Below, piece after piece: positions 1 to 64,000 of a stretch of DNA of 64,000 nt. A model generated the notes under the pieces. The model worked only from the letters and a program-made list of their open reading frames with translations. It was not told where the DNA came from and made no database searches. Source of the DNA: Polyangiaceae bacterium (lineage in GTDB: Bacteria > Myxococcota_A > Polyangia > Polyangiales > Polyangiaceae). The translations under genes and the position numbers were made by a program. Every line of letters begins with the position of its first letter. Position 1 is the stretch's first letter. The DNA lies in contig JAHBVX010000010.1 of assembly GCA_019637295.1 (NCBI GenBank), positions 62,001-126,000 of the forward strand. Reading direction: 5' to 3'.

Positions 1-51
1 GGCGATGATGCCTGTCGTGCCGGGGTGACCGCCGCTCTGGGCAGACCTCGA

Positions 52-75
52 GAGCTGTCGAGTGATCGACAGCTC
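52..75 (+). terminator. Rho-independent terminator-like hairpin
   Basis: A perfect 10-bp stem (gagctgtcga / tcgacagctc) is closed by the GNRA-type tetraloop GTGA and followed on the plus strand by a moderately T-rich tail, tttcattctctc. It probably ends a gene that lies mostly left of the window: one plus-strand frame reaches a TGA at 26-28, which fits a C-terminus but cannot be proven. Confidence 0.55.
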
Positions 76-90
76 TTTCATTCTCTCACC

Positions 91-110
91 GGGGAGGCAC
101 GCGCCTCCCC
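91..110. terminator. Second hairpin, possible auxiliary terminator
   Basis: A perfect 8-bp G/C-rich stem (ggggaggc / gcctcccc) with loop ACGC lies 15 bp beyond the first hairpin. There is no T-run on either side, so it could be a backup terminator for either direction or an mRNA 3'-end stabiliser. The rest of positions 111-194 shows nothing recognisable. Confidence 0.3.
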
Positions 111-194
111 GCCCCGCCGAAGTGAATTCGTCGGGGCGGAGCCCCACGCGGGCCGGCTCCGCCGGCGCGAACTGGGTCAACTCCGGACAGCCCT

Positions 195-1091
195 TCAGTG
201 GCAATCCGCCGACTCGGTCGGCGTGGACTCGCCGAACAGCACCTTGCGCGGGCCTTCTTGGATCATGTCCGCGAGCAGGTCGCGCTGCTCTGCGGTGAGC
301 AGGGTGAGCGCGGTCTGCGTTCGCTCCGAGGCTCGCGCCATGCGCTTGCGCAGGAGGGCGGTCTTACTGACGCGCAAGCTGTCGAGCGCAGAGCGGAAGT
401 CTTCGCCCTCGAAGGCGTCCACCAGCGCCAACACCTCGGCGCGGCTCGGGCGCAGGCGTTCCGTCTCGCCGAACAACTCCTTCTGCATCTCCTTCAGCTT
501 GTCGACCTGAAAGGTGGAGAGCATCAGGTAGGCCGCGGCGCGGTCGAAGCCTTCACGCATTCGCTTGCCGCCCCGTCCTTGGGCGAAGCGCTCCTCGACC
601 TGCGCGCGCAGGGCCGTGCCTACCGCCTTACGCTGCTCGGGCTCGAGCAATGCGTGCACCTCCTCCAGCGCGTTGGCGCTCTGCACCAGGCGCGCCTCGG
701 CCGTGCGTACGGCCTCGTCGACGGATTCGTCGAACTGCGCGGTCCGAGCGTTGCCCGAGCGAACCACGTTCACCGCAGACGCGCGCATCTGCTCGCGCAC
801 CTGACGCCGACTCACGCGCTCCTCGGTCAGCTCGTTCGTGATCACGGTCAGCTGGCGAGCCTGCTGCGGCGTGAGGCTGCCATGCTCGCGGACGGTGCTG
901 ATCACCACCCGCACCGGATCGCGATAGCGCTCGCGCGCCGAACTGACGAGCTCCTGGGCAGCGGCCTCGTCCTCGCGGGAGGCGCGCTCGTCCACGCTGG
1001 CCGCGCAAGCGGCGACGCCGAGCAAAGAAATGGCGCCGGCCCCCAGGAGGAGACGGCTGGTGCGGCTTGGGACCCGGAACTTTCGCTGCAT
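195..1091 (-). CDS. Putative periplasmic lipoprotein with Spy/CpxP-like LTxxQ motifs
   Basis: This is a 298-aa protein. The ATG at 1091 was chosen because it directly precedes a lipoprotein signal: basic N-terminus, hydrophobic stretch from residue 14, and lipobox V-A-A-C with Cys29. The mature protein is almost wholly charged alpha-helix and has LTPQQ near residue 73 and a similar LLTAEQRDLL near the C-terminus. LTxxQ motifs mark the Spy/CpxP family of periplasmic chaperone or stress proteins, but this protein is about twice their usual length and the match is by motif only. It is divergent from the ABC transporter pair that starts at 1237, with 145 bp between them. A role in envelope stress is an inference. 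Confidence 0.6.
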   Translation of the reverse strand: MQRKFRVPSRTSRLLLGAGAISLLGVAACAASVDERASREDEAAAQELVSSARERYRDPVRVVISTVREHGSLTPQQARQLTVITNELTEERVSRRQVREQMRASAVNVVRSGNARTAQFDESVDEAVRTAEARLVQSANALEEVHALLEPEQRKAVGTALRAQVEERFAQGRGGKRMREGFDRAAAYLMLSTFQVDKLKEMQKELFGETERLRPSRAEVLALVDAFEGEDFRSALDSLRVSKTALLRKRMARASERTQTALTLLTAEQRDLLADMIQEGPRKVLFGESTPTESADCH

Positions 1092-1236
1092 GACCCTCAG
1101 TGTAGGGCACCGGGCCGCGGCGACACCCCCAAAGGCGCCTGGGCAACACTTCTTCACACTGACTCACGGACATTGCTCGGCACTTGTGGGCTCGGACTCG
1201 GACCCCAGACAGGTGTAGAGTCCGCCGCGCCTCGCC

Positions 1237-2124
1237 ATGACCCGCGCTCAGAGCATTCGCCTCGTGGCCAGCTTCGACCTGCTGGAGTCGCTCCGTTCCC
1301 GCAAGGCCGTGGTGCTCTTGGCGCTCTATCTGCTCGGAGCCCTCGGCGCGTCGGCGATCTTCATCCGCGTGCTCAGTGTGATCCGCGAGCGGCTGGAGGA
1401 GCAGGTGGGTCAGGCGGTGGACGTGAAGGAGCTGATGGCCAGCCCCGGCATGACGCGCTTGGTCGGCGCCTTGGCTGGGGACGCCGACGTCGCCGGCGCC
1501 ATCGTCACCATTCCGCCGCTGGCGCTGTTCTACGGCTGGCTGGCCATGAACTTCGTACCCTTGCTGGTGCTCTTCACCTCGGCGGACGCCGTCGCGGGCG
1601 ACGTATCCAGCGGCAGCGTGCGCTATTCCCTGTTCCGAACGGATCGCTTCAGCTGGGCGTTCGGCAAGCTGGTCGGTCAGACGACGCTGATGTCCCTCGG
1701 GGTGCTCGTCGGCGCACTCGGCTGCTTCGTGATGGGCCTCGTGTGGCTGGACGGCATGCCGGCGGGTGACACCGCCCTGTGGCTGCTGCGCATCTCGGGG
1801 CGCGCCATCGTCTACAGCTTCGCCTACCTGGGGATGGTCATGTGCGCCTCGCAGCTCACGCGCACGCACGCGCGCGCGGGCGGTCTCGCTCTCGCCATCA
1901 TGTTCCTCTGCTCCCTCGGGGGTCGAGTGTTGTCCGCCGAGCCCATCGAGGAGTCAGCGCCCGAGCTGTTCGGTGCGTTGGTCAAGCTCTTCCCGAACGG
2001 CCACCACCTCGCTCTCTGGCACCCGGGGCTCGGTCAGAGCCTGGGCGCCATGGCGGGCCTGCTCATCATTGGCCTGGGCTTCTTCGCGCTGGGCTTCTGG
2101 CGTTTTTCGGCGAGGGACGCATGA
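1237..2124 (+). CDS. ABC-2 family transporter permease
   Basis: This 295-aa integral membrane protein has about six hydrophobic segments (near residues 23-45, 95-125, 150-172, 190-208, 215-235 and 268-290). Its N-terminus carries an amphipathic segment followed by RSRK and the first membrane helix, the usual ABC-2 layout. A periplasmic loop lies between helices 1 and 2. The stop codon overlaps the start of the ATPase gene as ATGA at 2121-2124, so the two subunits are translationally coupled and should form one transporter. The substrate cannot be read from the sequence; ABC-2 exporters move polysaccharides, lipids, drugs or other small molecules. Confidence 0.85.
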   Translation: MTRAQSIRLVASFDLLESLRSRKAVVLLALYLLGALGASAIFIRVLSVIRERLEEQVGQAVDVKELMASPGMTRLVGALAGDADVAGAIVTIPPLALFYGWLAMNFVPLLVLFTSADAVAGDVSSGSVRYSLFRTDRFSWAFGKLVGQTTLMSLGVLVGALGCFVMGLVWLDGMPAGDTALWLLRISGRAIVYSFAYLGMVMCASQLTRTHARAGGLALAIMFLCSLGGRVLSAEPIEESAPELFGALVKLFPNGHHLALWHPGLGQSLGAMAGLLIIGLGFFALGFWRFSARDA

Positions 2125-3056
2125 CCTTCGCCCTCACGCTACGCGGGCTGCGCAAGAGCTACGGCCGTACCGTGGCCCTCGACGGCCTCGACGTGCGCGT
2201 CCCGAAGGGCGCCATCTGCGGCTTCGTGGGGCCAAACGGCGCGGGTAAGACCACGACCTTCGGCATCATCGGCGGCTTGATCCGCCCGGATGCGGGCGAT
2301 GTGGACATCCTCGGTCGGGGAGCCCTGCGGCCGCACGAGACGCCCGGCACGCTGACCATGCTGCCGCAGGACTGCGAGCTCAGCCCGCACGTCACCCTCA
2401 CCCAGCTGCTCACCCACTACGCTCGCCTGCAGGGCATGACGGCCGCCGAAGCCGCTCGCGAGGTAGAGGAGAGGCTCGCCGAGGTCGCGCTCGCGGAGCG
2501 CGCGGCAGCGCGCATCAAGACTCTGTCCCATGGCATGAGGCGCCGCGTCAGTATCGCTCAGGCGCTGCTCGGCAAGCCGGATCTGGTATTGCTCGACGAG
2601 CCCACCAGCGGACTCGACCCGGAGCTGGTGGTGCGCATGCGGGAGGTGTTCGCGTCCCACCGCGGCAAGCGCACGCTGATCGTCAGCTCGCACAACCTGC
2701 TCGAGCTCGAGGCGCTGTGCGATCACGTGATCTTCATCGAGCGCGGGCGCTGCACCCGGAGCGGCTCGATGGCGGAGGTCACCGAGCAGGGCCTGGTGAT
2801 TCGCTACACTCTCGAGAGCGCGGTGGAGCTCTCGGCGCTCGCGGCGGGCCACCCCGAGCTGGAGATGACCTGGGAAGGGACCAGCCTGGTCGTTCGCGGC
2901 TCGGGCAGCTGGACCGCGCCGGCGCTCAACGCCACGGTCGTGCCCTACTTGTTGCACGCGGGCGCCGGCCTGCTCGAGATCCGCCGCGGCAAGTCGCTGG
3001 AGGACGCCTACCTCGCAGGCAAGCTCGAGGCCGAGAGCGAGACGCCGGCGAGTTGA
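2121..3056 (+). CDS. ABC transporter ATP-binding protein
   Basis: This 311-aa nucleotide-binding subunit pairs with the permease just upstream. All catalytic motifs are intact: Walker A GPNGAGKTT at about residues 37-45, signature LSHGM near 137, Walker B LVLLDEP near 156 and a switch histidine in IVSSH. After the ATPase core come about 80 residues of accessory C-terminal domain, as in many ABC-2 drug or lipid exporters. The ATG at 2121 is inside the stop overlap with the permease. The gene is followed by a bidirectional terminator and converges on the cfa-like gene. The substrate is unknown. Confidence 0.93.
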   Translation: MTFALTLRGLRKSYGRTVALDGLDVRVPKGAICGFVGPNGAGKTTTFGIIGGLIRPDAGDVDILGRGALRPHETPGTLTMLPQDCELSPHVTLTQLLTHYARLQGMTAAEAAREVEERLAEVALAERAAARIKTLSHGMRRRVSIAQALLGKPDLVLLDEPTSGLDPELVVRMREVFASHRGKRTLIVSSHNLLELEALCDHVIFIERGRCTRSGSMAEVTEQGLVIRYTLESAVELSALAAGHPELEMTWEGTSLVVRGSGSWTAPALNATVVPYLLHAGAGLLEIRRGKSLEDAYLAGKLEAESETPAS

Positions 3057-3076
3057 GGCTCGGGGCCAGACGCGCG

Positions 3077-3113
3077 AAAGGCCGGGGGCGCCAGCGTGGC
3101 GCGACCGGCCTTT
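3077..3113. terminator. Bidirectional terminator between convergent genes
   Basis: The outer stem AAAGGCCGG (3077-3085) pairs perfectly with CCGGCCTTT (3105-3113), and an inner CGCCA/TGGCG stem lies inside. The A-run on the left and T-run on the right make it usable in both directions, matching its place between the convergent ABC ATPase gene and the methyltransferase gene. Confidence 0.7.
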
Positions 3114-3121
3114 GCAGCACT

Positions 3122-3148
3122 CTGGAGCGTTGGCTCCAGACCGGAGCG

Positions 3149-3156
<8 letters not shown>
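3122..3156. repeat. Tandem pair of short hairpins
   Basis: Two imperfect copies of a ggagcg(tt/tc)(g/a)gctccagac unit lie head to tail. Each forms its own stem: CTGGAGC-GTTG-GCTCCAG at 3122-3139 and GGAGC-GTCA-GCTCC at 3143-3156. The second covers the stop codon of the methyltransferase gene (TCA at 3149-3151). They probably reinforce termination or protect the 3' end of the mRNA. Confidence 0.5.
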
Positions 3157-4330
<1,174 letters not shown>

Positions 4331-4383
4331 GAAGTCCCTTTGGTTCGAGCGGCGGAACCTAGCTCGACATCCGTCAAACACCC

Positions 4384-5253
4384 TCATGGTTTCTTCAATA
4401 AATGCAGAGTGGCCGTCCGTTCAGCCTCGGCGAGGCGCCGCGCAAGCTCGGGGAGCACCTGCCCCGCGTGGGCGTCGACCCGCAGGCTCGCCGCCGGATC
4501 CCCCCGGGACACCCCCAGATTGACGATGCCAATGGGCAGACCCCGCTCGTGGGCCCGCCGGACGAAGCGAAACCCGGAGTAGACGGCGAGCGAGGAGCCC
4601 ACCACCAGCAGCGCCTCGGCCTGGTCGAGCAGGTCGAAGGCCGCGTCCACCACCGACCGGGGAACCCCCTCCCCGAAGAACACCACGTCCGGCTTCAGCG
4701 CTCCGCCACAGGCGGGGCAGCTCGGCGCGCGGAAGGTGAGCAGCAGCTCGGAGGGCACCTCGGCGTCGCCATCCGGCGCCTGCTCCGCGAAGGTCTCGCT
4801 GAAGCCTGGGTTGGCCTCGAGCATGCGCTGCTGGACGTCGCTGCGGGGCTCGAGCCGCTGACAGACCAGGCAGCGCACCCGCGACAGGGCACCGTGCAGC
4901 TCGATGACGCGTCGACTTCCGCTGGCCTGGTGCAGGCCGTCCACGTTCTGGGTGATGACGCCTGGCATGGCCCCGAGGTCCTCTAGCGCCGCGAGCGCGC
5001 GATGCGCGGGGTTGGGCCGCGCGGCCGCCAGGCGTGGCCAACCGACGAGGGACCGCGCCCAATAGCGGGCGCGGGCCGGCGCGCTGTGCAGAAACTCGCG
5101 GGCTTGAACGGGGTTGGTCGCGCGGCGGCGCGTCTCTGGACCGCGGTAGTCCGGGATCCCGCTCTCGGTGCTGCAGCCCGCCCCGGTCAGCGCCGCGAAG
5201 CGACGACCGGCGAGCAGAGCCGCCAGGTCCTGCGGGGAGCCGCTCCGTGACAC
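4384..5253 (-). CDS. Sir2-family NAD-dependent protein deacylase (sirtuin)
   Basis: The predicted 289-aa protein contains the sirtuin signature [15 protein letters not shown] starting near residue 24. TQNVDGLH and ELHGA supply the catalytic His. CLVC and CPAC pairs form the structural zinc site, and FFGE and VVGSSL complete the NAD-binding fold. It should remove acyl groups from lysines while consuming NAD+. The segment between the two Cys pairs is longer than usual. The start is uncertain: the GTG at 5253 best fits the family's short N-terminus, while GTG 5322 or a start at 5364 would reach or overlap the divergent gene starting at 5331. Cytoplasmic. Confidence 0.88.
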
Positions 5254-5330
5254 CCGCTCGTTTGTTCGTGATACCTCGGCGGCCGTCAAGCCGATGACGA
5301 ACGCCCTGTCTTGCTCTATCACTGCTCGGG

Positions 5331-6197
5331 ATGGCTCGACTCTCGGCCGTGCTCGGCAACTCACAGCGCCTCGACGGTGGCGCCATGTTCGGCAACGCCC
5401 CCCGCGCGCTGTGGCAGCGCTGGTCTCCTCCGGACGATCAGAATCGCATCCGACTCGCCTGTCGCGCCTTGCTGCTCGAGGAGGATTCGGGGCGCATCGT
5501 GCTGCTCGAGTCCGGCATCGGCGCGTTCTTCTCGCCGGCGCTGCGCGAGCGGTTCGGGGTCGAAGAGGAGCGTCACGTGCTGCTCGAGTCGCTGGCCGAG
5601 CTCGGGCTCAGTCACGCTGACATCGACGTGGTGGTGCTCAGCCACCTGCACTTCGACCACGCTGGCGGGCTGCTCGAGGCGTGGGAGGACGGAAAGCCGG
5701 CGTCGCTGCTGTTTCCCAAGGCTCGCTTCCTCGTGTCGCGGACGGCCTGGGAGCGAGCAGTCTCGCCCCACTCGCGCGACCGCGCGTCGTTCATCCCCGA
5801 GCTGCAGCCGCTGCTCGAGGCATCGGGTCGGCTCGAGCTGATCGACGGTGAACGCTCGGACACGCTGGGTGCGGACTATCGACTCCACTACTCGGAGGGT
5901 CACACCCCCGGGCTGATGCTGACGGAGGTGGCGAGCGCCGAGGGCTGCGTGTTGTTCGCCGCGGACCTGATCCCGGGTCGCGCCTGGGTCCATCTGCCTA
6001 TCACCATGGGTTACGACCGCTTCGCCGAGCGCTTGATCGACGAGAAGGAGCGGCTGCTCGGCGAGCTGCTCGGTCGCGACGCTCGACTGTTCTTCACGCA
6101 CGATCCGGAGGTGGCTCTCGCGCGTCTGACGCGGGACGACCGCGGTCGCTTCGGCGTTCGGGAAGAGATCGCCGCTCCGCAGCGGCTCGCGCTCTGA
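5331..6197 (+). CDS. MBL-fold metallo-hydrolase
   Basis: This 288-aa metallo-beta-lactamase-fold protein has the metal-binding motif HLHFDH at residues 105-110. A third His lies in EGHTPG, an Asp in FAADL and a final His in FFTHD, so a complete dinuclear metal site is present. There is no signal peptide, so it is cytoplasmic. The fold includes lactonases, thioesterases and glyoxalase II-like enzymes. The HLHFDHAGG pattern and overall length resemble the quorum-quenching lactonase-like group, but that is not specific enough to assign a substrate. It is divergent from the sirtuin gene and converges on the cobalamin adenosyltransferase with a 3-bp gap. Confidence 0.85.
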
Positions 6198-6200
6198 GCG

Positions 6201-6755
6201 TCAGCGGACGCGGGCGCTCCAGGGGACGTCCGCGACGCCGGCGAGGTGGTTGGCGCGGCGAGCCAACGTGAAGAGCAGGTCGCTCAGTCGGTTGAGGTAC
6301 ACGATGAGCTCGTGCCGTATCGCTCGGGTCTTGCTCGCGGTAAGCACGCGTCGCTCCGCGCGTCGGCATACGGTTCGGGCGAGGTGCAGCGCGGCCGCGC
6401 CTTGGGTCCCGCCCGGCAGGACGAAGGTCTTCAGCTCGGCGAGCCCAACCTCGGCCGCGTCGATCGCGTGCTCGAGACGCGTCACGTCATCGCTGGAGAT
6501 CAAGGCTAGCTTCAGTTTGTCTTCCTTGCCCGCCGCGGTGGCGAGCTCCGCGCCGATCGCGAACAGATCCGACTGGATCTGCTCGAGTACGGTGTCGAGC
6601 TCCGAGGCGAGCGCTGCGCTGCGCGCCAGGCCGATCACGGCGTTTACCTCGTCCACCGTGCCGTAGGCGTCCACCGACGCGTCGTCTTTGTCCACGCGCG
6701 CACCACCAAACAGACCCGTCTGGCCTGCGTCACCGGTGCGCGTGTAGATCTTCAC
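6201..6755 (-). CDS. PduO-type cob(I)alamin adenosyltransferase
   Basis: This 184-aa protein has the PduO-type signature: N-terminal KIYTRTGDAGQTGL, VDAYGTVDEVNA near residue 30, and the helical R-x-x-C-R-R-A-E-R-R segment near residue 130 that forms the ATP/corrinoid site. It converts cob(I)alamin plus ATP into adenosylcobalamin. The GTG at 6755 overlaps the CarD stop codon (GTGA, 6752-6755), so it should be translated by coupling to CarD. AGGAGA sits upstream inside the end of carD. No other B12 gene is in the window. Pairing with a general transcription factor is unexpected and could be simple operon economy. Confidence 0.92.
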   Translation of the reverse strand: MKIYTRTGDAGQTGLFGGARVDKDDASVDAYGTVDEVNAVIGLARSAALASELDTVLEQIQSDLFAIGAELATAAGKEDKLKLALISSDDVTRLEHAIDAAEVGLAELKTFVLPGGTQGAAALHLARTVCRRAERRVLTASKTRAIRHELIVYLNRLSDLLFTLARRANHLAGVADVPWSARVR

Positions 6756-7267
6756 GCCGAGAAGATCTCCTGAATCTCGGTCTCGATGGTGGCCCGAGTC
6801 ACCTTCTTGGCGAGGGCGAGCTCTTGGATCAGCAGACTGCGAGCTTGATCGAGCAGGCGCCGCTCGCCGAAGGACAGGTCTTTGTCGAACTTGAGGCGGT
6901 ACATGTCGCGCAGCACCTTGGCGATCTCCGCGGGTAGACCGCTCTTGAGCATCTCCGTGTAGGCGCGGAAGCGACGGTTCCAGGGCTGGACGTCGACCGC
7001 CACCTCGGGCGCGCGCAGGATGTCGATGATCTTGTCCGCTTCCCGCTTCTTCATCACGGGTCGGAGGCCGACCCGCTCTGCGGCGTCCACGGGCACCATG
7101 ACCTTCAGACCCGTGTCGATGATCTTGATGACGTAGACCTGCGCTGGGTGACCGCCGAGGTCGCGCTGCTCCACGCCGACCATTTCCCCTACTCCGTGGG
7201 CCGGGTGCACCGCCATCTCCCCGCTCTTGAAGGGACGACGCGGCTGCGTGCTGACCTGGGATTCCAT
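6752..7267 (-). CDS. carD: CarD/CdnL-family transcription regulator
   Basis: This 171-aa protein has an N-terminal RNA-polymerase-interacting Tudor-like domain (about residues 12-75; FKSGEMAVHPAHGVG opens it), the segment that resembles TRCF. A C-terminal all-helical domain (about 80-171) follows and includes WNRRFRAY, the region that contacts promoter DNA next to the -10 element in known members. CdnL/CarD proteins bind the RNA polymerase beta subunit and stabilise open complexes, especially at rRNA promoters. The length matches CdnL rather than the longer myxobacterial CarD with its AT-hook tail. The first gene of a two-gene operon with the adenosyltransferase. Confidence 0.92.
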   Translation of the reverse strand: MESQVSTQPRRPFKSGEMAVHPAHGVGEMVGVEQRDLGGHPAQVYVIKIIDTGLKVMVPVDAAERVGLRPVMKKREADKIIDILRAPEVAVDVQPWNRRFRAYTEMLKSGLPAEIAKVLRDMYRLKFDKDLSFGERRLLDQARSLLIQELALAKKVTRATIETEIQEIFSA

Positions 7268-7373
7268 CTATGCTCCTGCTCTGCCCCGGGGGCATCCGCC
7301 CTCGAGGACCGCGCCTCCTACCACCGTCCCGACTTCGGGGTCAATCGGCAAGTTGAGCCATAAATGGGTGAAA

Positions 7374-8381
7374 TCACTTCCTGTTTTTCGCAGGGTGGCC
7401 GAGCTCCAGGATTTCCGATACCTCGGCGCTGACCGCGGCTTTCAGGCCCTGGGCCAGGGGTCGAGCCGCCAGCCGGGTGCGCAACACGAGCAGGGTACTC
7501 GTGCCGCTCGTGCGCGGCGCCTCGCTCGGCTCGTCCAGCGCGAGCAGCCGGCCCAGCGAGTCTTGGGCCAGGTCCTCCCAGGCCTCCCTCAATCGCGAGG
7601 CCGCGTCCGGCTCGGGCCACTCGCCGGCGAGGTACACCGTCACGTCCAGCTGCTCGGGGGAGACGGGGCGCGCGGTGACGCCCAGCGCCGTGGCCGACTC
7701 GAGCAGCCCGCGCGCTCCCTTCGCCCAGCTCGTATCGAACGGGCCCGGCGCGTAGAAGGCCACGGGCTCCTCCAACATCGCCGGCGGTAGCTCCGCGAGC
7801 GCGGCGCCTCGCAGCGCGGGCGGACTCTTCTTCAACCTGCCCAGCGCGAAGGCCTCGGCCGCGCGCGCGGGCAGCGCAGAGCCCACCGAGACCGCGATCC
7901 ACTCGTCGTCCAGGAGCAGCAGAGTCTGCGGCGTCTGACCGATCACGCCAGTGACTCGGCGCAGACGGGAGTGCGGCGACGCCACCTTCGGTGTGGTGAC
8001 CAAGCGCTCGCTGAAGCGCTCTTCGACCGTCGCTCCCGCAGGCGTCCTCGCGAAGTACACCGTAGCGAAGTCGAATCCGGCCACGACGGCGTGGGTCGTG
8101 CTCTCCAGCGCTACGCCGCTGCTCTGGGCAAAGGCGCGACGCTGCTCGCTCGGAATGACGAGCTCGAGCGCGGTGCGGAGCTCCCGCGAGCCCAGCAGCG
8201 CGTCCGGGCGCACGACCACCATCCAGCGCAGCCCGGCGGCAGGGACGTAGTCCGTGAGGGGCCCCGCGTGCAGGGTGGCCTCAGGCGCCGCAGCCGGCGG
8301 CCGAGGCGCAGGGGTCTGCCCCCCGCAGCTCGCGATCGCGAGAGCCAGCCCGGCGGGCCACAGCGCGCGCCAGCGAGTCAC
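7374..8381 (-). CDS. Hypothetical lipoprotein in the tyrS operon
   Basis: This 335-aa protein is of a family I do not recognise. A GTG at 8381 overlaps the tyrS stop codon (GTGA) and opens a lipoprotein signal with lipobox I-A-S-C at Cys19, followed by a Pro/Ala-rich tether. The mature part alternates predicted strands and helices (a [11 protein letters not shown] segment, then [12 protein letters not shown], then [14 protein letters not shown]), suggesting two similar alpha/beta halves. Such proteins are common as uncharacterised outer-membrane-linked factors in myxobacteria. It is coupled to tyrS, so its expression should follow that of tRNA charging, but nothing in the protein points to a role in translation. 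Confidence 0.75.
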
Positions 8382-9595
8382 GGCGCGACGCGGATCCGGC
8401 AAAAGCGCCGCTTCTTCGAGCCGACCCGCACCAAGTGCTCGCTGCCCGCTGACAGCCTCGAGTACGGATCGCTGACGCGGCTGCCATCGAGCTCGACCCC
8501 GCCCTGTTGAATCAGCCGACGCGCCTCGCCACCCGAGCTGGTGAGCCCCGCGAGCTGCAGCGCCTTGGCCAGGAGCAGCCCCTCCCCCTCTGGCGCGAGG
8601 GTGATCTCCGCCACGTCCCTCGGGACTCCGCGCCCGAGGTAGGTGGCCTCGAAGGTGTCGCGCGCGCGCTCGGCTGCCTCCTGACCTTGAAAGCGGGCCA
8701 CCAGCTCGAGCGCCAGCGCAGACTTCGCGGCGAGCGGGTCGCCCGCCGCGCGGATGGCCTCGATCTCCGCGGTGCTCTTGGCCGAGAGCAGCTCGAAGAA
8801 TCTCCACACGACCGCGTCGTCGATCTGCATGCACTTACGGAACATCTCGGTCGGAGGTTCCAGCAGCCCGATGGCGTTGCCCGCCGACTTGCTCATCTTC
8901 TTGCCCACGACCGCGCCATCCTGGAGCCGCGCGTCGATACCCTCCAGGATGGGAGTCGTGATCACGATCTGCGGCGGCAGGCCGTAGCGTTGCATCAGGT
9001 CGCGGCCGACCATCAGGTTGAACAGCTGGTCCGTGCCGCCGAGCTCCACGTCGCTCTCGAGCGCGACCGAGTCGTAGCCCTGGAGCAGCGGGTAGAGGAA
9101 CTCGTGCAAGTAGATGTCGCGATGGTTGTCCAGCCGTTCGCGGAAGTCCCGGCGCTCCAGGGTCCGTGCCACGGTGCGCCGAGCGGCCAGCTCGATGACC
9201 TTGTCCAGCGACAGCCCGGCCAGCCACTCGCTGTTGTAGCGGACGGTGGTTCGCCCTTCGTCCAGCACCTTGAATGCCTGTTCCGTATAGGTTTTTGCCG
9301 AGGCCAGCACCTCCTCGCGCGTCAGCCGCGGCCGCATGTCGTTCTGACCCGTCGGGTCGCCGACCATGGCGGTGAAGTCGCCGATCAGGAACGTGACCTC
9401 GTGGCCCAAATCCTGGAACGTCTTCATCTTCTGCATCAGCACGGTGTGACCGAGGTGCAGGTCCGGACGGGTCGGATCGAAGCCGGCTTTGACACGGAGG
9501 GGTCGCCCGCTCGACAGCCGCTCGAGCAGCTCGGCTCGCTGATGAAGGTCCACGACTCCGCGTGCGATCTCGGCGAGCTGGTCTTCGGGACTCAC
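8378..9595 (-). CDS. tyrS: Tyrosine--tRNA ligase
   Basis: This 405-aa class I aminoacyl-tRNA synthetase charges tRNA-Tyr with tyrosine. Its ATP-site HIGH-type motif reads HLGHT near residue 48, KMSKS lies near residue 228, and a C-terminal S4 RNA-binding domain covers about the last 60 residues ([16 protein letters not shown]). It belongs to the bacterial TyrZ-like branch with a long insert. The GTG at 9595, preceded by GAGG at about 6 nt, was preferred to an in-frame TTG at 9631 because the protein then begins with the family-typical SPEDQLAEI. It is 56 bp downstream of the HU gene and overlaps the following lipoprotein gene by 4 bp. Confidence 0.95.
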
Positions 9596-9651
9596 GGGGC
9601 CCTCATAGCGCAGGCGAGGGTCCGCGACCAAAGCCCGCGCAGTCGGCGCGA

Positions 9652-9984
9652 TCAGTCGTCGTGGTTGTCGTCGTCGTCGTCGTCCACGAGCGCGATGTGG
9701 CGGCTGTTGTTGACGAGCTCCTTGAGCTCCTTGCCGACCTTGAAGAACGGCAAGCGCTTGGCCGGCACGGGCACGGGCTGACCGGTGCGCGGGTTGCGCC
9801 CCGCGTAGGGCTTGTAGGGCCGCACGGTGAAGCTGCCGAAGCCACGGATTTCAATACCTTCGCCGCGCTGAAGCGCTTCGGTCATCGCGTCGAACACGCA
9901 GTTGACCACCTGCTCGGCGCGAGCCTTCGTCAGCTCTCCGCGAGCCGCAATGGCCTCAATCAGCTCGCTCTTGGTCATCCCCAT
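9652..9984 (-). CDS. HU/IHF-family nucleoid protein with acidic tail
   Basis: This 110-aa protein has a complete HU/IHF fold at residues 1-95. The dimer helices begin [11 protein letters not shown], the signature [10 protein letters not shown] is followed by the DNA-bending arm with the conserved GRNPRTGQ and its Pro, and [12 protein letters not shown] ends the domain. The C-terminus adds a run of about ten acidic residues ([10 protein letters not shown]) absent from standard HU. Acidic tails on DNA-binding proteins usually tune affinity or compete with DNA for the basic arm. GGAG lies 7 nt before the ATG, and a -35-like TTGACA sits upstream at 10038-10043. First gene of the HU-tyrS-lipoprotein operon. 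Confidence 0.93.
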
Positions 9985-10014
9985 GGGTGGCTCCGCCCTT
10001 CGACGATCTGCCTG

Positions 10015-10043
10015 ATGGTTTTTCCTAACGCCTCAATTGTCAA
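10015..10043 (-). promoter_or_regulatory. Candidate sigma-70 promoter for the HU-tyrS operon
   Basis: On the minus strand a perfect -35 TTGACA (10043-10038) is followed by a 17-bp spacer and AACCAT (10020-10015), a weak -10. Transcription would start about 25 bp before the HU ATG. The perfect -35 in otherwise very G+C-rich DNA is the main support. Confidence 0.45.
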
Positions 10044-10050
10044 CGCCTTT

Positions 10051-12021
10051 TCAGCGAGGGGTCAGCTCGAGGGCGTCGAGGTCGAGCCCTGCACCGGACA
10101 GCTCGAGCCGCAGCGCGCCCCCCTCCTCGGGGCCTGCTCCAGGGTCGACCGGTGTCATGAAGCAAGTGCCTGAAATTACGTTGATTTCATCCTCGCGTCG
10201 GGCGCCGCTCCAGGTCGCCTTGACCGTCACTTTGCCGCTCTCTCGGGGGTGCCACCACAGGCTCAGCCCGGCCCTCGCCGGCGGGACCGGAGCCAGCGAA
10301 ACGACCGCTCCGCCCTGCTCGTCGCCCCACACCCGCAGGACCCGACCGTTGGTGCAGGCCCCCCCGGGCGCGGGGTGAGCGCTGCCGCGAATGACCGAGC
10401 GCAGGGGCCACAGGGTCTCCGCCTCGATCCGGGCCGACTCGGCAGGTTGCCACCGCGCGACACTCGGAGGACCTCCCCCGAAGTCGTGTCGATAGACGAA
10501 CGCCGGCGGTCGGCCGAGCGCGTTCCACAGGCTGCCGTCTTGGGTGTCCCCCCGCCGGCGCGCCGTCACCCAGCCCTGGTTCGGATCGCGCTGGCTCGGA
10601 TCCTGCGCGAGCAGGTAGCCATGGTCGGTGTCCACGAAGAGCAACCCCCGGGGGGCAGCCGCCGCCAGGGCCGCCGGCTCGAACAGGGGTCGGCCACCCT
10701 CGCGCTCTCGCAGCCCGACGTGCCCGTAGCTGGCGCGCACGGCGAACCCGAGGAGGCTGACGGGCAGCGCCCAGCGCGCGACTCGGAGTCGGAGCAGCGT
10801 CCAGCCGAGCAGCGCGTGCTCGAGCGGCAGGACGTCTGCGAACAGACGCGCGCCGCCCCCCGGATAGCTGCCGTCGAAGTAGAACGGGGCGTAGCCGATG
10901 ACGATGGCGACGACGCCCAGGCCGAGCAGCCGCACGGCTGGCAGCCGCAGCCCGAGCACCACCCCCAAGAGCAGCAGCCACGCCAGGGGCTCGGCGTTGC
11001 CGACGTCGAGCGCGTGCCACAGCAGCCGGCGCCCGGTGGTGCCCAGCGCCTCGAGTGGGCCGTAGCCGCCGTCCAGGTAGCGGCTGACGAACTCGCCGTG
11101 CTCGAAGCGGCACCCCACGTCGTCGCCGAAGCCATAGCGAAAGCAGCCCGGTGGGCTGTCCGCGAGCGCGTAGTAGCGCCGCTGGCTCGACTCGAGCCAG
11201 GCGCCGGTCAGCGCGCGTTGGTGCGCGAGCAACAGGGTGACCCCAGGCACCAGCCCGATGGCCGCCCGCCACCAGAACGCTGGCCGTGACCGCGCCGACA
11301 CCAACACCAGCAACAAGCCGACCGCGGCGGTCACCGGTCGCGTGGCTGCGAGCCAGCCCAGACACAGGCCGGCGGCGAGGCCCCAGCGAGGTCGCGACAG
11401 GCTCGCGAGCAGCGCGGCGGCCAGCAGCAGCGCACTGGACCCATGCGACATGGTGTCGGCGGTGTGGTAGCGCAGCGCGCCGCAGCACGCGGAGAGCGCG
11501 GCGGCCAGCAGCGCTGCCCGCGGGTCGTCGAAGCACTTCAGCGCCAGCTCGTAGGTGACCACGACCAAGAGCGCTGCCAGCACGGGTCCCAGCGCCAGCG
11601 GGTGCCCGAGCAGGAACGCGAGCGCCAACAACGCGGGGTAGCCGGGCGGGAAGATCACCCCGAGCACGTCTCGATCCGGCGGCGCGATCAGGAAGCGGCC
11701 CTGGTGCGAGCCCAAGCCCCCGACGGGCTCGAACACCAGCTGTCCCGCGGCGAGCATGCGGCCCTGGAGGTAGTAGGCGGTGGCGTCGATGATGCGGGGG
11801 CCGCCGCGCAGATAGACCACGATCCAGAGCCACGAGAGCAGAGCGGCGCCGAGCGCGAGCGCCCAGACCGTGCGTCGCGGGTGGGTCGTCAGCCAGGCGA
11901 CGACGAGCTGTCGGCGCGGCTTGGGCTGCAGCGCCACCGCCGTCACGAGCACGGCCAAGCCGAGCGCTCCCCACGCCGTCGCGTCGGGAGGCGTGCCGAA
12001 GCTCGACAGTCCCGGGTTCAC
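10051..12021 (-). CDS. Multi-pass membrane protein, GT-C glycosyltransferase-like
   Basis: This 656-aa protein has about eleven to thirteen hydrophobic helices between residues 15 and 415. A soluble C-terminal domain of about 200 residues looks like a beta-sandwich. An acidic pair after the first periplasmic segment (GGPRIIDATAYYLQGR) fits the first-loop catalytic Asp of GT-C/GT39-type transferases that use polyprenyl-phosphate sugars. The start is GTG at 12021, 6 bp after the end of the related gene upstream, so the two are co-transcribed. The length and layout match uncharacterised myxobacterial membrane glycosyltransferases. The sugar donor and acceptor are unknown. Confidence 0.6.
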   Translation of the reverse strand: MNPGLSSFGTPPDATAWGALGLAVLVTAVALQPKPRRQLVVAWLTTHPRRTVWALALGAALLSWLWIVVYLRGGPRIIDATAYYLQGRMLAAGQLVFEPVGGLGSHQGRFLIAPPDRDVLGVIFPPGYPALLALAFLLGHPLALGPVLAALLVVVTYELALKCFDDPRAALLAAALSACCGALRYHTADTMSHGSSALLLAAALLASLSRPRWGLAAGLCLGWLAATRPVTAAVGLLLVLVSARSRPAFWWRAAIGLVPGVTLLLAHQRALTGAWLESSQRRYYALADSPPGCFRYGFGDDVGCRFEHGEFVSRYLDGGYGPLEALGTTGRRLLWHALDVGNAEPLAWLLLLGVVLGLRLPAVRLLGLGVVAIVIGYAPFYFDGSYPGGGARLFADVLPLEHALLGWTLLRLRVARWALPVSLLGFAVRASYGHVGLREREGGRPLFEPAALAAAAPRGLLFVDTDHGYLLAQDPSQRDPNQGWVTARRRGDTQDGSLWNALGRPPAFVYRHDFGGGPPSVARWQPAESARIEAETLWPLRSVIRGSAHPAPGGACTNGRVLRVWGDEQGGAVVSLAPVPPARAGLSLWWHPRESGKVTVKATWSGARREDEINVISGTCFMTPVDPGAGPEEGGALRLELSGAGLDLDALELTPR

Positions 12022-12027
12022 CCGCCG

Positions 12028-14157
12028 TCAGTCTCCCTGGATGGCGAACACGTGGTAGAGCACGTGCTCCCCGCGCAGCGCGTGGATGTCGAGCTCGAGG
12101 GACTCGCTGACTGCGCTCTCGGGGATGCTGGCGCCGAGCTCGCGCCAGCCCTCGGTCGGCTCCAGCTCCAGCTCGATGGGTTCGTGCCCGGCGATGGTCA
12201 ACGTCACCGCGCTGCTCTGCGCGGGTGCCACGCGCAGCACGACGCGCAGGGCGCGCTGAGGACTCAGCCCGCTGAACCGAAGGCGATGCCGGCTGCCTTG
12301 GGGCGCGATGCGCCCTGCGTCCCACACGTCCCGGGCGGGCAGGGCGGGGTGGGCCAGCAGCTTCATTTCGATGTAGCCCGTGGCGTCCAGCTCGTAGGCG
12401 CCCTCCGCTTCGCTCAGCAGATCCGCGACGTCGACCGCGGCCGCGACGCGCTCGCCCTCGCGTATTTCGAACGGAGCGCCGCTACCTTCCAGGGCTTCCC
12501 AGCGCGGCCGGTAGAGGACCTTCGACGCGCCGCCGCAGATCACGTTCCCGGTCACCGGCACTTCGGCGATCACGTCGCCGAACCAGAGCGGAAAGGTGCC
12601 CCACCAGGAGGGGTAGATGGCCAGCAGGTCCGGGCGCTCGGCGGCGGGCATGCGCTCGAGGAGCTCGATGGCCGCCCCCACGTGCTGCCGAGTCGCGCGA
12701 GCGAAGGGCAAGCCACGGAATCCGCCCAGCCCGATGATGTCCAACGCGGGGCGGTCGGCGAGGTAGGGGATCGCGCCCGCGTCGCCCACCAGCACTCGCG
12801 CGGGTGGTGGCTGCATCGCGCTCAGCAGCCGGCCGGTGCGTACGTGCTGGTCGCGGATGTTGCGCGAGGCTCGACCAAAGAACCACAGCTGGTCGCGGAA
12901 CTTGGGGCGTTGAAACCAAGCGAACGAGCCGACCGCGGCGACCGCGGCGACCACCGTGCCCCAGCGCAGCCAGCGACCTCGGGCGCCGAGCGCCGGCCGG
13001 TGCGTCAGCAGCACCGCAGTGCCCACGACCGCGGCGAGCAGGATCCACGTCAGCGCGGGCATCGTGTAGCGCTCGTTCTGCCAGCGCACCTGCCCATTGA
13101 GCGCCACGATGGCTACCCAGCCAATCGCGCTCGTGATGAGCAGCGCGCCGACGCCGCGGGTGCGCCGGGACAGCAAGGTGACCGCCGCCAGCAGCAAGGG
13201 CAAGAATCCCAGGCCGCGAACGGTGGACAGGTGGTAGTCGCCGACGCGCATGAACTGGTAGCGGACGTGAAACCACCAGGCGTCCCATACCTGGGCGCGG
13301 GACAGGTGGGGATGGTGCAGCTCGAGCTTGACCAGCGCACCCGCGGCGGTGGTCTCCCCGGTCAGCGCCAGGTTGGCGAGAGACTGAGCGCCGATCACCA
13401 GCGCCCCCGGCAGACCCGTCGCCAGCAGGGTGACCAGCGCGCGGCGGGCTCCGCGCCTGCGCCAGTGCACCCAGGCCGCCGAGGTGCCGAACAAGAACAC
13501 GAGCACCGCGGCCTCGGGTCGGGTCGCCACCAGCAGTGCGCCCCACAGCCCCAAGAGCCACGCCGGCCCGGACCCTGACGGTGGCGCCAGGCCGGGAGGC
13601 CCGCGCAGCAAATCGTCCCAGGCGACCAACGCGGCGGTCCAGAGGCCCAGGAACAGGGCGACCTCCATGCCGCTGAACAGCGACCAGTCCAGTACGCCGA
13701 TGCCGAGGAGGGCCGGCGGCACGAGGTAGCTCGTCCAACGGGGGAAGTCCCGTAGCAGGCGCCGCGCTCCCAGCAGCAGCGCGAAGGTGCAGACGCAAGC
13801 CACGATGCCGGCCCAGACCATCAGGCTGAGCTCCCGGAAGCCGACCCAGTAGCCGAGCGCCAGGACCCAGGGGTACAGCAGGCTGGTGCCGCCGCTCGAA
13901 TAGCCGTTGCCCTCGCTCCACTGGAACGGATACCCGCGCGCCGCGGCGCGCGCGAAGTCGAAGTGGATGAAGACGTCGTCCAGCGGCGCCGACCACTCGC
14001 CGGCACGCGCCAGCGGCAGATCCGAAGTGAGCGTGGTCTGCGCCCGGATCGAGGCGTAGAACAGGCACGCGACGTAGAGCGTCAGCGCGCCGGCGTACAG
14101 GGCGTAGAGCAGCGGTTCGCCCAGCCGGCGGGCCTTGGAGCTTGTCTCGGCGGTCAC
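12028..14157 (-). CDS. Multi-pass membrane protein, GT-C glycosyltransferase-like (paralogue)
   Basis: This 709-aa protein has the same plan as its downstream neighbour: an N-terminal membrane region of about ten helices and a C-terminal soluble region with strand-rich segments. The first periplasmic loop holds LDDVFIHFDFAR, an Asp pair in the position of the catalytic Asp of GT39/PMT-like enzymes. A segment near residue 480 (RVLVGDAGAIPYLADRPALDIIGLGG) is typical of a family of bacterial membrane proteins annotated as glycosyltransferases. The GTG at 14157 was chosen as the first credible start before the hydrophobic region; no strong ribosome site is visible. It probably works with the adjacent protein in envelope glycan assembly. 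Confidence 0.62.
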   Translation of the reverse strand: MTAETSSKARRLGEPLLYALYAGALTLYVACLFYASIRAQTTLTSDLPLARAGEWSAPLDDVFIHFDFARAAARGYPFQWSEGNGYSSGGTSLLYPWVLALGYWVGFRELSLMVWAGIVACVCTFALLLGARRLLRDFPRWTSYLVPPALLGIGVLDWSLFSGMEVALFLGLWTAALVAWDDLLRGPPGLAPPSGSGPAWLLGLWGALLVATRPEAAVLVFLFGTSAAWVHWRRRGARRALVTLLATGLPGALVIGAQSLANLALTGETTAAGALVKLELHHPHLSRAQVWDAWWFHVRYQFMRVGDYHLSTVRGLGFLPLLLAAVTLLSRRTRGVGALLITSAIGWVAIVALNGQVRWQNERYTMPALTWILLAAVVGTAVLLTHRPALGARGRWLRWGTVVAAVAAVGSFAWFQRPKFRDQLWFFGRASRNIRDQHVRTGRLLSAMQPPPARVLVGDAGAIPYLADRPALDIIGLGGFRGLPFARATRQHVGAAIELLERMPAAERPDLLAIYPSWWGTFPLWFGDVIAEVPVTGNVICGGASKVLYRPRWEALEGSGAPFEIREGERVAAAVDVADLLSEAEGAYELDATGYIEMKLLAHPALPARDVWDAGRIAPQGSRHRLRFSGLSPQRALRVVLRVAPAQSSAVTLTIAGHEPIELELEPTEGWRELGASIPESAVSESLELDIHALRGEHVLYHVFAIQGD

Positions 14158-14334
14158 CAGTCGCGGCGCAAGATACGCGGGTTCGCCGGGCGGCGCGAGG
14201 CTCCCGTCGCTGCCCGGGTCGGCGGCGGCGCAGCCTGGCGGATCCGGGGTTGCGGTGCGCGGGAGGAAACGCTCTACTACCCGCCTCTCGCGCTTCCGGT
14301 GAGCCAAGGCGAGCGGAGCCCCACACCTAAACGC

Positions 14335-16371
14335 ATGCGCTGGTTCGTCGAAGTCTCCCGTGTGGGGCAGGAAGCGGAGGTCGAGAAGTACTGCTTGGAC
14401 GCCAAGCAGTGGCAGGCGGCTCTGCAGGAGGTGCGTAAGCGTCGCGGTGACGCCGGCCCGCTGTCGAAGTTCTCCATCGAGCTGCTCGATGACGGTTACC
14501 GTGCCGTCGATTCCAAGCAGAAGCTGCGCTACGTCGTGGCGAAGGCGCCGCTCGACGCGCCGCTCATCGAGCCTCGGGTGGTCGAGCCGCCGCCCAACAC
14601 CCTGCCGCTGGCGTCGGCGGCGCCGCTGAGCGAGCCGGCAGCCACCGATCCGATGCTCGCGCCACCGTCGTCGGACATCCCGTCCACGGAGCCGATGCTC
14701 ATCACGCCCGCGGAGCCTCCGCCGAAGGCGCCCGAGCCCGAGCCCGCCCGCAAGCCGTCCCGTCCGGTGCTTCGCGTGCCCGACGACGAGGTGCCGCGGC
14801 CAAGCGCGGCCCCGGCTGCATCGAGCGACGCACCCGTCACGTCGGCGCCGGAGGCGACGCGGTCGCCGCCCATCGAGCCGAAGCCCGAGCCGAAACCCGA
14901 GTCGAAGCCCGAACCGCCCCAGTCGCCGTTCGAGCGCGCGGCGTCGGGTGCGCAGCCGCGGCCGTCCACCCATCCGACGCAGCGCAGCCTCCAAGCCGCG
15001 ACCGCGCCCGCTCACCAAGTCCTACGCAAGCGCGAGGACGAGCCGACCGAGCAGGCGCCGATGTTGTACCGGGAGTACGCCTACGCCGTCGAGCCTGGCA
15101 CCACGGTGAGCGCGGCCAAGCTCCTGCTCTGGGAGCAATACGCCGAGCTGACGCGAGCGATCCGTGAGCGCACCGAGCGCAAGTACATCCAGCTGGCCGT
15201 GTTCGATCACGTCTTCGAGCGACGTCCAGAGCGAGCGCCCCTCGCGACTTTGATCTGGAAGGACTGGCGCGGTGATCCGCTGGTGACGACCAGCGAACCG
15301 TCGTCGGCGCGCTCTAGCGTGCAGCCAGCGGCGCCTGCACCTGCGCCCGCGGCGTCTGCGCCCGCGGCGCCTGCACCCGCGGCGTCTGCACCCGCGGCGT
15401 CTGAACCGGCCGCCGCGCCGAGCGTCCCGCCGCGTCCCGACTGGCAGCCTCCGGCGAGCCCCAGCGTCGCTCCGCTCACCGCGGCCCGGCCTTCCTCCCG
15501 ACCACCACCACCGGCGCCGAGCGAGGCTCCAGCGTCGGGTCCGGCGGACGGTCCGCCCTCCGTCGACTTCGGACCCGCGGAGCCCGTCAGCCTGCCCCCG
15601 TCGGAAATGCCGCCCGAGGAGCCGCCGCCGCCCGCGCAGGAGCCGGCGCCGCCCGCCGAGGAACCGGCGCCCGTCTCCGAGGGTCCGTCGGTCGAGGTGG
15701 GGCCTGCCGAGCCGGTGAGCATTCCGCCCTCGGAGCTCGGCGCGGCGGAGGCGCCCCGCACGAAGCGCTCGGAGCGCCCGCCCGCCGGGCTCCCGAGCGA
15801 GCCCCCGCCGCCCTCGTCACGTGCGCTTCAGCGCGGCAAGCGACGCGCCGACGAAGATCTGATCGGGGAGTTGTTCGAGAGCATGCACGAGCTTCACTTC
15901 ATGCCCGACATGGTCAGCGGCGTGGAGTTCGTGCTGGGCGTCATCCAAAAGATGCTGCCCAGCGATGCCGTCATCGTGCACGTGTTCGACATCAACTCAC
16001 GTGACTTCATCGTCGTCCGGGCACTCGGTGCGCAGCCCGAACAGTTGATTTTGCACCGCACGGCGGACACGCACCCCTTCTTGGTGCGAGCCATGCGTCG
16101 CTCGCGCACCACCCTCGTGGGCGCTCCTGACGAGGCTTACCTGGGCAGCCGCTGGGACAAGCTCGGCAACGTGCCAACTGCGGCGGCCTTCGGTCCCGTC
16201 CAGATCGGTGGTCGTTACCTGGGCGCCATCGAGCTGGCGAACCCGAGCGGCGGCGGAGGGTACTCGGAGAACGAAGCTCACGCCCTCGACTACATTTGCG
16301 AGCAGTTTGCCGAGTTCCTCGCGGCGCGTCCGGTCGTGCTCGACGCAGAGGTCGTGCTGCCCAAAGGCTGA
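14335..16371 (+). CDS. Pro-rich protein with C-terminal GAF domain
   Basis: This 678-aa protein has three parts. Residues 1-65 form a compact domain starting MRWFVEVSRVGQ that I do not recognise. Residues 80-480 are a very Pro/Ala/Glu-rich linker interrupted by a second small folded segment near residues 240-310 (REYAYAVEPGTTVSAAKLLLWEQY). Residues 505-675 are a GAF domain with typical VIVHVFD, AAAFGPV and LGAIELAN segments. GAF domains bind small ligands or mediate protein contacts. There is no output domain, so it may be a scaffold or sensor partner, possibly for the histidine kinase encoded 71 bp downstream. The linker repeats a motif: FGPAEPVSLPPSEMP and VGPAEPVSIPPSELG. Confidence 0.75.
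   Translation: MRWFVEVSRVGQEAEVEKYCLDAKQWQAALQEVRKRRGDAGPLSKFSIELLDDGYRAVDSKQKLRYVVAKAPLDAPLIEPRVVEPPPNTLPLASAAPLSEPAATDPMLAPPSSDIPSTEPMLITPAEPPPKAPEPEPARKPSRPVLRVPDDEVPRPSAAPAASSDAPVTSAPEATRSPPIEPKPEPKPESKPEPPQSPFERAASGAQPRPSTHPTQRSLQAATAPAHQVLRKREDEPTEQAPMLYREYAYAVEPGTTVSAAKLLLWEQYAELTRAIRERTERKYIQLAVFDHVFERRPERAPLATLIWKDWRGDPLVTTSEPSSARSSVQPAAPAPAPAASAPAAPAPAASAPAASEPAAAPSVPPRPDWQPPASPSVAPLTAARPSSRPPPPAPSEAPASGPADGPPSVDFGPAEPVSLPPSEMPPEEPPPPAQEPAPPAEEPAPVSEGPSVEVGPAEPVSIPPSELGAAEAPRTKRSERPPAGLPSEPPPPSSRALQRGKRRADEDLIGELFESMHELHFMPDMVSGVEFVLGVIQKMLPSDAVIVHVFDINSRDFIVVRALGAQPEQLILHRTADTHPFLVRAMRRSRTTLVGAPDEAYLGSRWDKLGNVPTAAAFGPVQIGGRYLGAIELANPSGGGGYSENEAHALDYICEQFAEFLAARPVVLDAEVVLPKG
15331..15405 (+). 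repeat. Short tandem repeat coding for Pro/Ala linker
   Basis: About five imperfect copies of a 15-bp unit (gcgcccgcggcgtct) encode repeated A-P-A-A-S within the linker of the GAF protein. Units are a multiple of three, so copy-number change would alter linker length without a frameshift. Confidence 0.6.
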
Positions 16372-16442
16372 GATCGACGTCTGGTCGGTCCGACACGGGG
16401 ACGATTGGGCTGCGGCCGCCGCCTGCACTACGCTTGGCGCCG

Positions 16443-17993
16443 ATGTCCGAGCGTCCTCGTCGGGAGCGGCTCCTGCCGTTCTTGTGGATACCCGCCGTGG
16501 TGGTGGCGCTCATCGTGCTGCTCGGCGTCACCTTCCGCAACAGCTTCCAGCTCGAGAAGCTGCGCGAACAGTCGGTCGTGGAGGCGACGCTCACCCTCGC
16601 CAACGAAAAGGCCGACCGGCTCGACAAGAGCCTCATCGAGCAAGACAACGCGGTGCTCGCGCTGGTGGATCTGGAGGAGCGCTTCCGCTTCGGAGCCGAC
16701 TGGCTCGCGGTCGCGGCGCGCCAGACGCCGACCGTGCGGGGGGTCCTGCTGGTGGACCTCGCCTCACAGGGCCGCGAGATCGTCGGGTTCGCCTCGCGAG
16801 CACCCGCGCCCGAGGCCGAAGACTTTCGCCGCAGGCTCGTGTACGTCTTGCTGCCGGAGATGGACCTGGGGCGCGAGCCTCGCGCCGAGCTGCGTCACTT
16901 GCACACGACCCACGCGGGGCAGAGCTACCTGCTCAGCTACTGGCAGCGGGACCTCAAAGGGCGCCGCCACTTGCTCGTCGCGTGGCATGACGTCCCTCGC
17001 ATCGTGCACGACGTCTTTCCGCGGCTCTACTCGGATCGCGACCCGCACAGCCGCGTCAACGTCGTCGATGCTGATGGGCGCATCGTCTTCGGCCCGTCCC
17101 TCAGTCGCGGAGGCTTCACCCTCGGACGACGGTTCGACACCACGCTGTACAAGTGGCGCCTCAACGTCACGCTGATCTCGGCGGAGGGTTTGACGGCGGC
17201 GGTCGCCCGTCGTCGCAGGCTGGAGATGGCGCTGGTGGGCTTGTCGTGGCTCGTCGTGATCGCGGGGCTGACGGTCGTGCTCGTGGCGGCGGCACGCGAG
17301 CGCAAGCTCTCCAACTTGAAGAGCGACTTCGTGGCCAACGTGTCCCACGAGCTCAAGACACCGCTGTCCCTCGTGCGCATGTTCGGCGAACTGCTCCAGA
17401 GTGGGCGTGTCGAGAACGAAGAGAAGCGAGCGCAGTACTTGGACATCATCGTCTCGGAGAGCGAGCGGCTGGCGGCGCTGATCGAGAACGTGCTGGACTT
17501 CGCCAAGGTGGAGCGCGGCAAGGCGGCCTACGACTTCACCCGCGCCAACGTGGGCCAGGTGGTGCAGCGTGCGGTGGAGGCGTGCCGGGTGCGCGCCCAG
17601 CGCGGCGGGGTCGAGCTCGTGCTCGACGTCGACCCCGACGTCGACGACGCGCTCTTGGACCAGCGGGCCGTGGAGATAGCCGTGATCAACCTGGTCGACA
17701 ACGCGCTCAAGTACGCGCCCGAGAGCGAGCGCGTCACGGTTCACGCGCGTCGCGTGGAGGGTGAGCTGCGCGTCGAGGTCACCGACGCCGGACCGGGGAT
17801 CCCCGCCGAGGATCGCAAGCGTATCTGGGAACGCTTCGTGCGCGCCCAGACCGCGCAGGATGGTCGAGTGCGTGGTAGCGGCATCGGTCTGGCGCTGGTC
17901 AAGCACATTGCCGAGGCTCACGGCGGCAGGGCATGGGTGGAGCCCGCGGAGCCGAAGGGCAGCCGCTTCGTGCTCGCGCTCGGCTCCAGCTAG
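16443..17993 (+). CDS. Membrane sensor histidine kinase
   Basis: This 516-aa sensor kinase is anchored in the inner membrane. The first helix is at about residues 10-32 and the second at about 263-285, enclosing a periplasmic sensor domain of about 230 residues. The cytoplasmic part has a complete HisKA dimer domain (H-box [10 protein letters not shown]) and HATPase: N-box [13 protein letters not shown]1 DAGPGIP, G2 GSGIGLALV. It should autophosphorylate the H-box histidine and pass phosphate to a response regulator. The kinase core resembles the PhoR/WalK class. No response regulator is adjacent; the nearest one encoded on the same strand is at 62943. ATG at 16443. Confidence 0.92.
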
Positions 17994-18005
17994 CGCGCGG
18001 GTCGG

Positions 18006-19961
18006 TCAGTCCACTTCGCCGTCGTTGCTGCGGCCCTGGAGCTTGAGCAGCTCTTGGTCCGTCAGGTAGAAGCTGCCGGCGGTGGAGCGAGGGGCGGGGT
18101 TGGGTGCGGCCGCGGGCGACGGCAGCAGGCTAGTGGCTGCGGCCGGGGCGGGGCCGCCGGTCGGCTCGGCGGGTAGGTCGAGGTCGTCGCCGGTGCTCGG
18201 GTCGAGGGCCGGATCCGCCGCCGCCGCAGGGCTCGCCTCGGCCAGCGCCACGGGCAGCTGCACCGAGTCGAGCAACGCGTCGTAGGTCTGCCGTGCGTTG
18301 GCGAAGGCGTCTCGCTCGCTGGCTGGCAGCACGCGCATGCCATCCAGGTTGAGCGACTCGGGATCGATGAACTGGCCGTTCTTCTTGACGGAGAAGTGCA
18401 GGTGGGGGCCCGTGGAGCGACCCGTGGAACCGACGTAGCCGATGACCTGCAGGCGCTTGACGGTGTCGCCGACCTTCATGCCCTCCACGAAGCGCGACAG
18501 GTGCGCGTAGCCGGTCTCGTAGCCGCCGGGATGCTCGATCTGAACGAGGTTGCCGCTCGCCCCCGCGTAGCCGATGAAGCTCACCGTGCCGAACGACGAC
18601 GCGCCGATGGGGGTGCCCGTCGGAGCGCCGAAGTCCGTTCCGTTGTGGGGCATGACCTTCTTGACGACGGGGTGCATGCGCTTCGGGTTGAACTTGGAGG
18701 TGATCGGGGCGGTGGGGATCGGTTTGCGCCAGCCGCCCTCGTAGGGGGAACGACCCTTCGCGTCGAAGTACCCCCGCGAAGTCGGCCCGCGGAAGTAGTA
18801 GATCCGCTGGGATGACGCCCCGCTGGTGACCTCGAGCGCCTCCACGCCGGCGTAGCGCGAGAACTCCCCGAGCACGCTCACCTCCTGAACGACGACGCGG
18901 ATGCGGTCGCCGCGCTTGAGCTCCTCCAAGCTCATGTGCCCCTCGAGCGCCTTCGAGAGCACTGCGGCCAGGCCCGGTTCGAGTCCGGCGCTCTGCGCGT
19001 CCGCTTCGATGCCGCCGCCCGCCACCGCGAAGGCGACCTTGATCTGGTTGCGCTCCACCTTCAGGTCGAGCTTCTTGCCGCTGAGTAAGCCGCTCGTGCC
19101 CTCGCGGGCCTGGTAGATCTCTTCCTTGCTGACCACGTACTCGAAGGCGCGCAGCCGCTTGCTGCTGCGCTCCACGAGCGCGACGAAGGTGTCGTTCCTG
19201 TCGCAGCGATCGAGGTTCTTCAGGTCCTTGAGCGCTGTGAGCGCGCGGTACGCCTGCGCCTTCTCGAGCCCGGCGTCCTGTACCGCCTTGAGGAACGGCG
19301 ACAGCCCGATCTTGCCCTCGATCACGCGCAGGCTCGGATCTTCCTTCGCATCCGCGATGCGCCAGGGGCCTGGAACCTTCACGCGCTTGGGCTTGGCGAC
19401 GACGGCGCTCGGGGCCGGCTCGGACTCTGGGCTCTGGACGGCGACTGGTGGCTCTGTCCCTGTCGGATCCCACGGCCGAGGATCGAGGCTGATGCCGAGC
19501 GCGATGAGAGACGCGACCACAGCGAGGCCGAGCAGCGCGCCGAACAGGGCGACTAGGTTGGGCGAGAGCTGCGGCCGGCGGCTGCCGAGCACGGCGCTCG
19601 CCGCGCGAAGGGACGGGGGCTCGTGGTCCCCCCGCAGCGCGTCGAGGCCCGGGTTCGCGGTGTACTCCGCCTCCACCTCGACCGGGGGGCCGAGCCGCGC
19701 ATCGACCGCCCGGGCCCGCGCCAACAGTCGGGCCTTCACCGGGTGCAGGCCGCGATCCCTCGCGTCCGGCTCCGGACTCGGGGCGAGCGCGTCGGCCTCG
19801 GCGTCCACGGCGGTCGAGCCCTCCGCCGGCGCGGGGGAACTCTCGCGAGGCGGTGGCGGGGCGGGCTCGAACTGAGGCTCGAGCTCTCCATCTTCTCGGG
19901 CGAGCGGGTCGACGACGAGGCCGACGTGCTGCGCTCCGTCCGGTTGGAGTCGGGACGCCAC
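18006..19961 (-). CDS. M23-family peptidoglycan endopeptidase, membrane-anchored
   Basis: This roughly 651-aa protein begins with a charged cytoplasmic segment of about 130 residues. One transmembrane helix follows (near residue 135-158, LVALFGALLGLAVVASLIALG), then a periplasmic region ending in a LytM/M23 domain. Zn ligands are visible as HNGTDFGAP and HLHF, the H-x3-D and H-x-H motifs of active members, so it should cut peptide cross-links in peptidoglycan. A Pro/Ala-rich tail follows. The start is uncertain: GTG 19961 leaves room for a promoter shared with the divergent TPR gene, while GTG 20093 would add 44 unlikely-looking residues. Converges on the histidine kinase gene with a 12-bp gap. 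Confidence 0.88.
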   Translation of the reverse strand: MASRLQPDGAQHVGLVVDPLAREDGELEPQFEPAPPPPRESSPAPAEGSTAVDAEADALAPSPEPDARDRGLHPVKARLLARARAVDARLGPPVEVEAEYTANPGLDALRGDHEPPSLRAASAVLGSRRPQLSPNLVALFGALLGLAVVASLIALGISLDPRPWDPTGTEPPVAVQSPESEPAPSAVVAKPKRVKVPGPWRIADAKEDPSLRVIEGKIGLSPFLKAVQDAGLEKAQAYRALTALKDLKNLDRCDRNDTFVALVERSSKRLRAFEYVVSKEEIYQAREGTSGLLSGKKLDLKVERNQIKVAFAVAGGGIEADAQSAGLEPGLAAVLSKALEGHMSLEELKRGDRIRVVVQEVSVLGEFSRYAGVEALEVTSGASSQRIYYFRGPTSRGYFDAKGRSPYEGGWRKPIPTAPITSKFNPKRMHPVVKKVMPHNGTDFGAPTGTPIGASSFGTVSFIGYAGASGNLVQIEHPGGYETGYAHLSRFVEGMKVGDTVKRLQVIGYVGSTGRSTGPHLHFSVKKNGQFIDPESLNLDGMRVLPASERDAFANARQTYDALLDSVQLPVALAEASPAAAADPALDPSTGDDLDLPAEPTGGPAPAAATSLLPSPAAAPNPAPRSTAGSFYLTDQELLKLQGRSNDGEVD

Positions 19962-20104
19962 GGCCTCGGGGCCTAGCAGCGAGGAGGGGTAGGGGCAAGC
20001 CAGTCCGGGTTTTGTCGCCCGGAACCCAAGCGTCCGTTCAGGGGTTTTCGCTCGCCGCGCGTCGGGCTTGGCCCCCGCTCGGTATTCCACCACACTGCGC
20101 GGCC

Positions 20105-20854
20105 ATGGATGACCATCTGAAGCAGCTTCTGCTTCTTGGACGCGAGCACTACCAGAAGCGCGAGTACGACAAGGCCGAGTACTTGCTGAGTCAGGTGGTC
20201 GAGCATGCCGATCAGTTCGCGGACATCCATCACATGCTGGGGGTCATAACCCACAGCCGTGGGGACTTCGCACAGGCCGAGCACCACTTCGAGCGCGCCG
20301 TCGAGCTGAACCCGAACTACACGGAAGCCGCGCTGAACCTCATGGTCACCTACAACGACCTGGGAAAGTACGAGGCGGCCCGTCAGATCTACGCGACCAT
20401 CCGCAATCGAGGCGAGGGTCAGGAGCAGCGGCCAGACCCGTTTGCCAAAGGCAAGATCGCCAACATGCACGCCGAGCTCAGTCAGGCGTATCAGGACTTG
20501 GGCATGACGCTGGACGCCATCCGGGAGCTGGAGAAGGCCACCACGCTGTGTCCATCTTTCGCCGATCTGCGCACGCGCCTCGGAACCCTCTATCGCGACA
20601 GCGGCGATCTGGTCCGAGCGCGCGAGCAGCTCGAGGAAGCCAAACGAGTGAACCCCAAGTACGTGCAGGCCCGGGTGTTGCTCGGCGTCATGAAGCTGTC
20701 TGCGGGTGAGAACGACGAAGCGCGCGCCGAACTCAGCACCGTGCTCGAGCTGGATCCCGAGAACAAGAGCGCGCAGACCTACCTCCGCATAGCCGACGCG
20801 CAGAAGGCGAAGAGTGAGGCCCCGCCGGGGGACGAGTCGCCGCCGACCTCGTGA
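20105..20854 (+). CDS. TPR-repeat protein
   Basis: This 249-aa protein consists of about five to six tetratricopeptide repeats. Examples are residues 5-38 (REHYQKREYDKAEYLLSQVV), 40-72 (LGVITHSRGDFAQAEHHFER), 74-107 and three more towards the C-terminus. It has no signal peptide, so it is a cytoplasmic scaffold. TPR arrays bind peptide segments of partner proteins. The ATG at 20105 matches the family's start right at the first helix. The stop codon overlaps the GTG start of the next gene (GTGA, 20851-20854). The partner is unknown. Confidence 0.88.
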   Translation: MDDHLKQLLLLGREHYQKREYDKAEYLLSQVVEHADQFADIHHMLGVITHSRGDFAQAEHHFERAVELNPNYTEAALNLMVTYNDLGKYEAARQIYATIRNRGEGQEQRPDPFAKGKIANMHAELSQAYQDLGMTLDAIRELEKATTLCPSFADLRTRLGTLYRDSGDLVRAREQLEEAKRVNPKYVQARVLLGVMKLSAGENDEARAELSTVLELDPENKSAQTYLRIADAQKAKSEAPPGDESPPTS

Positions 20855-21873
20855 GCCAGCCACCGCCGCCCGCGCCGGGACCCATCCGCCGCCTGTGGGC
20901 GAGACTGCGGGGACACGGCAAGAGTCCACGTCGGACTTCGCTCAGCGTCTTCGTTGGGCTGTTCATCGGCGCGCTGCCCGTGTACGGCCTGCATCTGCCG
21001 CTGTGCCTGGCGGTGTGCGTTCCCTTCCGGCTCGACGCCGTGACGGCCTATTTGGCGGCCAACATCAGCAACCCGTTCGTCGCGCCCTTCTTGTTGCTGG
21101 CACAGCTGCAGACCGGCGCGCTGGTCTTGGACGGCCGGCTCGCGTCTCTCGATCGGGCTCAGCTCGAGACCCTCGAGCTGAGCGGGGTGCTCGGCTATCT
21201 AGTGATCGGTGTCCCCATCGTTGCTCTCGCGCTCGCGTCGGTGGGGGCGGTGGTCACGCGCCTGGTCGCGGGCGAAGGGAAGGCCGAGGTGCTCGCCCTG
21301 GAGGCCGCTACCGAGCGTGTCGCTCGCCGGTATCGCGAGGCGCCACGTCGGGATGCCACCTACGTCCGCTTCAAGCTCGCGAGCGACCCGCTGACCCAAA
21401 CGCTGGCGGAGCTCGGCGAGGTCGGTGACGTTCTCGACGCGGCTTGCGGCCGCGGTCAGTTCGGACTGCTGCTGCGCGAGCTCGGCGCGGCGAACTCCGT
21501 GCATGGCGTGGACTGGGACGAACGGAGGCTGGCCGTTGCGCGGAGCGCCGCCGGGCCGGGGGACTCGTTCACGGTCGGGGACCTGCTCGAGGTGGATCTG
21601 CCCGACGCGGATACGGTGCTGCTGCTCGACGTGCTGCACTACCTGCCCGCCTCGGAGCAAGACCGAGTGCTCGCGCGTGCGGCGCGCGCCGTGCGACCCG
21701 GAGGGCGCCTCGTGGTGCGCATGCTCGACGCCGCCCGTCCGGTCGCGGCCGCTTGGGAACGAGCGAACATCCGGCTGGGATTTCACCGCGTCAAGACGGT
21801 GGCGCCGCGGGCGGCGCGGGACCTCGCCCGCGCCCTGCGCGACCTCGGCTTCGACCCCGTGACGGTGGAGCAG

Positions 21874-22647
<774 letters not shown>

Positions 22648-22648
22648 C

Positions 22649-24145
22649 TCACTCCGGAACGTGGCCGCCGCTGTCCCGCAGTTCGTCCCGAAGTCCGTCG
22701 ATGTTCTCCACGAACGTGCCCGCCAAGTCTGGATCGAACTGCGAGCCGGAGCAACGTGTCACCTCGTTGATCGTGACCTCGTGAGGCAACGCGCGTCGAT
22801 ACGCGCGGTCGCTGGTCATGGCGTCGTAGGTGTCCGCGATCGAGATGATGCGCGCGATGAGTGGTATGCCCGCCCCCTCGAGGCCCAGCGGATAACCGCG
22901 TCCATCCCAGCGCTCGTGGTGTAGGTACACACCGGGGATGACCGGCTCGAGGAACTTGATGGGGTCGAGGATCTCGCGCCCGAACACCGGGTGCTTCTTG
23001 AAGATCTCGTACTCGTCCTGCGTCAGCTTGCCGGGCTTGTTCAGGTTCATCACGCACCCCACCTTGCCGATGTCGTGCATCAGCGCCGAGTGGCGGACCA
23101 CCTCGACCAGCTCTTCACTCAGTCCGATCCAGCGAGCGAGTGCCACCGCGTAGAGTGCCACTCGCTCCGAGTGTCCGGAGGTGTACCGGTCCATCTTGTC
23201 GATGGTTTGCGCCAGGCCCTGAATGGTTTGCTGAAAGGTGGCCTGCAGATCCTCGTACAGCCGAGCGTTCTCGATCGCCGCCGCCGCCCGCGACGCGATC
23301 AAGCTCAGCAGCTTGCGCTGCCCCTCGTCGAACCTGCGGCTTGGGTTGACGGAGACGACGGCCAGCCACCCGATGAGGCGATCCCGCATGCGCATCGGAA
23401 CGATCGCGAGGCTCGATGGGTCCGGGGCCGGGGCCGTGGCGAACAGCTCGAGCGCGCGGCTGCCGTGTTCGACGACTGGTGCGCCATCCGACAGGCGCTG
23501 CACGACGCGGTCCACGTCCAGCCGACCTGCCCGCTGCACCTCATCGTGCTCGGGATTGCTCTCCTGCCGGCGCTCGGCGAAGCTCCCCTCGCCGTCCTCC
23601 ACCCACACCGAGGCGATGTCCGCGCGCACTTCGGCCAGAGCGCTCTCGAGCAGCGTGTCCACGACGGCCTCGAGCGACAGACTGGCCGCGATCGCCTCGC
23701 TGACTTTATATAGCGACAGCGCCTCGCGCAGCCTCAGGTTCTCCGCGGCCAGGCGCCGCTTCTCCAGCCCTCGCTGCACGATGTGGATGATCTCCTCCAC
23801 TTTGAAGGGCTTGAGGATGTAATCGTAGGCGCCACGCTTCATCGCGTCGATGGCGGTCTCGACCGTGCCGAAGCCCGTCATGATGACGGTGACCGTGTCC
23901 GGGTGTGCCTTGGCGACCTCCTGGAGCAGCTCCAGACCGCCCATCTTGGGCATCTTGAGGTCACTGATCACGAGGTCGTAACGAGCTCGTCCGAGCTCGG
24001 TGATGGCGCTGGTGCCGTCCTGCGCAGTGCGCACGACGTAGCCTTCCATGCCCAGGAAGTCGGCCAAGATATCGCGGATGAACTTCTCGTCGTCGACGAC
24101 GAGCACCCTGGGAGGTTCAGCGGGTGAGTCGGGTTGCGAGCTCAT
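22649..24145 (-). CDS. Response regulator with REC, GAF and HD-GYP domains
   Basis: This 498-aa signalling protein has a receiver domain at residues 13-130 with phospho-acceptor Asp in ISDLKMP and the conserved Lys in LKPF. A GAF domain covers about 150-310, and an HD-GYP phosphodiesterase about 320-490 has HDIGK and HHERWDGRGYP intact. HD-GYP enzymes hydrolyse cyclic di-GMP, so phosphorylation plus a GAF ligand probably set c-di-GMP turnover. The last seven residues carry no known targeting signal. No histidine kinase is adjacent. Co-transcribed with lipB, which follows after one base. Confidence 0.93.
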   Translation of the reverse strand: MSSQPDSPAEPPRVLVVDDEKFIRDILADFLGMEGYVVRTAQDGTSAITELGRARYDLVISDLKMPKMGGLELLQEVAKAHPDTVTVIMTGFGTVETAIDAMKRGAYDYILKPFKVEEIIHIVQRGLEKRRLAAENLRLREALSLYKVSEAIAASLSLEAVVDTLLESALAEVRADIASVWVEDGEGSFAERRQESNPEHDEVQRAGRLDVDRVVQRLSDGAPVVEHGSRALELFATAPAPDPSSLAIVPMRMRDRLIGWLAVVSVNPSRRFDEGQRKLLSLIASRAAAAIENARLYEDLQATFQQTIQGLAQTIDKMDRYTSGHSERVALYAVALARWIGLSEELVEVVRHSALMHDIGKVGCVMNLNKPGKLTQDEYEIFKKHPVFGREILDPIKFLEPVIPGVYLHHERWDGRGYPLGLEGAGIPLIARIISIADTYDAMTSDRAYRRALPHEVTINEVTRCSGSQFDPDLAGTFVENIDGLRDELRDSGGHVPE

Positions 24146-24186
24146 TTCAAGGCAATCACCAGCCTATCAGAAACCCACGGCTGGCC

Positions 24187-25989
24187 TCACCCCAGGTCAG
24201 GGGAAAACTCGGATTTCCCGAGCAGCGAGGCGAGCACCGACTCCAGGTCCCCAGGGAGCGGGCACCCAAGCTGCGAATCGGGCTGGCGCAGCCGGACGTC
24301 GCGCACGTGAAGGAAGGCGCGGTCTAGCCCATGGCGCTCCCAGAAATGCCTGCGTGTGGCGTCCTCGTCCGGGTGCGGGTCACCGACGATGGGATGGCCG
24401 ATGGCTGCCAGATGGCGCCGGACCTGCTGGCGCTGCTCCGCCTCGACGACCACCTCCAGCACACTGTGCCCGGCTCGGACCTCCAGCCGCCGGTAACGGG
24501 TGCGGGCCGGCTTGCTGCGGCCGCGATGCGTGACCGGGCGGTTGATGACCCCCTTCTTCGAGGTGATCCCTTTGGCCAGCGCCAGATAGGTGATCGCGCC
24601 GACCCGCTGCCTCGCGCGCAGCGCGCCGTCCGGGCGCGCGGCGAAACACGCGACGCCGCTCGCCTCGGCGTCCCCGGGCGCGATCGCGACCGCGTCCTTC
24701 CAGCCAGCTCGCTCACGCACTAGCCATAGCCAGCAGGGCTCGCGGCCCCGCGTCGGTGTCAGCGTCGCGTGTGGCGGCTTCGAGACGACGAGCAGGTCGT
24801 CGTCCTCGTGCAGCACCTCGAGCGGCGCCAGCTCCGCGGGCAACAGTCCCGCGAACGTCTCGACGGACTCGCTCAGCGGGATCATGTCGAGGGGCTCGAG
24901 CGTCGCTGCGCGCAAGCCGAGGTCCGCCAAGTGGGACAGATCTCGGCCGAGCGTCGCGGGCTCGCAGGAGACGTACGCGAGTGCTCGCGGTCGCAGCGCG
25001 CCGAGGGCGAGGCGCAGCGGCGGAGCGAGGCCCTTGCGCGGAGGGTTCACTACCACTGCGCTCGGCGGCGCCGCGTCCCAACGGGCGAGCAGCTCGGTCG
25101 CGTCCCCCACGCGCACGTCGAGTTCGAGATGCTGCTCCTTTGCGGCGACGGCTGCGGCCTTGGCCGACGGCGCGAAGCTCTCGAACAAGGTGACCTGCGC
25201 GCCCGCCTTGGCGAGGGCGAGACCGATTGCGCCCGAGCCGCCGTAAACGTCCAGGATCCGCGCTCCGCGCAGGGAGCCGAGCTGCGCCGTGAGCCAGGCT
25301 ACCAGGCGCGCGTGGAGCCAGGCCGCTTGCTCGCGATGTGCTTGGGTGAACGCGCCCGGCACCGCCAGGTGCAGCACGCCCCCGATGGTGTCCCAGGCGG
25401 CACTCGCGCCGGCCAACGGACGTGGCTCCGCGCCCAGGACCGTGCGCGACCGACGGGTCGCCAGCGAGACCCCGGCGAGGGTCGGCTCAGCCCGCATCCA
25501 CGCCCGCGCCAGACCCGCGAAATTCACGGCCTTCTGCTCAGGTTCGGCGACGAGGGTGAGCAGGACCTCCGCGCGCTCGCCGCGGCGCGCTTCGCGCAGA
25601 TCGACCGCATGCACGACGCCGGCGGGCAGCGCGCGCAGCTCGCGTCGAAGCAGGGAGGCCACCCGTCGCAGCGCGGGCGACAGCACTCGGCAGTCGGGGA
25701 TGTCCTCCACCTCGTGACTGCCGGCTCGGTAGAGGCCGAGCGACGCGCCCGGCCCAACCACGAGCTTGGCCCGGGAGCGATACTCCACCCGCCGGTCGGC
25801 GCCCTGAGCGGGAGCGACAGTCACCGAAGCCAGCGAACGGTGCCGAGCCAGCGCTTCGAGCACACGAGCCGTCTTACGCTCGAGCTGGGCCGAGTACTTC
25901 AGCGCGAGCAACGGGCAGCCGCTGCAACGCTCGCCGTGCGGGCAGCTCACGAGCTCGGCGACATCAACCTCGCTGACCAAGCAGTCCAC
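24187..25989 (-). CDS. Fusion of RlmD/TrmA-type uracil methyltransferase with RluA-type pseudouridine synthase
   Basis: This 600-aa protein has a first half that is a RumA/RlmD-type tRNA/rRNA (uracil-5) methyltransferase. It carries the 4Fe-4S Cys set C16-x5-C22-x2-C25 with C100, SAM motif DVYGGSGAIGLALA near residue 248, NPPRKG near 320 and the catalytic Cys in YVSCEPATLGRDL near 343. From about residue 388 a RluA-type pseudouridine synthase follows (LEVLHEDDDLLVVSKPPHATL, and AGHSVLEVVVEAEQRQQVRRHLAAIGHPIVGD at the end in pieces). The catalytic HRLDxxTSG is here APGDAEASG: the Asp is kept but HRL and T are not. No TRAM domain. GTG 25950 is an alternative start that would avoid the 26-bp overlap with the preceding CPBP gene. 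Confidence 0.88.
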   Translation of the reverse strand: MDCLVSEVDVAELVSCPHGERCSGCPLLALKYSAQLERKTARVLEALARHRSLASVTVAPAQGADRRVEYRSRAKLVVGPGASLGLYRAGSHEVEDIPDCRVLSPALRRVASLLRRELRALPAGVVHAVDLREARRGERAEVLLTLVAEPEQKAVNFAGLARAWMRAEPTLAGVSLATRRSRTVLGAEPRPLAGASAAWDTIGGVLHLAVPGAFTQAHREQAAWLHARLVAWLTAQLGSLRGARILDVYGGSGAIGLALAKAGAQVTLFESFAPSAKAAAVAAKEQHLELDVRVGDATELLARWDAAPPSAVVVNPPRKGLAPPLRLALGALRPRALAYVSCEPATLGRDLSHLADLGLRAATLEPLDMIPLSESVETFAGLLPAELAPLEVLHEDDDLLVVSKPPHATLTPTRGREPCWLWLVRERAGWKDAVAIAPGDAEASGVACFAARPDGALRARQRVGAITYLALAKGITSKKGVINRPVTHRGRSKPARTRYRRLEVRAGHSVLEVVVEAEQRQQVRRHLAAIGHPIVGDPHPDEDATRRHFWERHGLDRAFLHVRDVRLRQPDSQLGCPLPGDLESVLASLLGKSEFSPDLG

Positions 25990-26560
25990 CTAGCACGCGT
26001 CGAGGTGGATCGGGGTCGTGCGACTTCAAGAAGGCGAGGTTCAGACCGTTGATCAGGGCGTGCGCAGCGATGGCCCCGAGCAGCGAGCCGCTGAGCTGGA
26101 AGATCGCGCCCAGCAGTAGTCCGATGATGGACGCCCAGGCGACCCACACCCACCGGCTCGGCCCGCGGATCTGGTGTACGAAGCCGAACAACAGCGCCTG
26201 TGGGACCAGACCCAACCAGGGCATGAGCAGGCTACGAAACAGGAGCTCTTCGCCGATGGCGCTCAAGATGGCCAAGGTCGCGATGGCCGCGACGCTCATG
26301 CCTCGCGCGAGTGGTCTCAGCTCCGTGTGCAGGCGACGTGCCCAGCTGAAACGCCCGACCATGGCCCGAGTGCTCATGACCACGAGCAAGCCCACCGCCA
26401 CCCCCAGCGCCACGCTGTACGCGTGGCTGGCCGCGTGTCCGTGGGCCAGCCAAGGCGCAGGGTGAAACCAGGGAGACCCCGAACCCCACACCACCACCAC
26501 CACGGCGGAGACCGCTCCCAAGAAGGCGTACGCCGCCGCGAACCCGGCCCACCGCTGCAT
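25964..26560 (-). CDS. CPBP-family intramembrane protease
   Basis: This 198-aa membrane protein has five to six helices and the three CPBP/CAAX-protease motifs: EELLFRS near residue 105, FGFVH near 125 and HALINGLN near 167. These supply the catalytic Glu and His residues of the type II CAAX prenyl endopeptidase-like family. In bacteria, members mature bacteriocins or process membrane proteins. The usual length is 200-250 aa, so this is complete. Its 3' end overlaps the start of the RNA-modifying fusion by 26 bp. It is divergent from the sigma factor gene at 26641. Confidence 0.88.
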   Translation of the reverse strand: MQRWAGFAAAYAFLGAVSAVVVVVWGSGSPWFHPAPWLAHGHAASHAYSVALGVAVGLLVVMSTRAMVGRFSWARRLHTELRPLARGMSVAAIATLAILSAIGEELLFRSLLMPWLGLVPQALLFGFVHQIRGPSRWVWVAWASIIGLLLGAIFQLSGSLLGAIAAHALINGLNLAFLKSHDPDPPRRVLGGLLGQRG

Positions 26561-26640
26561 GGCGCCGGGAGCTTAGCCCAGCGCGCCGGGCAGATCGACC
26601 GGCTCGGCGAGTCCCGAGCGCCGGGGAGTGGGCGAGCGCG

Positions 26641-27363
26641 GTGGTTTTCCGTTACAGTGCGGCGGTGGCGACGGACGACCCGCCCGAAGTGTTGGAGCGG
26701 TTCAACGGCAACCTCGAGCTCGTCGACGTGATCGCCCGGCAGCTCGGGCGCACGTTCGGCCGTGCGCTGGAGATCCAGGACCTCGTCAGTTACGGGCGAG
26801 AGGGCCTGCTCGATGCCGCCCGGCGCTTCGATCCCGGCCGTGGGGTGCCCTTTCGGGGCTACGCGAACTTCCGCGTCCGCGGCGCGATCATCGACGGAAT
26901 TCGCGCGATGTCTCACCTGCCGCGTCGGACTCACGAGAAGCTCTCGGCGTTCGCGGCCGCCAATCGCTTCAGCGAGGGGGCGGCGGAGGACACCCTGGGC
27001 GCTCCCTCGCCGGAGGCGGCCGAGGCCGCGCGGCAGCTCGACGAGCACCTGGCTGGGATGGCGACGGCCATGGCCGTGGGCCTGGTGGCGCGGGTCGCCT
27101 GGGGAGACGAAGGGGAGCAGCTCGCCGTGTTCGGCGGCGACAACCCCGAAGAGGCCGTCGCTCGGGCCCAGCTGTTCGGCGCCATCCAGGCAGCGATCCA
27201 CGAGCTACCGGAGCAAGAAGAGATCCTGGTGCGGCGCCATTACCTCGAGGGTGAGCGGTTCGATCACGTCGCGGGCGAGCTCGGTCTGTCCAAGTCCTGG
27301 GCGAGCCGGCTCCACACCCGCGCCATGCTGCGCCTCTCCAAGCGCCTGGCCAAGGTCGGCTGA
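26641..27363 (+). CDS. FliA/WhiG-like alternative sigma factor
   Basis: This 240-aa sigma-70 family protein has region 2 at about residues 30-95 (EIQDLVSYGREGLLDAARRFD and FRGYANFRVRGAIIDGIRAM, the FliA-like signature) and region 4 at about 185-235 (LPEQEEILVRRHYLEGE). The middle segment is Ala/Glu-rich and matches region 3 poorly. FliA-type sigmas direct flagellar, chemotaxis or type III export genes; no flagellar gene is in this window. The GTG at 26641 has GGGGAG about 12 nt upstream; GTG 26665 is an alternative. It is followed after 43 bp by a rod-like protein gene, which could be its target or partner. Confidence 0.88.
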   Translation: MVFRYSAAVATDDPPEVLERFNGNLELVDVIARQLGRTFGRALEIQDLVSYGREGLLDAARRFDPGRGVPFRGYANFRVRGAIIDGIRAMSHLPRRTHEKLSAFAAANRFSEGAAEDTLGAPSPEAAEAARQLDEHLAGMATAMAVGLVARVAWGDEGEQLAVFGGDNPEEAVARAQLFGAIQAAIHELPEQEEILVRRHYLEGERFDHVAGELGLSKSWASRLHTRAMLRLSKRLAKVG

Positions 27364-27406
27364 CGTTCCCCCGCAACTGGCCCGCCGGGCGGCCGAGTCG
27401 TGGCTC

Positions 27407-27724
27407 ATGTCGTCACCGATCGCTGGATTTTCCCCAGAAGCTCGCGTCTTCGTCGCCCCGTCGCCCCCCGCGGCAAGCTCACCCAGTCCCGCGGGCCCGC
27501 CCGCGCCGGACTTCCGCCGTGTGCTCGAGCGCATCGGCCGCGAGGTCGACTCGGGGGAGGCTCTGGTCAAGCGGGCCCTCACCGGCGGAGCCGGGGCGGA
27601 CGCGGCCGAGCTCATCGCGCTGCAAGCCGGCATCTACCGCTATACCGAGGCCGTGGATCTCGCGTCCAAGCTCGTCGACCGCGTGGGCTCCGCGGTCCGC
27701 ACCACGCTCCAGAGCCAGGGCTGA
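27407..27724 (+). CDS. Putative type III secretion inner rod (YscI/HrpB-like) protein
   Basis: This 105-aa protein has a Pro/Ser/Ala-rich, probably disordered N-terminus (1-40). A helical C-terminus follows with the pattern AELIALQAGIYRYTEAVDLAS then KLVDRVGSAVRTTLQSQ. A terminal helix of this kind, with x-Q-x-x-[IV]-x-x-[YF] leading to a KLVDR..V...LQ ending, is the hallmark of YscI/PrgJ-type inner rod subunits that polymerise under the needle. The rest of a type III secretion apparatus is absent from the window. It follows the FliA-like sigma gene after 43 bp and precedes mnmA by 47 bp. Recognition is from pattern alone, so the family call needs a profile search. Confidence 0.5.
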   Translation: MSSPIAGFSPEARVFVAPSPPAASSPSPAGPPAPDFRRVLERIGREVDSGEALVKRALTGGAGADAAELIALQAGIYRYTEAVDLASKLVDRVGSAVRTTLQSQG

Positions 27725-27771
27725 CGCCCCAGCCTTTGGCGGCCGCCGGGCTAACGGGTAATGATGGGGTG

Positions 27772-28884
27772 ATGCCCTCGGAGCGCGTGCTGGTGGCCAT
27801 GAGCGGTGGCGTGGACTCGTCCGTGGCCGCCGCGCGCCTGGTCGCCGCCGGGCTGGACGTGGTGGGGGTCACGCTGCATCTGTGGGACTACCCGGACGAC
27901 GGCTCGGTCAAGGGACGCTGCTGTGCGCCCGAGGACGTGCACGACGCTCGTCGGGTCGCGGACTTTCTTGGCATCCCGCACTACACCTTCGATCGCAAGC
28001 AGCGCTTCGCGGAGGAAGTCGTCGACCCCTTCGTCGACGCGTATCTCGCCGGCATCACGCCTAGCCCGTGCGTTCGATGCAACCGGGGGGTCAAGCTGCG
28101 GGAGCTCGGAGCGCTCCGGCGGCAGCTGGGGGCAGCCAAGGTCGCGACGGGGCACTACGCGCGGCTCGAGCGGACCAGTCGCGGTCCAGAGCTGCTGCGC
28201 GGCGCCGATCCAGCCAAAGATCAGAGCTACTTTCTGCACATGCTCGGCCCCGAGGTCCTCGCGTGGCTGGATTTCCCGCTGGGGAGCGCGACCAAGGCCG
28301 AGGTCCGCCAAGAGGCGCTGCAGCTGGGTTTGCCCGGCGCGAGCAAAGGCGAGAGCCAGGAGCTGTGCTTCGTCCCGAGCGGCCGCTACGATGCGTTCGT
28401 GGACGAGCGCGCGCAGGGCCGCATCCGACCGGGACCGCTCTTGGACGACCGAGGGCGCGTGGTCGGCGAGCATGACGGCGTCCACCGGTTCACGGCCGGA
28501 CAGCGCAAGAACCTCGGTGTCGCGCTGGGCTACCGCGCCTACGTGCTCGAGGTGGACGGCGCCAGCGGCAGCGTCACCCTCGGTCGCCGCGAGTCCGCTC
28601 GGATGAGGGAGCTTCAGCTGGCCTCCGTGTCCCTGCGCCACCCCGAGCCCCGGCCATTTCGCTGTGACATCGTGCCGCGCTACCGTGCGCGTCCAGCGCC
28701 GGGCTGGGTCGAGCCGTCCGCGGATGGCCACGCCCGCGTGCGCTTCGACGAACCCCTCGAGCTGGTCGCGCCGGGTCAGTACGCCGTGTTCTACCACGGC
28801 GATCGAGTGCTCGGCGGCGGCGTGATCGCGCGCACGGGTCCCGACGCCACGTGTGCTCTGCCCGAGGTCGAGGTACGACCATGA
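27772..28884 (+). CDS. mnmA: tRNA-specific 2-thiouridylase MnmA
   Basis: This 370-aa enzyme inserts sulphur at the wobble uridine (position 34) of Lys, Glu and Gln tRNAs. It has the PP-loop SGGVDSSVA at residues 10-18, the catalytic CVRCN pair near residue 100 and the second Cys in GESQELCFVPSGRY near 199. A C-terminal beta-barrel ends with GQYAVFYHGDRVLGGG. The ATG at 27772 is favoured over GTG 27769 immediately before it. The stop overlaps the next gene's start as ATGA (28881-28884), giving translational coupling to a lipoprotein of unknown role. Cytoplasmic. Confidence 0.95.
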   Translation: MPSERVLVAMSGGVDSSVAAARLVAAGLDVVGVTLHLWDYPDDGSVKGRCCAPEDVHDARRVADFLGIPHYTFDRKQRFAEEVVDPFVDAYLAGITPSPCVRCNRGVKLRELGALRRQLGAAKVATGHYARLERTSRGPELLRGADPAKDQSYFLHMLGPEVLAWLDFPLGSATKAEVRQEALQLGLPGASKGESQELCFVPSGRYDAFVDERAQGRIRPGPLLDDRGRVVGEHDGVHRFTAGQRKNLGVALGYRAYVLEVDGASGSVTLGRRESARMRELQLASVSLRHPEPRPFRCDIVPRYRARPAPGWVEPSADGHARVRFDEPLELVAPGQYAVFYHGDRVLGGGVIARTGPDATCALPEVEVRP

Positions 28885-29501
28885 CCCGCGTCCTGCCGAT
28901 GCTCCTGGCCAGCTTGCTGCTCGCCTGCAACACGGGTGAGGGTGAAGGCGAGGTCCAGAGTGACCGGCTCTACATCGAGAGCTGCTGGAATGGTCCGTTC
29001 GATCTGAAGCCGACGTTCTTCGGAGCCAACCCGTACCGGAACACCGTGACCATCCGCGTCCAGCGTGGGGACAACATCCAAGAGGTCTCGGATGGACTCC
29101 TCGTGCTGGTCAACGACGTGGCTGGCATCCGCGGCGGTCAACTGCGCACACCGCTTCGCGTCGGCATGCCTCCGGGCGTATCGCCGCCGGGCGTGCCCGT
29201 CGTGTACGACCCGGACCCCCCGTTGGTGCACTTGGTGCTTTACCTTCACGACACGTGTCACGCGCAGAACTCCGCTCTGTACTCCATCGACGGCAGCATC
29301 GAGTTCAGCGCTCTGTTCAGCGGCAACCCCAACGAAGAGAGCGCTGACGACCGCCTGACGGAGGCCAGCTTCTCGGCCAGCTTCGCCGACCCTCGACACA
29401 TCGGACCCGACGGCAGCATCAGCGCTGACCAGACGAGCACCGTAACCGGTTGGTTTCGATTCTTCTTCGAGCGCGGGCAGCCCGCCCAGCCTTTCCCGTG
29501 A
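28881..29501 (+). CDS. Hypothetical lipoprotein coupled to mnmA
   Basis: This 206-aa protein starts at ATG 28881 in the mnmA stop overlap. It begins with a short lipoprotein signal (lipobox L-L-A-C, Cys16) followed by an acidic, Gly-rich tether (NTGEGEGEV). The mature protein looks mainly beta and contains two Cys, in YIESCWNGP and HDTCHAQN, that could form a disulphide. I do not recognise the family. No motif suggests enzymatic activity. It probably sits on the outer membrane. No terminator is evident in the 179 bp that follow before the next gene. Confidence 0.72.
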   Translation: MTRVLPMLLASLLLACNTGEGEGEVQSDRLYIESCWNGPFDLKPTFFGANPYRNTVTIRVQRGDNIQEVSDGLLVLVNDVAGIRGGQLRTPLRVGMPPGVSPPGVPVVYDPDPPLVHLVLYLHDTCHAQNSALYSIDGSIEFSALFSGNPNEESADDRLTEASFSASFADPRHIGPDGSISADQTSTVTGWFRFFFERGQPAQPFP

Positions 29502-29636
29502 CGTGACCGGTCGCAACTTCCGCAAAGGCGCATTTCTCCCCCGGGTGACACCCCGACCCGGCCGCTCTGGCTGCGAAAGCCGCTTCACGGTCTCGCACAT
29601 CAGCCCACAGCATCCTCCAGGGCTGAGCGCAGCGGG

Positions 29637-29665
29637 TTGAACTGAGCCGCCGCGACCGCTACGCT
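29637..29665 (+). promoter_or_regulatory. Candidate sigma-70 promoter for the kinase operon
   Basis: TTGAAC (29637-29642) and TACGCT (29660-29665) are separated by exactly 17 bp and lie just upstream of the ATG at 29681, giving a predicted leader of about 10 nt. No clear Shine-Dalgarno fits in it. Confidence 0.45.
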
Positions 29666-29680
29666 TCCCGAAAGATTTTC

Positions 29681-30550
29681 ATGACTTCTCGTATTGCCTC
29701 GCGCCTGCGAACCGGGGCCGCTCTGGTCGCGCTCACCTTTGCGGCGCCCGTGTGGTCGGCGCCGAAGTCCTTCGGCCAGGCCGACACCGCATGGCACACC
29801 GCCGATCTCGAGAAGGCGATGCAGCTGTACAGCGACGCGCTGGCGGAAGGCGGGCTCGCTCCGAACGAAGTGGTGATCGCCTACTCCCGCATCGGCACCG
29901 TCAAGGCGGCCCTGAAGGACACCAACGGGGCCTTGTCCGCGTTTCGCATCGCCGCGGCGATCGACCCCATGTTCGAGCTGCCGGCGGACAGCGGTCCCGC
30001 AGCGAAGAAGCTGTACGAGCGGGCACGCAAGGAAGCGGCGGACTTCGGTGGTGAACGCCTCGAGCTGACCATCACCGCGCCCGAGACGGTCCCAGCGCAA
30101 CGGCCCTTCAAGCTCGAGACTTCGATCCCGGAAGGCTTCGCCGTGCTCGTCGCGGAGGTCGTGGTCACCATCGAAGACCCGACGACGGGGAAGAAGTGGA
30201 GGCGCAAGGCGCCCGCTGAGGCCAAGGTCACCTTCGAGTTTCCGAAGCGGGTAGCCATCCGCGGCGCCCGACTGAAGATCACGGCGGCCGCGGTGGATGG
30301 TCAGAACAACTCGTGGACCGTCGCCGAGTCCAAGCTCAAGGTGGAGGGAGTGCGCGAAATCGACGCCATCAGCGACGACCCGATCGACGATCAGCCCCGG
30401 AAGAAGCCCGAAGCAAAGTCGAGCTTCCTCTCGCTCGAAGGCCCGCTCCCGTGGATCGTGGGCGGCGTCCTGCTCGTGGGGGGCGTGATTGTCTTCGCTG
30501 CTACCCGCCCACCGGATGAGGTCAACGTGGGAGCGCCGAGCTGGAAGTAG
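29681..30550 (+). CDS. Periplasmic TPR-like protein with C-terminal membrane anchor
   Basis: This 289-aa protein has an N-terminal Sec signal (residues 1-27, cleavage likely after VWSA). A TPR-like helical region follows (about 28-125, FGQADTAWHTADLEKAMQLY then AYSRIGTVKAALKDTNGALSAFRIAAAIDP). A strand-rich Ig-like middle domain covers about 125-225, and one C-terminal transmembrane helix lies near 257-277 (WIVGGVLLVGGVIVFAAT). The stop TAG is directly followed by the ATG of the Ser/Thr kinase gene, so both belong to one operon. In myxobacteria, similar TPR/Ig proteins are commonly encoded beside PEGA-domain kinases, and it may be the extracytoplasmic partner of that kinase. Confidence 0.72.
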   Translation: MTSRIASRLRTGAALVALTFAAPVWSAPKSFGQADTAWHTADLEKAMQLYSDALAEGGLAPNEVVIAYSRIGTVKAALKDTNGALSAFRIAAAIDPMFELPADSGPAAKKLYERARKEAADFGGERLELTITAPETVPAQRPFKLETSIPEGFAVLVAEVVVTIEDPTTGKKWRRKAPAEAKVTFEFPKRVAIRGARLKITAAAVDGQNNSWTVAESKLKVEGVREIDAISDDPIDDQPRKKPEAKSSFLSLEGPLPWIVGGVLLVGGVIVFAATRPPDEVNVGAPSWK

Positions 30551-33040
30551 ATGGCAAACGACCCTGCACATGGAGGTCCGCCTCGCCCATCCGTCACCGG
30601 CACATCGCCGAGTGAGCGCGAGCGCAAGATCGCCGAGGGCAGCGACTCGCTGCCGAGCGGGGGCACCTACTTCCTGGGCAGGTACCGGATCGTGGACGAG
30701 ATCGGGGTGGGCGGCATGGCCAGCGTGCACCTGGCGCGGGCCGACGGTCCGGGAGGGTTCCAGAAGTGGGTCGCGATCAAGCGTATTCATCGCCACCTCG
30801 CCGAGGACGAGCAGTTCATCCGCATGTTCCTGGACGAGGCGCGCATCGCGGCGCGAATCTCGCACCCGAACGTCGCGCAGGTGTTCGACCTGGGCAAGCA
30901 TCGAGACACGTACTGGATCGCGATGGAGTACCTCCACGGCGAGCCGCTGCGCGAGGTGATGCGCGCCGTCGAGGAGGCGGCTGCACCGCAGATGGGGCCG
31001 CTGCTGGCTGCCAAACTGGTAGCGGACTCCGCCGAGGGCCTCCACGCCGCTCACGAGCTGAGGGACAAGGAGGGCAATCTCCTGAACCTGGTCCACCGCG
31101 ACGTCACGCCCCACAACCTGTTCATGACCTACGACGGCGCCGTCAAGGTCGTGGACTTCGGCATCGCCAAGGTGGCGGGCCGGCTGGCCAACACGCGCGC
31201 CGGCACGCTCAAGGGCAAGTTGGCCTACATGAGCCCCGAACAAGTGCGCGGGGCCGCGATCGATCGTCGCACGGACATCTTCGCGCTGGGCGTGGTGCTC
31301 TGGGAGCTGACTACTGGGCGCCGACTGTTCCGCATGGACAGCGATCTGGAGACGCTCGAGCGGGTGCAGGCGTGCGTCGTGCCCCCGCCCTCCAGCATCG
31401 TGCCGGACTACCCCGTCGAGCTCGAGTCCATCGTCATGCGGGCGCTCGCGAAGGACCTCGAGCGTCGCTTCCAGACCGCTCGGGACGTCTCCCGCGCACT
31501 TCAGCAGTACCTGATGCGCGCCGGCTCTTTCGTCGGTCCAGAGGAAATCGGCAAGTACGTCAAGCACGTGCTAAGTGATCGCTTTCAACGGCGAGAAGCC
31601 CACTTGCAGTGGGCAGCCGAGGTCACCCAGACCATCTCGCTCGAGCAACTGGAGGGCCGCAGTGGAGCGGTGGATCTCGAAGAAGTCAGCCTCCTGTCCT
31701 TCCGTTCGGACGTCAAAGAGGTTCCCCGCGCGCCCAAGCCCCCGGCTTCGGGTCCCAAGCCCCCCGCGATGACCCAACCGCTCCCGGCTGCGGGGGCACG
31801 CATCCCACCCGCCTCCCCTCCCATGTCGAACCGAGCCCCCGGAGCTCCGCCGCCACCCTGGCCCTCGTCTCCCGGTCCCGCCCCGCCCCAGTCCCGGCCG
31901 CTCCCGAGCTACGAGAGCACCGGCAGCGCGGATCTGCTCGAGCCCGATGACGACGACGAGATGGCGCGCACCCGCGTGACCGGCATGGGCGTGGGTATGC
32001 TCATGGCCCCGACCCCCGCGCCTGCTCCGAATGCACGCAAGCAGACGATGCTCGGCCTGGGCGCGCCAGCGCCACCTCCGCCGCCTCCCAACTCCGGACT
32101 GCCACGCTTCGGCTCCAGCCCGAGCGCGTCCTCGTCGCCCTTCGAGATGCACGACTACGCATCCGAGGACGAAGACGCGGTCACCACCGTGCTGTCACCA
32201 CCCTCCGAAGAAGAGGAGGAGCACAACACGATCAGCACGGTGCACGAGCCGCCCAAACCGTACCGTCCTGCCGAGGCCATGCCGAACGACGCGGTGGTCG
32301 TGGCTCCGGGGCTGCTCTCGCAGGAGACCCAGCCGCCGGCCATGTACCCGCAGCACATGCAGCCCATGCCCGGGCAGATGATCGCGCCGGGGGTGCCGTA
32401 CGGGGCTGCGCAGGGCTACCCCGGCACGGAACAGCCGAAGGAAGGGCGCTCGAGCGTGCTCGTGGCGGTAATCGCCGCCGCGACCACGTTGATCGCGCTC
32501 ACCCTCACGGCGCTGGTGGTCCTGAAGCTCACCGAGAAGCCCCAGCCAACGCAGCCCGTTGCGATGGCGACGCAGCTCGCGCCCACGGCGCCCGTGCCGC
32601 TGACCGCAGCGCCCCCCGCCACGGTCATCCCGACCATGACGGCCGCGCCAGCGCCCACTGCCGTCGCGCCCGTCGTCGCCGATCTCCCGGTGGACCCCAG
32701 CAAGCTCCCCGCCGAGAAGACCGCGGCGCCCAAGCCGCCCCCCGTGGGCACTGCGCCTCGCCCGGTCGCGACCGGCTTCAAGTCCGTACCCACCCCCGCC
32801 ACCGCCGCGGCGCCAACGCCCGCCACCGGCAATGAGCCCGGTTTTCTCACCATCATGTGCGATCCCGCCTGCGACAGCGTCAGCGCGGGCGGACGTAACC
32901 TCGGGCCCTCCCCGGTCGTGCGCCGGCCGCTCCCCGCCGGGAATCACTCCGTGGCGCTACGCAAAGGTGGTACTTCCAAGTCCATCGGTGTGACGATCCG
33001 CTCCGGCGAGACCACCTCTCGGCGCGTGACCATGGATTGA
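30551..33040 (+). CDS. Membrane Ser/Thr protein kinase with PEGA-like domain
   Basis: This 829-aa Hanks-type kinase has a kinase domain at about residues 45-325: Gly-loop IGVGGMASV, Lys in VAIKRI, catalytic loop HRDVTPHN, DFG in VDFGIAK, and KLAYMSPEQ. The loop lacks the usual HRDxK lysine, as in the HRDVSPxN variant group common in myxobacteria. A Pro-rich linker (about 395-635) carries many acidic patches. One membrane helix (near 637-660) and a second Pro/Ala-rich stretch follow, then a C-terminal PEGA-like beta domain (about 760-829). It should phosphorylate Ser/Thr in cytoplasmic proteins in response to an envelope signal. It starts directly after the upstream gene. Confidence 0.93.
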   Translation: MANDPAHGGPPRPSVTGTSPSERERKIAEGSDSLPSGGTYFLGRYRIVDEIGVGGMASVHLARADGPGGFQKWVAIKRIHRHLAEDEQFIRMFLDEARIAARISHPNVAQVFDLGKHRDTYWIAMEYLHGEPLREVMRAVEEAAAPQMGPLLAAKLVADSAEGLHAAHELRDKEGNLLNLVHRDVTPHNLFMTYDGAVKVVDFGIAKVAGRLANTRAGTLKGKLAYMSPEQVRGAAIDRRTDIFALGVVLWELTTGRRLFRMDSDLETLERVQACVVPPPSSIVPDYPVELESIVMRALAKDLERRFQTARDVSRALQQYLMRAGSFVGPEEIGKYVKHVLSDRFQRREAHLQWAAEVTQTISLEQLEGRSGAVDLEEVSLLSFRSDVKEVPRAPKPPASGPKPPAMTQPLPAAGARIPPASPPMSNRAPGAPPPPWPSSPGPAPPQSRPLPSYESTGSADLLEPDDDDEMARTRVTGMGVGMLMAPTPAPAPNARKQTMLGLGAPAPPPPPPNSGLPRFGSSPSASSSPFEMHDYASEDEDAVTTVLSPPSEEEEEHNTISTVHEPPKPYRPAEAMPNDAVVVAPGLLSQETQPPAMYPQHMQPMPGQMIAPGVPYGAAQGYPGTEQPKEGRSSVLVAVIAAATTLIALTLTALVVLKLTEKPQPTQPVAMATQLAPTAPVPLTAAPPATVIPTMTAAPAPTAVAPVVADLPVDPSKLPAEKTAAPKPPPVGTAPRPVATGFKSVPTPATAAAPTPATGNEPGFLTIMCDPACDSVSAGGRNLGPSPVVRRPLPAGNHSVALRKGGTSKSIGVTIRSGETTSRRVTMD

Positions 33041-33043
33041 TTG

Positions 33044-34729
33044 ATGAGGAGAGTAGGGAGCATAGCGCTGGCGCTGACCGGCGGTTTTCTCTGTCTGTCG
33101 TCGTGCGCTGGCAAGCCGGACGTGTCGATCGAGCTGCTCGACGCGTGCGTCGGGTCCACCGGTCTCTCGTTTCGCGAAGGGGGCGCGTACACGGAGTTCG
33201 TCGTGTTTCGCAATGGCTGCCCGCCGGACGCGCAGCTCGCCGCCGGCGACACCCAGGGCGCCGTGTTCAAGCGCACGGTGGCGGCTGACGCGGGTCTGCC
33301 CACGGTCGGCGATCTGGACAAGATCAAGTACGGCTTCGCCGCCCTGGTGAGGAACCAGAGCTGCGGTGTCGTGGGCTTCGGCTGCACCGAGGCGAACATG
33401 GACAACGTGCGAACGGTGCGCATCGCCGTCTGCGACTGGTCCGCGGAGACAGCCGACGGCAAGCCCACTTGTGGCTGTCAGCTGCTGAGCGGTGCCGGCT
33501 GCCCCGCTCCGCTCACGTGCAACAAGGGCAGGTGCGAGAGCACCGGGGACTGCGTCGTCGAGGACGAGCCGGGCTGTGATCTCAGCCTGGTCGCGTCCGG
33601 ACCCCTCCTCGCCACGGATTCGTCCACGGTGGTAGCCGGCGGCCCGGGAATCACTCCGACCCCGGACGGCTTCGTGATTGGCTATCGGGAAGGCAGCAGC
33701 ACCGGGGCGGCCGGACACGTCAAGCTGATGGGGCTGACCGACTGCGGCCAGTTGGTGCAGTCCGCTCACGTCGATCTGGCTGCCGCTGGGCTCGCCTGCG
33801 CGGGTGGCGGCAGCGACGATGGCGTGGGCGTCGCTTTCTCGTCCGGCGCCGGGCTCGCGGCGGCGAGTCTGCCGAACTGCGGTAGCGGCGGCGGTGTGTT
33901 GCTGATGCCCTTCGACGCCAAGGGCGCGCTGCACGCCAAGGCCGCCGGTCCCCGCAATGCGGCGTTCCACAAACTGCGCATGGCCTCACCCACCGGCAGC
34001 GTCGCGCCCAGCTCGTCGGCGACGGACTTCGAGCTGGTGTATCGCATCGAGAACGACAGCGGTGGAGGAGAGCTGCAGCGCGTCGTGCTGTCGGCGCCTG
34101 CGGGCGAAGCCGGCCCCGAGTTCAAGGGCGTTCCGGTTCAGTTTCCGCTCGGCAACGAGGACATCCTCTTCGGCCGCGTCGTGAGCAGCGCTCAGGTACG
34201 CGCTTTCGCCGGCTCCATCCCGTCCAAGGCGGGTGTCGTGCTCGCGCTGGGTCCGAACTCGGCGGACACCCTCGACACCCGGGGTGAGGTGCAGCTGCCC
34301 GACGCCAACTGGACGGCCAGCACGGCCTGGGCCGACAAGGCCGCCGCGATGGTGCCCGCCGCGACGGGTGTCACCTGGAAGGCGGCGCAGCTGGCGGGCG
34401 CAACCGTCGCCGAGATCGCCACGGGTACCGTCGGCAGCGGCAGTGTGCAGGGCGGCGGGATGGCAGTCCTCGGCAACAACCTGATGATCCTCACGGCGAC
34501 GAGCCAGGGGATGACGGTGCATCGCGTCACCGGCGCGCAAGGCACGCTCGGGACGTCCGCGTCGGACTCGGTGCCCATCCCGCTGGGCGCGGGTGCGCTC
34601 ACTGGCTTCGATGGCCAGCGGGTGGCCGTGGCAGCTGCCCGCACCCGGGTGGCCGTGGCCTGGGTGAACGCCGCTCAGATCAGCTCGGGCACCATCGGCG
34701 GGTGGGCGCTGCTCAAGTGCGCGCAGTGA
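33044..34729 (+). CDS. Large Cys-containing lipoprotein of the kinase operon
   Basis: This 561-aa lipoprotein has lipobox L-S-S-C at Cys21 and starts at ATG 33044, three bases after the kinase stop; a TTG at 33041 is in the same frame. Residues 25-180 hold several Cys (GFGCTEAN, CDWS, CGCQ, CNKGRC, EPGCDL) typical of small disulphide-rich extracellular modules. From about residue 185 the protein is Gly/Ala/Val-rich and strand-like, with repeating LVASGPLLATDSSTVVAGG-type stretches that suggest a beta-propeller or beta-barrel fold. Not recognised as an enzyme. Probably surface exposed; its place after the kinase and TPR genes suggests a shared function. Confidence 0.7.
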   Translation: MRRVGSIALALTGGFLCLSSCAGKPDVSIELLDACVGSTGLSFREGGAYTEFVVFRNGCPPDAQLAAGDTQGAVFKRTVAADAGLPTVGDLDKIKYGFAALVRNQSCGVVGFGCTEANMDNVRTVRIAVCDWSAETADGKPTCGCQLLSGAGCPAPLTCNKGRCESTGDCVVEDEPGCDLSLVASGPLLATDSSTVVAGGPGITPTPDGFVIGYREGSSTGAAGHVKLMGLTDCGQLVQSAHVDLAAAGLACAGGGSDDGVGVAFSSGAGLAAASLPNCGSGGGVLLMPFDAKGALHAKAAGPRNAAFHKLRMASPTGSVAPSSSATDFELVYRIENDSGGGELQRVVLSAPAGEAGPEFKGVPVQFPLGNEDILFGRVVSSAQVRAFAGSIPSKAGVVLALGPNSADTLDTRGEVQLPDANWTASTAWADKAAAMVPAATGVTWKAAQLAGATVAEIATGTVGSGSVQGGGMAVLGNNLMILTATSQGMTVHRVTGAQGTLGTSASDSVPIPLGAGALTGFDGQRVAVAAARTRVAVAWVNAAQISSGTIGGWALLKCAQ

Positions 34730-34736
34730 GCACTTC

Positions 34737-34931
34737 GTGAGGAGCCTGGTAGACGAGCGGTTCCGACGGGAAGTGTCGCAGTTCGCGCTGTGCTTCACCT
34801 GTGAACGCTGCGCGCACTTCGACCTGCCCGCCCAGCGCTGCGCGCACGAGTACCCGAGCGAGCCGCACCGGCAGCGGCCGCTGCAGGCGGCGCTGGAGGT
34901 CGTCTTCTGCAAGGAGTTCGAGCTCGAGTGA
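34737..34931 (+). CDS. Small Cys-rich protein, possible metal-binding module
   Basis: This 64-aa protein starts at GTG 34737. Five Cys are arranged as C19-x2-C22-x2-C25 ... C35 ... C58, with His in CAHFD and CAHEYP, suggesting a zinc or Fe-S binding fold rather than a disulphide protein since there is no signal peptide. Its last bases overlap the tilS start (GTGA, 34928-34931), so it is coupled to tRNA-lysidine synthesis. I do not recognise the family by name. A real gene is supported by the conserved-looking Cys spacing, the overlap and its place in the operon; the short length keeps confidence moderate. Confidence 0.65.
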   Translation: MRSLVDERFRREVSQFALCFTCERCAHFDLPAQRCAHEYPSEPHRQRPLQAALEVVFCKEFELE

Positions 34932-35830
34932 GGCGCTCACACCCGCCCACGCTGCTCACCGTGCTCGAGCGCGCGTTGCGCCAGGAGTGTGGTGTAGAAC
35001 CGGGGGATCGCATCCTGGTGGCCGTCTCTGGCGGAGGGGACTCGCAGGCGCTCCTGCACGGCCTGGCTCGTCTGGCGCCGAAGCTGCGCTTCCAGGTGAT
35101 GGCGCACGGGGTGGACCACGGACTGCGCGCCGAGGCGAGCGCCGAGCTCGGGCTCGCGCGAGACACCTGCCAGTCGCTCGGGGTGCCGTTCTCTCAGTCG
35201 CGGGTGCGCGTCGATCCGGGCGGGAACCTGCTGGCTCGCGCTCGGGCACGCCGCTACGCGGCGCTGCGCGCGGCGCAACTCGAGACGGGCGCGCACTTCC
35301 TCGCGACCGCACATCACGCGGACGACCGCGCGGAGACGGTCCTGCTCCGGTTGCTGCGCGGCGTGTCGCCCTCTGGGCTCGGTGTGTTGCCGCCGCGGTC
35401 GGAGGATCTGCTCAGGCCGATGATCCGGGCCCGGCGCATGGACGTGCTCGCTCATCTGAGGCGGCACGATGTGCCCTTCGCCTCGGACCCGTCCAACGAG
35501 AATCGTCGCTACCTGCGGGTTCGAGTCCGCCTAGAGCTCTTGCCCTTGCTCGAGCAGCTGTCGCCTCGGATCGTCGAGCACCTCACGGCGCTCGCGGACG
35601 CCGCAGCGGAGCAGTCCCCGGTGGTCTTGGTCGACGGCGAGGGTGACTCCATGACGCTGTCCCGAGCGCAGCGCACCGCCCTTGCGCGGCTCCTCGGGCG
35701 TCGGGCGCCGGGCGCCTCGGTCACCCTGACGGGTGGGCGCCAGGTCCGGCTGGCCGCCGACGGAACGCTGCGCGTCGGCGCAGCACCAGCCCCGGGGCTG
35801 CCAGGGGCCAGGAAAGTGATTAAAGGATGA
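34928..35830 (+). CDS. tilS: tRNA(Ile)-lysidine synthase TilS
   Basis: This 300-aa enzyme attaches lysine to cytidine 34 of tRNA-Ile2 so that it reads AUA. It has the PP-loop SGGGDSQAL at about residues 33-41, the HGVDHGLR motif near 58 and ATAHHADDRAETVLLRLLRG near 120. SDPSNENRRYLRVRVR near 178 completes the N-terminal ATPase domain. The C-terminal part is short compared with E. coli TilS (432 aa), resembling compact bacterial forms. Start GTG at 34928 lies in a GTGA overlap with the small Cys-rich protein. In many bacteria tilS is followed by ftsH, as here. Confidence 0.93.
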   Translation: MRRSHPPTLLTVLERALRQECGVEPGDRILVAVSGGGDSQALLHGLARLAPKLRFQVMAHGVDHGLRAEASAELGLARDTCQSLGVPFSQSRVRVDPGGNLLARARARRYAALRAAQLETGAHFLATAHHADDRAETVLLRLLRGVSPSGLGVLPPRSEDLLRPMIRARRMDVLAHLRRHDVPFASDPSNENRRYLRVRVRLELLPLLEQLSPRIVEHLTALADAAAEQSPVVLVDGEGDSMTLSRAQRTALARLLGRRAPGASVTLTGGRQVRLAADGTLRVGAAPAPGLPGARKVIKG

Positions 35831-35907
35831 TTCCATTGTCTTTGCACTCGCCCGCCCCCGCTGGGCCCCGCGCCCTCCGCCCGGCCCACGAGGCTTCAAT
35901 CGACGCC

Positions 35908-35963
35908 ATGGCCGTCGAGTGGCATGATTCAACCTCTTATCGTCGGATTCTCGAGGTCACTCA

Positions 35964-35967
<4 letters not shown>
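35908..35967 (+). CDS. Possible 19-aa leader peptide overlapping ftsH
   Basis: A short reading frame from ATG 35908 encodes [19 protein letters not shown] and ends in a TGA that overlaps the GTG start of ftsH (GTGA, 35964-35967), the same junction used by most operons in this window. It could serve as a translational leader. Chance is not excluded at this length and no Shine-Dalgarno is obvious before its ATG. Confidence 0.3.
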
Positions 35968-37901
<1,934 letters not shown>

Positions 37902-37903
37902 GC

Positions 37904-39868
37904 TCAGTCCGGATCGCACACGCCGCTGCAGGTGTGCACGGCCTTGCCGTCGGGTCGCAGGAACAGGTCGAGCTGCTCTTTGGCGGCCTCGAGCTCGCGC
38001 AGACCTTCGTGCGCCGCCGTTCCGTCTACCGGCGGCACCGCGTAGAGCCCCGGCAACGGATCGTATCCGAAGTCGTACTCGGCCAGCGCGGAACCGTCGA
38101 AGGGCGAAGCGACCTCGGCCAGCGCGGGCACGGCTCGGGGCGCCGGCGACAGGCTCGACAAGCCGAGGGCGCGCGCGTGAAGCTCGCCAGCCAGCGCGTT
38201 CACCTCCGAGTCCCCGATCGCGATCTGCAGCAGCACGCGCCGCGCGGCGGGTGAGCCCGGCAGCGTGTCCGCGAGCACGCGAGGCGCATAGGTCAGCGGG
38301 TCTACCCGGTCGAAGCTGAGCTGGATCAAGCTGACGAACTTCTGCTGGTCCACCACGTCCGGGAACACGTTGCCGACGAAGATCATGAAGGCCGCCAGCG
38401 GGCGCGCCCGAAAGGTGATGAACGAGAGGTTCGCGCCGCCGACGCCGAGCACCGCTCGCTCGACGGACGGCGAGAGCGCGATGTAGGTTCCTCCCAAGAT
38501 GTGCCCCATGCTGTTGCCATAGAAGTAGAGGGCGCTCGGGTCGTAGGCGGGCTGCCCGGCGACCTCGAGCTCTGGCAGTGAGAAGAGCGCGCCCTGGGCG
38601 ACCGCCGCCACCACGAGCTGGTTGGCCATGGCCTGGTGCGTGCGATCCGTGAACGCCAGAGACTGCTCAGTGTCCGTCACGATCTTCTCGACGACCTTGA
38701 AGCGGTCCTCCTCGCTCATGCCGACCCAAGACGTGGCCACCACCACGAAGCCCTTCTCGTTGGCGATGCGCGACGCCGGACCCTTGGCCTCCTCGAGTGA
38801 GCCAAAGAAGCCGTGCCCGTACTGCATCAGGCGCGCAGGCGGCGTCCCTGCGGCACGCGTCGTCACGCTCTTGGGCACGAACACGGAGAACTTCGCCGTG
38901 GTCAGGCCGTTGGCCACGACCTTGCCGGCTGAGTCTCGGTGGAGCTTCGCGTTCGGCTCGTTCACCTCGAGCACCAGCGGTACCGAGACGTGCCCGTCGA
39001 TCCGCCGGCCGAGGTGGGGCTCCGGATCGTCCGTCACCTGGTCGATCTGGAGGGACGGCGTCTGGGTGGACAGCCACTCGAGCACGAGCGAGCGCACGGC
39101 CTCGAGATCTCCGCTGACGTTCGGCTGGCTGCGTACGGTGAAGTCCCAAGCCAATATCAAGGTCTTGCGCTCCACCCCGAACGACTCGAGGATGGGGAAC
39201 ACGTCCGACTCATAGCGCTGCGCGAGTGGGCCGAGCAGCGGGTGGCTGCCGCTCTTTCGCTCCCGGATGCGGCGGAAGCCCTCCGGCGGCGCGAGCGCAT
39301 TTCCGCTGCGGTCCGTCAGGCCCTGAAGGGCTACGACGTAGCGATGCCCCTCCTTCAGTCTCTCGAGCGGTCGGAGCGCCAGCGTGCGCCGGTCATCGTG
39401 CTCGCCGCGCGGATCTACCTCGGCAAAGTGTCGCACGGCCTGCCCGGTGGTGGCGTCGAGCACTAGTGTCGTCGAGCTGGGCGCCAGGGTGGCGTCGGTA
39501 TCCTGCGTGTGGAACGTCAGCCGAGCGTCGTCCACTCCGCGGGGGAACAGCGCCAGAATTTGGCTGCCCGGTGAGAACCCGTCGGCGGGGTGCAGCGCGC
39601 TGAGATCCACCCGACCCCCGTCATCGCGCACCAGCTGCGCCGCGCTGGGAATGTGGACCCGGCGACCGGAGGGCAACGACGGATCTGGAGTCGTCATCAC
39701 GTCCGACGGAAACGGCAGCAGGCAGTCGAAGTCGGCGGCGATGGGGTTGCAGCCTTCGGCGATGGTGAGCGGCGGCGAGCCGCCGAGGTCGCCTTCCTCA
39801 CCGCACCCCAAGAGCGCGCAGGCGAGCAGCGCGGTCCACGCCTTCGCGGCCTGCGGCCACGCGCTCAC
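37904..39868 (-). CDS. Lipase-like alpha/beta-hydrolase lipoprotein
   Basis: This 654-aa lipoprotein has lipobox L-L-G-C at Cys22 and starts at GTG 39868 in a GTGA overlap with the CCA-adding-type gene. An N-terminal half rich in strands (about 30-280; FDCLLPFPSD, ALRPLERLKEGHRYVVAL) resembles the Ig-like N-terminal domain of bacterial virulence-factor lipases. A C-terminal alpha/beta-hydrolase domain follows with LMQYGHGFFGS as oxyanion loop (near 345) and the nucleophile elbow GNSMG (near 450). Asp and His of the triad cannot be placed by eye. It is probably an outer-membrane surface esterase or lipase; substrate unknown. Confidence 0.72.
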   Translation of the reverse strand: MSAWPQAAKAWTALLACALLGCGEEGDLGGSPPLTIAEGCNPIAADFDCLLPFPSDVMTTPDPSLPSGRRVHIPSAAQLVRDDGGRVDLSALHPADGFSPGSQILALFPRGVDDARLTFHTQDTDATLAPSSTTLVLDATTGQAVRHFAEVDPRGEHDDRRTLALRPLERLKEGHRYVVALQGLTDRSGNALAPPEGFRRIRERKSGSHPLLGPLAQRYESDVFPILESFGVERKTLILAWDFTVRSQPNVSGDLEAVRSLVLEWLSTQTPSLQIDQVTDDPEPHLGRRIDGHVSVPLVLEVNEPNAKLHRDSAGKVVANGLTTAKFSVFVPKSVTTRAAGTPPARLMQYGHGFFGSLEEAKGPASRIANEKGFVVVATSWVGMSEEDRFKVVEKIVTDTEQSLAFTDRTHQAMANQLVVAAVAQGALFSLPELEVAGQPAYDPSALYFYGNSMGHILGGTYIALSPSVERAVLGVGGANLSFITFRARPLAAFMIFVGNVFPDVVDQQKFVSLIQLSFDRVDPLTYAPRVLADTLPGSPAARRVLLQIAIGDSEVNALAGELHARALGLSSLSPAPRAVPALAEVASPFDGSALAEYDFGYDPLPGLYAVPPVDGTAAHEGLRELEAAKEQLDLFLRPDGKAVHTCSGVCDPD

Positions 39869-41277
39869 GACTCGGCCTCGGCAGCAAGATTGCCCGAGGC
39901 GAGCAGGTTGCGTGCTCGCTCGAGCAGCACAGCTCGCTCGTTCAGCTCGGGTGTCTCCACGACCTCCTCCAAGAGCTGGTTCAATACCACACCCAGGGGG
40001 CGTCCCGGCGCCATGCCCAGCTCCGTCATCAGGTCGCGCCCGTTGATGGCGAGGTCGCGCACCGAGAGCGCGGCCCCCGCCGCGAGGACTCGCTCGACGT
40101 GGTCCTTCAGCGCCGCCAGGCGGGCCAAGTCTTCGGTGGCATCACGCCCCTTGCCCAGTACGTCGGCACGATTCAGCGAGTACAAGTCGTCGAGCAGCTC
40201 TGGCGAGACCCGACGCACCCAGCGACGGACGGCGGCGTCGGACCACGACTCGTCGTAGCAGATCAGGTGGTGGCGAACGAGGCCTACGATCCGCGTCCGC
40301 TCCTCGTTGGAGAAGCGCAGACGACTCAGGATCGGATCGCTCATCTCTGCGCCGATGCGCTCGTGCTCGTAGAACGTGTAGTCCTTCGTCTTCTCGCTGA
40401 GCGCCCGCGAGCGCGGCTTGCCGACGTCATGCAGCAGACCCGCGACGCGCAGTATCGGGTCCGGCGGGCAATGATCGAGGCAGCTCATGGCGTGACCCCA
40501 GACGTCGAAGGCGTGGAAGCGGTTCTGCTCGCAGCCCACCGACTCGAGCAGCTCGGGAGCCGTCGCGGCCAAGAGCCCATGCTCCCGCATGACCTCGAAG
40601 GCCCGGCTCGGCAGCGCTGCCTTCATGGTCTTGAGCCACTCGTCGCGAATGCGCTCTGCGCTCACCCGCCGGTAGCTGCCGAGGGACGGCTCGATGGCGC
40701 GCGCGGTGTTCGGCTCCAGATCGACCTCCAGCGTCGCGACGAAGCGCGCGGCGCGAAGTACTCGCAGTCCGTCCTCCGCGAAGCGCTCGCTCGGCTCGCC
40801 TACGGCTCGCAGCACGTGCTGGCGCAGGTCGCTCACGCCTCCGAACGGGTCGATCAGCATGTCCTGCAAAGGGTCGAACGCCATGGCGTTGATGGTGAAG
40901 TCTCGGCGCGCGAGATCCGCCACGATGTCGTCGACGAAGAAGACCGAGTCCGGACGGCGCCCGTCCGAGTAGGTCGTCTCGCCGCGCAACGTGGTCACCT
41001 CGTAGCCGATCTTGCCCACCATCACCGTGACGGTTCCGTGCTCGATGCCGGTGGGGATCACGCGCCGGAACAGGGACTGCACTTGCTCCGGCCGTGCGTC
41101 CGTCGCGACGTCCCAGTCCCGGTCCGTAGGTGCGGGCGTGCCGCGCTGGCTGGCGAGCAGCTGGTCCCTGACGCACCCGCCCACGACCCATGCGCGAAAC
41201 CCGCCCTCCCGCAGTCGCGCGCACAGGCCGCGGACGTCTTCGGGCAGGGAGCGGGTCAGTCCGGAGGTGTCGCTCAC
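39865..41277 (-). CDS. CCA tRNA nucleotidyltransferase / poly(A) polymerase family protein with HD domain
   Basis: This 470-aa class II nucleotidyltransferase has the GGCVRD motif near residue 30, the catalytic Asp pair in DRDWDVAT near 48 and RRDFTINAMAFDP (near 118). RVLRAARFVATL follows, and a C-terminal HD phosphohydrolase domain has LLHDVGKPRS near 295. It could add CCA to tRNA 3' ends or poly(A) to RNA; these branches cannot be separated by eye. The HD domain suggests the bifunctional CCA-adding group. Start GTG at 41277 overlaps the stop of the Ser/Thr kinase (GTGA) and its stop overlaps the lipase-like gene (GTGA). Confidence 0.88.
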   Translation of the reverse strand: MSDTSGLTRSLPEDVRGLCARLREGGFRAWVVGGCVRDQLLASQRGTPAPTDRDWDVATDARPEQVQSLFRRVIPTGIEHGTVTVMVGKIGYEVTTLRGETTYSDGRRPDSVFFVDDIVADLARRDFTINAMAFDPLQDMLIDPFGGVSDLRQHVLRAVGEPSERFAEDGLRVLRAARFVATLEVDLEPNTARAIEPSLGSYRRVSAERIRDEWLKTMKAALPSRAFEVMREHGLLAATAPELLESVGCEQNRFHAFDVWGHAMSCLDHCPPDPILRVAGLLHDVGKPRSRALSEKTKDYTFYEHERIGAEMSDPILSRLRFSNEERTRIVGLVRHHLICYDESWSDAAVRRWVRRVSPELLDDLYSLNRADVLGKGRDATEDLARLAALKDHVERVLAAGAALSVRDLAINGRDLMTELGMAPGRPLGVVLNQLLEEVVETPELNERAVLLERARNLLASGNLAAEAES

Positions 41278-43034
41278 TCGCCCCAAGGATTGACGATGCT
41301 GGGGTCGCCGCCCGCGGGCTTTGGCTTGGGCTTGCCCCCCGTGCTCGGCTTCTCCGGGGGAGGCTTGGCCACGGGCTTGCCCGGCGTCCACTTGCGCACG
41401 GTCGGCTTGATCTCGGTGACTTCGAGCCGGATGGAGCGGCGTCCCTGCGTGTCGTCGATGTCGAGTGACTGGGTCGTGTAACCCTCACGCTCGATGCGAA
41501 TGGACGCCGTCTCGCCTGGCCCCAGCTCGAGTACGACGGGAACCGATCCGAGATCCTCGTCTCCGCGGAAGACCTTCGCGTCGATGGGCTCCACCGCGAG
41601 TACGACTTGCTTCTTTCCCGGCGGGGGAGGCGGCAGCTCGGCGCTGGGCGGCGGCGAGGCCGAGGCCTCCTGCGCCCCACTCGACGCCGTGCTCTCGCTG
41701 CCAGCCGCGAAGATCAGGATCACGATCAGCATCGCGGTGAGCACCCCGGCGACGCCGGCGAGCAGCGGCCACTTCGAGCGGACGCCGCCCAGCTCCAGCG
41801 GCGAGGCCGGGACGGGGGCCGGCATCCCGGCGCCCTTCTTGAAATAGTCCGCGGGGACGTTGAATCCGCCCGAGCGGTTCATCATCTCGGGCACGGCGCT
41901 CGGGATGGCGCCCGCCGTCAGCCTGTCGAGATCTTCGAGCAGCTCCTGCATGGTCTGATAACGCTGCTCTGGACGCTTCGACAGGCACTTGAGCACGATC
42001 GCCTCGAGACCCGGCGGGATCTCCTGGGGAGCCGGCACCAGCGCCCGTATGGGCACGGGCGCCTTGTACATGTGCTGGGTGAGGATGCCCATGAAGTTGT
42101 CGGCGTCGAAGGGCACCTTGCCGCTAGCCAGCTCGTACAGGATCACCCCAAAGGAGTAGATGTCACCGCGGTGATCCACCGGAGCGCCGGCCGCCTGCTC
42201 CGGAGACATGTAGTGCGGCGTTCCGAACACCGCTCCGGCGCGGGTGAGCTTGCCTTCGCCCCCGGTGGACACTTTCGCGATGCCAAAGTCGAGGATCTTG
42301 ATGAAGTCTTTGGTCTGCCCACGCTCGATCAAGAAGATGTTGTCGGGCTTGAGGTCGCGGTGAACGATGCCGGATGCGTGCGCCGCCGAGAGCCCCTCGG
42401 CCAGCTGTCTCGCCAGAACCAAGATGCGGGCGACGGGCACCGGCTGCCGCTCGTCGACCAGCTTCGTGAGCGGAATGCCGTCCAGGTACTCCATCACGAA
42501 GTAGGTCGAGCCGTCCGGAAACACGCCGAAGTCGCTGATGTCGATGATGTGCGCGTTGCCGATGGCCGACGCGGACTTCGCCTCGTTCAGGAAGCGCTCC
42601 GTGACCTCGCGGTCCCGCGCCAGGTCCGCGCGCAGCACCTTCATGGCGACCTTCTTGCCGATGATGGTGTGGCGACACTGGTAGACGACGCCCATGCCGC
42701 CCTCGCCGAGCACGGACTCGACCTTGTAGCGACCGTCGATCGTGCAGCCGATGTACGGATCCGCCTTCGGGATCACCGGCGTGCCGTCGGCTCGGGTGAT
42801 GCTGCTGATCTCGGCGTCGTGCAGCGACGCCGACGGGGTGATGGTCACGGTTCGGAGCTCGCTAGGCCCCGGCAGCTCCAGCCCGGGGCTGACCGCGGTG
42901 ACCGCCTCGGTGAACTCGCCGGACGGCCGTCCGCCGAAGACCTGGGTCGTCGCGTCCGAGCTCGGGGGCACCGACTGCTCGACGGGCCTCCGGGGCGGTG
43001 GCGGGCCGGGCTTCTTGGGCGGGTCCTCGGTCAT
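41274..43034 (-). CDS. Membrane Ser/Thr protein kinase with PEGA domain
   Basis: This 586-aa kinase has an N-terminal Pro/Ser/Thr-rich segment (1-90). The kinase domain (about 100-365) has Gly-loop LGEGGMGVVY, Lys in VAMKVL, a canonical catalytic loop HRDLKPDN near 223, DFG in LDFGIAK and FGTPHYMSPEQ. A Pro-rich linker, one membrane helix (near 425-447, LLAGVAGVLTAMLIVILIFAAG) and a C-terminal PEGA beta domain (about 485-560) follow. Unlike the other kinase in the window it keeps the catalytic-loop lysine. TTGGAG precedes the ATG at suitable spacing. It opens a three-gene operon with the CCA-type enzyme and a lipase-like lipoprotein. Confidence 0.93.
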   Translation of the reverse strand: MTEDPPKKPGPPPPRRPVEQSVPPSSDATTQVFGGRPSGEFTEAVTAVSPGLELPGPSELRTVTITPSASLHDAEISSITRADGTPVIPKADPYIGCTIDGRYKVESVLGEGGMGVVYQCRHTIIGKKVAMKVLRADLARDREVTERFLNEAKSASAIGNAHIIDISDFGVFPDGSTYFVMEYLDGIPLTKLVDERQPVPVARILVLARQLAEGLSAAHASGIVHRDLKPDNIFLIERGQTKDFIKILDFGIAKVSTGGEGKLTRAGAVFGTPHYMSPEQAAGAPVDHRGDIYSFGVILYELASGKVPFDADNFMGILTQHMYKAPVPIRALVPAPQEIPPGLEAIVLKCLSKRPEQRYQTMQELLEDLDRLTAGAIPSAVPEMMNRSGGFNVPADYFKKGAGMPAPVPASPLELGGVRSKWPLLAGVAGVLTAMLIVILIFAAGSESTASSGAQEASASPPPSAELPPPPPGKKQVVLAVEPIDAKVFRGDEDLGSVPVVLELGPGETASIRIEREGYTTQSLDIDDTQGRRSIRLEVTEIKPTVRKWTPGKPVAKPPPEKPSTGGKPKPKPAGGDPSIVNPWGE

Positions 43035-43279
43035 GCAGTAGCTCCAAGAAAATACGGAATCGCCAGCGGAACGACCAGTAATACGATGAAGCTCGCCTGG
43101 CGATCTTTCAAGCTGGCCAGGGGTTCACCCGGCCGGGGCGGAACAAGCAAGCCACGGGCCCGCCGACGCCAGCCGGAAAACGATGTAATTTCGTGGCTCA
43201 CCCGGTCAAAGGCGAGGCGTCCACCCCGCAAACGTTGCACCCTCGAGCCCCCACCGCCACGCCCCGACGTGAGCGGGAG

Positions 43280-43308
43280 TTCAACTACCCCGGGAACACT
43301 GCTACAGA
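43280..43308 (+). promoter_or_regulatory. Candidate sigma-70 promoter before the LolC/E-like gene
   Basis: TTCAAC (43280-43285) and TACAGA (43303-43308) are separated by 17 bp and end 12 bp before the ATG at 43321, implying a leaderless or near-leaderless mRNA. The 286-bp space between this gene and the divergent kinase gene (43035-43320) contains no other recognisable element. Confidence 0.4.
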
Positions 43309-43320
43309 CTCCGCCGACCC

Positions 43321-44877
43321 ATGGCCTTCCCGCTCGAGCTCGCCGTCCGGTACATGCGCTCGAAGAAGAGCGGGTTCGTCTCGGTTGGGACGGCGTTCGC
43401 CGTCATTGGCGTGGCCCTCGGGGTCGCGGCCCTGGCCACCGTGATCAGCGTCACGGGCGGCTTTCGGGCGGAGTTTCGCGAGAAGGTCCTGGGCGTCAAC
43501 GCCCACGTGTTGATCCTCAAGTATTCGAGCGACTTTCGCGAGTACCGCACGGTGATGGAGCAGATGGAGTCGGTGCCCGGCGTGGTCGGCATCGCTCCCT
43601 TCGTGATCGACCCCATGATGGTCACCCACGGCGGCAAGACGGCCACGGGCGTGCTCCTCAAGGGGGTGGATCCCGAGTTGATGCCCAAGGTGTTGGATCT
43701 GCCCCGCCATATCGTGGAGGGCGATCTCAAGGGGCTGCGGCTCGCTTCGGCCAAGCCGCCGGAGCGCCGGCGTCGCTCCGTGCTCGACGATCTGCCGGAC
43801 GAGGTCCCGCTGCCGCCGGTCACGAGCGCGGAGCCGGGCGTCAAGGCGCCGCTGCTCGAGCAGATTCAGAAATCCATCGACGAAGCCGAGGCCGCCTCCG
43901 ACGCGGGGACGCCGCCTCCCGAGGCCCCGGTCGCGGCGCCTCCGCTCGACCCGGACGCGCCCTTCGGCAACGTCGAACCCGATGGCGGCTACCAGAGTGA
44001 CCTCCCGGACGAGGATCTGCTCCCCGCAGACGTGGATCCGGATCCCTGCGCGAGCCCGGAGGCGGTCAAGCTGCTGCCGGGGATCATCGTGGGCAAGACG
44101 CTGAAAGAGAACCTCGGGCTCGAGCTCGGCTCTTGCTTGCAGGTGACCAGCCCGACCATCGGCTACGTCTACTCCAAAGGCGCGATCCGCGCGCCCGTCG
44201 CCAAGCAGTTTCGGGTGATCGCCGTGTTCGACGCCGGGTTCGATCAGTACGACTCGAAGCTCGTCTACACGGATCTGTTCGAAGCGCAGGCGTTCGGGGA
44301 CTCGGGCGACAGCGTCACCGGCATCGAGATGAAGGTGGCCAACATCGACGACGCGCGCGCCATCACCCGCTTGGTGGACGAGCAGCTGGCGGACGGCATC
44401 TATCACACCATGGACTGGGAGGAGCTGAACCACGGCCTCTTCACCGCCCTGCGCATCCAGCAAATCCTGATGAGCCTGGTCCTCGCCCTCATCATCGTGG
44501 TGGCTGCGTTTACCGTGATCGCGACGCTGATCATGGTCGTGCTCGACAAGAAGAAGGAGATCGCCGTGCTCAAGGCGATGGGAGCGACCAATAGCGCCCT
44601 ATTGAGGTCGTTCCTGTATCAGGGCGGGATCATCGGGCTGGCTGGTACGGCCATCGGGCTGGGGCTGGGCGTGTTGGTTTGTCGTGGCCTCTTGGTCTAC
44701 AGCTTCCCGCTCGATCCAAAGGTGTACTTCATCAGCAAGCTGCCGGTGCAGGTACACCCACACGAGTTCGTGATGGTTGGGCTGTTCGCGGTGCTGGTGT
44801 GCTTGATGGCCACTGTCTGGCCCGCGATGTACGCGGCGCGGCTCAGGCCTGCGGAAGCGTTTCGCGAGCAGCAGTGA
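43321..44877 (+). CDS. LolC/E-like FtsX-family permease with extended periplasmic insert
   Basis: This 518-aa protein has one N-terminal helix (about 23-45) followed by a periplasmic domain, then three helices near residues 382-408, 435-460 and 480-505. The N-terminus (ELAVRYMRSKKSGFVSV) matches LolC/LolE permeases that extract lipoproteins from the inner membrane for transfer to the outer membrane. The periplasmic domain is interrupted at about 145-250 by a Pro/Glu/Asp-rich insert (PPERRRRSV ... DAGTPPPEAPVAAPPLDP), making the protein about 100 aa longer than LolC/E. No LolD ATPase gene is adjacent; the permease would need one from elsewhere. Its last 35 bp overlap the convergent response regulator gene. 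Confidence 0.85.
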   Translation: MAFPLELAVRYMRSKKSGFVSVGTAFAVIGVALGVAALATVISVTGGFRAEFREKVLGVNAHVLILKYSSDFREYRTVMEQMESVPGVVGIAPFVIDPMMVTHGGKTATGVLLKGVDPELMPKVLDLPRHIVEGDLKGLRLASAKPPERRRRSVLDDLPDEVPLPPVTSAEPGVKAPLLEQIQKSIDEAEAASDAGTPPPEAPVAAPPLDPDAPFGNVEPDGGYQSDLPDEDLLPADVDPDPCASPEAVKLLPGIIVGKTLKENLGLELGSCLQVTSPTIGYVYSKGAIRAPVAKQFRVIAVFDAGFDQYDSKLVYTDLFEAQAFGDSGDSVTGIEMKVANIDDARAITRLVDEQLADGIYHTMDWEELNHGLFTALRIQQILMSLVLALIIVVAAFTVIATLIMVVLDKKKEIAVLKAMGATNSALLRSFLYQGGIIGLAGTAIGLGLGVLVCRGLLVYSFPLDPKVYFISKLPVQVHPHEFVMVGLFAVLVCLMATVWPAMYAARLRPAEAFREQQ

Positions 44878-45562
44878 CCGCCGTGCGGCGCAAGAGCGAC
44901 AGCAGCCGCGCGACCAACTCGGGTGCGCGGAAGGGCTTGCTGACGAAGTCGTCCGCGCCTGCCTCGAACGCCATCACCACGTCGCTGGTCGACGAGTGGC
45001 TGGTGAGGAACAAGATTGGCAGCGTGCGCCATGCCGGGTCGCGACGCAGTCGGCGGCAGAAGTCGAGCCCGTTCATCCCGGGCAGGTTCCAGTCCAAGAT
45101 CACGGCCTGCGTCGGGTTCGCGCGCAGGGTGTCGAAGGCGTCCTCCGCGCTCGACGCGGAGCGCGGCACGAAGCCCTCGCCGCGCAGCAGTTGCTCCAGC
45201 ATCTGCTGAAGCGCCTCGTCGTCGTCCACGATCAGCACGTTCGTGTTCGGCGGGACGCGCACGGCGAACGCGGGTATCCGCACGCTCGGCGGTGGGATGG
45301 TCGGCGGCTCCTGTGAGTTGGCGAACTTCCAGAGTCTGGCCCAGTCGTGGCTCGAGAACACGGCGCGCAGGCCGTCCCCGCGGTCCACGCAGCATCCGGC
45401 GACGGAGGTGGTCTCCTCGCCGACGCTGAAGGTGATCATCACCCACTCGCCGTCGCGCAGCGCGAGCAGGTCGTGTACTTCGATCTCCTGCTCGTCGCTG
45501 CCGGCCTCCAGCACCAACGCGAGCTCCTCGAAGCTATCGAACGAATACAGCACACCGCGCAC
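44843..45562 (-). CDS. Response regulator with N-terminal accessory domain
   Basis: This 239-aa protein has residues 1-95 as a small mixed-strand domain (FDSFEELALVLEAG, EVHDLLALRDGEWVMITFSVGE, GLRAVFSSHDWARLWKFA). It resembles the degenerate PilZ-type domains seen in myxobacterial regulators. After a Pro-rich hinge, residues 108-230 form a receiver domain with NVLIVDDDE, phospho-acceptor Asp in VILDWNLPG, FLTSHSS and Lys in VSKPF. Receiver domains at the C-terminus with the partner domain in front are the reverse of the usual order. It is a single-gene transcript starting at GTG 45562 and overlapping the convergent permease gene by 35 bp. Confidence 0.82.
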   Translation of the reverse strand: MRGVLYSFDSFEELALVLEAGSDEQEIEVHDLLALRDGEWVMITFSVGEETTSVAGCCVDRGDGLRAVFSSHDWARLWKFANSQEPPTIPPPSVRIPAFAVRVPPNTNVLIVDDDEALQQMLEQLLRGEGFVPRSASSAEDAFDTLRANPTQAVILDWNLPGMNGLDFCRRLRRDPAWRTLPILFLTSHSSTSDVVMAFEAGADDFVSKPFRAPELVARLLSLLRRTAVTAARETLPQA

Positions 45563-45642
45563 GAGTGGCCCGAAGCTACCTCACCGCTCGACGTTCGGCG
45601 ACACACTTGCCGCCGGAGGCCGTTTTGCCGAGCCGCGGCGGG

Positions 45643-46329
45643 TCACGGGTCGGTGCGCCGGAGCGTCCAGAGCGTGAAGAACAACGCCAGAGCCAGCAAC
45701 ATGAGGGTGGCCCCGAACTGCGGGAGCATGGCGGCAGGGCTGCCGCCGAGCAGGTTGCGGATGTGGGCGCGAGGCCAGGGCAGCGCCAGCGCGCCGGTGC
45801 CGGCGCCCAGGAGCCAGTCGCCCGCGAGCAGGGCGAGTCTGGCGCCGCCGCCGCCGCCGAAGCTGGAACCCAGCGCGAAGAGCAACGAGTAGCACGCGCC
45901 TCCGAGCGCGCCGATCCAGCTGCTCGTGAACAGGTCCCGGGCCAGCTCCGGGTCCGCAGGGAAGCGCGTGACGACGACGGCGACCGCGGCGAGCAGCGCA
46001 CCGAAGGCTGCCGCGATCGCCGTGTTCACCAGCATCAACCCGGTGCCGAGTTGGCGGCGACTGCCGCCATGGCGGGCGTGGACCCAGACCGCGTCGCGCA
46101 GGCTGCGGCTGCCGGTCGTCGCCGTCCACACCCCGTAGGCGAACACCGGCAGTACGATGCCGAGCGCGATGCCGGCCAGCGCGCGGTCCGTCGCGATCAG
46201 CGTGGCGGCACGGCGCTCCAGCAGCGAGCCGAGGAAGACGGCGCACAGCGCGCCCGCGCTCAGCGCCAGGACGCTGCGCGAGTTCATTCGCGCCAGACCC
46301 AGCCGCGCACCGTGGCTCAGTGAACTCAC
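45643..46329 (-). CDS. Membrane subunit of a degenerate ABC-type complex (B)
   Basis: This 228-aa membrane protein has about six hydrophobic helices spread over the length. Examples are VLALSAGALCAVFLGSLL, AGIALGIVLPVFAYGVWTA, TAIAAAFGALLAAVAVVV, LGGACYSLLFALGSS and ATLMLLALALFFTLWTL. The start GTG at 46329 overlaps the stop of the ATPase-like gene upstream (GTGA). Its layout resembles ABC-2 permeases, although it is short. Last gene of a four-gene operon that runs from a TPR lipoprotein through two membrane subunits separated by a catalytically dead ATPase-like protein. No substrate can be inferred. Confidence 0.68.
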   Translation of the reverse strand: MSSLSHGARLGLARMNSRSVLALSAGALCAVFLGSLLERRAATLIATDRALAGIALGIVLPVFAYGVWTATTGSRSLRDAVWVHARHGGSRRQLGTGLMLVNTAIAAAFGALLAAVAVVVTRFPADPELARDLFTSSWIGALGGACYSLLFALGSSFGGGGGARLALLAGDWLLGAGTGALALPWPRAHIRNLLGGSPAAMLPQFGATLMLLALALFFTLWTLRRTDP

Positions 46330-47327
46330 TCGGCCCGCTCCGCTGGTGTCGAGCCGGCGACCGCCGGCGTGGGAGGCTCCGGCGCGGGCACGGGGGCGGG
46401 CGCGGGTCTCGCGGCAGCGTACGCGCGCTCGTAGGCGGCGCGCCACAGGGCGGTGCTCGCCGCGCGGGCCTCGTCCAACGACGCGGGCTCGCTCTCGATG
46501 GAGAGCAGCCCTGCATCGCTGGCCTGCGCTGCGCGCAGCACCGCCATGGACAGCTCGGCGGCTGAAGGCCCGGACACCCGCAGCTGCTGGGGCCGGGCGA
46601 TGGTGTCCAGCGCGAGCCCGCTGACTGCCTCGGCGGTGGTGAGCTCACGCGCTAGCCGCTCGGGGTGCGTCGCCCGCACCAAGAGCGTAGCCTGCGAGCG
46701 GGGGGCGAGCTCGAGGGGCAAGGGCACGCCAGGTCGTCGCACGAATCGACCTCGATCCAGCAGCACGACGTCGCCGCCCAGCGCCTGCGCGTCGCGCACG
46801 CTGTCGGTGATGCACACCACGGTCGTCGTTCGCGCGCGCTCGGTGACCCGGCCCAACACCGCCGCCCGGTCGAGTCGAGCGATGGACGCCAGGGGTTCGT
46901 ACAGTACGAGGGCCTCAGGCTCGGGCAGCGCAAGCGCGAGCTCGAGCGCGACGGCGCGGCGCTCGGATGCGCGGGCGCCCAGCCCGCGTCCCGTGCGGAG
47001 TCGCTCGCGGGTTTGGGCGAGGCTCTGGGCCGAAAGCCCGTGGAGGTCTCGCCAGCGGTCGAGCAGATCGACGAGCTTGCCATCCCACGTCGGCTCCTCG
47101 GCGAGCAGCGACCCGATGCGCGCGCGCACCGCCGGGGAGTCGAACGGGGAGCGGCCGCGGAGCGTCACGCTGCCCCGACGCGGACGACTCTCGCCGGCCA
47201 GCAGCGAGGCCAGGGTCGCAGCGCCGTCCGCCGCCGTGCCGAGCACGACGGTGAGGCCGCCGTCGAGCTCCAGGCTCGCGCCCATCAGCGCCGGAGCGAA
47301 CACTCGATCGAGTCGCAGCGCGGTCAT
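46326..47327 (-). CDS. Catalytically degenerate ABC ATPase-like protein (pseudo-ATPase)
   Basis: This 333-aa protein has the overall ABC ATPase layout: N-terminal strands, a P-loop region near 30, Q-loop region near 75, helical domain, D/H-loop region and a C-terminal extension (about 210-333) ending in a Pro-rich tail. Every catalytic motif is replaced. The P-loop reads GTAADGAAT, so the Walker A Lys and Ser/Thr are Ala. The signature segment reads GARASERRA. Walker B reads LVLYEP, with Asp changed to Tyr though Glu is kept, and the switch region reads VCITDS without His. It therefore should not hydrolyse ATP. Coupled both upstream (ATGA at 47324) and downstream (GTGA at 46326) to membrane subunits, so the complex is probably expressed. 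Confidence 0.75.
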   Translation of the reverse strand: MTALRLDRVFAPALMGASLELDGGLTVVLGTAADGAATLASLLAGESRPRRGSVTLRGRSPFDSPAVRARIGSLLAEEPTWDGKLVDLLDRWRDLHGLSAQSLAQTRERLRTGRGLGARASERRAVALELALALPEPEALVLYEPLASIARLDRAAVLGRVTERARTTTVVCITDSVRDAQALGGDVVLLDRGRFVRRPGVPLPLELAPRSQATLLVRATHPERLARELTTAEAVSGLALDTIARPQQLRVSGPSAAELSMAVLRAAQASDAGLLSIESEPASLDEARAASTALWRAAYERAYAAARPAPAPVPAPEPPTPAVAGSTPAERAE

Positions 47328-48016
47328 CCAAGCCGCCTTCCTAGCGCGACAGCGTGCTCCAGTGCGGCCGACAACACCGCAGGGAGGCTGGGGAGCTGGG
47401 GGAACACCTGCGCGAGCAGCGCCGGCAGGAACACGACCGCCATCAGCAGCAGCCGGGGATGAGCGTTACTGAGCGAGCGGGTGAGGGCCACGAGCAACAC
47501 GCTGCTGGCGGCGAGCAGACCCAGGTAGATCGTGCAGCCAGCGCCGATCGCCAGCTGCGCGAGCGCTGCGCGAACCGAGCGGGCGTGGGCGAGGGTCGCC
47601 GCGGTGAGCAGCAGCGCCCACGGCCACAGGGAGAAGAAGACGCGGCGGCCGGTCGCCAGCCAGCGGGCTCGCTCCAGAGCGCGAGCGGAGAACCCGCGCC
47701 AGCGTGCCAGCTGGGCAATCGCATCGTCGTCCGCGGAGGGCGCGCTCGTGGCGCTCAGGATCAGCGCGCCCGCGCCCAGCCAAGAGAGCCAGCCCAGCGT
47801 GCTCCGCAGGGTCGCGTCGGTGGCGGCGAGGTTGTCGCTGCTGGCACCCAGCCCGACGAGCAGCGTGGCACCCAGACCGATGAGCCACACGAGCACCGTC
47901 CCGAGCTGGGCCGTCAGCCGGCCCCTGAGCCGCTGCTCCGCGAGGCCGACGAGCGCGGCGGCGCGGGCCCGCGTGTGCGGGGGAGGGGGTGCAGGTGACG
48001 TGCTGGCGGGAGGCAA
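47324..48016 (-). CDS. Membrane subunit of a degenerate ABC-type complex (A)
   Basis: This protein of about 230 aa has five to six hydrophobic segments (TVLVWLIGLGATLLVGLG, LSWLGAGALILSATSA, FFSLWPWALLLTAATLA, LAIGAGCTIYLGLLAASSVLLVAL, PRLLLMAVVFLPALLAQVF). The start is not firm: the TTG at 48016 is the only in-frame candidate downstream of the TPR gene's stop that keeps all helices; longer versions would run into that gene. The stop overlaps the pseudo-ATPase start (ATGA). The pair of membrane proteins flanking an ATPase-like gene suggests a heterodimeric ABC-2-like core. Confidence 0.6.
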   Translation of the reverse strand: MPPASTSPAPPPPHTRARAAALVGLAEQRLRGRLTAQLGTVLVWLIGLGATLLVGLGASSDNLAATDATLRSTLGWLSWLGAGALILSATSAPSADDDAIAQLARWRGFSARALERARWLATGRRVFFSLWPWALLLTAATLAHARSVRAALAQLAIGAGCTIYLGLLAASSVLLVALTRSLSNAHPRLLLMAVVFLPALLAQVFPQLPSLPAVLSAALEHAVALGRRLG

Positions 48017-48047
48017 GCGGCTGGCAGCATAGCCCGGGACCGGCGCC

Positions 48048-48887
48048 CTAGTCCTGGGTGAGCTGTCGGAGCACCTGGCGCGCGACCAGGTCCGACGGAT
48101 CGAGCGAGAGCGCGCGCTCTGCCGCACGCATCGCTGCGTTAGGCTGGCCGCGGGTCAGCTCCGCGACGGCGACCCAACCGAGCGCGCTCACGGCGAGCTC
48201 GTCTTGCGCCTCGGTCAGGGGCCTCAGCAGCGCGATGGCACGGGTGGGCATGCCCCGGCGCAGCTCGGCGCGCGCCTCGAGCACGATGAGTGTCGGCTCG
48301 TCCGGGAAGGTGGCGCGCGCCTGGCTGACCACGTCGTTCGCTTCGTCGTGTCGACCGAGCTTTAAGAGCGCCTCGGCCAGGCCAGCGTGGGCGGCGGGTT
48401 GTTCCGGAGCCACCTCCACCGCCCGCTTGAACTGCTCGCGCGCGTGCCGATACAGGCCCGCGTCGAAGTACAGGCGCGCGAGGTTCAGGCGGGCGGGGGC
48501 GAAGCCCGGGTCGATGGACAGCGCCTCCATGTAGTGCTTGCTGGCGCGGTCGACTCGCCCCTCGCGCTCCTCGAGGACGCCGAAGCCATGGTGGGGCTGC
48601 GCGACGTCGGGGTTGAGGCGCCTGGCTCGCGCGAGCAGGCGCCGTGCGCGCTTGAAGTTCCCGCGCTGCACCTCCACCAAGGCACGGTTGACCACGGCCT
48701 CGACGAAGCGAGGGTTGTACTCGAGCGCTAGGTCGAAGCGGGCCTCTGCGGTCTCCAGATCGCCGGCGGCGAGGGCCTCGGTGCCTTGGTTGTTCAGGTC
48801 GATGGCCTTGGGAGGCAGGGGCGCGGCGCCTTTGCAGCCGACCGCCAGCACGACCAGGGCGAGGAGCGTCGGGACCCGTGACCACAT
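48048..48887 (-). CDS. TPR lipoprotein
   Basis: This 279-aa lipoprotein has ATG at 48887 and lipobox A-V-G-C at Cys18 followed by a short tether. The mature protein is a string of about six TPR units (NNQGTEALAAGDLETAEARF, NRALVEVQRGNFKRARRLLARA, GFGVLEEREGRVDRASKHYMEA and others). PilF/PilW-like and outer-membrane assembly lipoproteins share this plan, but there is no pilus gene nearby. The gene leads the operon with the two membrane subunits and the pseudo-ATPase, so it may be the periplasmic partner of that complex. On the other strand, the acidic-repeat gene begins at 49007. Confidence 0.78.
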   Translation of the reverse strand: MWSRVPTLLALVVLAVGCKGAAPLPPKAIDLNNQGTEALAAGDLETAEARFDLALEYNPRFVEAVVNRALVEVQRGNFKRARRLLARARRLNPDVAQPHHGFGVLEEREGRVDRASKHYMEALSIDPGFAPARLNLARLYFDAGLYRHAREQFKRAVEVAPEQPAAHAGLAEALLKLGRHDEANDVVSQARATFPDEPTLIVLEARAELRRGMPTRAIALLRPLTEAQDELAVSALGWVAVAELTRGQPNAAMRAAERALSLDPSDLVARQVLRQLTQD

Positions 48888-49006
48888 GGGGGCCTGGTCG
48901 GCCCGAACGGCGCCCAGTTGCGTGGCTGCTAGAGAAATCTCCCAATTTCGTCGGATCGTGCGCTCGAGTGTTGCGAATTGGCCGGCTTCTGAGGATGCTC
49001 CCGCGC

Positions 49007-49900
<894 letters not shown>

Positions 49901-49918
49901 CCTCCGCGTGCGGCGGCC

Positions 49919-50470
49919 TCAGCGCTTGGCGGCGCCCAGCTCTGCGAGCCACGCCTCGAGCGTGGACGCGCGCGGGACACCGCTTTCGACACGACGCACC
50001 TGGCCCTCCGCGTCGATCAACACGAAGGTCGGCAGCAGGTTGATGCCGTAGGCCGAGGCCACCGAGCCGTCGTCGAACAGTACGGTGTAGGGGATGTCCC
50101 AGGAGCGCTTGACGTTCGCCGCCGTCTCGGCGCTCTGATCGACGCTGATGCCCACGAAGCGCACGGGCGTCTCGCGCTCGGCGCGCGAGGCTTCGGCGAG
50201 CATCGGCGCTGCCTGGCGGCACGCCGAGCACCAACTCGCGAAGACCTCGACCAGCACCGGGCTACCGCGCAGCCCCGACAAGCGCACTCGTCCGCCCTCG
50301 CCGCCCACGGCGGGCAGATCGAACTCCCTGGCGGCGCTGCCGACGGGGGGCCCCGATGGCTTGCGCGAGACGAGCATCGCGACCCCGAGCAGCGCGATCA
50401 CCACGAGCACCCAGAACAGACCGCTCCGGCCCTCGCGTCGTGCACCGGGGGACTGTGCACGCGCGTTCAT
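49919..50470 (-). CDS. Thioredoxin-like (TlpA/ResA-type) protein
   Basis: This 183-aa protein has one N-terminal membrane helix (about residues 17-37, SGLFWVLVVIALLGVAMLVS) and a periplasmic thioredoxin fold (about 50-180). The active site is WCSACR in VFASWCSACRQAAP and the cis-Pro lies in LLPTFVLID. This layout is that of TlpA/ResA-like thiol-disulphide oxidoreductases, which reduce or exchange disulphides in periplasmic proteins such as cytochrome c precursors. Start ATG at 50470 overlaps the NrsF-like gene stop (ATGA). It belongs to the ECF-sigma operon starting at 51719, so thiol stress may be the signal. Confidence 0.9.
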   Translation of the reverse strand: MNARAQSPGARREGRSGLFWVLVVIALLGVAMLVSRKPSGPPVGSAAREFDLPAVGGEGGRVRLSGLRGSPVLVEVFASWCSACRQAAPMLAEASRAERETPVRFVGISVDQSAETAANVKRSWDIPYTVLFDDGSVASAYGINLLPTFVLIDAEGQVRRVESGVPRASTLEAWLAELGAAKR

Positions 50471-51171
50471 GGAGCGAGCACCCTGCGCCCGAGCAGCCAG
50501 CCCGCGAGTGCGAGCACGGCCACCGTGGCGCCGTGTCCGATCCACAAGTGCCAGGTCTCGCCGGCCGGGCAAGCGATGCCGATGGCGGTCGCGCCGGTCA
50601 GGCCGCCCACGAGGCCGACCAGGCTCCCCGACAGAGCGGGTGAAAAGGGATCCGTGCGCCGCCAGATGAACAGCGTCCCGGCGGCGGCGATGGCGCCGAA
50701 CAGCAGCGCGTGCAGACCGCAGCCGAGGGCGCCCCCCGCGTGGTCGCCACGGAAGAACTCCCCCAGCGGCAAGCGGGAGCTCGCCGCCAGGGTCAAGTAG
50801 CCGATGAACGCCAGCGGCACGCCCAGCGCGACAGCGAGCCAGAGCCCGCCCGCCGCTCGCCGCCCCGGTCGCGCGAGAGCCAACCCGACGACTGCGGTTT
50901 GCACGACGCCCCAGCCCGCCGCACCGAAGAAGGCCGTGTGCCCTGCGCTCGAGGGACGCTCCTTGCCGAGCGCGATCAGCGCGAGCACGACCACGACTCC
51001 GGCGGCGAGCGCCAGGGTGAGGGCGACCCGCGCGCCGACCGAGGGTCCGCGTCGCGGCGACAGCTCGCTCGCGCACGCGCGCCGGATCTCGCCGCGTAGC
51101 TCGGGGCGTGGCTCGGGCAGCTCGGGCCAGGCGAGGTCGGGCAGGGCTTCTTCGGCGCTGGGCTCGGTCAT
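50467..51171 (-). CDS. NrsF-like membrane anti-sigma factor
   Basis: This 234-aa protein has an acidic N-terminal cytoplasmic segment (1-45), then six transmembrane helices: near 46-69, 78-100, 107-130, 147-169, 178-198 and 207-228. The layout and length match NrsF-type (DUF1109-like) anti-sigma factors that hold ECF sigma factors at the inner membrane. It follows the ECF sigma gene after 2 bp and overlaps the thioredoxin gene by ATGA. Two Cys near the middle of the helical part (GCGLH, ACPAGE) could sense redox state, but this is inference. Membrane. Confidence 0.75.
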   Translation of the reverse strand: MTEPSAEEALPDLAWPELPEPRPELRGEIRRACASELSPRRGPSVGARVALTLALAAGVVVVLALIALGKERPSSAGHTAFFGAAGWGVVQTAVVGLALARPGRRAAGGLWLAVALGVPLAFIGYLTLAASSRLPLGEFFRGDHAGGALGCGLHALLFGAIAAAGTLFIWRRTDPFSPALSGSLVGLVGGLTGATAIGIACPAGETWHLWIGHGATVAVLALAGWLLGRRVLAP

Positions 51172-51173
51172 GG

Positions 51174-51719
51174 CTAGCGCTTGAACCTCTCCAGCTCTTG
51201 GCGCAGGAAGTTGTAGCCCCGGTGGACTCGGAGCTTCACCGCGGTGGGTGAGGTCCCGAGCACCTGGGCTGCCTCCGTCATGGATAGGCCGGTCAGCTTC
51301 GTGAGCACGATCGCCTCGCGGTAAGTCTCCGGCATGCGCTCCAGGGCCCGATCGAGCGCTTCGGACACGTCCACCGGGACGTCAGCGTCCTCGCTGTGCG
51401 GCTCGGGTAACGTGCCGTCACGGCTGAGCTCCTCGCTCCTACTCTTGGCCGCGCGCCGCTCGTCGTAGAACGAGCGACGCGCGATCGCGAACACCCAGGG
51501 GAGCACGGGCGCGCCGCGCAGATAGCTGGACCGGGCGCGATAGATCTTGGTGAACGTGATCTGGAGCAGATCTTCGGCGCGCTCCCGGTGGCGGGTCAGC
51601 CGCAGCAGGTAGCCGAACAGCCGAGGGGTCAGCTGGTCGTAGAGCGCGTCGAACGCTCGCGCGTCGCCGTCCACGTAGCGCTCCATCAACCCCTCGAGAG
51701 ACGGCTCGCTCTGCGCCAC
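51174..51719 (-). CDS. ECF-type RNA polymerase sigma factor
   Basis: This 181-aa sigma factor has region 2 at about residues 12-80 (LMERYVDGDARAFDALYD, RLFGYLLRLTRHRERAEDLLQITFTKIY) and region 4 at about 120-178 (LERMPETYREAIVLTKLTGLSMTEAAQVL then TAVKLRVHRGY). GTG 51719 was chosen because it gives the usual short ECF N-terminus; the in-frame GTG at 51806 would add 29 Trp/Leu-rich residues. It should recruit core RNA polymerase to stress promoters and be held by the NrsF-like protein encoded next. No typical ECF -35 motif (AAC) is evident upstream. Confidence 0.9.
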   Translation of the reverse strand: MAQSEPSLEGLMERYVDGDARAFDALYDQLTPRLFGYLLRLTRHRERAEDLLQITFTKIYRARSSYLRGAPVLPWVFAIARRSFYDERRAAKSRSEELSRDGTLPEPHSEDADVPVDVSEALDRALERMPETYREAIVLTKLTGLSMTEAAQVLGTSPTAVKLRVHRGYNFLRQELERFKR

Positions 51720-51854
51720 GCGCGCTACCCTAGACCAGAGCCGCAGGGCGGGGCGAGCGGGGCCCACGAGCCACGCCTCGAGCTGGAACGCAAAGGCTGC
51801 CGACACGCCCTGGCATACGGCGCGCGGCAGCCTCTGGTTTCCCCCCGCGGTCAG

Positions 51855-52703
51855 CTAGATCAGCGTCTTGAGGTCCAGCATCTCCTCGACGTCGGGCATG
51901 ATCACCAGCTCGACGCGGCGGTTCTGCTGTCGGCCGTCCTCGCTGTCGTTCGACACCGCGGGGTCCGTCTCGCCATAACCCGCGGCGTGCAGCTTGTTCT
52001 CGTCCAGCGCGCCGCCGCCACCCTTGGCGTCCTGCGCGCGCACCAGGAAGATCACCACCTGCCGCGCCCGCATCACGCTGAGACCCCAGTTGTCGCCGAA
52101 GCGGCCGCCCTTCAACGGCTTGTTGTCGGTGTGTCCGGCGACCTGGTAGTAGCGCGCCGAGAGGGACTTGTCCGTGCGGATGACCTCGGCCACTGCCGAC
52201 AGGACCTGCTGCCCCTCCGGCTTGAGGTCGTCCTTACCTGAGGCGAACAGCACGTCGCCCGGCAAACGGATGACCATGCGGTTACGCCGGATCTCCACCT
52301 TGAGGCCGAGGTTCGTCAGCTTCTGCAGCCGATCACGCAGCAACTCGAAGCGCTGCCGGATACGCTCGAGCTGGGCAGCGCGTGCCTGGTACTCCGCTAG
52401 GGCGCGCTTGAGGTTCTCCAGGTTCGCGGCGAGCTGCTCCTTCTCGGTGCCCGTCGCCTCCAGCTCGCGATTCAGCTCGTCCAAGTTGACGCCCATGCGC
52501 TTGAGCTGACTTGTCAGATCGGCGACGCGCTTCTGAACGGCGGCCAGCTCTTCGCGAGTCTTCTGGTGAGCGGTCTGCTCTTCCTGGTGAGTTCGGTTGA
52601 GCTGATTGTACTTCTCGAGCTGGGCCTGCCACTCGTCCTCCGAGTAGCCGCAGCCGAGCACCGAGAACAACGACACGAACCAAATGAATCTGATGTTTCG
52701 CAC
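51855..52703 (-). CDS. OmpA-family peptidoglycan-associated lipoprotein with coiled coil
   Basis: This 282-aa lipoprotein has lipobox V-L-G-C at Cys18 and starts at GTG 52703, preceded by an excellent Shine-Dalgarno (GGAGGAATTAA). Residues 25-150 are a long coiled coil (KTREELAAVQKRVADLTSQL, LAEYQARAAQLERIRQRF). Residues 155-275 are an OmpA/MotB-type domain with VLFASGKDDLKPEG, QVAGHTDNKP and NRRVELVIMP. OmpA domains bind meso-diaminopimelate in peptidoglycan, so the protein may tether the outer membrane to the cell wall at a distance set by its coiled coil. MotB-like architecture without the membrane helix. Confidence 0.9.
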   Translation of the reverse strand: MRNIRFIWFVSLFSVLGCGYSEDEWQAQLEKYNQLNRTHQEEQTAHQKTREELAAVQKRVADLTSQLKRMGVNLDELNRELEATGTEKEQLAANLENLKRALAEYQARAAQLERIRQRFELLRDRLQKLTNLGLKVEIRRNRMVIRLPGDVLFASGKDDLKPEGQQVLSAVAEVIRTDKSLSARYYQVAGHTDNKPLKGGRFGDNWGLSVMRARQVVIFLVRAQDAKGGGGALDENKLHAAGYGETDPAVSNDSEDGRQQNRRVELVIMPDVEEMLDLKTLI

Positions 52704-52891
52704 TTAATTCCTCCAACAACAGCCTGGCTAGAGCGCCAACCTTCGAAGAGTGGGCGCAGCTTTTTGGCTCCAGCCGAGGGCGTCAAGGGCAAGCGCGCAG
52801 GTTGCGTGGTGCAGGCCCGCAGAACGTGCGTGAACGCGTGTTTTCGCGGGAAGATTGTAGTTCCGACGCGGGACCGGCGAGGGTTTGCCCC

Positions 52892-53295
52892 TCAGGGCTG
52901 CACCGTGAGCTCCTCCCAGAAGCCGGAGGGCTTGCCCCCGTCGACCAGCCGGAGCGCCCAGCCGCCGGGCGCGAGCGCGGTGAAGACCTCGTAGGCGACG
53001 GAGAGGTTGGCCAGCTCACCGGCCTTCAGCTCGGCCAGTAGCTGCTCGGGCACTTCACCTTGGCCGCGCTCGCCGCGAATCGGCACTCGAGCACGACACT
53101 CGCGTCCAGTCGCACGGAGACCTCACCCGGTGTGGGGACCCACTCGGGCGCGAGGCTCTGGGAGCGCGACACGCTGACGCTGGCCAGAGGGTCGGGAGCG
53201 AGGAGCTTCTCTCCGTCGCTGCGGACCAGTTGGCCCTCGAAGGTCGGGACGGTGTCGCCGGTTGCCTTCACCGGATCGTCTCCCCCACGGGACAT
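52892..53295 (-). pseudogene. Frameshifted hypothetical gene
   Basis: Two minus-strand frames join into one plausible protein. The frame from ATG 53295 runs to SVRLDASVVLE, after which a +1 shift near 53085 gives PIRGERGQGEVPEQLLAELK and a strand-rich C-terminus ending at 52892. One base inserted near position 53083-53087 would restore a protein of about 134 residues. The frame that reads into 53295 from upstream (ending FECPVGETIR) may be a further broken piece. The family is not recognised. Either a decaying gene or a sequencing error at one site. Confidence 0.5.
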
Positions 53296-53337
53296 TCGAA
53301 CGGTGAGAGCGAGTAGTTCAGCGGGTCACCCTCCGCC

Positions 53338-54138
53338 GTGAACTCAGCCGGGGCGCCGCTGCCGCACTGCGCTGAGAGGGTGCCGCAGGAGGCGTACTCG
53401 ACCGGAGCAAAGGCGTGCGTCGAGTCGGGCTCGAGGGTGCACTTCGTCGCTGTGCACGAGCCGCTGGTGTTCGTGTCCGAGTCGGTCGAGGGCCGGCAGC
53501 TTGTTGCGGGTACGGAGATCCGTGTGAAGTTCTTCACGAGCGAGGTTCGCGCCGACGCGGGGTGCAACTGGCTGTCGGCGGACTATCACATCGAGGGGGT
53601 CGTGCTCCACGTATCCGGGTATGGCGCCACCACGAAGGGATGCAGTTCCGCCCGTCACGCGCAGGACGACTGGTTCCTGAAGGTCCTTGGCTCACGCCCC
53701 ACCCTTGCGCTCGCGGAGCCCAGGCTGGTCATGAGCACCGCGGACGAGCGGCTCACCTTCCTCGATCGCGAAATCGCGAGTCCGGATCGGCCGCTCGCAG
53801 GCACCCACTGGGTCGGTGATGGCTCGAACGACGGAGTGACGTGGGGCTCCTCGCCGAACGCGCAGGACGTCAGCGTGTGGTTCGACCCGAACGGCAGCGT
53901 CGAGGTACGCACCAAGTGTCAGATTGGGGCTGGGAGCTATCAGGTACAGGGTTCGAACCTGACGTTCGCAGGCTTCAGCTATGACGGCGCCGCTTGCGCG
54001 AACGTGAGTGAACAGAGACTCTTGGAGGACGTGCAGCTCGTGCTCGATGGCTCCTCGGTTTCATTCGCCATAGAAGAGGTCGCCCTCGAGATCACCAAGG
54101 GGAAGTACACGCTCCAGTTCCGCGCGGACGAGGGATGA
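53338..54138 (+). CDS. Protein with two META-like (HslJ) domains
   Basis: This 266-aa protein has residues 50-135 following the META/HslJ pattern: IRVKFFTSEVRADAGCNWLSADY then GATTKGC and LTFLDREIA. Residues 140-266 repeat the same plan with WFDPNGSVEVRTKCQIGAGSYQVQGSNLTFAGF. META domains occur in HslJ and in secreted proteins of unknown role. There is no signal peptide in the frame: the only available start is GTG 53338, just after an in-frame stop at 53314-53316, so the natural N-terminus may have been lost. The flanking genes are both decayed, which supports damage to this one too. Confidence 0.6.
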   Translation: MNSAGAPLPHCAERVPQEAYSTGAKACVESGSRVHFVAVHEPLVFVSESVEGRQLVAGTEIRVKFFTSEVRADAGCNWLSADYHIEGVVLHVSGYGATTKGCSSARHAQDDWFLKVLGSRPTLALAEPRLVMSTADERLTFLDREIASPDRPLAGTHWVGDGSNDGVTWGSSPNAQDVSVWFDPNGSVEVRTKCQIGAGSYQVQGSNLTFAGFSYDGAACANVSEQRLLEDVQLVLDGSSVSFAIEEVALEITKGKYTLQFRADEG

Positions 54139-54196
54139 GCTGGGTTCGCGAGGGGAGAGCCTCGTCCCTGGCTTCGTCGCCCCCTCCGGTCACTGA

Positions 54197-54775
54197 CGAC
54201 GCGCGAGCGGCGCCCCGAGCGACATACTGGACTGCGTAGCGCAGCATCTCGGCGGCACCAGGCTCCAGCCGAGCGCTCGCGAGGACCAGGCGACGCTCGC
54301 ACTCGAGCGAGAACTCGACGTCGCCTTCGGCCTGGGCGTACAGCGCGTGGTCTACAGCGTGGCGCTGCAGGACCGCACCCTCGTGACCGAGCTGTGGAGT
54401 CACGGCGGGCCGGTCTGGGGTCGCGCGTTCCATTGGTTTGCCTACCCCGCCGTCGCCGCGGTCGTCAAACGCATGTACCGGACCCACCATCCACGGGAGG
54501 TCGCCGCGTCGAAGGAGCTCTTCCGCACCACCTTCGACCAGCTCGACGCCATTCTGCGGCGCCAACGATACTTCGGCGGCGACCGGCCGAACCGCCTGGA
54601 CGTCACGAGCGCCGCGCTGCTGGCGCCGCTGTGCCGGCCGCCCGAGCACCACATGGCCTGGCCCGAAGCGCCGGCGCCGCTGCGCGAGTTCGAGACCAGC
54701 CTGAAAGGGCGCCCGACCTGGGAGCACGCCCTGCGGATGTATCGCGACCACCGCCGCTCCAGCGCGGACGCATGA
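54197..54775 (+). pseudogene. Truncated glutathione S-transferase (C-terminal half)
   Basis: The open frame after the stop at 54194-54196 encodes about 192 residues that match the C-terminal all-helical domain of a GST (DILDCVAQHLGG, QATLALERELDVAFG, RYFGGDRPNRLDVTSAALLAPLCRPPEHH). The N-terminal thioredoxin-fold domain with the glutathione site is missing: the upstream region has stops in this frame and shows no GST-like sequence in others. The GTG at 54347 could still start a 142-aa fragment. Loss of the catalytic domain argues for a pseudogene. Confidence 0.6.
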
Positions 54776-55090
54776 TCGCCGTTGCCGCGCCGGACCAGCA
54801 ACGAGACGAGCCGTCGCGAGGCGCTAGGAGACGATGCGGGTCGCTCTGGCACACGCCGCGGCGCGCCCCAACAACAGCTCGCGCTCGCGCGTGTTCTGCG
54901 CCAGCGACGCGGCACCCGCTCCACCGCCAGCGCCCGCTGCGCCCTCGCCGCGCCGCCGACACCGCTGACGCCGAGGCAGCCGCCGGTTCCGCGTCGGACC
55001 AACCAATGGCTGGCCTCGCTGCCGGCGTACTTCCGAGCACCACGCGGCCCATTGACTTTGCCCCGGACGCGCGGACTACACTGGCCGGGC
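54776..55090. other. Intergenic stretch without supported gene
   Basis: These 315 bp separate the GST fragment from the next gene. A 44-codon frame from ATG 54836 with AGGAG just upstream encodes a Pro/Ala/Arg-rich peptide but has the look of chance in G+C-rich DNA. I see no promoter, hairpin or RNA gene I can support. Confidence 0.4.
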
Positions 55091-55564
55091 GTGAAGCTGC
55101 AGCCGGGGACCGAGATCCACATCAGCAAAGGGCAGTGGCGCGCGCTGGCAGCGGGGTTCGGTGGTCTCGTGCTGTTGATCATCGGCTCGTCGATCTGGCT
55201 GACCATCCGCGGCGGCGAGGCGATGGCGCCGGCCCGCGCGCGCAACGACCAGGCCCTGGCGGAGTTCCTGCGCGGCCACCGCGAAGGCAAGGGCGTCGCG
55301 CCGACCGGCACCTCGAGCTCGAACAGCGCGGCGCTCGGCCTCATCCGGCGCAGCACCGCCCATCGCATCACCCGCCACAACTCCGTCGGTGTGGGTCAGG
55401 CACAGTCGTGCTACGAGATCGACCTGACCGGGCCCGGCCTGGAGGGGGCCATCGTGCTCATGATCGACGGCAAACGCGACGTGCCCGCCGTCACGTATCT
55501 CGCGGAGTCCTCGGCCTTCTGCAGCTGCCGGAAGAGGTCGCACCTCGTCTCGCTGGGCTGCTGA
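55091..55564 (+). CDS. Hypothetical membrane-anchored protein
   Basis: This 157-aa protein has a short basic N-terminus, then one transmembrane helix (about residues 18-42, LAAGFGGLVLLIIGSSIWLTI). A soluble domain of about 110 residues follows, containing TGPGLEGAIVLMIDGKRDVPAV, a strand-turn-strand typical of small periplasmic alpha/beta domains. Start GTG at 55091 was chosen because the upstream part of the frame is Arg/Pro-rich low-complexity sequence. The C-terminal tail has three Cys in FCSC and SLGC. No family assigned. It converges on the beta-helix lipoprotein gene across a terminator. Confidence 0.6.
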   Translation: MKLQPGTEIHISKGQWRALAAGFGGLVLLIIGSSIWLTIRGGEAMAPARARNDQALAEFLRGHREGKGVAPTGTSSSNSAALGLIRRSTAHRITRHNSVGVGQAQSCYEIDLTGPGLEGAIVLMIDGKRDVPAVTYLAESSAFCSCRKRSHLVSLGC

Positions 55565-55620
55565 GCAGCCCACCGTGCGCCCGTCTCAGGTCAGGGCTGA
55601 CAGCCCTCGATGCTCCCCCC

Positions 55621-55659
55621 AAAATTAGTTCGAGGCCGCTCCGAGAAGGAGCGACCTCG
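55621..55659 (-). terminator. Rho-independent terminator of the TonB cluster
   Basis: On the minus strand a 12-bp stem (CGAGGTCGCTCC / GGAGCGGCCTCG with one G-T wobble) and loop TTCTC are followed by AACTAATTTT. It lies 65 bp past the stop of the surface lipoprotein gene and would end transcripts of the TonB system from the right. Confidence 0.75.
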
Positions 55660-55723
55660 AGGGTTTGGCGATTGGGTTCTCGGTTCGAAGAAGGCGCCTT
55701 GGCGAGCCTCGGCGCGAAGCGAG

Positions 55724-57139
55724 CTACTTGGTTTCCCAGCTGATCCACAGGCCGGTCATCCAGTCCGCCGACTCCTTGAAGGCGCCCTTGCCGGAGCCGG
55801 TGACCGCGGTGGTCGGGCCGTTGGCGGCCAGGCAGTCGTCCAACGTGAAGCCGAAGCCGTCGGTCTTGTTGTTGGTTCCGCCGGTGAACCACGCGGCCTC
55901 GTCGAACGCGGGCGACTCCTTGCTGTCGTCGTCCGTGGCGCTGACCAGCGGCAACGCGAAGAACGAGTTCTGCACGCTCACCCCAGGCGAGGCCAGGGTG
56001 CCGAAGTTGTCGCGCACGTCGATGCTGGCGTCGAAGCCGAGTACGACGTTGTTGTCGAGCATGCCCTTGATGCCGCGACGCAGCACCATGCCGTACATGC
56101 TGCCGCCCGCGTAGGGCTTGCCCAAGCCGCACATGGTCACGTTGATCATGGTGGACTCGGTGTCGATGGTCGGGTTCGCCTTGTCGCTCGTGCCGTCCCA
56201 CTCGTAGCCGTTTGGGTCCTCCGAGTTCGGGTTCACGTGCCGGCCGAAGGCGTTCGTGACGGTGCCCTTCCAGCCGTCGTCGGTGTCGAACATGTCGTCG
56301 CCGCCGTTGTTGCAGACGAGGTTCTTGGCGCTCACCGTGCCGCCGAACCACTCGAAGCAGTCGTCGTAGGTGGAGTTGACCATGACGTTCTCGATCACGG
56401 TGCCGCTGCCCACGCTGCCGAAGGTCAAGCCGTTCAGCTCGTCGCCGGCCGCGACCTCGGAGCCCGAGAACTCGATTCGCACGAAGGTCATCACGCCGCT
56501 CGAGTCGGTGGGGACGTTGCCGCCGTGCTTGTTCTCAGGCGCGTCCTTGTTGGTCACGCCCTCGATGGACAGCTCGCCCGAGACGTTCGGGGCCTTGCCC
56601 AGGAGCGAGATCCCGCCCCAGTTGCCGGGGCCGCGAGAGCCTGCCGGGAGCTGACTGGTGAACAGGATCGGTGCGTCCTTGGTGCCCTGCGCCATGATCT
56701 TGCCGCCGCGGTTGATGAACAGCGCGCCCTTGCTGGGGCCGTCGCCCTCGATGCGCGTGCACGGTTCGATCTCGAGCACGCCACCATCGACCACGCGAAC
56801 CTCGCCCTTGATCGTCCAGACTTTGTCCGAGGTCAGCTTGGTGGTCCCGCTGATGCTGCTGGGGATGTCTTGTTTGGCCTTGCCGGCGCCGGACAGATCG
56901 CAGGCGGGCGCGCCGCCGGTGCCGCCGCCTCCACCTGCGACCCCGCCGGTGTTGCCGGTGTTGCCCGAGCCGCCGGTTCCGCCGGTTCCGCCAGCGTTCC
57001 CGGTGTTGCCGGAGCCGCCGGTGTTGCCCACGTTGCCGGTCCCGCCGCCGCCCGGATCGTCGTTGTCGACGTCGTCCCCGCAGGCGGTGAGTACGGCTGC
57101 TGTGGCCGAAAGCATGAACAGTCCCTGAAGAATTCGCAT
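55724..57139 (-). CDS. Surface lipoprotein, predicted right-handed beta-helix
   Basis: This 471-aa lipoprotein has lipobox L-T-A-C at Cys20 and a strong AAGGAGG 10 nt before its ATG. A Gly/Asn/Thr-rich tether (about residues 30-80, G-G-S-G-N-T-G repeats) would hold the folded part away from the membrane. Residues 85-470 show the short repeating strands with Gly/Asn turns (VRVVDGGVLEIEPCTRI, GSGTVIENVMVNSTYDD, MINVTMCGLGKPYAGGSMYG) typical of parallel beta-helix pectate-lyase-like proteins. It directly follows the TonB-dependent receptor gene and may be its surface-exposed partner that captures the ligand. Confidence 0.8.
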   Translation of the reverse strand: MRILQGLFMLSATAAVLTACGDDVDNDDPGGGGTGNVGNTGGSGNTGNAGGTGGTGGSGNTGNTGGVAGGGGGTGGAPACDLSGAGKAKQDIPSSISGTTKLTSDKVWTIKGEVRVVDGGVLEIEPCTRIEGDGPSKGALFINRGGKIMAQGTKDAPILFTSQLPAGSRGPGNWGGISLLGKAPNVSGELSIEGVTNKDAPENKHGGNVPTDSSGVMTFVRIEFSGSEVAAGDELNGLTFGSVGSGTVIENVMVNSTYDDCFEWFGGTVSAKNLVCNNGGDDMFDTDDGWKGTVTNAFGRHVNPNSEDPNGYEWDGTSDKANPTIDTESTMINVTMCGLGKPYAGGSMYGMVLRRGIKGMLDNNVVLGFDASIDVRDNFGTLASPGVSVQNSFFALPLVSATDDDSKESPAFDEAAWFTGGTNNKTDGFGFTLDDCLAANGPTTAVTGSGKGAFKESADWMTGLWISWETK

Positions 57140-57247
57140 GATGATTAGACCTCCTTGGCGCCGGGACTGTGCCTCCCGCTCGTGACTGGGGAATGAGCGC
57201 TCGGCAACAATGTCGTGTCGGGTTCGCGACGCCCCGCGCGTCGCGTG

Positions 57248-60139
57248 TCAGTAGCTGTAAGAGGCGCCTACGACGAACGTCGTGCCTTGCTTCCAGCGCT
57301 CGCGCACCGAGAACTCGTCGCTCGAGTCCTCGCCTTGAGTGACCAAGTACTCCGCGTTGAGCACGTTCTCGACGCTGGCTTTGACCTCGAAGTGCGTCGC
57401 GAGCCTCTGAGCCACCACGACGTCCACCATGTGACGCGGGTGCAGGTAGGCGTCCGGGATGCCTTCGGTGCCCACCTCGACGATCTGGCGGCCGGAGACG
57501 TTGTACAGCACGCGCGCCTGAGTGCCTTGCTCGTTCGCGTAGTCGAGGGACAAGTTCAGCACCCACGGGGGCTGATTGACCAAGGGGCGCGAGAGGGTGG
57601 TGAGGGTGCCCACGCCCGTTTGCTCCAGCTCGATCCGCGAGTAGGCCAGGGTCAAGTTACCGATCACGGTGAACTCCCGTAGACTGCGACTCAAAAAGTC
57701 GAGCCCCTTGCGCGCGTCGAACTCCACGCCCACGAGGTCCGCGCCGGGAGTGTTGCGCCAGGACTGATACGGCACCGCGCCGCTGGTCGCGAACAGCGTC
57801 GGCTCGATGGGGTCTTCGAAGCGCTTGTAGAAGAGGGTACCGGCGAGCACCTCTTCGAGCTTGGGGAAGTACTCGAAGCGAAGATCCGCGTTGGTGATCT
57901 TGGTCAGCCTCAAGTCGGCAAACCCGTTGACGGTCCTGCCTCCGAAGAAGTCGTCCCAGGTGAACGGGGCGAGCTCCCGGAGCTGGGGTCGCGCGAGCGT
58001 GCGCGTGACGGCGCCGCGCACCTTCACCTGCTCCGTGGCCGAGTAGATCAAGCCGGCGCTCGGGAGCAGATCGGTGCTGCGCAGATCGGCGCCCTGAACG
58101 TTCTGCTGGATGCGCAGCGGGTTTCTGGGCTCGATGGTCTGCACCGTGCGCTCGAGACGCTGGCCGACTACGGCGCGCAGCTTGCGGTGCACGTCCGCTT
58201 CCGCCATCAGGTAGCCGGCGTACACGTTGAGCTCGGCGGCGTAGGCGTCCGCGCGCTGGGTGTTCTCGTCCAGGTTGTAGGCGTCGCTCGAGACCGCAGA
58301 GTCCGTGAGCAGTGAGTCCGGGCAGGAGGGCTCGAGACTCGGGCAAGAGAACACCCCGTTCGGGGCGCCGAAGTTGGGGCGGAAGAAGAAGCGGCGGGCC
58401 GCGAAGTCGCGCGACTTCTGGCTGACCAGGGTGCCGAGCTTCACCTTCGCGTCATCGAACGGTTGCTCCCAGTTGGCGCCCCCCACCAGGGCACGCTCGG
58501 CCTGCTTGGAGAAGAAGTGACGCGTGGCCTCGGGGCTCGACGCGACGGAAAGGTCGCCGCTGTCCAGCTTCAGCATGACGAAGTCGCGGGTGTCGGGCTG
58601 GTCTCGGGTCGCCAGCGAGTACATCCCGAACCAGTCGAGGGCGGCGTTGCCCAATTCAGGGAACTGGTGGACGCCGCTCAGGCGCCCGGTGGTCAGGGCG
58701 CGGGAAATGTACTCCAGCCGCACGCCCGAGGCGTCACGCCCTCGATCGCGCACGAAGCCGTCCGCGAGGCGCGTCTTGTCGTCGGCCAGCTGGCTCCTCA
58801 GGCCCAGCAAGCGCAAGCGGTGGTTCTTGCCGGGGTCGTAGGTGAGCACGCCGAGGGTCGACCACTTCACGGACTCCTCGCTCTGACGCACAGCGAAGTC
58901 GATGGACTCCCAGTAGCCCCGGGGCTCGGCGGAGTTCGCGACGAAGTCGCGAACCGTGCCGCTGCGCGACTGCCAGCCGCGACCGTAGGACACCGCTGCG
59001 AGCACCCCGAGCTTCTGACCCCTGCCCAGGTCGAACCCGTCTCCGCCCACCGCCTTCACGCTGAAGTTGGGCGGCGTGAACACGCCCTCGCGCCACGCCA
59101 TGCTGCTGTTTAGGCTCGGACCGCGGCGGTTCAGCTCGTCGGGCAGCACCTGGCTGCCGTCGGGCTTCTCTGCGAGCGGCGTCAGCCGATAGCGCCGGGG
59201 CACGCTCGAGCGCAGCTGGCGCGCGCCACCGTCGAAGCCCAGCCAGTCGCTGCGGCTGCCCTCGTAGTCGAGGCGATCCCGAAAGGTGGTCTCGGTGTTG
59301 AAGCCCAGGTCGAAGCTCGCGTTGAAGAAGAACTTGCTGGGGATGGCGCGGGTCTCGAGCTGCACCGAGCCACCGGCGAAGTCGCCGGGCATGTCCGGGG
59401 TGAACGTCTTGGCGATGGTCAGGTTGTCGATCACGAGCGACGGGAACAAGTCGAGCGGCACGGCGTTGCGATCGGGCTCCGGGCTGGGGATCGGCGCGCC
59501 GTCCAGCAGCGAGTTGCTGTAGCGCTCGCCCAGGCCGCGCACGTACACGTACTTACCGTCCACCAGGGTTGCGCCAGGGATGCGCCGCGCCGCCTCGGCG
59601 GCGTTGCTGTCCGGTGTCTTGCCGATCTCCTGACGCCCCAGCCCATCGCCCATGGCCGCGGACCGCTGGCGCTTCAGCATGACCCCCGCGAGGCCGGCGC
59701 GATCGACCTCCGCCTCCACCTCGATCACGTCCCCCTGGTCCTCCTCGGGCTCGAGGGTGGCGTCGAGGCGGGTGACTTGGCCTGCGGTCACCGTCACTCG
59801 CTCGAGGCGACGTGGCTTGTGCAGCTCGTAGAACACGCGCAGCGTGTAGGTCCCGGTGGGTAGCTCCAGCCGAAAGCGCCCGTCCAGATCCGTGTACACG
59901 CGCGTCTTCGTGCCCACGACGGTGACGGTTGCCTCGACCAGGGGCTCGTTCAGCTTGGTGTCCGTGAGCACGCCCCACACCACGCCGCGGCCCTTGGGGG
60001 GCGGACGCGCCGGATCTTCCTCGTCGGCGAGCTCGTCTCCGTCCGCGGTCGCGTCGACCGCTGGCTGCGCGAGGGCAGCGGCGGGGTGCAGGGAGCCTGC
60101 AAGGATGATCAGGGATACGAGACGAGATCGAGTGGACAT
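57248..60139 (-). CDS. TonB-dependent outer-membrane receptor with regulatory-like N-terminal domain
   Basis: This 963-aa protein has a signal peptide at residues 1-25. A carboxypeptidase-regulatory-like Ig domain follows (about 50-130, WGVLTDTKLNEPLVEATVTVVG). The plug (about 150-270) contains RRIPGATLVDGKYVYVRGLGERYSN and LDLFPSLVIDNLTIAKTFTPDMPGDFAGG. The rest forms a 22-strand-type beta-barrel ending in an aromatic residue (GASYSY). No TonB box is obvious at the N-terminus. ATG 60139 was chosen over one 18 bp earlier because it starts the signal peptide. Such CarboxypepD_reg-TonB receptors import large ligands, as in SusC-like proteins. The ligand here is unknown. It lies downstream of tonB-exbB-exbD-exbD and upstream of the beta-helix lipoprotein gene. 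Confidence 0.92.
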   Translation of the reverse strand: MSTRSRLVSLIILAGSLHPAAALAQPAVDATADGDELADEEDPARPPPKGRGVVWGVLTDTKLNEPLVEATVTVVGTKTRVYTDLDGRFRLELPTGTYTLRVFYELHKPRRLERVTVTAGQVTRLDATLEPEEDQGDVIEVEAEVDRAGLAGVMLKRQRSAAMGDGLGRQEIGKTPDSNAAEAARRIPGATLVDGKYVYVRGLGERYSNSLLDGAPIPSPEPDRNAVPLDLFPSLVIDNLTIAKTFTPDMPGDFAGGSVQLETRAIPSKFFFNASFDLGFNTETTFRDRLDYEGSRSDWLGFDGGARQLRSSVPRRYRLTPLAEKPDGSQVLPDELNRRGPSLNSSMAWREGVFTPPNFSVKAVGGDGFDLGRGQKLGVLAAVSYGRGWQSRSGTVRDFVANSAEPRGYWESIDFAVRQSEESVKWSTLGVLTYDPGKNHRLRLLGLRSQLADDKTRLADGFVRDRGRDASGVRLEYISRALTTGRLSGVHQFPELGNAALDWFGMYSLATRDQPDTRDFVMLKLDSGDLSVASSPEATRHFFSKQAERALVGGANWEQPFDDAKVKLGTLVSQKSRDFAARRFFFRPNFGAPNGVFSCPSLEPSCPDSLLTDSAVSSDAYNLDENTQRADAYAAELNVYAGYLMAEADVHRKLRAVVGQRLERTVQTIEPRNPLRIQQNVQGADLRSTDLLPSAGLIYSATEQVKVRGAVTRTLARPQLRELAPFTWDDFFGGRTVNGFADLRLTKITNADLRFEYFPKLEEVLAGTLFYKRFEDPIEPTLFATSGAVPYQSWRNTPGADLVGVEFDARKGLDFLSRSLREFTVIGNLTLAYSRIELEQTGVGTLTTLSRPLVNQPPWVLNLSLDYANEQGTQARVLYNVSGRQIVEVGTEGIPDAYLHPRHMVDVVVAQRLATHFEVKASVENVLNAEYLVTQGEDSSDEFSVRERWKQGTTFVVGASYSY

Positions 60140-60202
60140 GGGGGCCTCGGGGCACACCTCTCCCGACCCGCGCGTCGGGCGCGAGCAGAGGGGCGTGAGC
60201 GG

Positions 60203-60640
60203 CTACTTGACGACCGGCTGGGTGAGAATCGCAATCGAGCGCGCGCCGGCGGCGCGCGAGAGATCCATCGCTGCGACGGCGTGGCCGTAGGGCGCCTCGT
60301 CGTGAGCGTCGAAGTACAGCACCTTCTGCTTCTTGGCCGCCAGCATGCGCGGCAAGCGTTCGGCGATCTCGGCCTTGGCCAGCACGGTCTGGTTCACCCG
60401 GATGGTGCCGGCCTTGTCCACGGTCATGACCAGCGGCTGGTTCTGTTCGCTCGGGGGCGGCTTCTCCTTCTGCTCCTGATCGTCCTTGGGCGGAAGATTC
60501 AGCCAGAAGGTCTTGGTCATGAGTGGCGTGACGACCATGAAGATGATCAAGACCACCAAGGTGACGTCCACCAAGGGGGTGACGTTCACCACGGGTTTGG
60601 GACCGTCCTTGCCGCTGCCACCACCGAGGCTCATGCCCAT
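60203..60640 (-). CDS. exbD: ExbD/TolR-family energy transducer subunit (second copy)
   Basis: This 145-aa protein has one membrane helix (about 23-43, VDVTLVVLIIFMVVTPLM) with the conserved Asp in PLVDVTL. A short periplasmic domain follows with QPLVMTVDKAGTIRVNQTVL and ending AGARSIAILTQP. ExbD subunits carry the proton-accepting Asp that drives TonB. It lies 63 bp before the receptor gene start and 249 bp after the other exbD, so two ExbD copies serve one system, a layout known from Myxococcus-type and Xanthomonas-type clusters. The 249-bp gap between them shows no supported gene. Confidence 0.93.
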   Translation of the reverse strand: MGMSLGGGSGKDGPKPVVNVTPLVDVTLVVLIIFMVVTPLMTKTFWLNLPPKDDQEQKEKPPPSEQNQPLVMTVDKAGTIRVNQTVLAKAEIAERLPRMLAAKKQKVLYFDAHDEAPYGHAVAAMDLSRAAGARSIAILTQPVVK

Positions 60641-60889
60641 GGGTCTGCTCCTACCGTCCTTGTCTCGTGTTGTGCAGGTCTGGTCTGGCCGAGCTCTGGC
60701 GAAGCTGGATTCGTCCGGGATTCTGCAGCGTCCTTCGGCAGCGGTGATCTGGCAAAGGCTCCGCGCTTCTCCCGAGCAAGACGCAGCTGGCGCCGGCGTC
60801 GCCGGTCGTTTCTGTGGGTATTCGTCGCCATTGCTGATCGTGATCTGATCGTGCCAAGACTGCCCAAGCCGAACCTAGGGCCAGCCACC

Positions 60890-61324
60890 TCAGGTGGCGC
60901 CCGCCTTCTTGGTCTCGAGCACCTTCAGGCTCAGACCTTTGAAACCAATGCCCTGCAACAGCGCGAACGTGTCCCGCACCTTCTTGTAGGGCACGGCTTG
61001 GTCCGTCTTGAGCAGCAGCGCGCGCTCGGGATCTGCGTCGTGCAGGGCTTGCACCTTTGCGCGCAGGTCGCGCGACTCGATGCGCTCGTCCTCCAGCACG
61101 AGGACGCCGTTCAGCGCCATCGTCACGTTGATGGGGTTCATGTCCCTTGGCTTCTCGTCCGGCTGCAGGATGCTGGGCAACTCGACGTGTTCGCCTTCGT
61201 TCAGCGACGGCGCGATGACCATGAAGATGATGAGGAGCACCAAGACGACGTCCACCAGCGGTGTGACGTTCATCTCGGGTTCAGGCAGCTTTCTTGTGCT
61301 CGACGAGCTCAGGCTGACGCCCAT
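60890..61324 (-). CDS. exbD: ExbD/TolR-family energy transducer subunit (first copy)
   Basis: This 144-aa protein has the N-terminal signature NVTPLVDVVLVLLIIFMVI with the conserved proton-path Asp and one membrane helix, then a periplasmic domain ending FKGLSLKVLETKKAG. Its ATG at 61324 lies inside the end of exbB (44-bp overlap), indicating tight coupling of the two subunits. A 6-bp stem (GCCACC/GGTGGC, 60884-60898) flanks its stop codon and could slow or attenuate read-through to the downstream genes. Confidence 0.93.
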   Translation of the reverse strand: MGVSLSSSSTRKLPEPEMNVTPLVDVVLVLLIIFMVIAPSLNEGEHVELPSILQPDEKPRDMNPINVTMALNGVLVLEDERIESRDLRAKVQALHDADPERALLLKTDQAVPYKKVRDTFALLQGIGFKGLSLKVLETKKAGAT

Positions 61325-61982
61325 GACGGTTCTCCATTTCGTCCAGCAACTCGCTGGCTGAGCGCGTGAGGGCGCCCTCCACCGTGGCGACCCGCGCGGA
61401 CAGATAGTTGAAGAAGAGCACCGCGGGGATGGCGACCATCAGGCCGAAAGCGGTGACGATCAGCGCCTCGGCGATGCCCGCGCTCACCGCGCCCAGACCG
61501 CCGGAGCCCGTGGTGGCGATGCCCTGGAACGCGCCGATGATGCCGACGACGGTGCCGAGCAGGCCCACGAAGGGCGCGACGGAACCCACCGACGACAGCA
61601 CGCTCATGCCCCGGCGCAGGTCGTGACCGATGGCGTCCCGCTGTCGCTCGCCCTCGTTCCTCGCGAGCTCCACCGGGCTCACCTTGCCGGCGCGGTCGTC
61701 TCGACCCGTCACGTAGCGCTTGATGATGCCGCCGAGCATCCGCGCCAGCGCGGATGATTTGTATTCGTCGGCGATGCCGGGGATGCTGTCCACCTGCCAG
61801 GAGTCGATCAGGGGGCTGATTCGCTGCACGAAACGCAGGGAGTCTTTGGCCGAGCGCGACAGAGCGATCACTCGCTCTACGACCACGCCGATGCTGGCGA
61901 TGCCCATGAGCAAGAGCACGCCAGCGATGATTTTGCCGAGGAGCCCGGTCGAGGCCCAGATGTGTGCGAGATCGAATGACAT
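61281..61982 (-). CDS. exbB: ExbB/TolQ/MotA-family proton channel subunit
   Basis: This 233-aa membrane protein has three helices: residues 14-36 (GLLGKIIAGVLLLMGIASIGVVV), about 130-155 (SSVGSVAPFVGLLGTVVGIIGAF) and about 165-195 (AGIAEALIVTAFGLMVAIPAVLFF). The MotA/ExbB signature APFVGLLGTVVGI is intact. With ExbD it forms the proton-driven complex that energises TonB at the inner membrane. Between residues 40 and 130 is the usual cytoplasmic loop. It lies 15 bp after tonB. The C-terminus overlaps exbD. Confidence 0.95.
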   Translation of the reverse strand: MSFDLAHIWASTGLLGKIIAGVLLLMGIASIGVVVERVIALSRSAKDSLRFVQRISPLIDSWQVDSIPGIADEYKSSALARMLGGIIKRYVTGRDDRAGKVSPVELARNEGERQRDAIGHDLRRGMSVLSSVGSVAPFVGLLGTVVGIIGAFQGIATTGSGGLGAVSAGIAEALIVTAFGLMVAIPAVLFFNYLSARVATVEGALTRSASELLDEMENRHGRQPELVEHKKAA

Positions 61983-61997
61983 GGTGGACGTTCCTGG

Positions 61998-62738
61998 TCA
62001 GGTCTTCAGACGGAAGGGAAAGCGCGCGATGCGAAAGACGGAGACGGCTTGACCGTCGAGGCGTGCGGGGGTGCAGCGGCCAGCACGCACGGCCGCCAGC
62101 GCCACGGCGTGCAGCTCGCTCGGTCCGCGGACGACGCTCGCGGTCGTGATCGCGCCGCCCTCGCTGACGACGTACTTGACGATCACCGTGCCCTCCACGC
62201 CTGCGGCGCGCGCCGACTCGGGGTAGCCTGGCGTGGTGATGGTGCAGCTCGGCGGGGTGACGTTCTCCGAGACGCGGATGGGCCCGGCGGGCTTGGGGGG
62301 TGGCGGCGGAGGTGGCGGCGGAGGTGGCGGTGGCGCCACCGTCTGCACGGGCGCCGTCACGGGCGCGCCGGTGCCGCCGCCGGTGGCGTACGGATCGCCG
62401 CCGGTGGGTCCGTCGCCGGTCGGGGTCGTCTCCGCGGGCTTCGAGTCGGGGATCTGATCGGGCGGCCTGAGCGTGGGCAGGCGTGGCCCGGGCCGCGGTG
62501 GCTCGGGCTTGGGCTGCTCGACCACCGCCTCGGGCTCCGGCTCCGGCTCGGGCTGCTCGGGAGCCGTCGCCAGCGCGACCGTGAGCGGCTCTTCCTCCGT
62601 GACTACGACGCCGCTGGCGGTGAGCGCGACGGTGATGGCGACTCCAAAGGCGCCGACCGAACCGATGGCGTAGCCGATCGCGAGGCGCCGGCGCCGCACT
62701 GGGTCCTTGCTGCCTGTGGTCCAAACCGTGAAGTCCAT
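61998..62738 (-). CDS. tonB: TonB energy transducer
   Basis: This 246-aa protein has one N-terminal membrane helix (about 21-42, AIGYAIGSVGAFGVAITVALTAS) preceded by Arg/Lys residues. An acidic E-P repeat and a long Pro run (about 13 consecutive Pro near residue 140) span the periplasm. The C-terminal TonB domain (about 165-246) has GYPESARAAGVEGTVIVKYVV. It transfers inner-membrane proton-motive force to the receptor encoded downstream. ATG 62738 was chosen because the helix follows it at normal distance; a start at 62867 would add 43 residues unlike TonB. First gene of the cluster; divergent from the PhoB-type regulator gene at 62943. Confidence 0.92.
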   Translation of the reverse strand: MDFTVWTTGSKDPVRRRRLAIGYAIGSVGAFGVAITVALTASGVVVTEEEPLTVALATAPEQPEPEPEPEAVVEQPKPEPPRPGPRLPTLRPPDQIPDSKPAETTPTGDGPTGGDPYATGGGTGAPVTAPVQTVAPPPPPPPPPPPPPKPAGPIRVSENVTPPSCTITTPGYPESARAAGVEGTVIVKYVVSEGGAITTASVVRGPSELHAVALAAVRAGRCTPARLDGQAVSVFRIARFPFRLKT

Positions 62739-62902
62739 CGCCAGGTGCCGGGAGAGTCCCTCGCTCCAGTGACGCCCGAGTGTCACGTGAGAAACTTGAG
62801 CGTGAAACCAAACCTTCGACGATTCGTCGCCGAACCCGCTCAGGTTCGCTCCGAGTTCGTCACGCACGCGCCGACGCCTTCGTGCTGGATCGCTACTCGC
62901 GC

Positions 62903-62934
62903 GTCACTGTTCAGTCACAATGCTCCGCTACTCA
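62903..62934 (+). promoter_or_regulatory. Pho-box-like direct repeat and -10 before the first PhoB-type regulator
   Basis: GTCAC at 62903-62907 is repeated at 62914-62918 with a start-to-start distance of 11 bp, the period of PhoB direct-repeat sites (consensus CTGTCAT with 11-bp spacing). TACTCA at 62929-62934 lies 10 bp beyond, where a -10 element is expected for a PhoB-dependent promoter. The predicted transcript starts close to the ATG at 62943. Confidence 0.5.
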
Positions 62935-62942
62935 GTCTGCGA

Positions 62943-63632
62943 ATGGCCGCCATCCTGGTCATCGAGGACGAGTCCGACATCCAGGAAGTCCTCGAGTACA
63001 ACTTGAAACAGGCTGGGCACGACGTAACCACCGTCGCGTCCGGTCAGGAGGGGCTGCGTCTGGCGCGGGACCGAAGCCCCGATCTCGTGCTGCTCGACCT
63101 GATGCTCCCGGACGTGTCGGGCACTGACGTCTGTCGAGCGCTCAAGGAGGACTCGCGAACCCGCGCCATGCCGGTGGTCATCCTCACGGCGCGGGACGAC
63201 GAGATCGACCGGGTGGTGGGCTTCGAGCTCGGGGCGGACGACTACGTCACCAAGCCCTTCAGCGTGCGGGAGCTGATCCTCAGGATCCGCGCGATCTTGC
63301 GCCGCAACGAGGGAGCCCCGCCGCAGCCGAACGTGATCGAGTTCGGCCAGCTCGAGGTGGATCGGGACGCCCATCGGGTCTGGGTAGCCAAGGAGGAGCT
63401 CGACCTGACCGCGCTCGAGTTCAAGCTCCTCCTCACGCTGTACGATCGGCGAAATCGCGTACAGTCCCGTGGCGCTCTGCTCGATGCGGTGTGGGGTATC
63501 GACACCCGCATCAGCGCGCGCACCGTGGACGCCCACGTCAAGCGCCTGCGCGAGAAGCTCGGAGCTGCTCGGGACTACGTGGAGACCGTGCGCGGGGTGG
63601 GCTATCGCTTCACCGAGGAGCCCCTGGGTTGA
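62943..63632 (+). CDS. PhoB/OmpR-family response regulator
   Basis: This 229-aa regulator has a receiver domain at 3-120 with acidic pair IEDESD, phospho-acceptor Asp52 in LLDLMLPD, Thr in LTARDDE and Lys in YVTKPFS. A winged-helix DNA-binding domain covers about 130-226 (LTALEFKLLLTLYDR, ARTVDAHVKRLREKLG, VETVRGVGYRF). The overall match to PhoB is close, including NVIEFGQLEVDRDAHRV. It should bind 11-bp-period direct repeats such as the one in its own promoter. A near-identical regulator gene begins 110 bp downstream. No histidine kinase gene is seen before the window ends. Confidence 0.94.
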   Translation: MAAILVIEDESDIQEVLEYNLKQAGHDVTTVASGQEGLRLARDRSPDLVLLDLMLPDVSGTDVCRALKEDSRTRAMPVVILTARDDEIDRVVGFELGADDYVTKPFSVRELILRIRAILRRNEGAPPQPNVIEFGQLEVDRDAHRVWVAKEELDLTALEFKLLLTLYDRRNRVQSRGALLDAVWGIDTRISARTVDAHVKRLREKLGAARDYVETVRGVGYRFTEEPLG

Positions 63633-63674
63633 CCGGCGACGGCGCCGACCGTCAACTCCGCCCGAACATCCGCG

Positions 63675-63708
63675 CTGTCACCTGCCTGTCACACGACCGG
63701 GCTACACC
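63675..63708 (+). promoter_or_regulatory. Pho box and -10 before the second PhoB-type regulator
   Basis: CTGTCA at 63675-63680 and again at 63686-63691 (11-bp period) match the PhoB half-site CTGTCAT at six of seven positions. TACACC at 63703-63708 is placed like a -10, 11 bp after the repeat. The leader to the ATG at 63743 then holds GAGG 6 nt before the start. Confidence 0.6.
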
Positions 63709-63742
63709 CCCGCCGACTCCCAAAGAACGCGCCGAGGCTCCC

Positions 63743-64000
63743 ATGGCCAAGATCGTCGTCGTCGAAGACGAAAAAGACCTGCAAGACTTGCTCACCTACA
63801 ACCTCGAGCAGGCGGGCCACACCGTGGTCGCCGCGGATCGGGGCGCCGAGGGAGTGCGCTTGGTGCGCGAGCAGCGACCGGACGTCGTGCTGCTCGACCT
63901 GATGCTGCCCGACATCTCCGGCACCGAGGTGTGCCGCACGATCAAGAACGATCCGAGCTGCCGGCGAACGGCCGTGGTGATGCTGACGGCGCGCGGCGAG
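63743..64000 (+). CDS. PhoB-type response regulator, 5' part (runs off window)
   Basis: The first 86 codons are present. The receiver domain matches the preceding regulator closely (KIVVVEDEKDLQDLL, LLDLMLPDISGTEVC with Asp52, VVMLTARGE), so the pair looks like a tandem duplication with divergence. The remaining receiver sequence and DNA-binding domain lie beyond 64000. GAGGCTCCC precedes the ATG. Because the gene is cut by the window edge, intactness cannot be judged. Confidence 0.9.
   Translation, partial: MAKIVVVEDEKDLQDLLTYNLEQAGHTVVAADRGAEGVRLVREQRPDVVLLDLMLPDISGTEVCRTIKNDPSCRRTAVVMLTARGE

Follow-up and report, generated by a model that had tools for sequence, protein, structure and literature searches.

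Motion driven by ATP is the defining property of ABC transporters, and in the ABC-2-type system NosDFY the subunit NosF is an active ATPase paired with one kind of permease. Degenerate-site exporters carry replacements in their ATP motifs. In Pdr5, one NBD has its Walker A lysine changed to cysteine, its Walker B glutamate to asparagine and its H-loop histidine to tyrosine, and the other NBD has an altered signature (PMC7756269). The locus described here can be set beside both kinds of system. Its ATPase-like subunit, termed the pseudo-NBD, and one of its membrane subunits, MP2, have predicted models like NosF and NosY, respectively (PDB 7o0y, 7o0z); unlike NosDFY, the module has lost the NBD motifs and contains two permease genes. 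No homologue of NosD, NosL or NosZ was noticed next to the module in the window. The replacement of ATP motifs is shared with Pdr5 and other degenerate-site exporters. These exporters have a second working site of their own (PMC7756269), whereas the only NBD of the module is degenerate, though it keeps the glutamate position. We found no earlier description of such a module in the literature searched, which consisted of partial texts, mostly from outside subscription journals.

A three-gene module with overlapping reading frames

The window, by which we mean the whole 64,000-nucleotide stretch of Polyangiaceae DNA that was analysed, carries three minus-strand genes, MP1, the pseudo-NBD and MP2, which span about 45643-48016 and each overlap the next. 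The pseudo-NBD (46326..47327, minus strand) is a protein of 333 residues with a predicted ABC-ATPase fold, degenerate motifs and a C-terminal domain that aligns with that of NosF. Upstream of it lies the first membrane subunit, MP1 (47324..48016, minus strand), for which the TTG start at 48016 is a guess; its reading frame ends in GGA TGA, and the stop shares four bases with the ATG of the pseudo-NBD. The stop of the pseudo-NBD in turn overlaps by four bases the GTG start of MP2 (45643..46329, minus strand), a predicted ABC-2-type permease with a NosY-like fold. An earlier note on this DNA had described the reading frame at 46326-47327, with the motifs GTAADGAAT, GARASERRA, LVLYEP and VCITDS, and the start/stop overlaps on both sides of it, and our reading of the window agrees on both points.

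Distribution and gene order

We searched for the module with an MP2 profile. Among 183 genomes of the order, 88 gave a match, 86 of them in the family of the window, the Polyangiaceae (f1), and two in another family (f8); there was one match per genome except for a weak second match in G133. At least 20 Polyangiaceae genomes had no match, so that the module can be lost, with the proviso that the genome searches score few candidates per genome (15 for MP2 and 11 for the intact-type NBD discussed below) and a missing match does not equal absence. A second collection held ten module loci, all in MAGs, labelled as Polyangiaceae (three), Myxococcales (three), deltaproteobacteria (three) and Proteobacteria (one). 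At the level of the class, 89 of 317 genomes matched, and the sole match outside the order was a doubtful fragment (G310), covering 64 positions with a stop, which was taken as chance. In a sample of the phylum, 37 of 377 genomes matched; six of these (G333, G464, G578, G469, G424 and G474) belong to groups outside the order and matched weakly. The surroundings of four of the six were examined. In G578 and G469 no NBD matched in the stretch around the weak match. In G333 and G464 (loci L177 and L178; family f36), two intact NBDs alternate with permeases and the last permease is weakly MP2-like (15-20 bits).

The gene order is kept. In 82 of the 88 loci, the sequence immediately upstream of MP2 matches the NBD profile, and five of the remaining six are at contig ends. 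The sixth, in G012 (L150), is a frame of 568 residues in which MP2 follows a decayed remnant of the NBD, scoring 20 bits across 82 positions of the profile. In-frame fusions of NBD and MP2 also occur in G024 and G109; the fusion genomes G012, G024 and G109 are drafts (600, 710 and 360 contigs, respectively), in which sequencing errors are possible. Judged by its sequence, the remnant in G012 is a further decay step of the same module, near the limit of profile recognition. A profile of MP1, built from 21 of the 82 loci, confirmed this gene upstream of the NBD in 76 of them. The four-base overlaps also recur, between NBD and MP2 in 62 of 81 loci and between MP1 and NBD in 72 of 76. The three-gene module is genuine and conserved, and is no accident of one genome.

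Ancestry and fold of the pseudo-NBD

A profile search against models of ABC ATPases had been proposed in the earlier note. The single sequence scores 17.2 bits against the ABC ATPase domain PF00005, below the cut-off of 25, and the list of 76 ABC_tran matches in its own genome does not include the gene. In contrast, a profile built from 20 orthologues matches NBDs of known structure at E values as low as 9e-37. The pseudo-NBD and MP2 were modelled separately, since the alignment of a fused NBD-MP2 with unfused rows is out of register. The AlphaFold model of the pseudo-NBD (pLDDT 83.6, from an alignment of nine sequences) superposes on NosF with a Z of 21.1 and an rmsd of 5.2 over 282 residues, the C-terminal part included, and on many other NBDs with Z near 19-21. 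Because of the orthologue profile and the alignment of the model with NosF, we regard the ABC ancestry as real despite the Pfam score below cut-off: on profile and model evidence, the pseudo-NBD descends from ABC NBDs and shares their fold.

Lost motifs and conserved residues of its own

The window pseudo-NBD has no Walker A lysine, LSGGQ signature, Walker B aspartate or switch histidine. To follow these positions through the orthologues, 80 pseudo-NBDs from Polyangiaceae and two from f8 were aligned with six intact NBDs, gaps being left out of the counts. The Walker A lysine is found in none of 78 Polyangiaceae sequences and the switch histidine in none of 79, and the Walker B aspartate and the second glycine of the signature are each present in 10 of 78. 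The degenerate motifs are thus more than chance, as the same losses recur family-wide. It had also been claimed that every catalytic residue was lost, which goes too far: the position of the catalytic glutamate is kept in the window (E144 in LVLYEP), and in the Polyangiaceae it is glutamate in 74 of 78 sequences and aspartate in the other 4. Both f8 pseudo-NBDs are without the Walker B aspartate, the catalytic glutamate and the switch histidine, and in the column of the Walker A lysine one has serine and the other a gap.

The Polyangiaceae pseudo-NBDs also have conserved residues in the altered motifs. Their P-loop follows the pattern LG-T/A-P-x-D-G-T, with G30 conserved in 68, D34 in 63 and G35 in 64 of 78 sequences. 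In the former signature helix E122 (63/78) and R124 (73/78) are conserved, and P145 is kept in 76 of 78. The idea that a salt bridge of D34 with R124 or with E122 stands in for ATP was considered and dropped, the residue counts having no obvious association by eye.

The membrane subunits

Neither MP1 nor MP2 has a convincing match in Pfam; one of 21 MP2 members matches ABC2_membrane_3, at E 0.34. With both permeases in this position and the pseudo-NBD below its own cut-off, annotation easily overlooks such proteins. The AlphaFold model of MP2 (pLDDT 91.4, from an alignment of 11 sequences) superposes on NosY with a Z of 19.2 and an rmsd of 3.0 over 218 of 228 residues, followed by permeases of the ABCG and ABCA types, whose matches cover nearly the whole model. 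The nine best rows of a Foldseek search with this model are likewise all NosY, the best at E 3e-3 and none below 0.001. As modelled, MP2 has the ABC-2 fold. The charged residues D171, R187 and H189 of MP2 were considered as a sign of proton coupling and rejected as unspecific, similar residues being seen by eye in permeases of intact exporters.

A related exporter with an intact NBD

Elsewhere in the order, in families f3, f5 and f9 (loci L181-L186), there is a permease-NBD-permease operon in which the NBD is whole, with the motifs GPNGSGKTT, YSRGM, LLDEPLTGTDP and STH intact in all six loci. This exporter shares its gene order with the module, its NBD is homologous to the pseudo-NBD (hhalign 99.8 % over 280 columns) and its first permease to MP1 (96.5 %, E 8e-10). 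Its second permease reaches 3 % when compared with MP1. It differs in its NBD motifs, which are whole in the exporter and lost in the pseudo-NBD. At an E value of 1e-60 or lower, 33 of the 183 genomes have the intact-type NBD, 32 of them outside f1 and f8; the one in f1, G175, has both the intact-type NBD and the module. The earlier note had held that intact orthologues in the same gene position would refute its reading. None was found within the Polyangiaceae, but a homologous intact exporter with the same gene order does exist in other families.

The occurrence of this related exporter with intact motifs elsewhere in the order makes it probable that the dead motor is the derived state. Descent from this particular exporter is unproven, because MP2 is unmatched (hhalign against the second permease gives a non-significant 0.7 %, and the MP2 profile reaches none of the six loci), the MP1 profile reaches the first permease in only three of the six loci, and a tree of NBDs does not place the exporter NBD as sister of the pseudo-NBDs. 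By sequence comparison, the module and the intact exporter are related, and they are nearly exclusive in their distribution, a pattern confounded by the kinship of the genomes, and their orthology is unproven.

Selection and phylogeny

Substitution rates were compared for 47 pairs from chosen groups in six genera, values for MP1 or MP2 being missing for some pairs. The dN/dS of the pseudo-NBD is below 1 in all 47. In the 15 pairs of the closest genus (g15) it is 0.14-0.26, with 0.12-0.36 for MP2 and 0.12-0.39 for MP1; in the ten pairs of g20 it is 0.30-0.46 for the NBD, and in more distant pairs it rises to as much as 0.95. By these ratios the close pairs are under purifying selection. The family-wide alignment together with the selection in close pairs rules out an isolated decay in one genome. 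The view of the earlier note that the complex is kept, and is not drifting to decay, is supported by the presence of the module in 86 Polyangiaceae genomes, the recurring overlaps and the dN/dS below 1.

The tree was calculated from 68 rows with the motif columns removed, including a chosen 34 of the 82 pseudo-NBDs. All 34 fall on one side of a branch with support of 95/93, recovered in 98 % of bootstrap trees. This grouping fits a single loss before the split of f1 and f8, within the limits set by long branches and skewed composition.

How the complex may work

On balance, the motifs and the models suggest that the complex works without ATP hydrolysis and is probably no ATP-driven pump. MP1 and MP2 would form the permease pair of an ABC-2 (type V exporter-like) complex, on which the pseudo-NBD would dock as the cytoplasmic part, as in NosFY, with ATP-dependent movement no longer driven. 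The ancestor would have been an ATP-driven permease-NBD-permease exporter like that of the other families in the order. Its ATPase activity would have been lost and the NBD retained as a structural or regulatory part, with its docking surface and NosF-like C-terminal domain. Such a complex could be driven by the gradient of its substrate, for example as a gated facilitator or a flippase of lipids; it could also have a role in signalling or serve as a scaffold.

The main rival reading is an asymmetric transporter, in which the pseudo-NBD, as one of the halves, would be paired with an intact NBD from another locus. Two different permeases would permit such asymmetry, the genome of the window has 76 ABC_tran matches, some of them partial, to draw a partner from, and known degenerate-site exporters keep a working second site (PMC7756269). 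We consider this pairing unlikely. A strict pattern for intact NBDs found none beside the module in 88 loci (stretches of 4.2-18 kb), whereas in control searches it recovered the intact exporter at all six of its loci and, within the genome of the window, 22 of 30 ABC_tran loci. A looser scan detected some ABC-class ATPase in 4 of the 88 module loci, without recurrence; from their motifs, we take these to be two UvrA, one ABC-F and one Opp/Dpp-type ATPase. Furthermore, P-loop and signature are both lost, so that each of the composite sites formed with an intact partner would lack a part.

Action by ATP binding had been among the earlier suggestions. It is disfavoured by the motif counts, with the Walker A lysine in 0/78, an aspartate in the P-loop in 63/78 and the switch histidine in 0/79 sequences, even if nucleotide binding through the backbone, without the lysine, is still conceivable for the pseudo-NBD. 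A broader form of the idea is a ligand- or nucleotide-gated complex, in which the altered P-loop binds another ligand, or nucleotide weakly, and binding alone gates the permeases. The replaced P-loop is indeed itself conserved at G30, D34 and G35, and E144 is kept; yet an aspartate in a phosphate-binding loop, the missing lysine and switch histidine and a Walker B aspartate in only 10/78 sequences make this gating improbable, more so than pairing. Least probable by far is pseudogene decay, with the operon on its way out and the overlaps as relics. Fast evolution and long branches, the Polyangiaceae genomes without a match (at least 20) and the rise of dN/dS to as much as 0.95 between distant relatives are what it would explain. 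Against it, the NBD frame is open in 80 Polyangiaceae loci, a few of them cut by contig ends, the dN/dS within g15 is low, and the conserved residues are proper to the pseudo-NBD.

The reading without ATP can be extended to an account of the whole family: an ABC-2 machine whose sole NBD would be a dedicated pseudo-ATPase, arisen by one ancestral loss of the motor, with the P-loop rebuilt as a conserved acidic loop, acting as an ATP-free conduit, flippase or signalling complex, and with the NBD shrunk into a permease domain in G012. To this account as a whole we give about as much credence as doubt. A conserved ABC-2 complex with a sole NBD that probably does not act as a normal ATPase would reveal roles of NBDs besides hydrolysis, namely docking, gating and regulation. 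The NBD occurs in intact, degenerate, fused and shrunken forms, a natural series for testing such roles.

Genes around the module

The TPR lipoprotein gene that the earlier note had placed ahead of the module is present at 48048..48887 (minus strand), and its product has a cysteine after a hydrophobic leader. It is a neighbour only, outside the conserved module, and we rejected it as a subunit: among 20 orthologous loci compared, a TPR gene starts within 2 kb upstream in only three. In the same 20 loci it lies about 4.2-4.3 kb upstream in three, is on the other strand in one and is unmatched in 13, for some of which the stretch is short. Clustering of the genes around the module gave several contexts and no constant neighbour, a weak result in that the codon-composition filter kept a module gene in 53 of 82 loci.

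Three other features of the surroundings may be mentioned. A sigma-70-family (ECF-like) sigma factor and an NrsF-like membrane protein are encoded at 50467-51806 (minus strand), and are also found upstream of the module in 5 of the 20 loci. Between these and the TPR gene, at 48989-49900 (plus strand), is a protein with a long Asp/Glu-repeat stretch and without a Pfam family. Just 3' of MP2, a response regulator whose N-terminal part has no Pfam family is encoded at 44843-45562 (minus strand), and a response regulator occupies the same place in 8 of the 20 loci.
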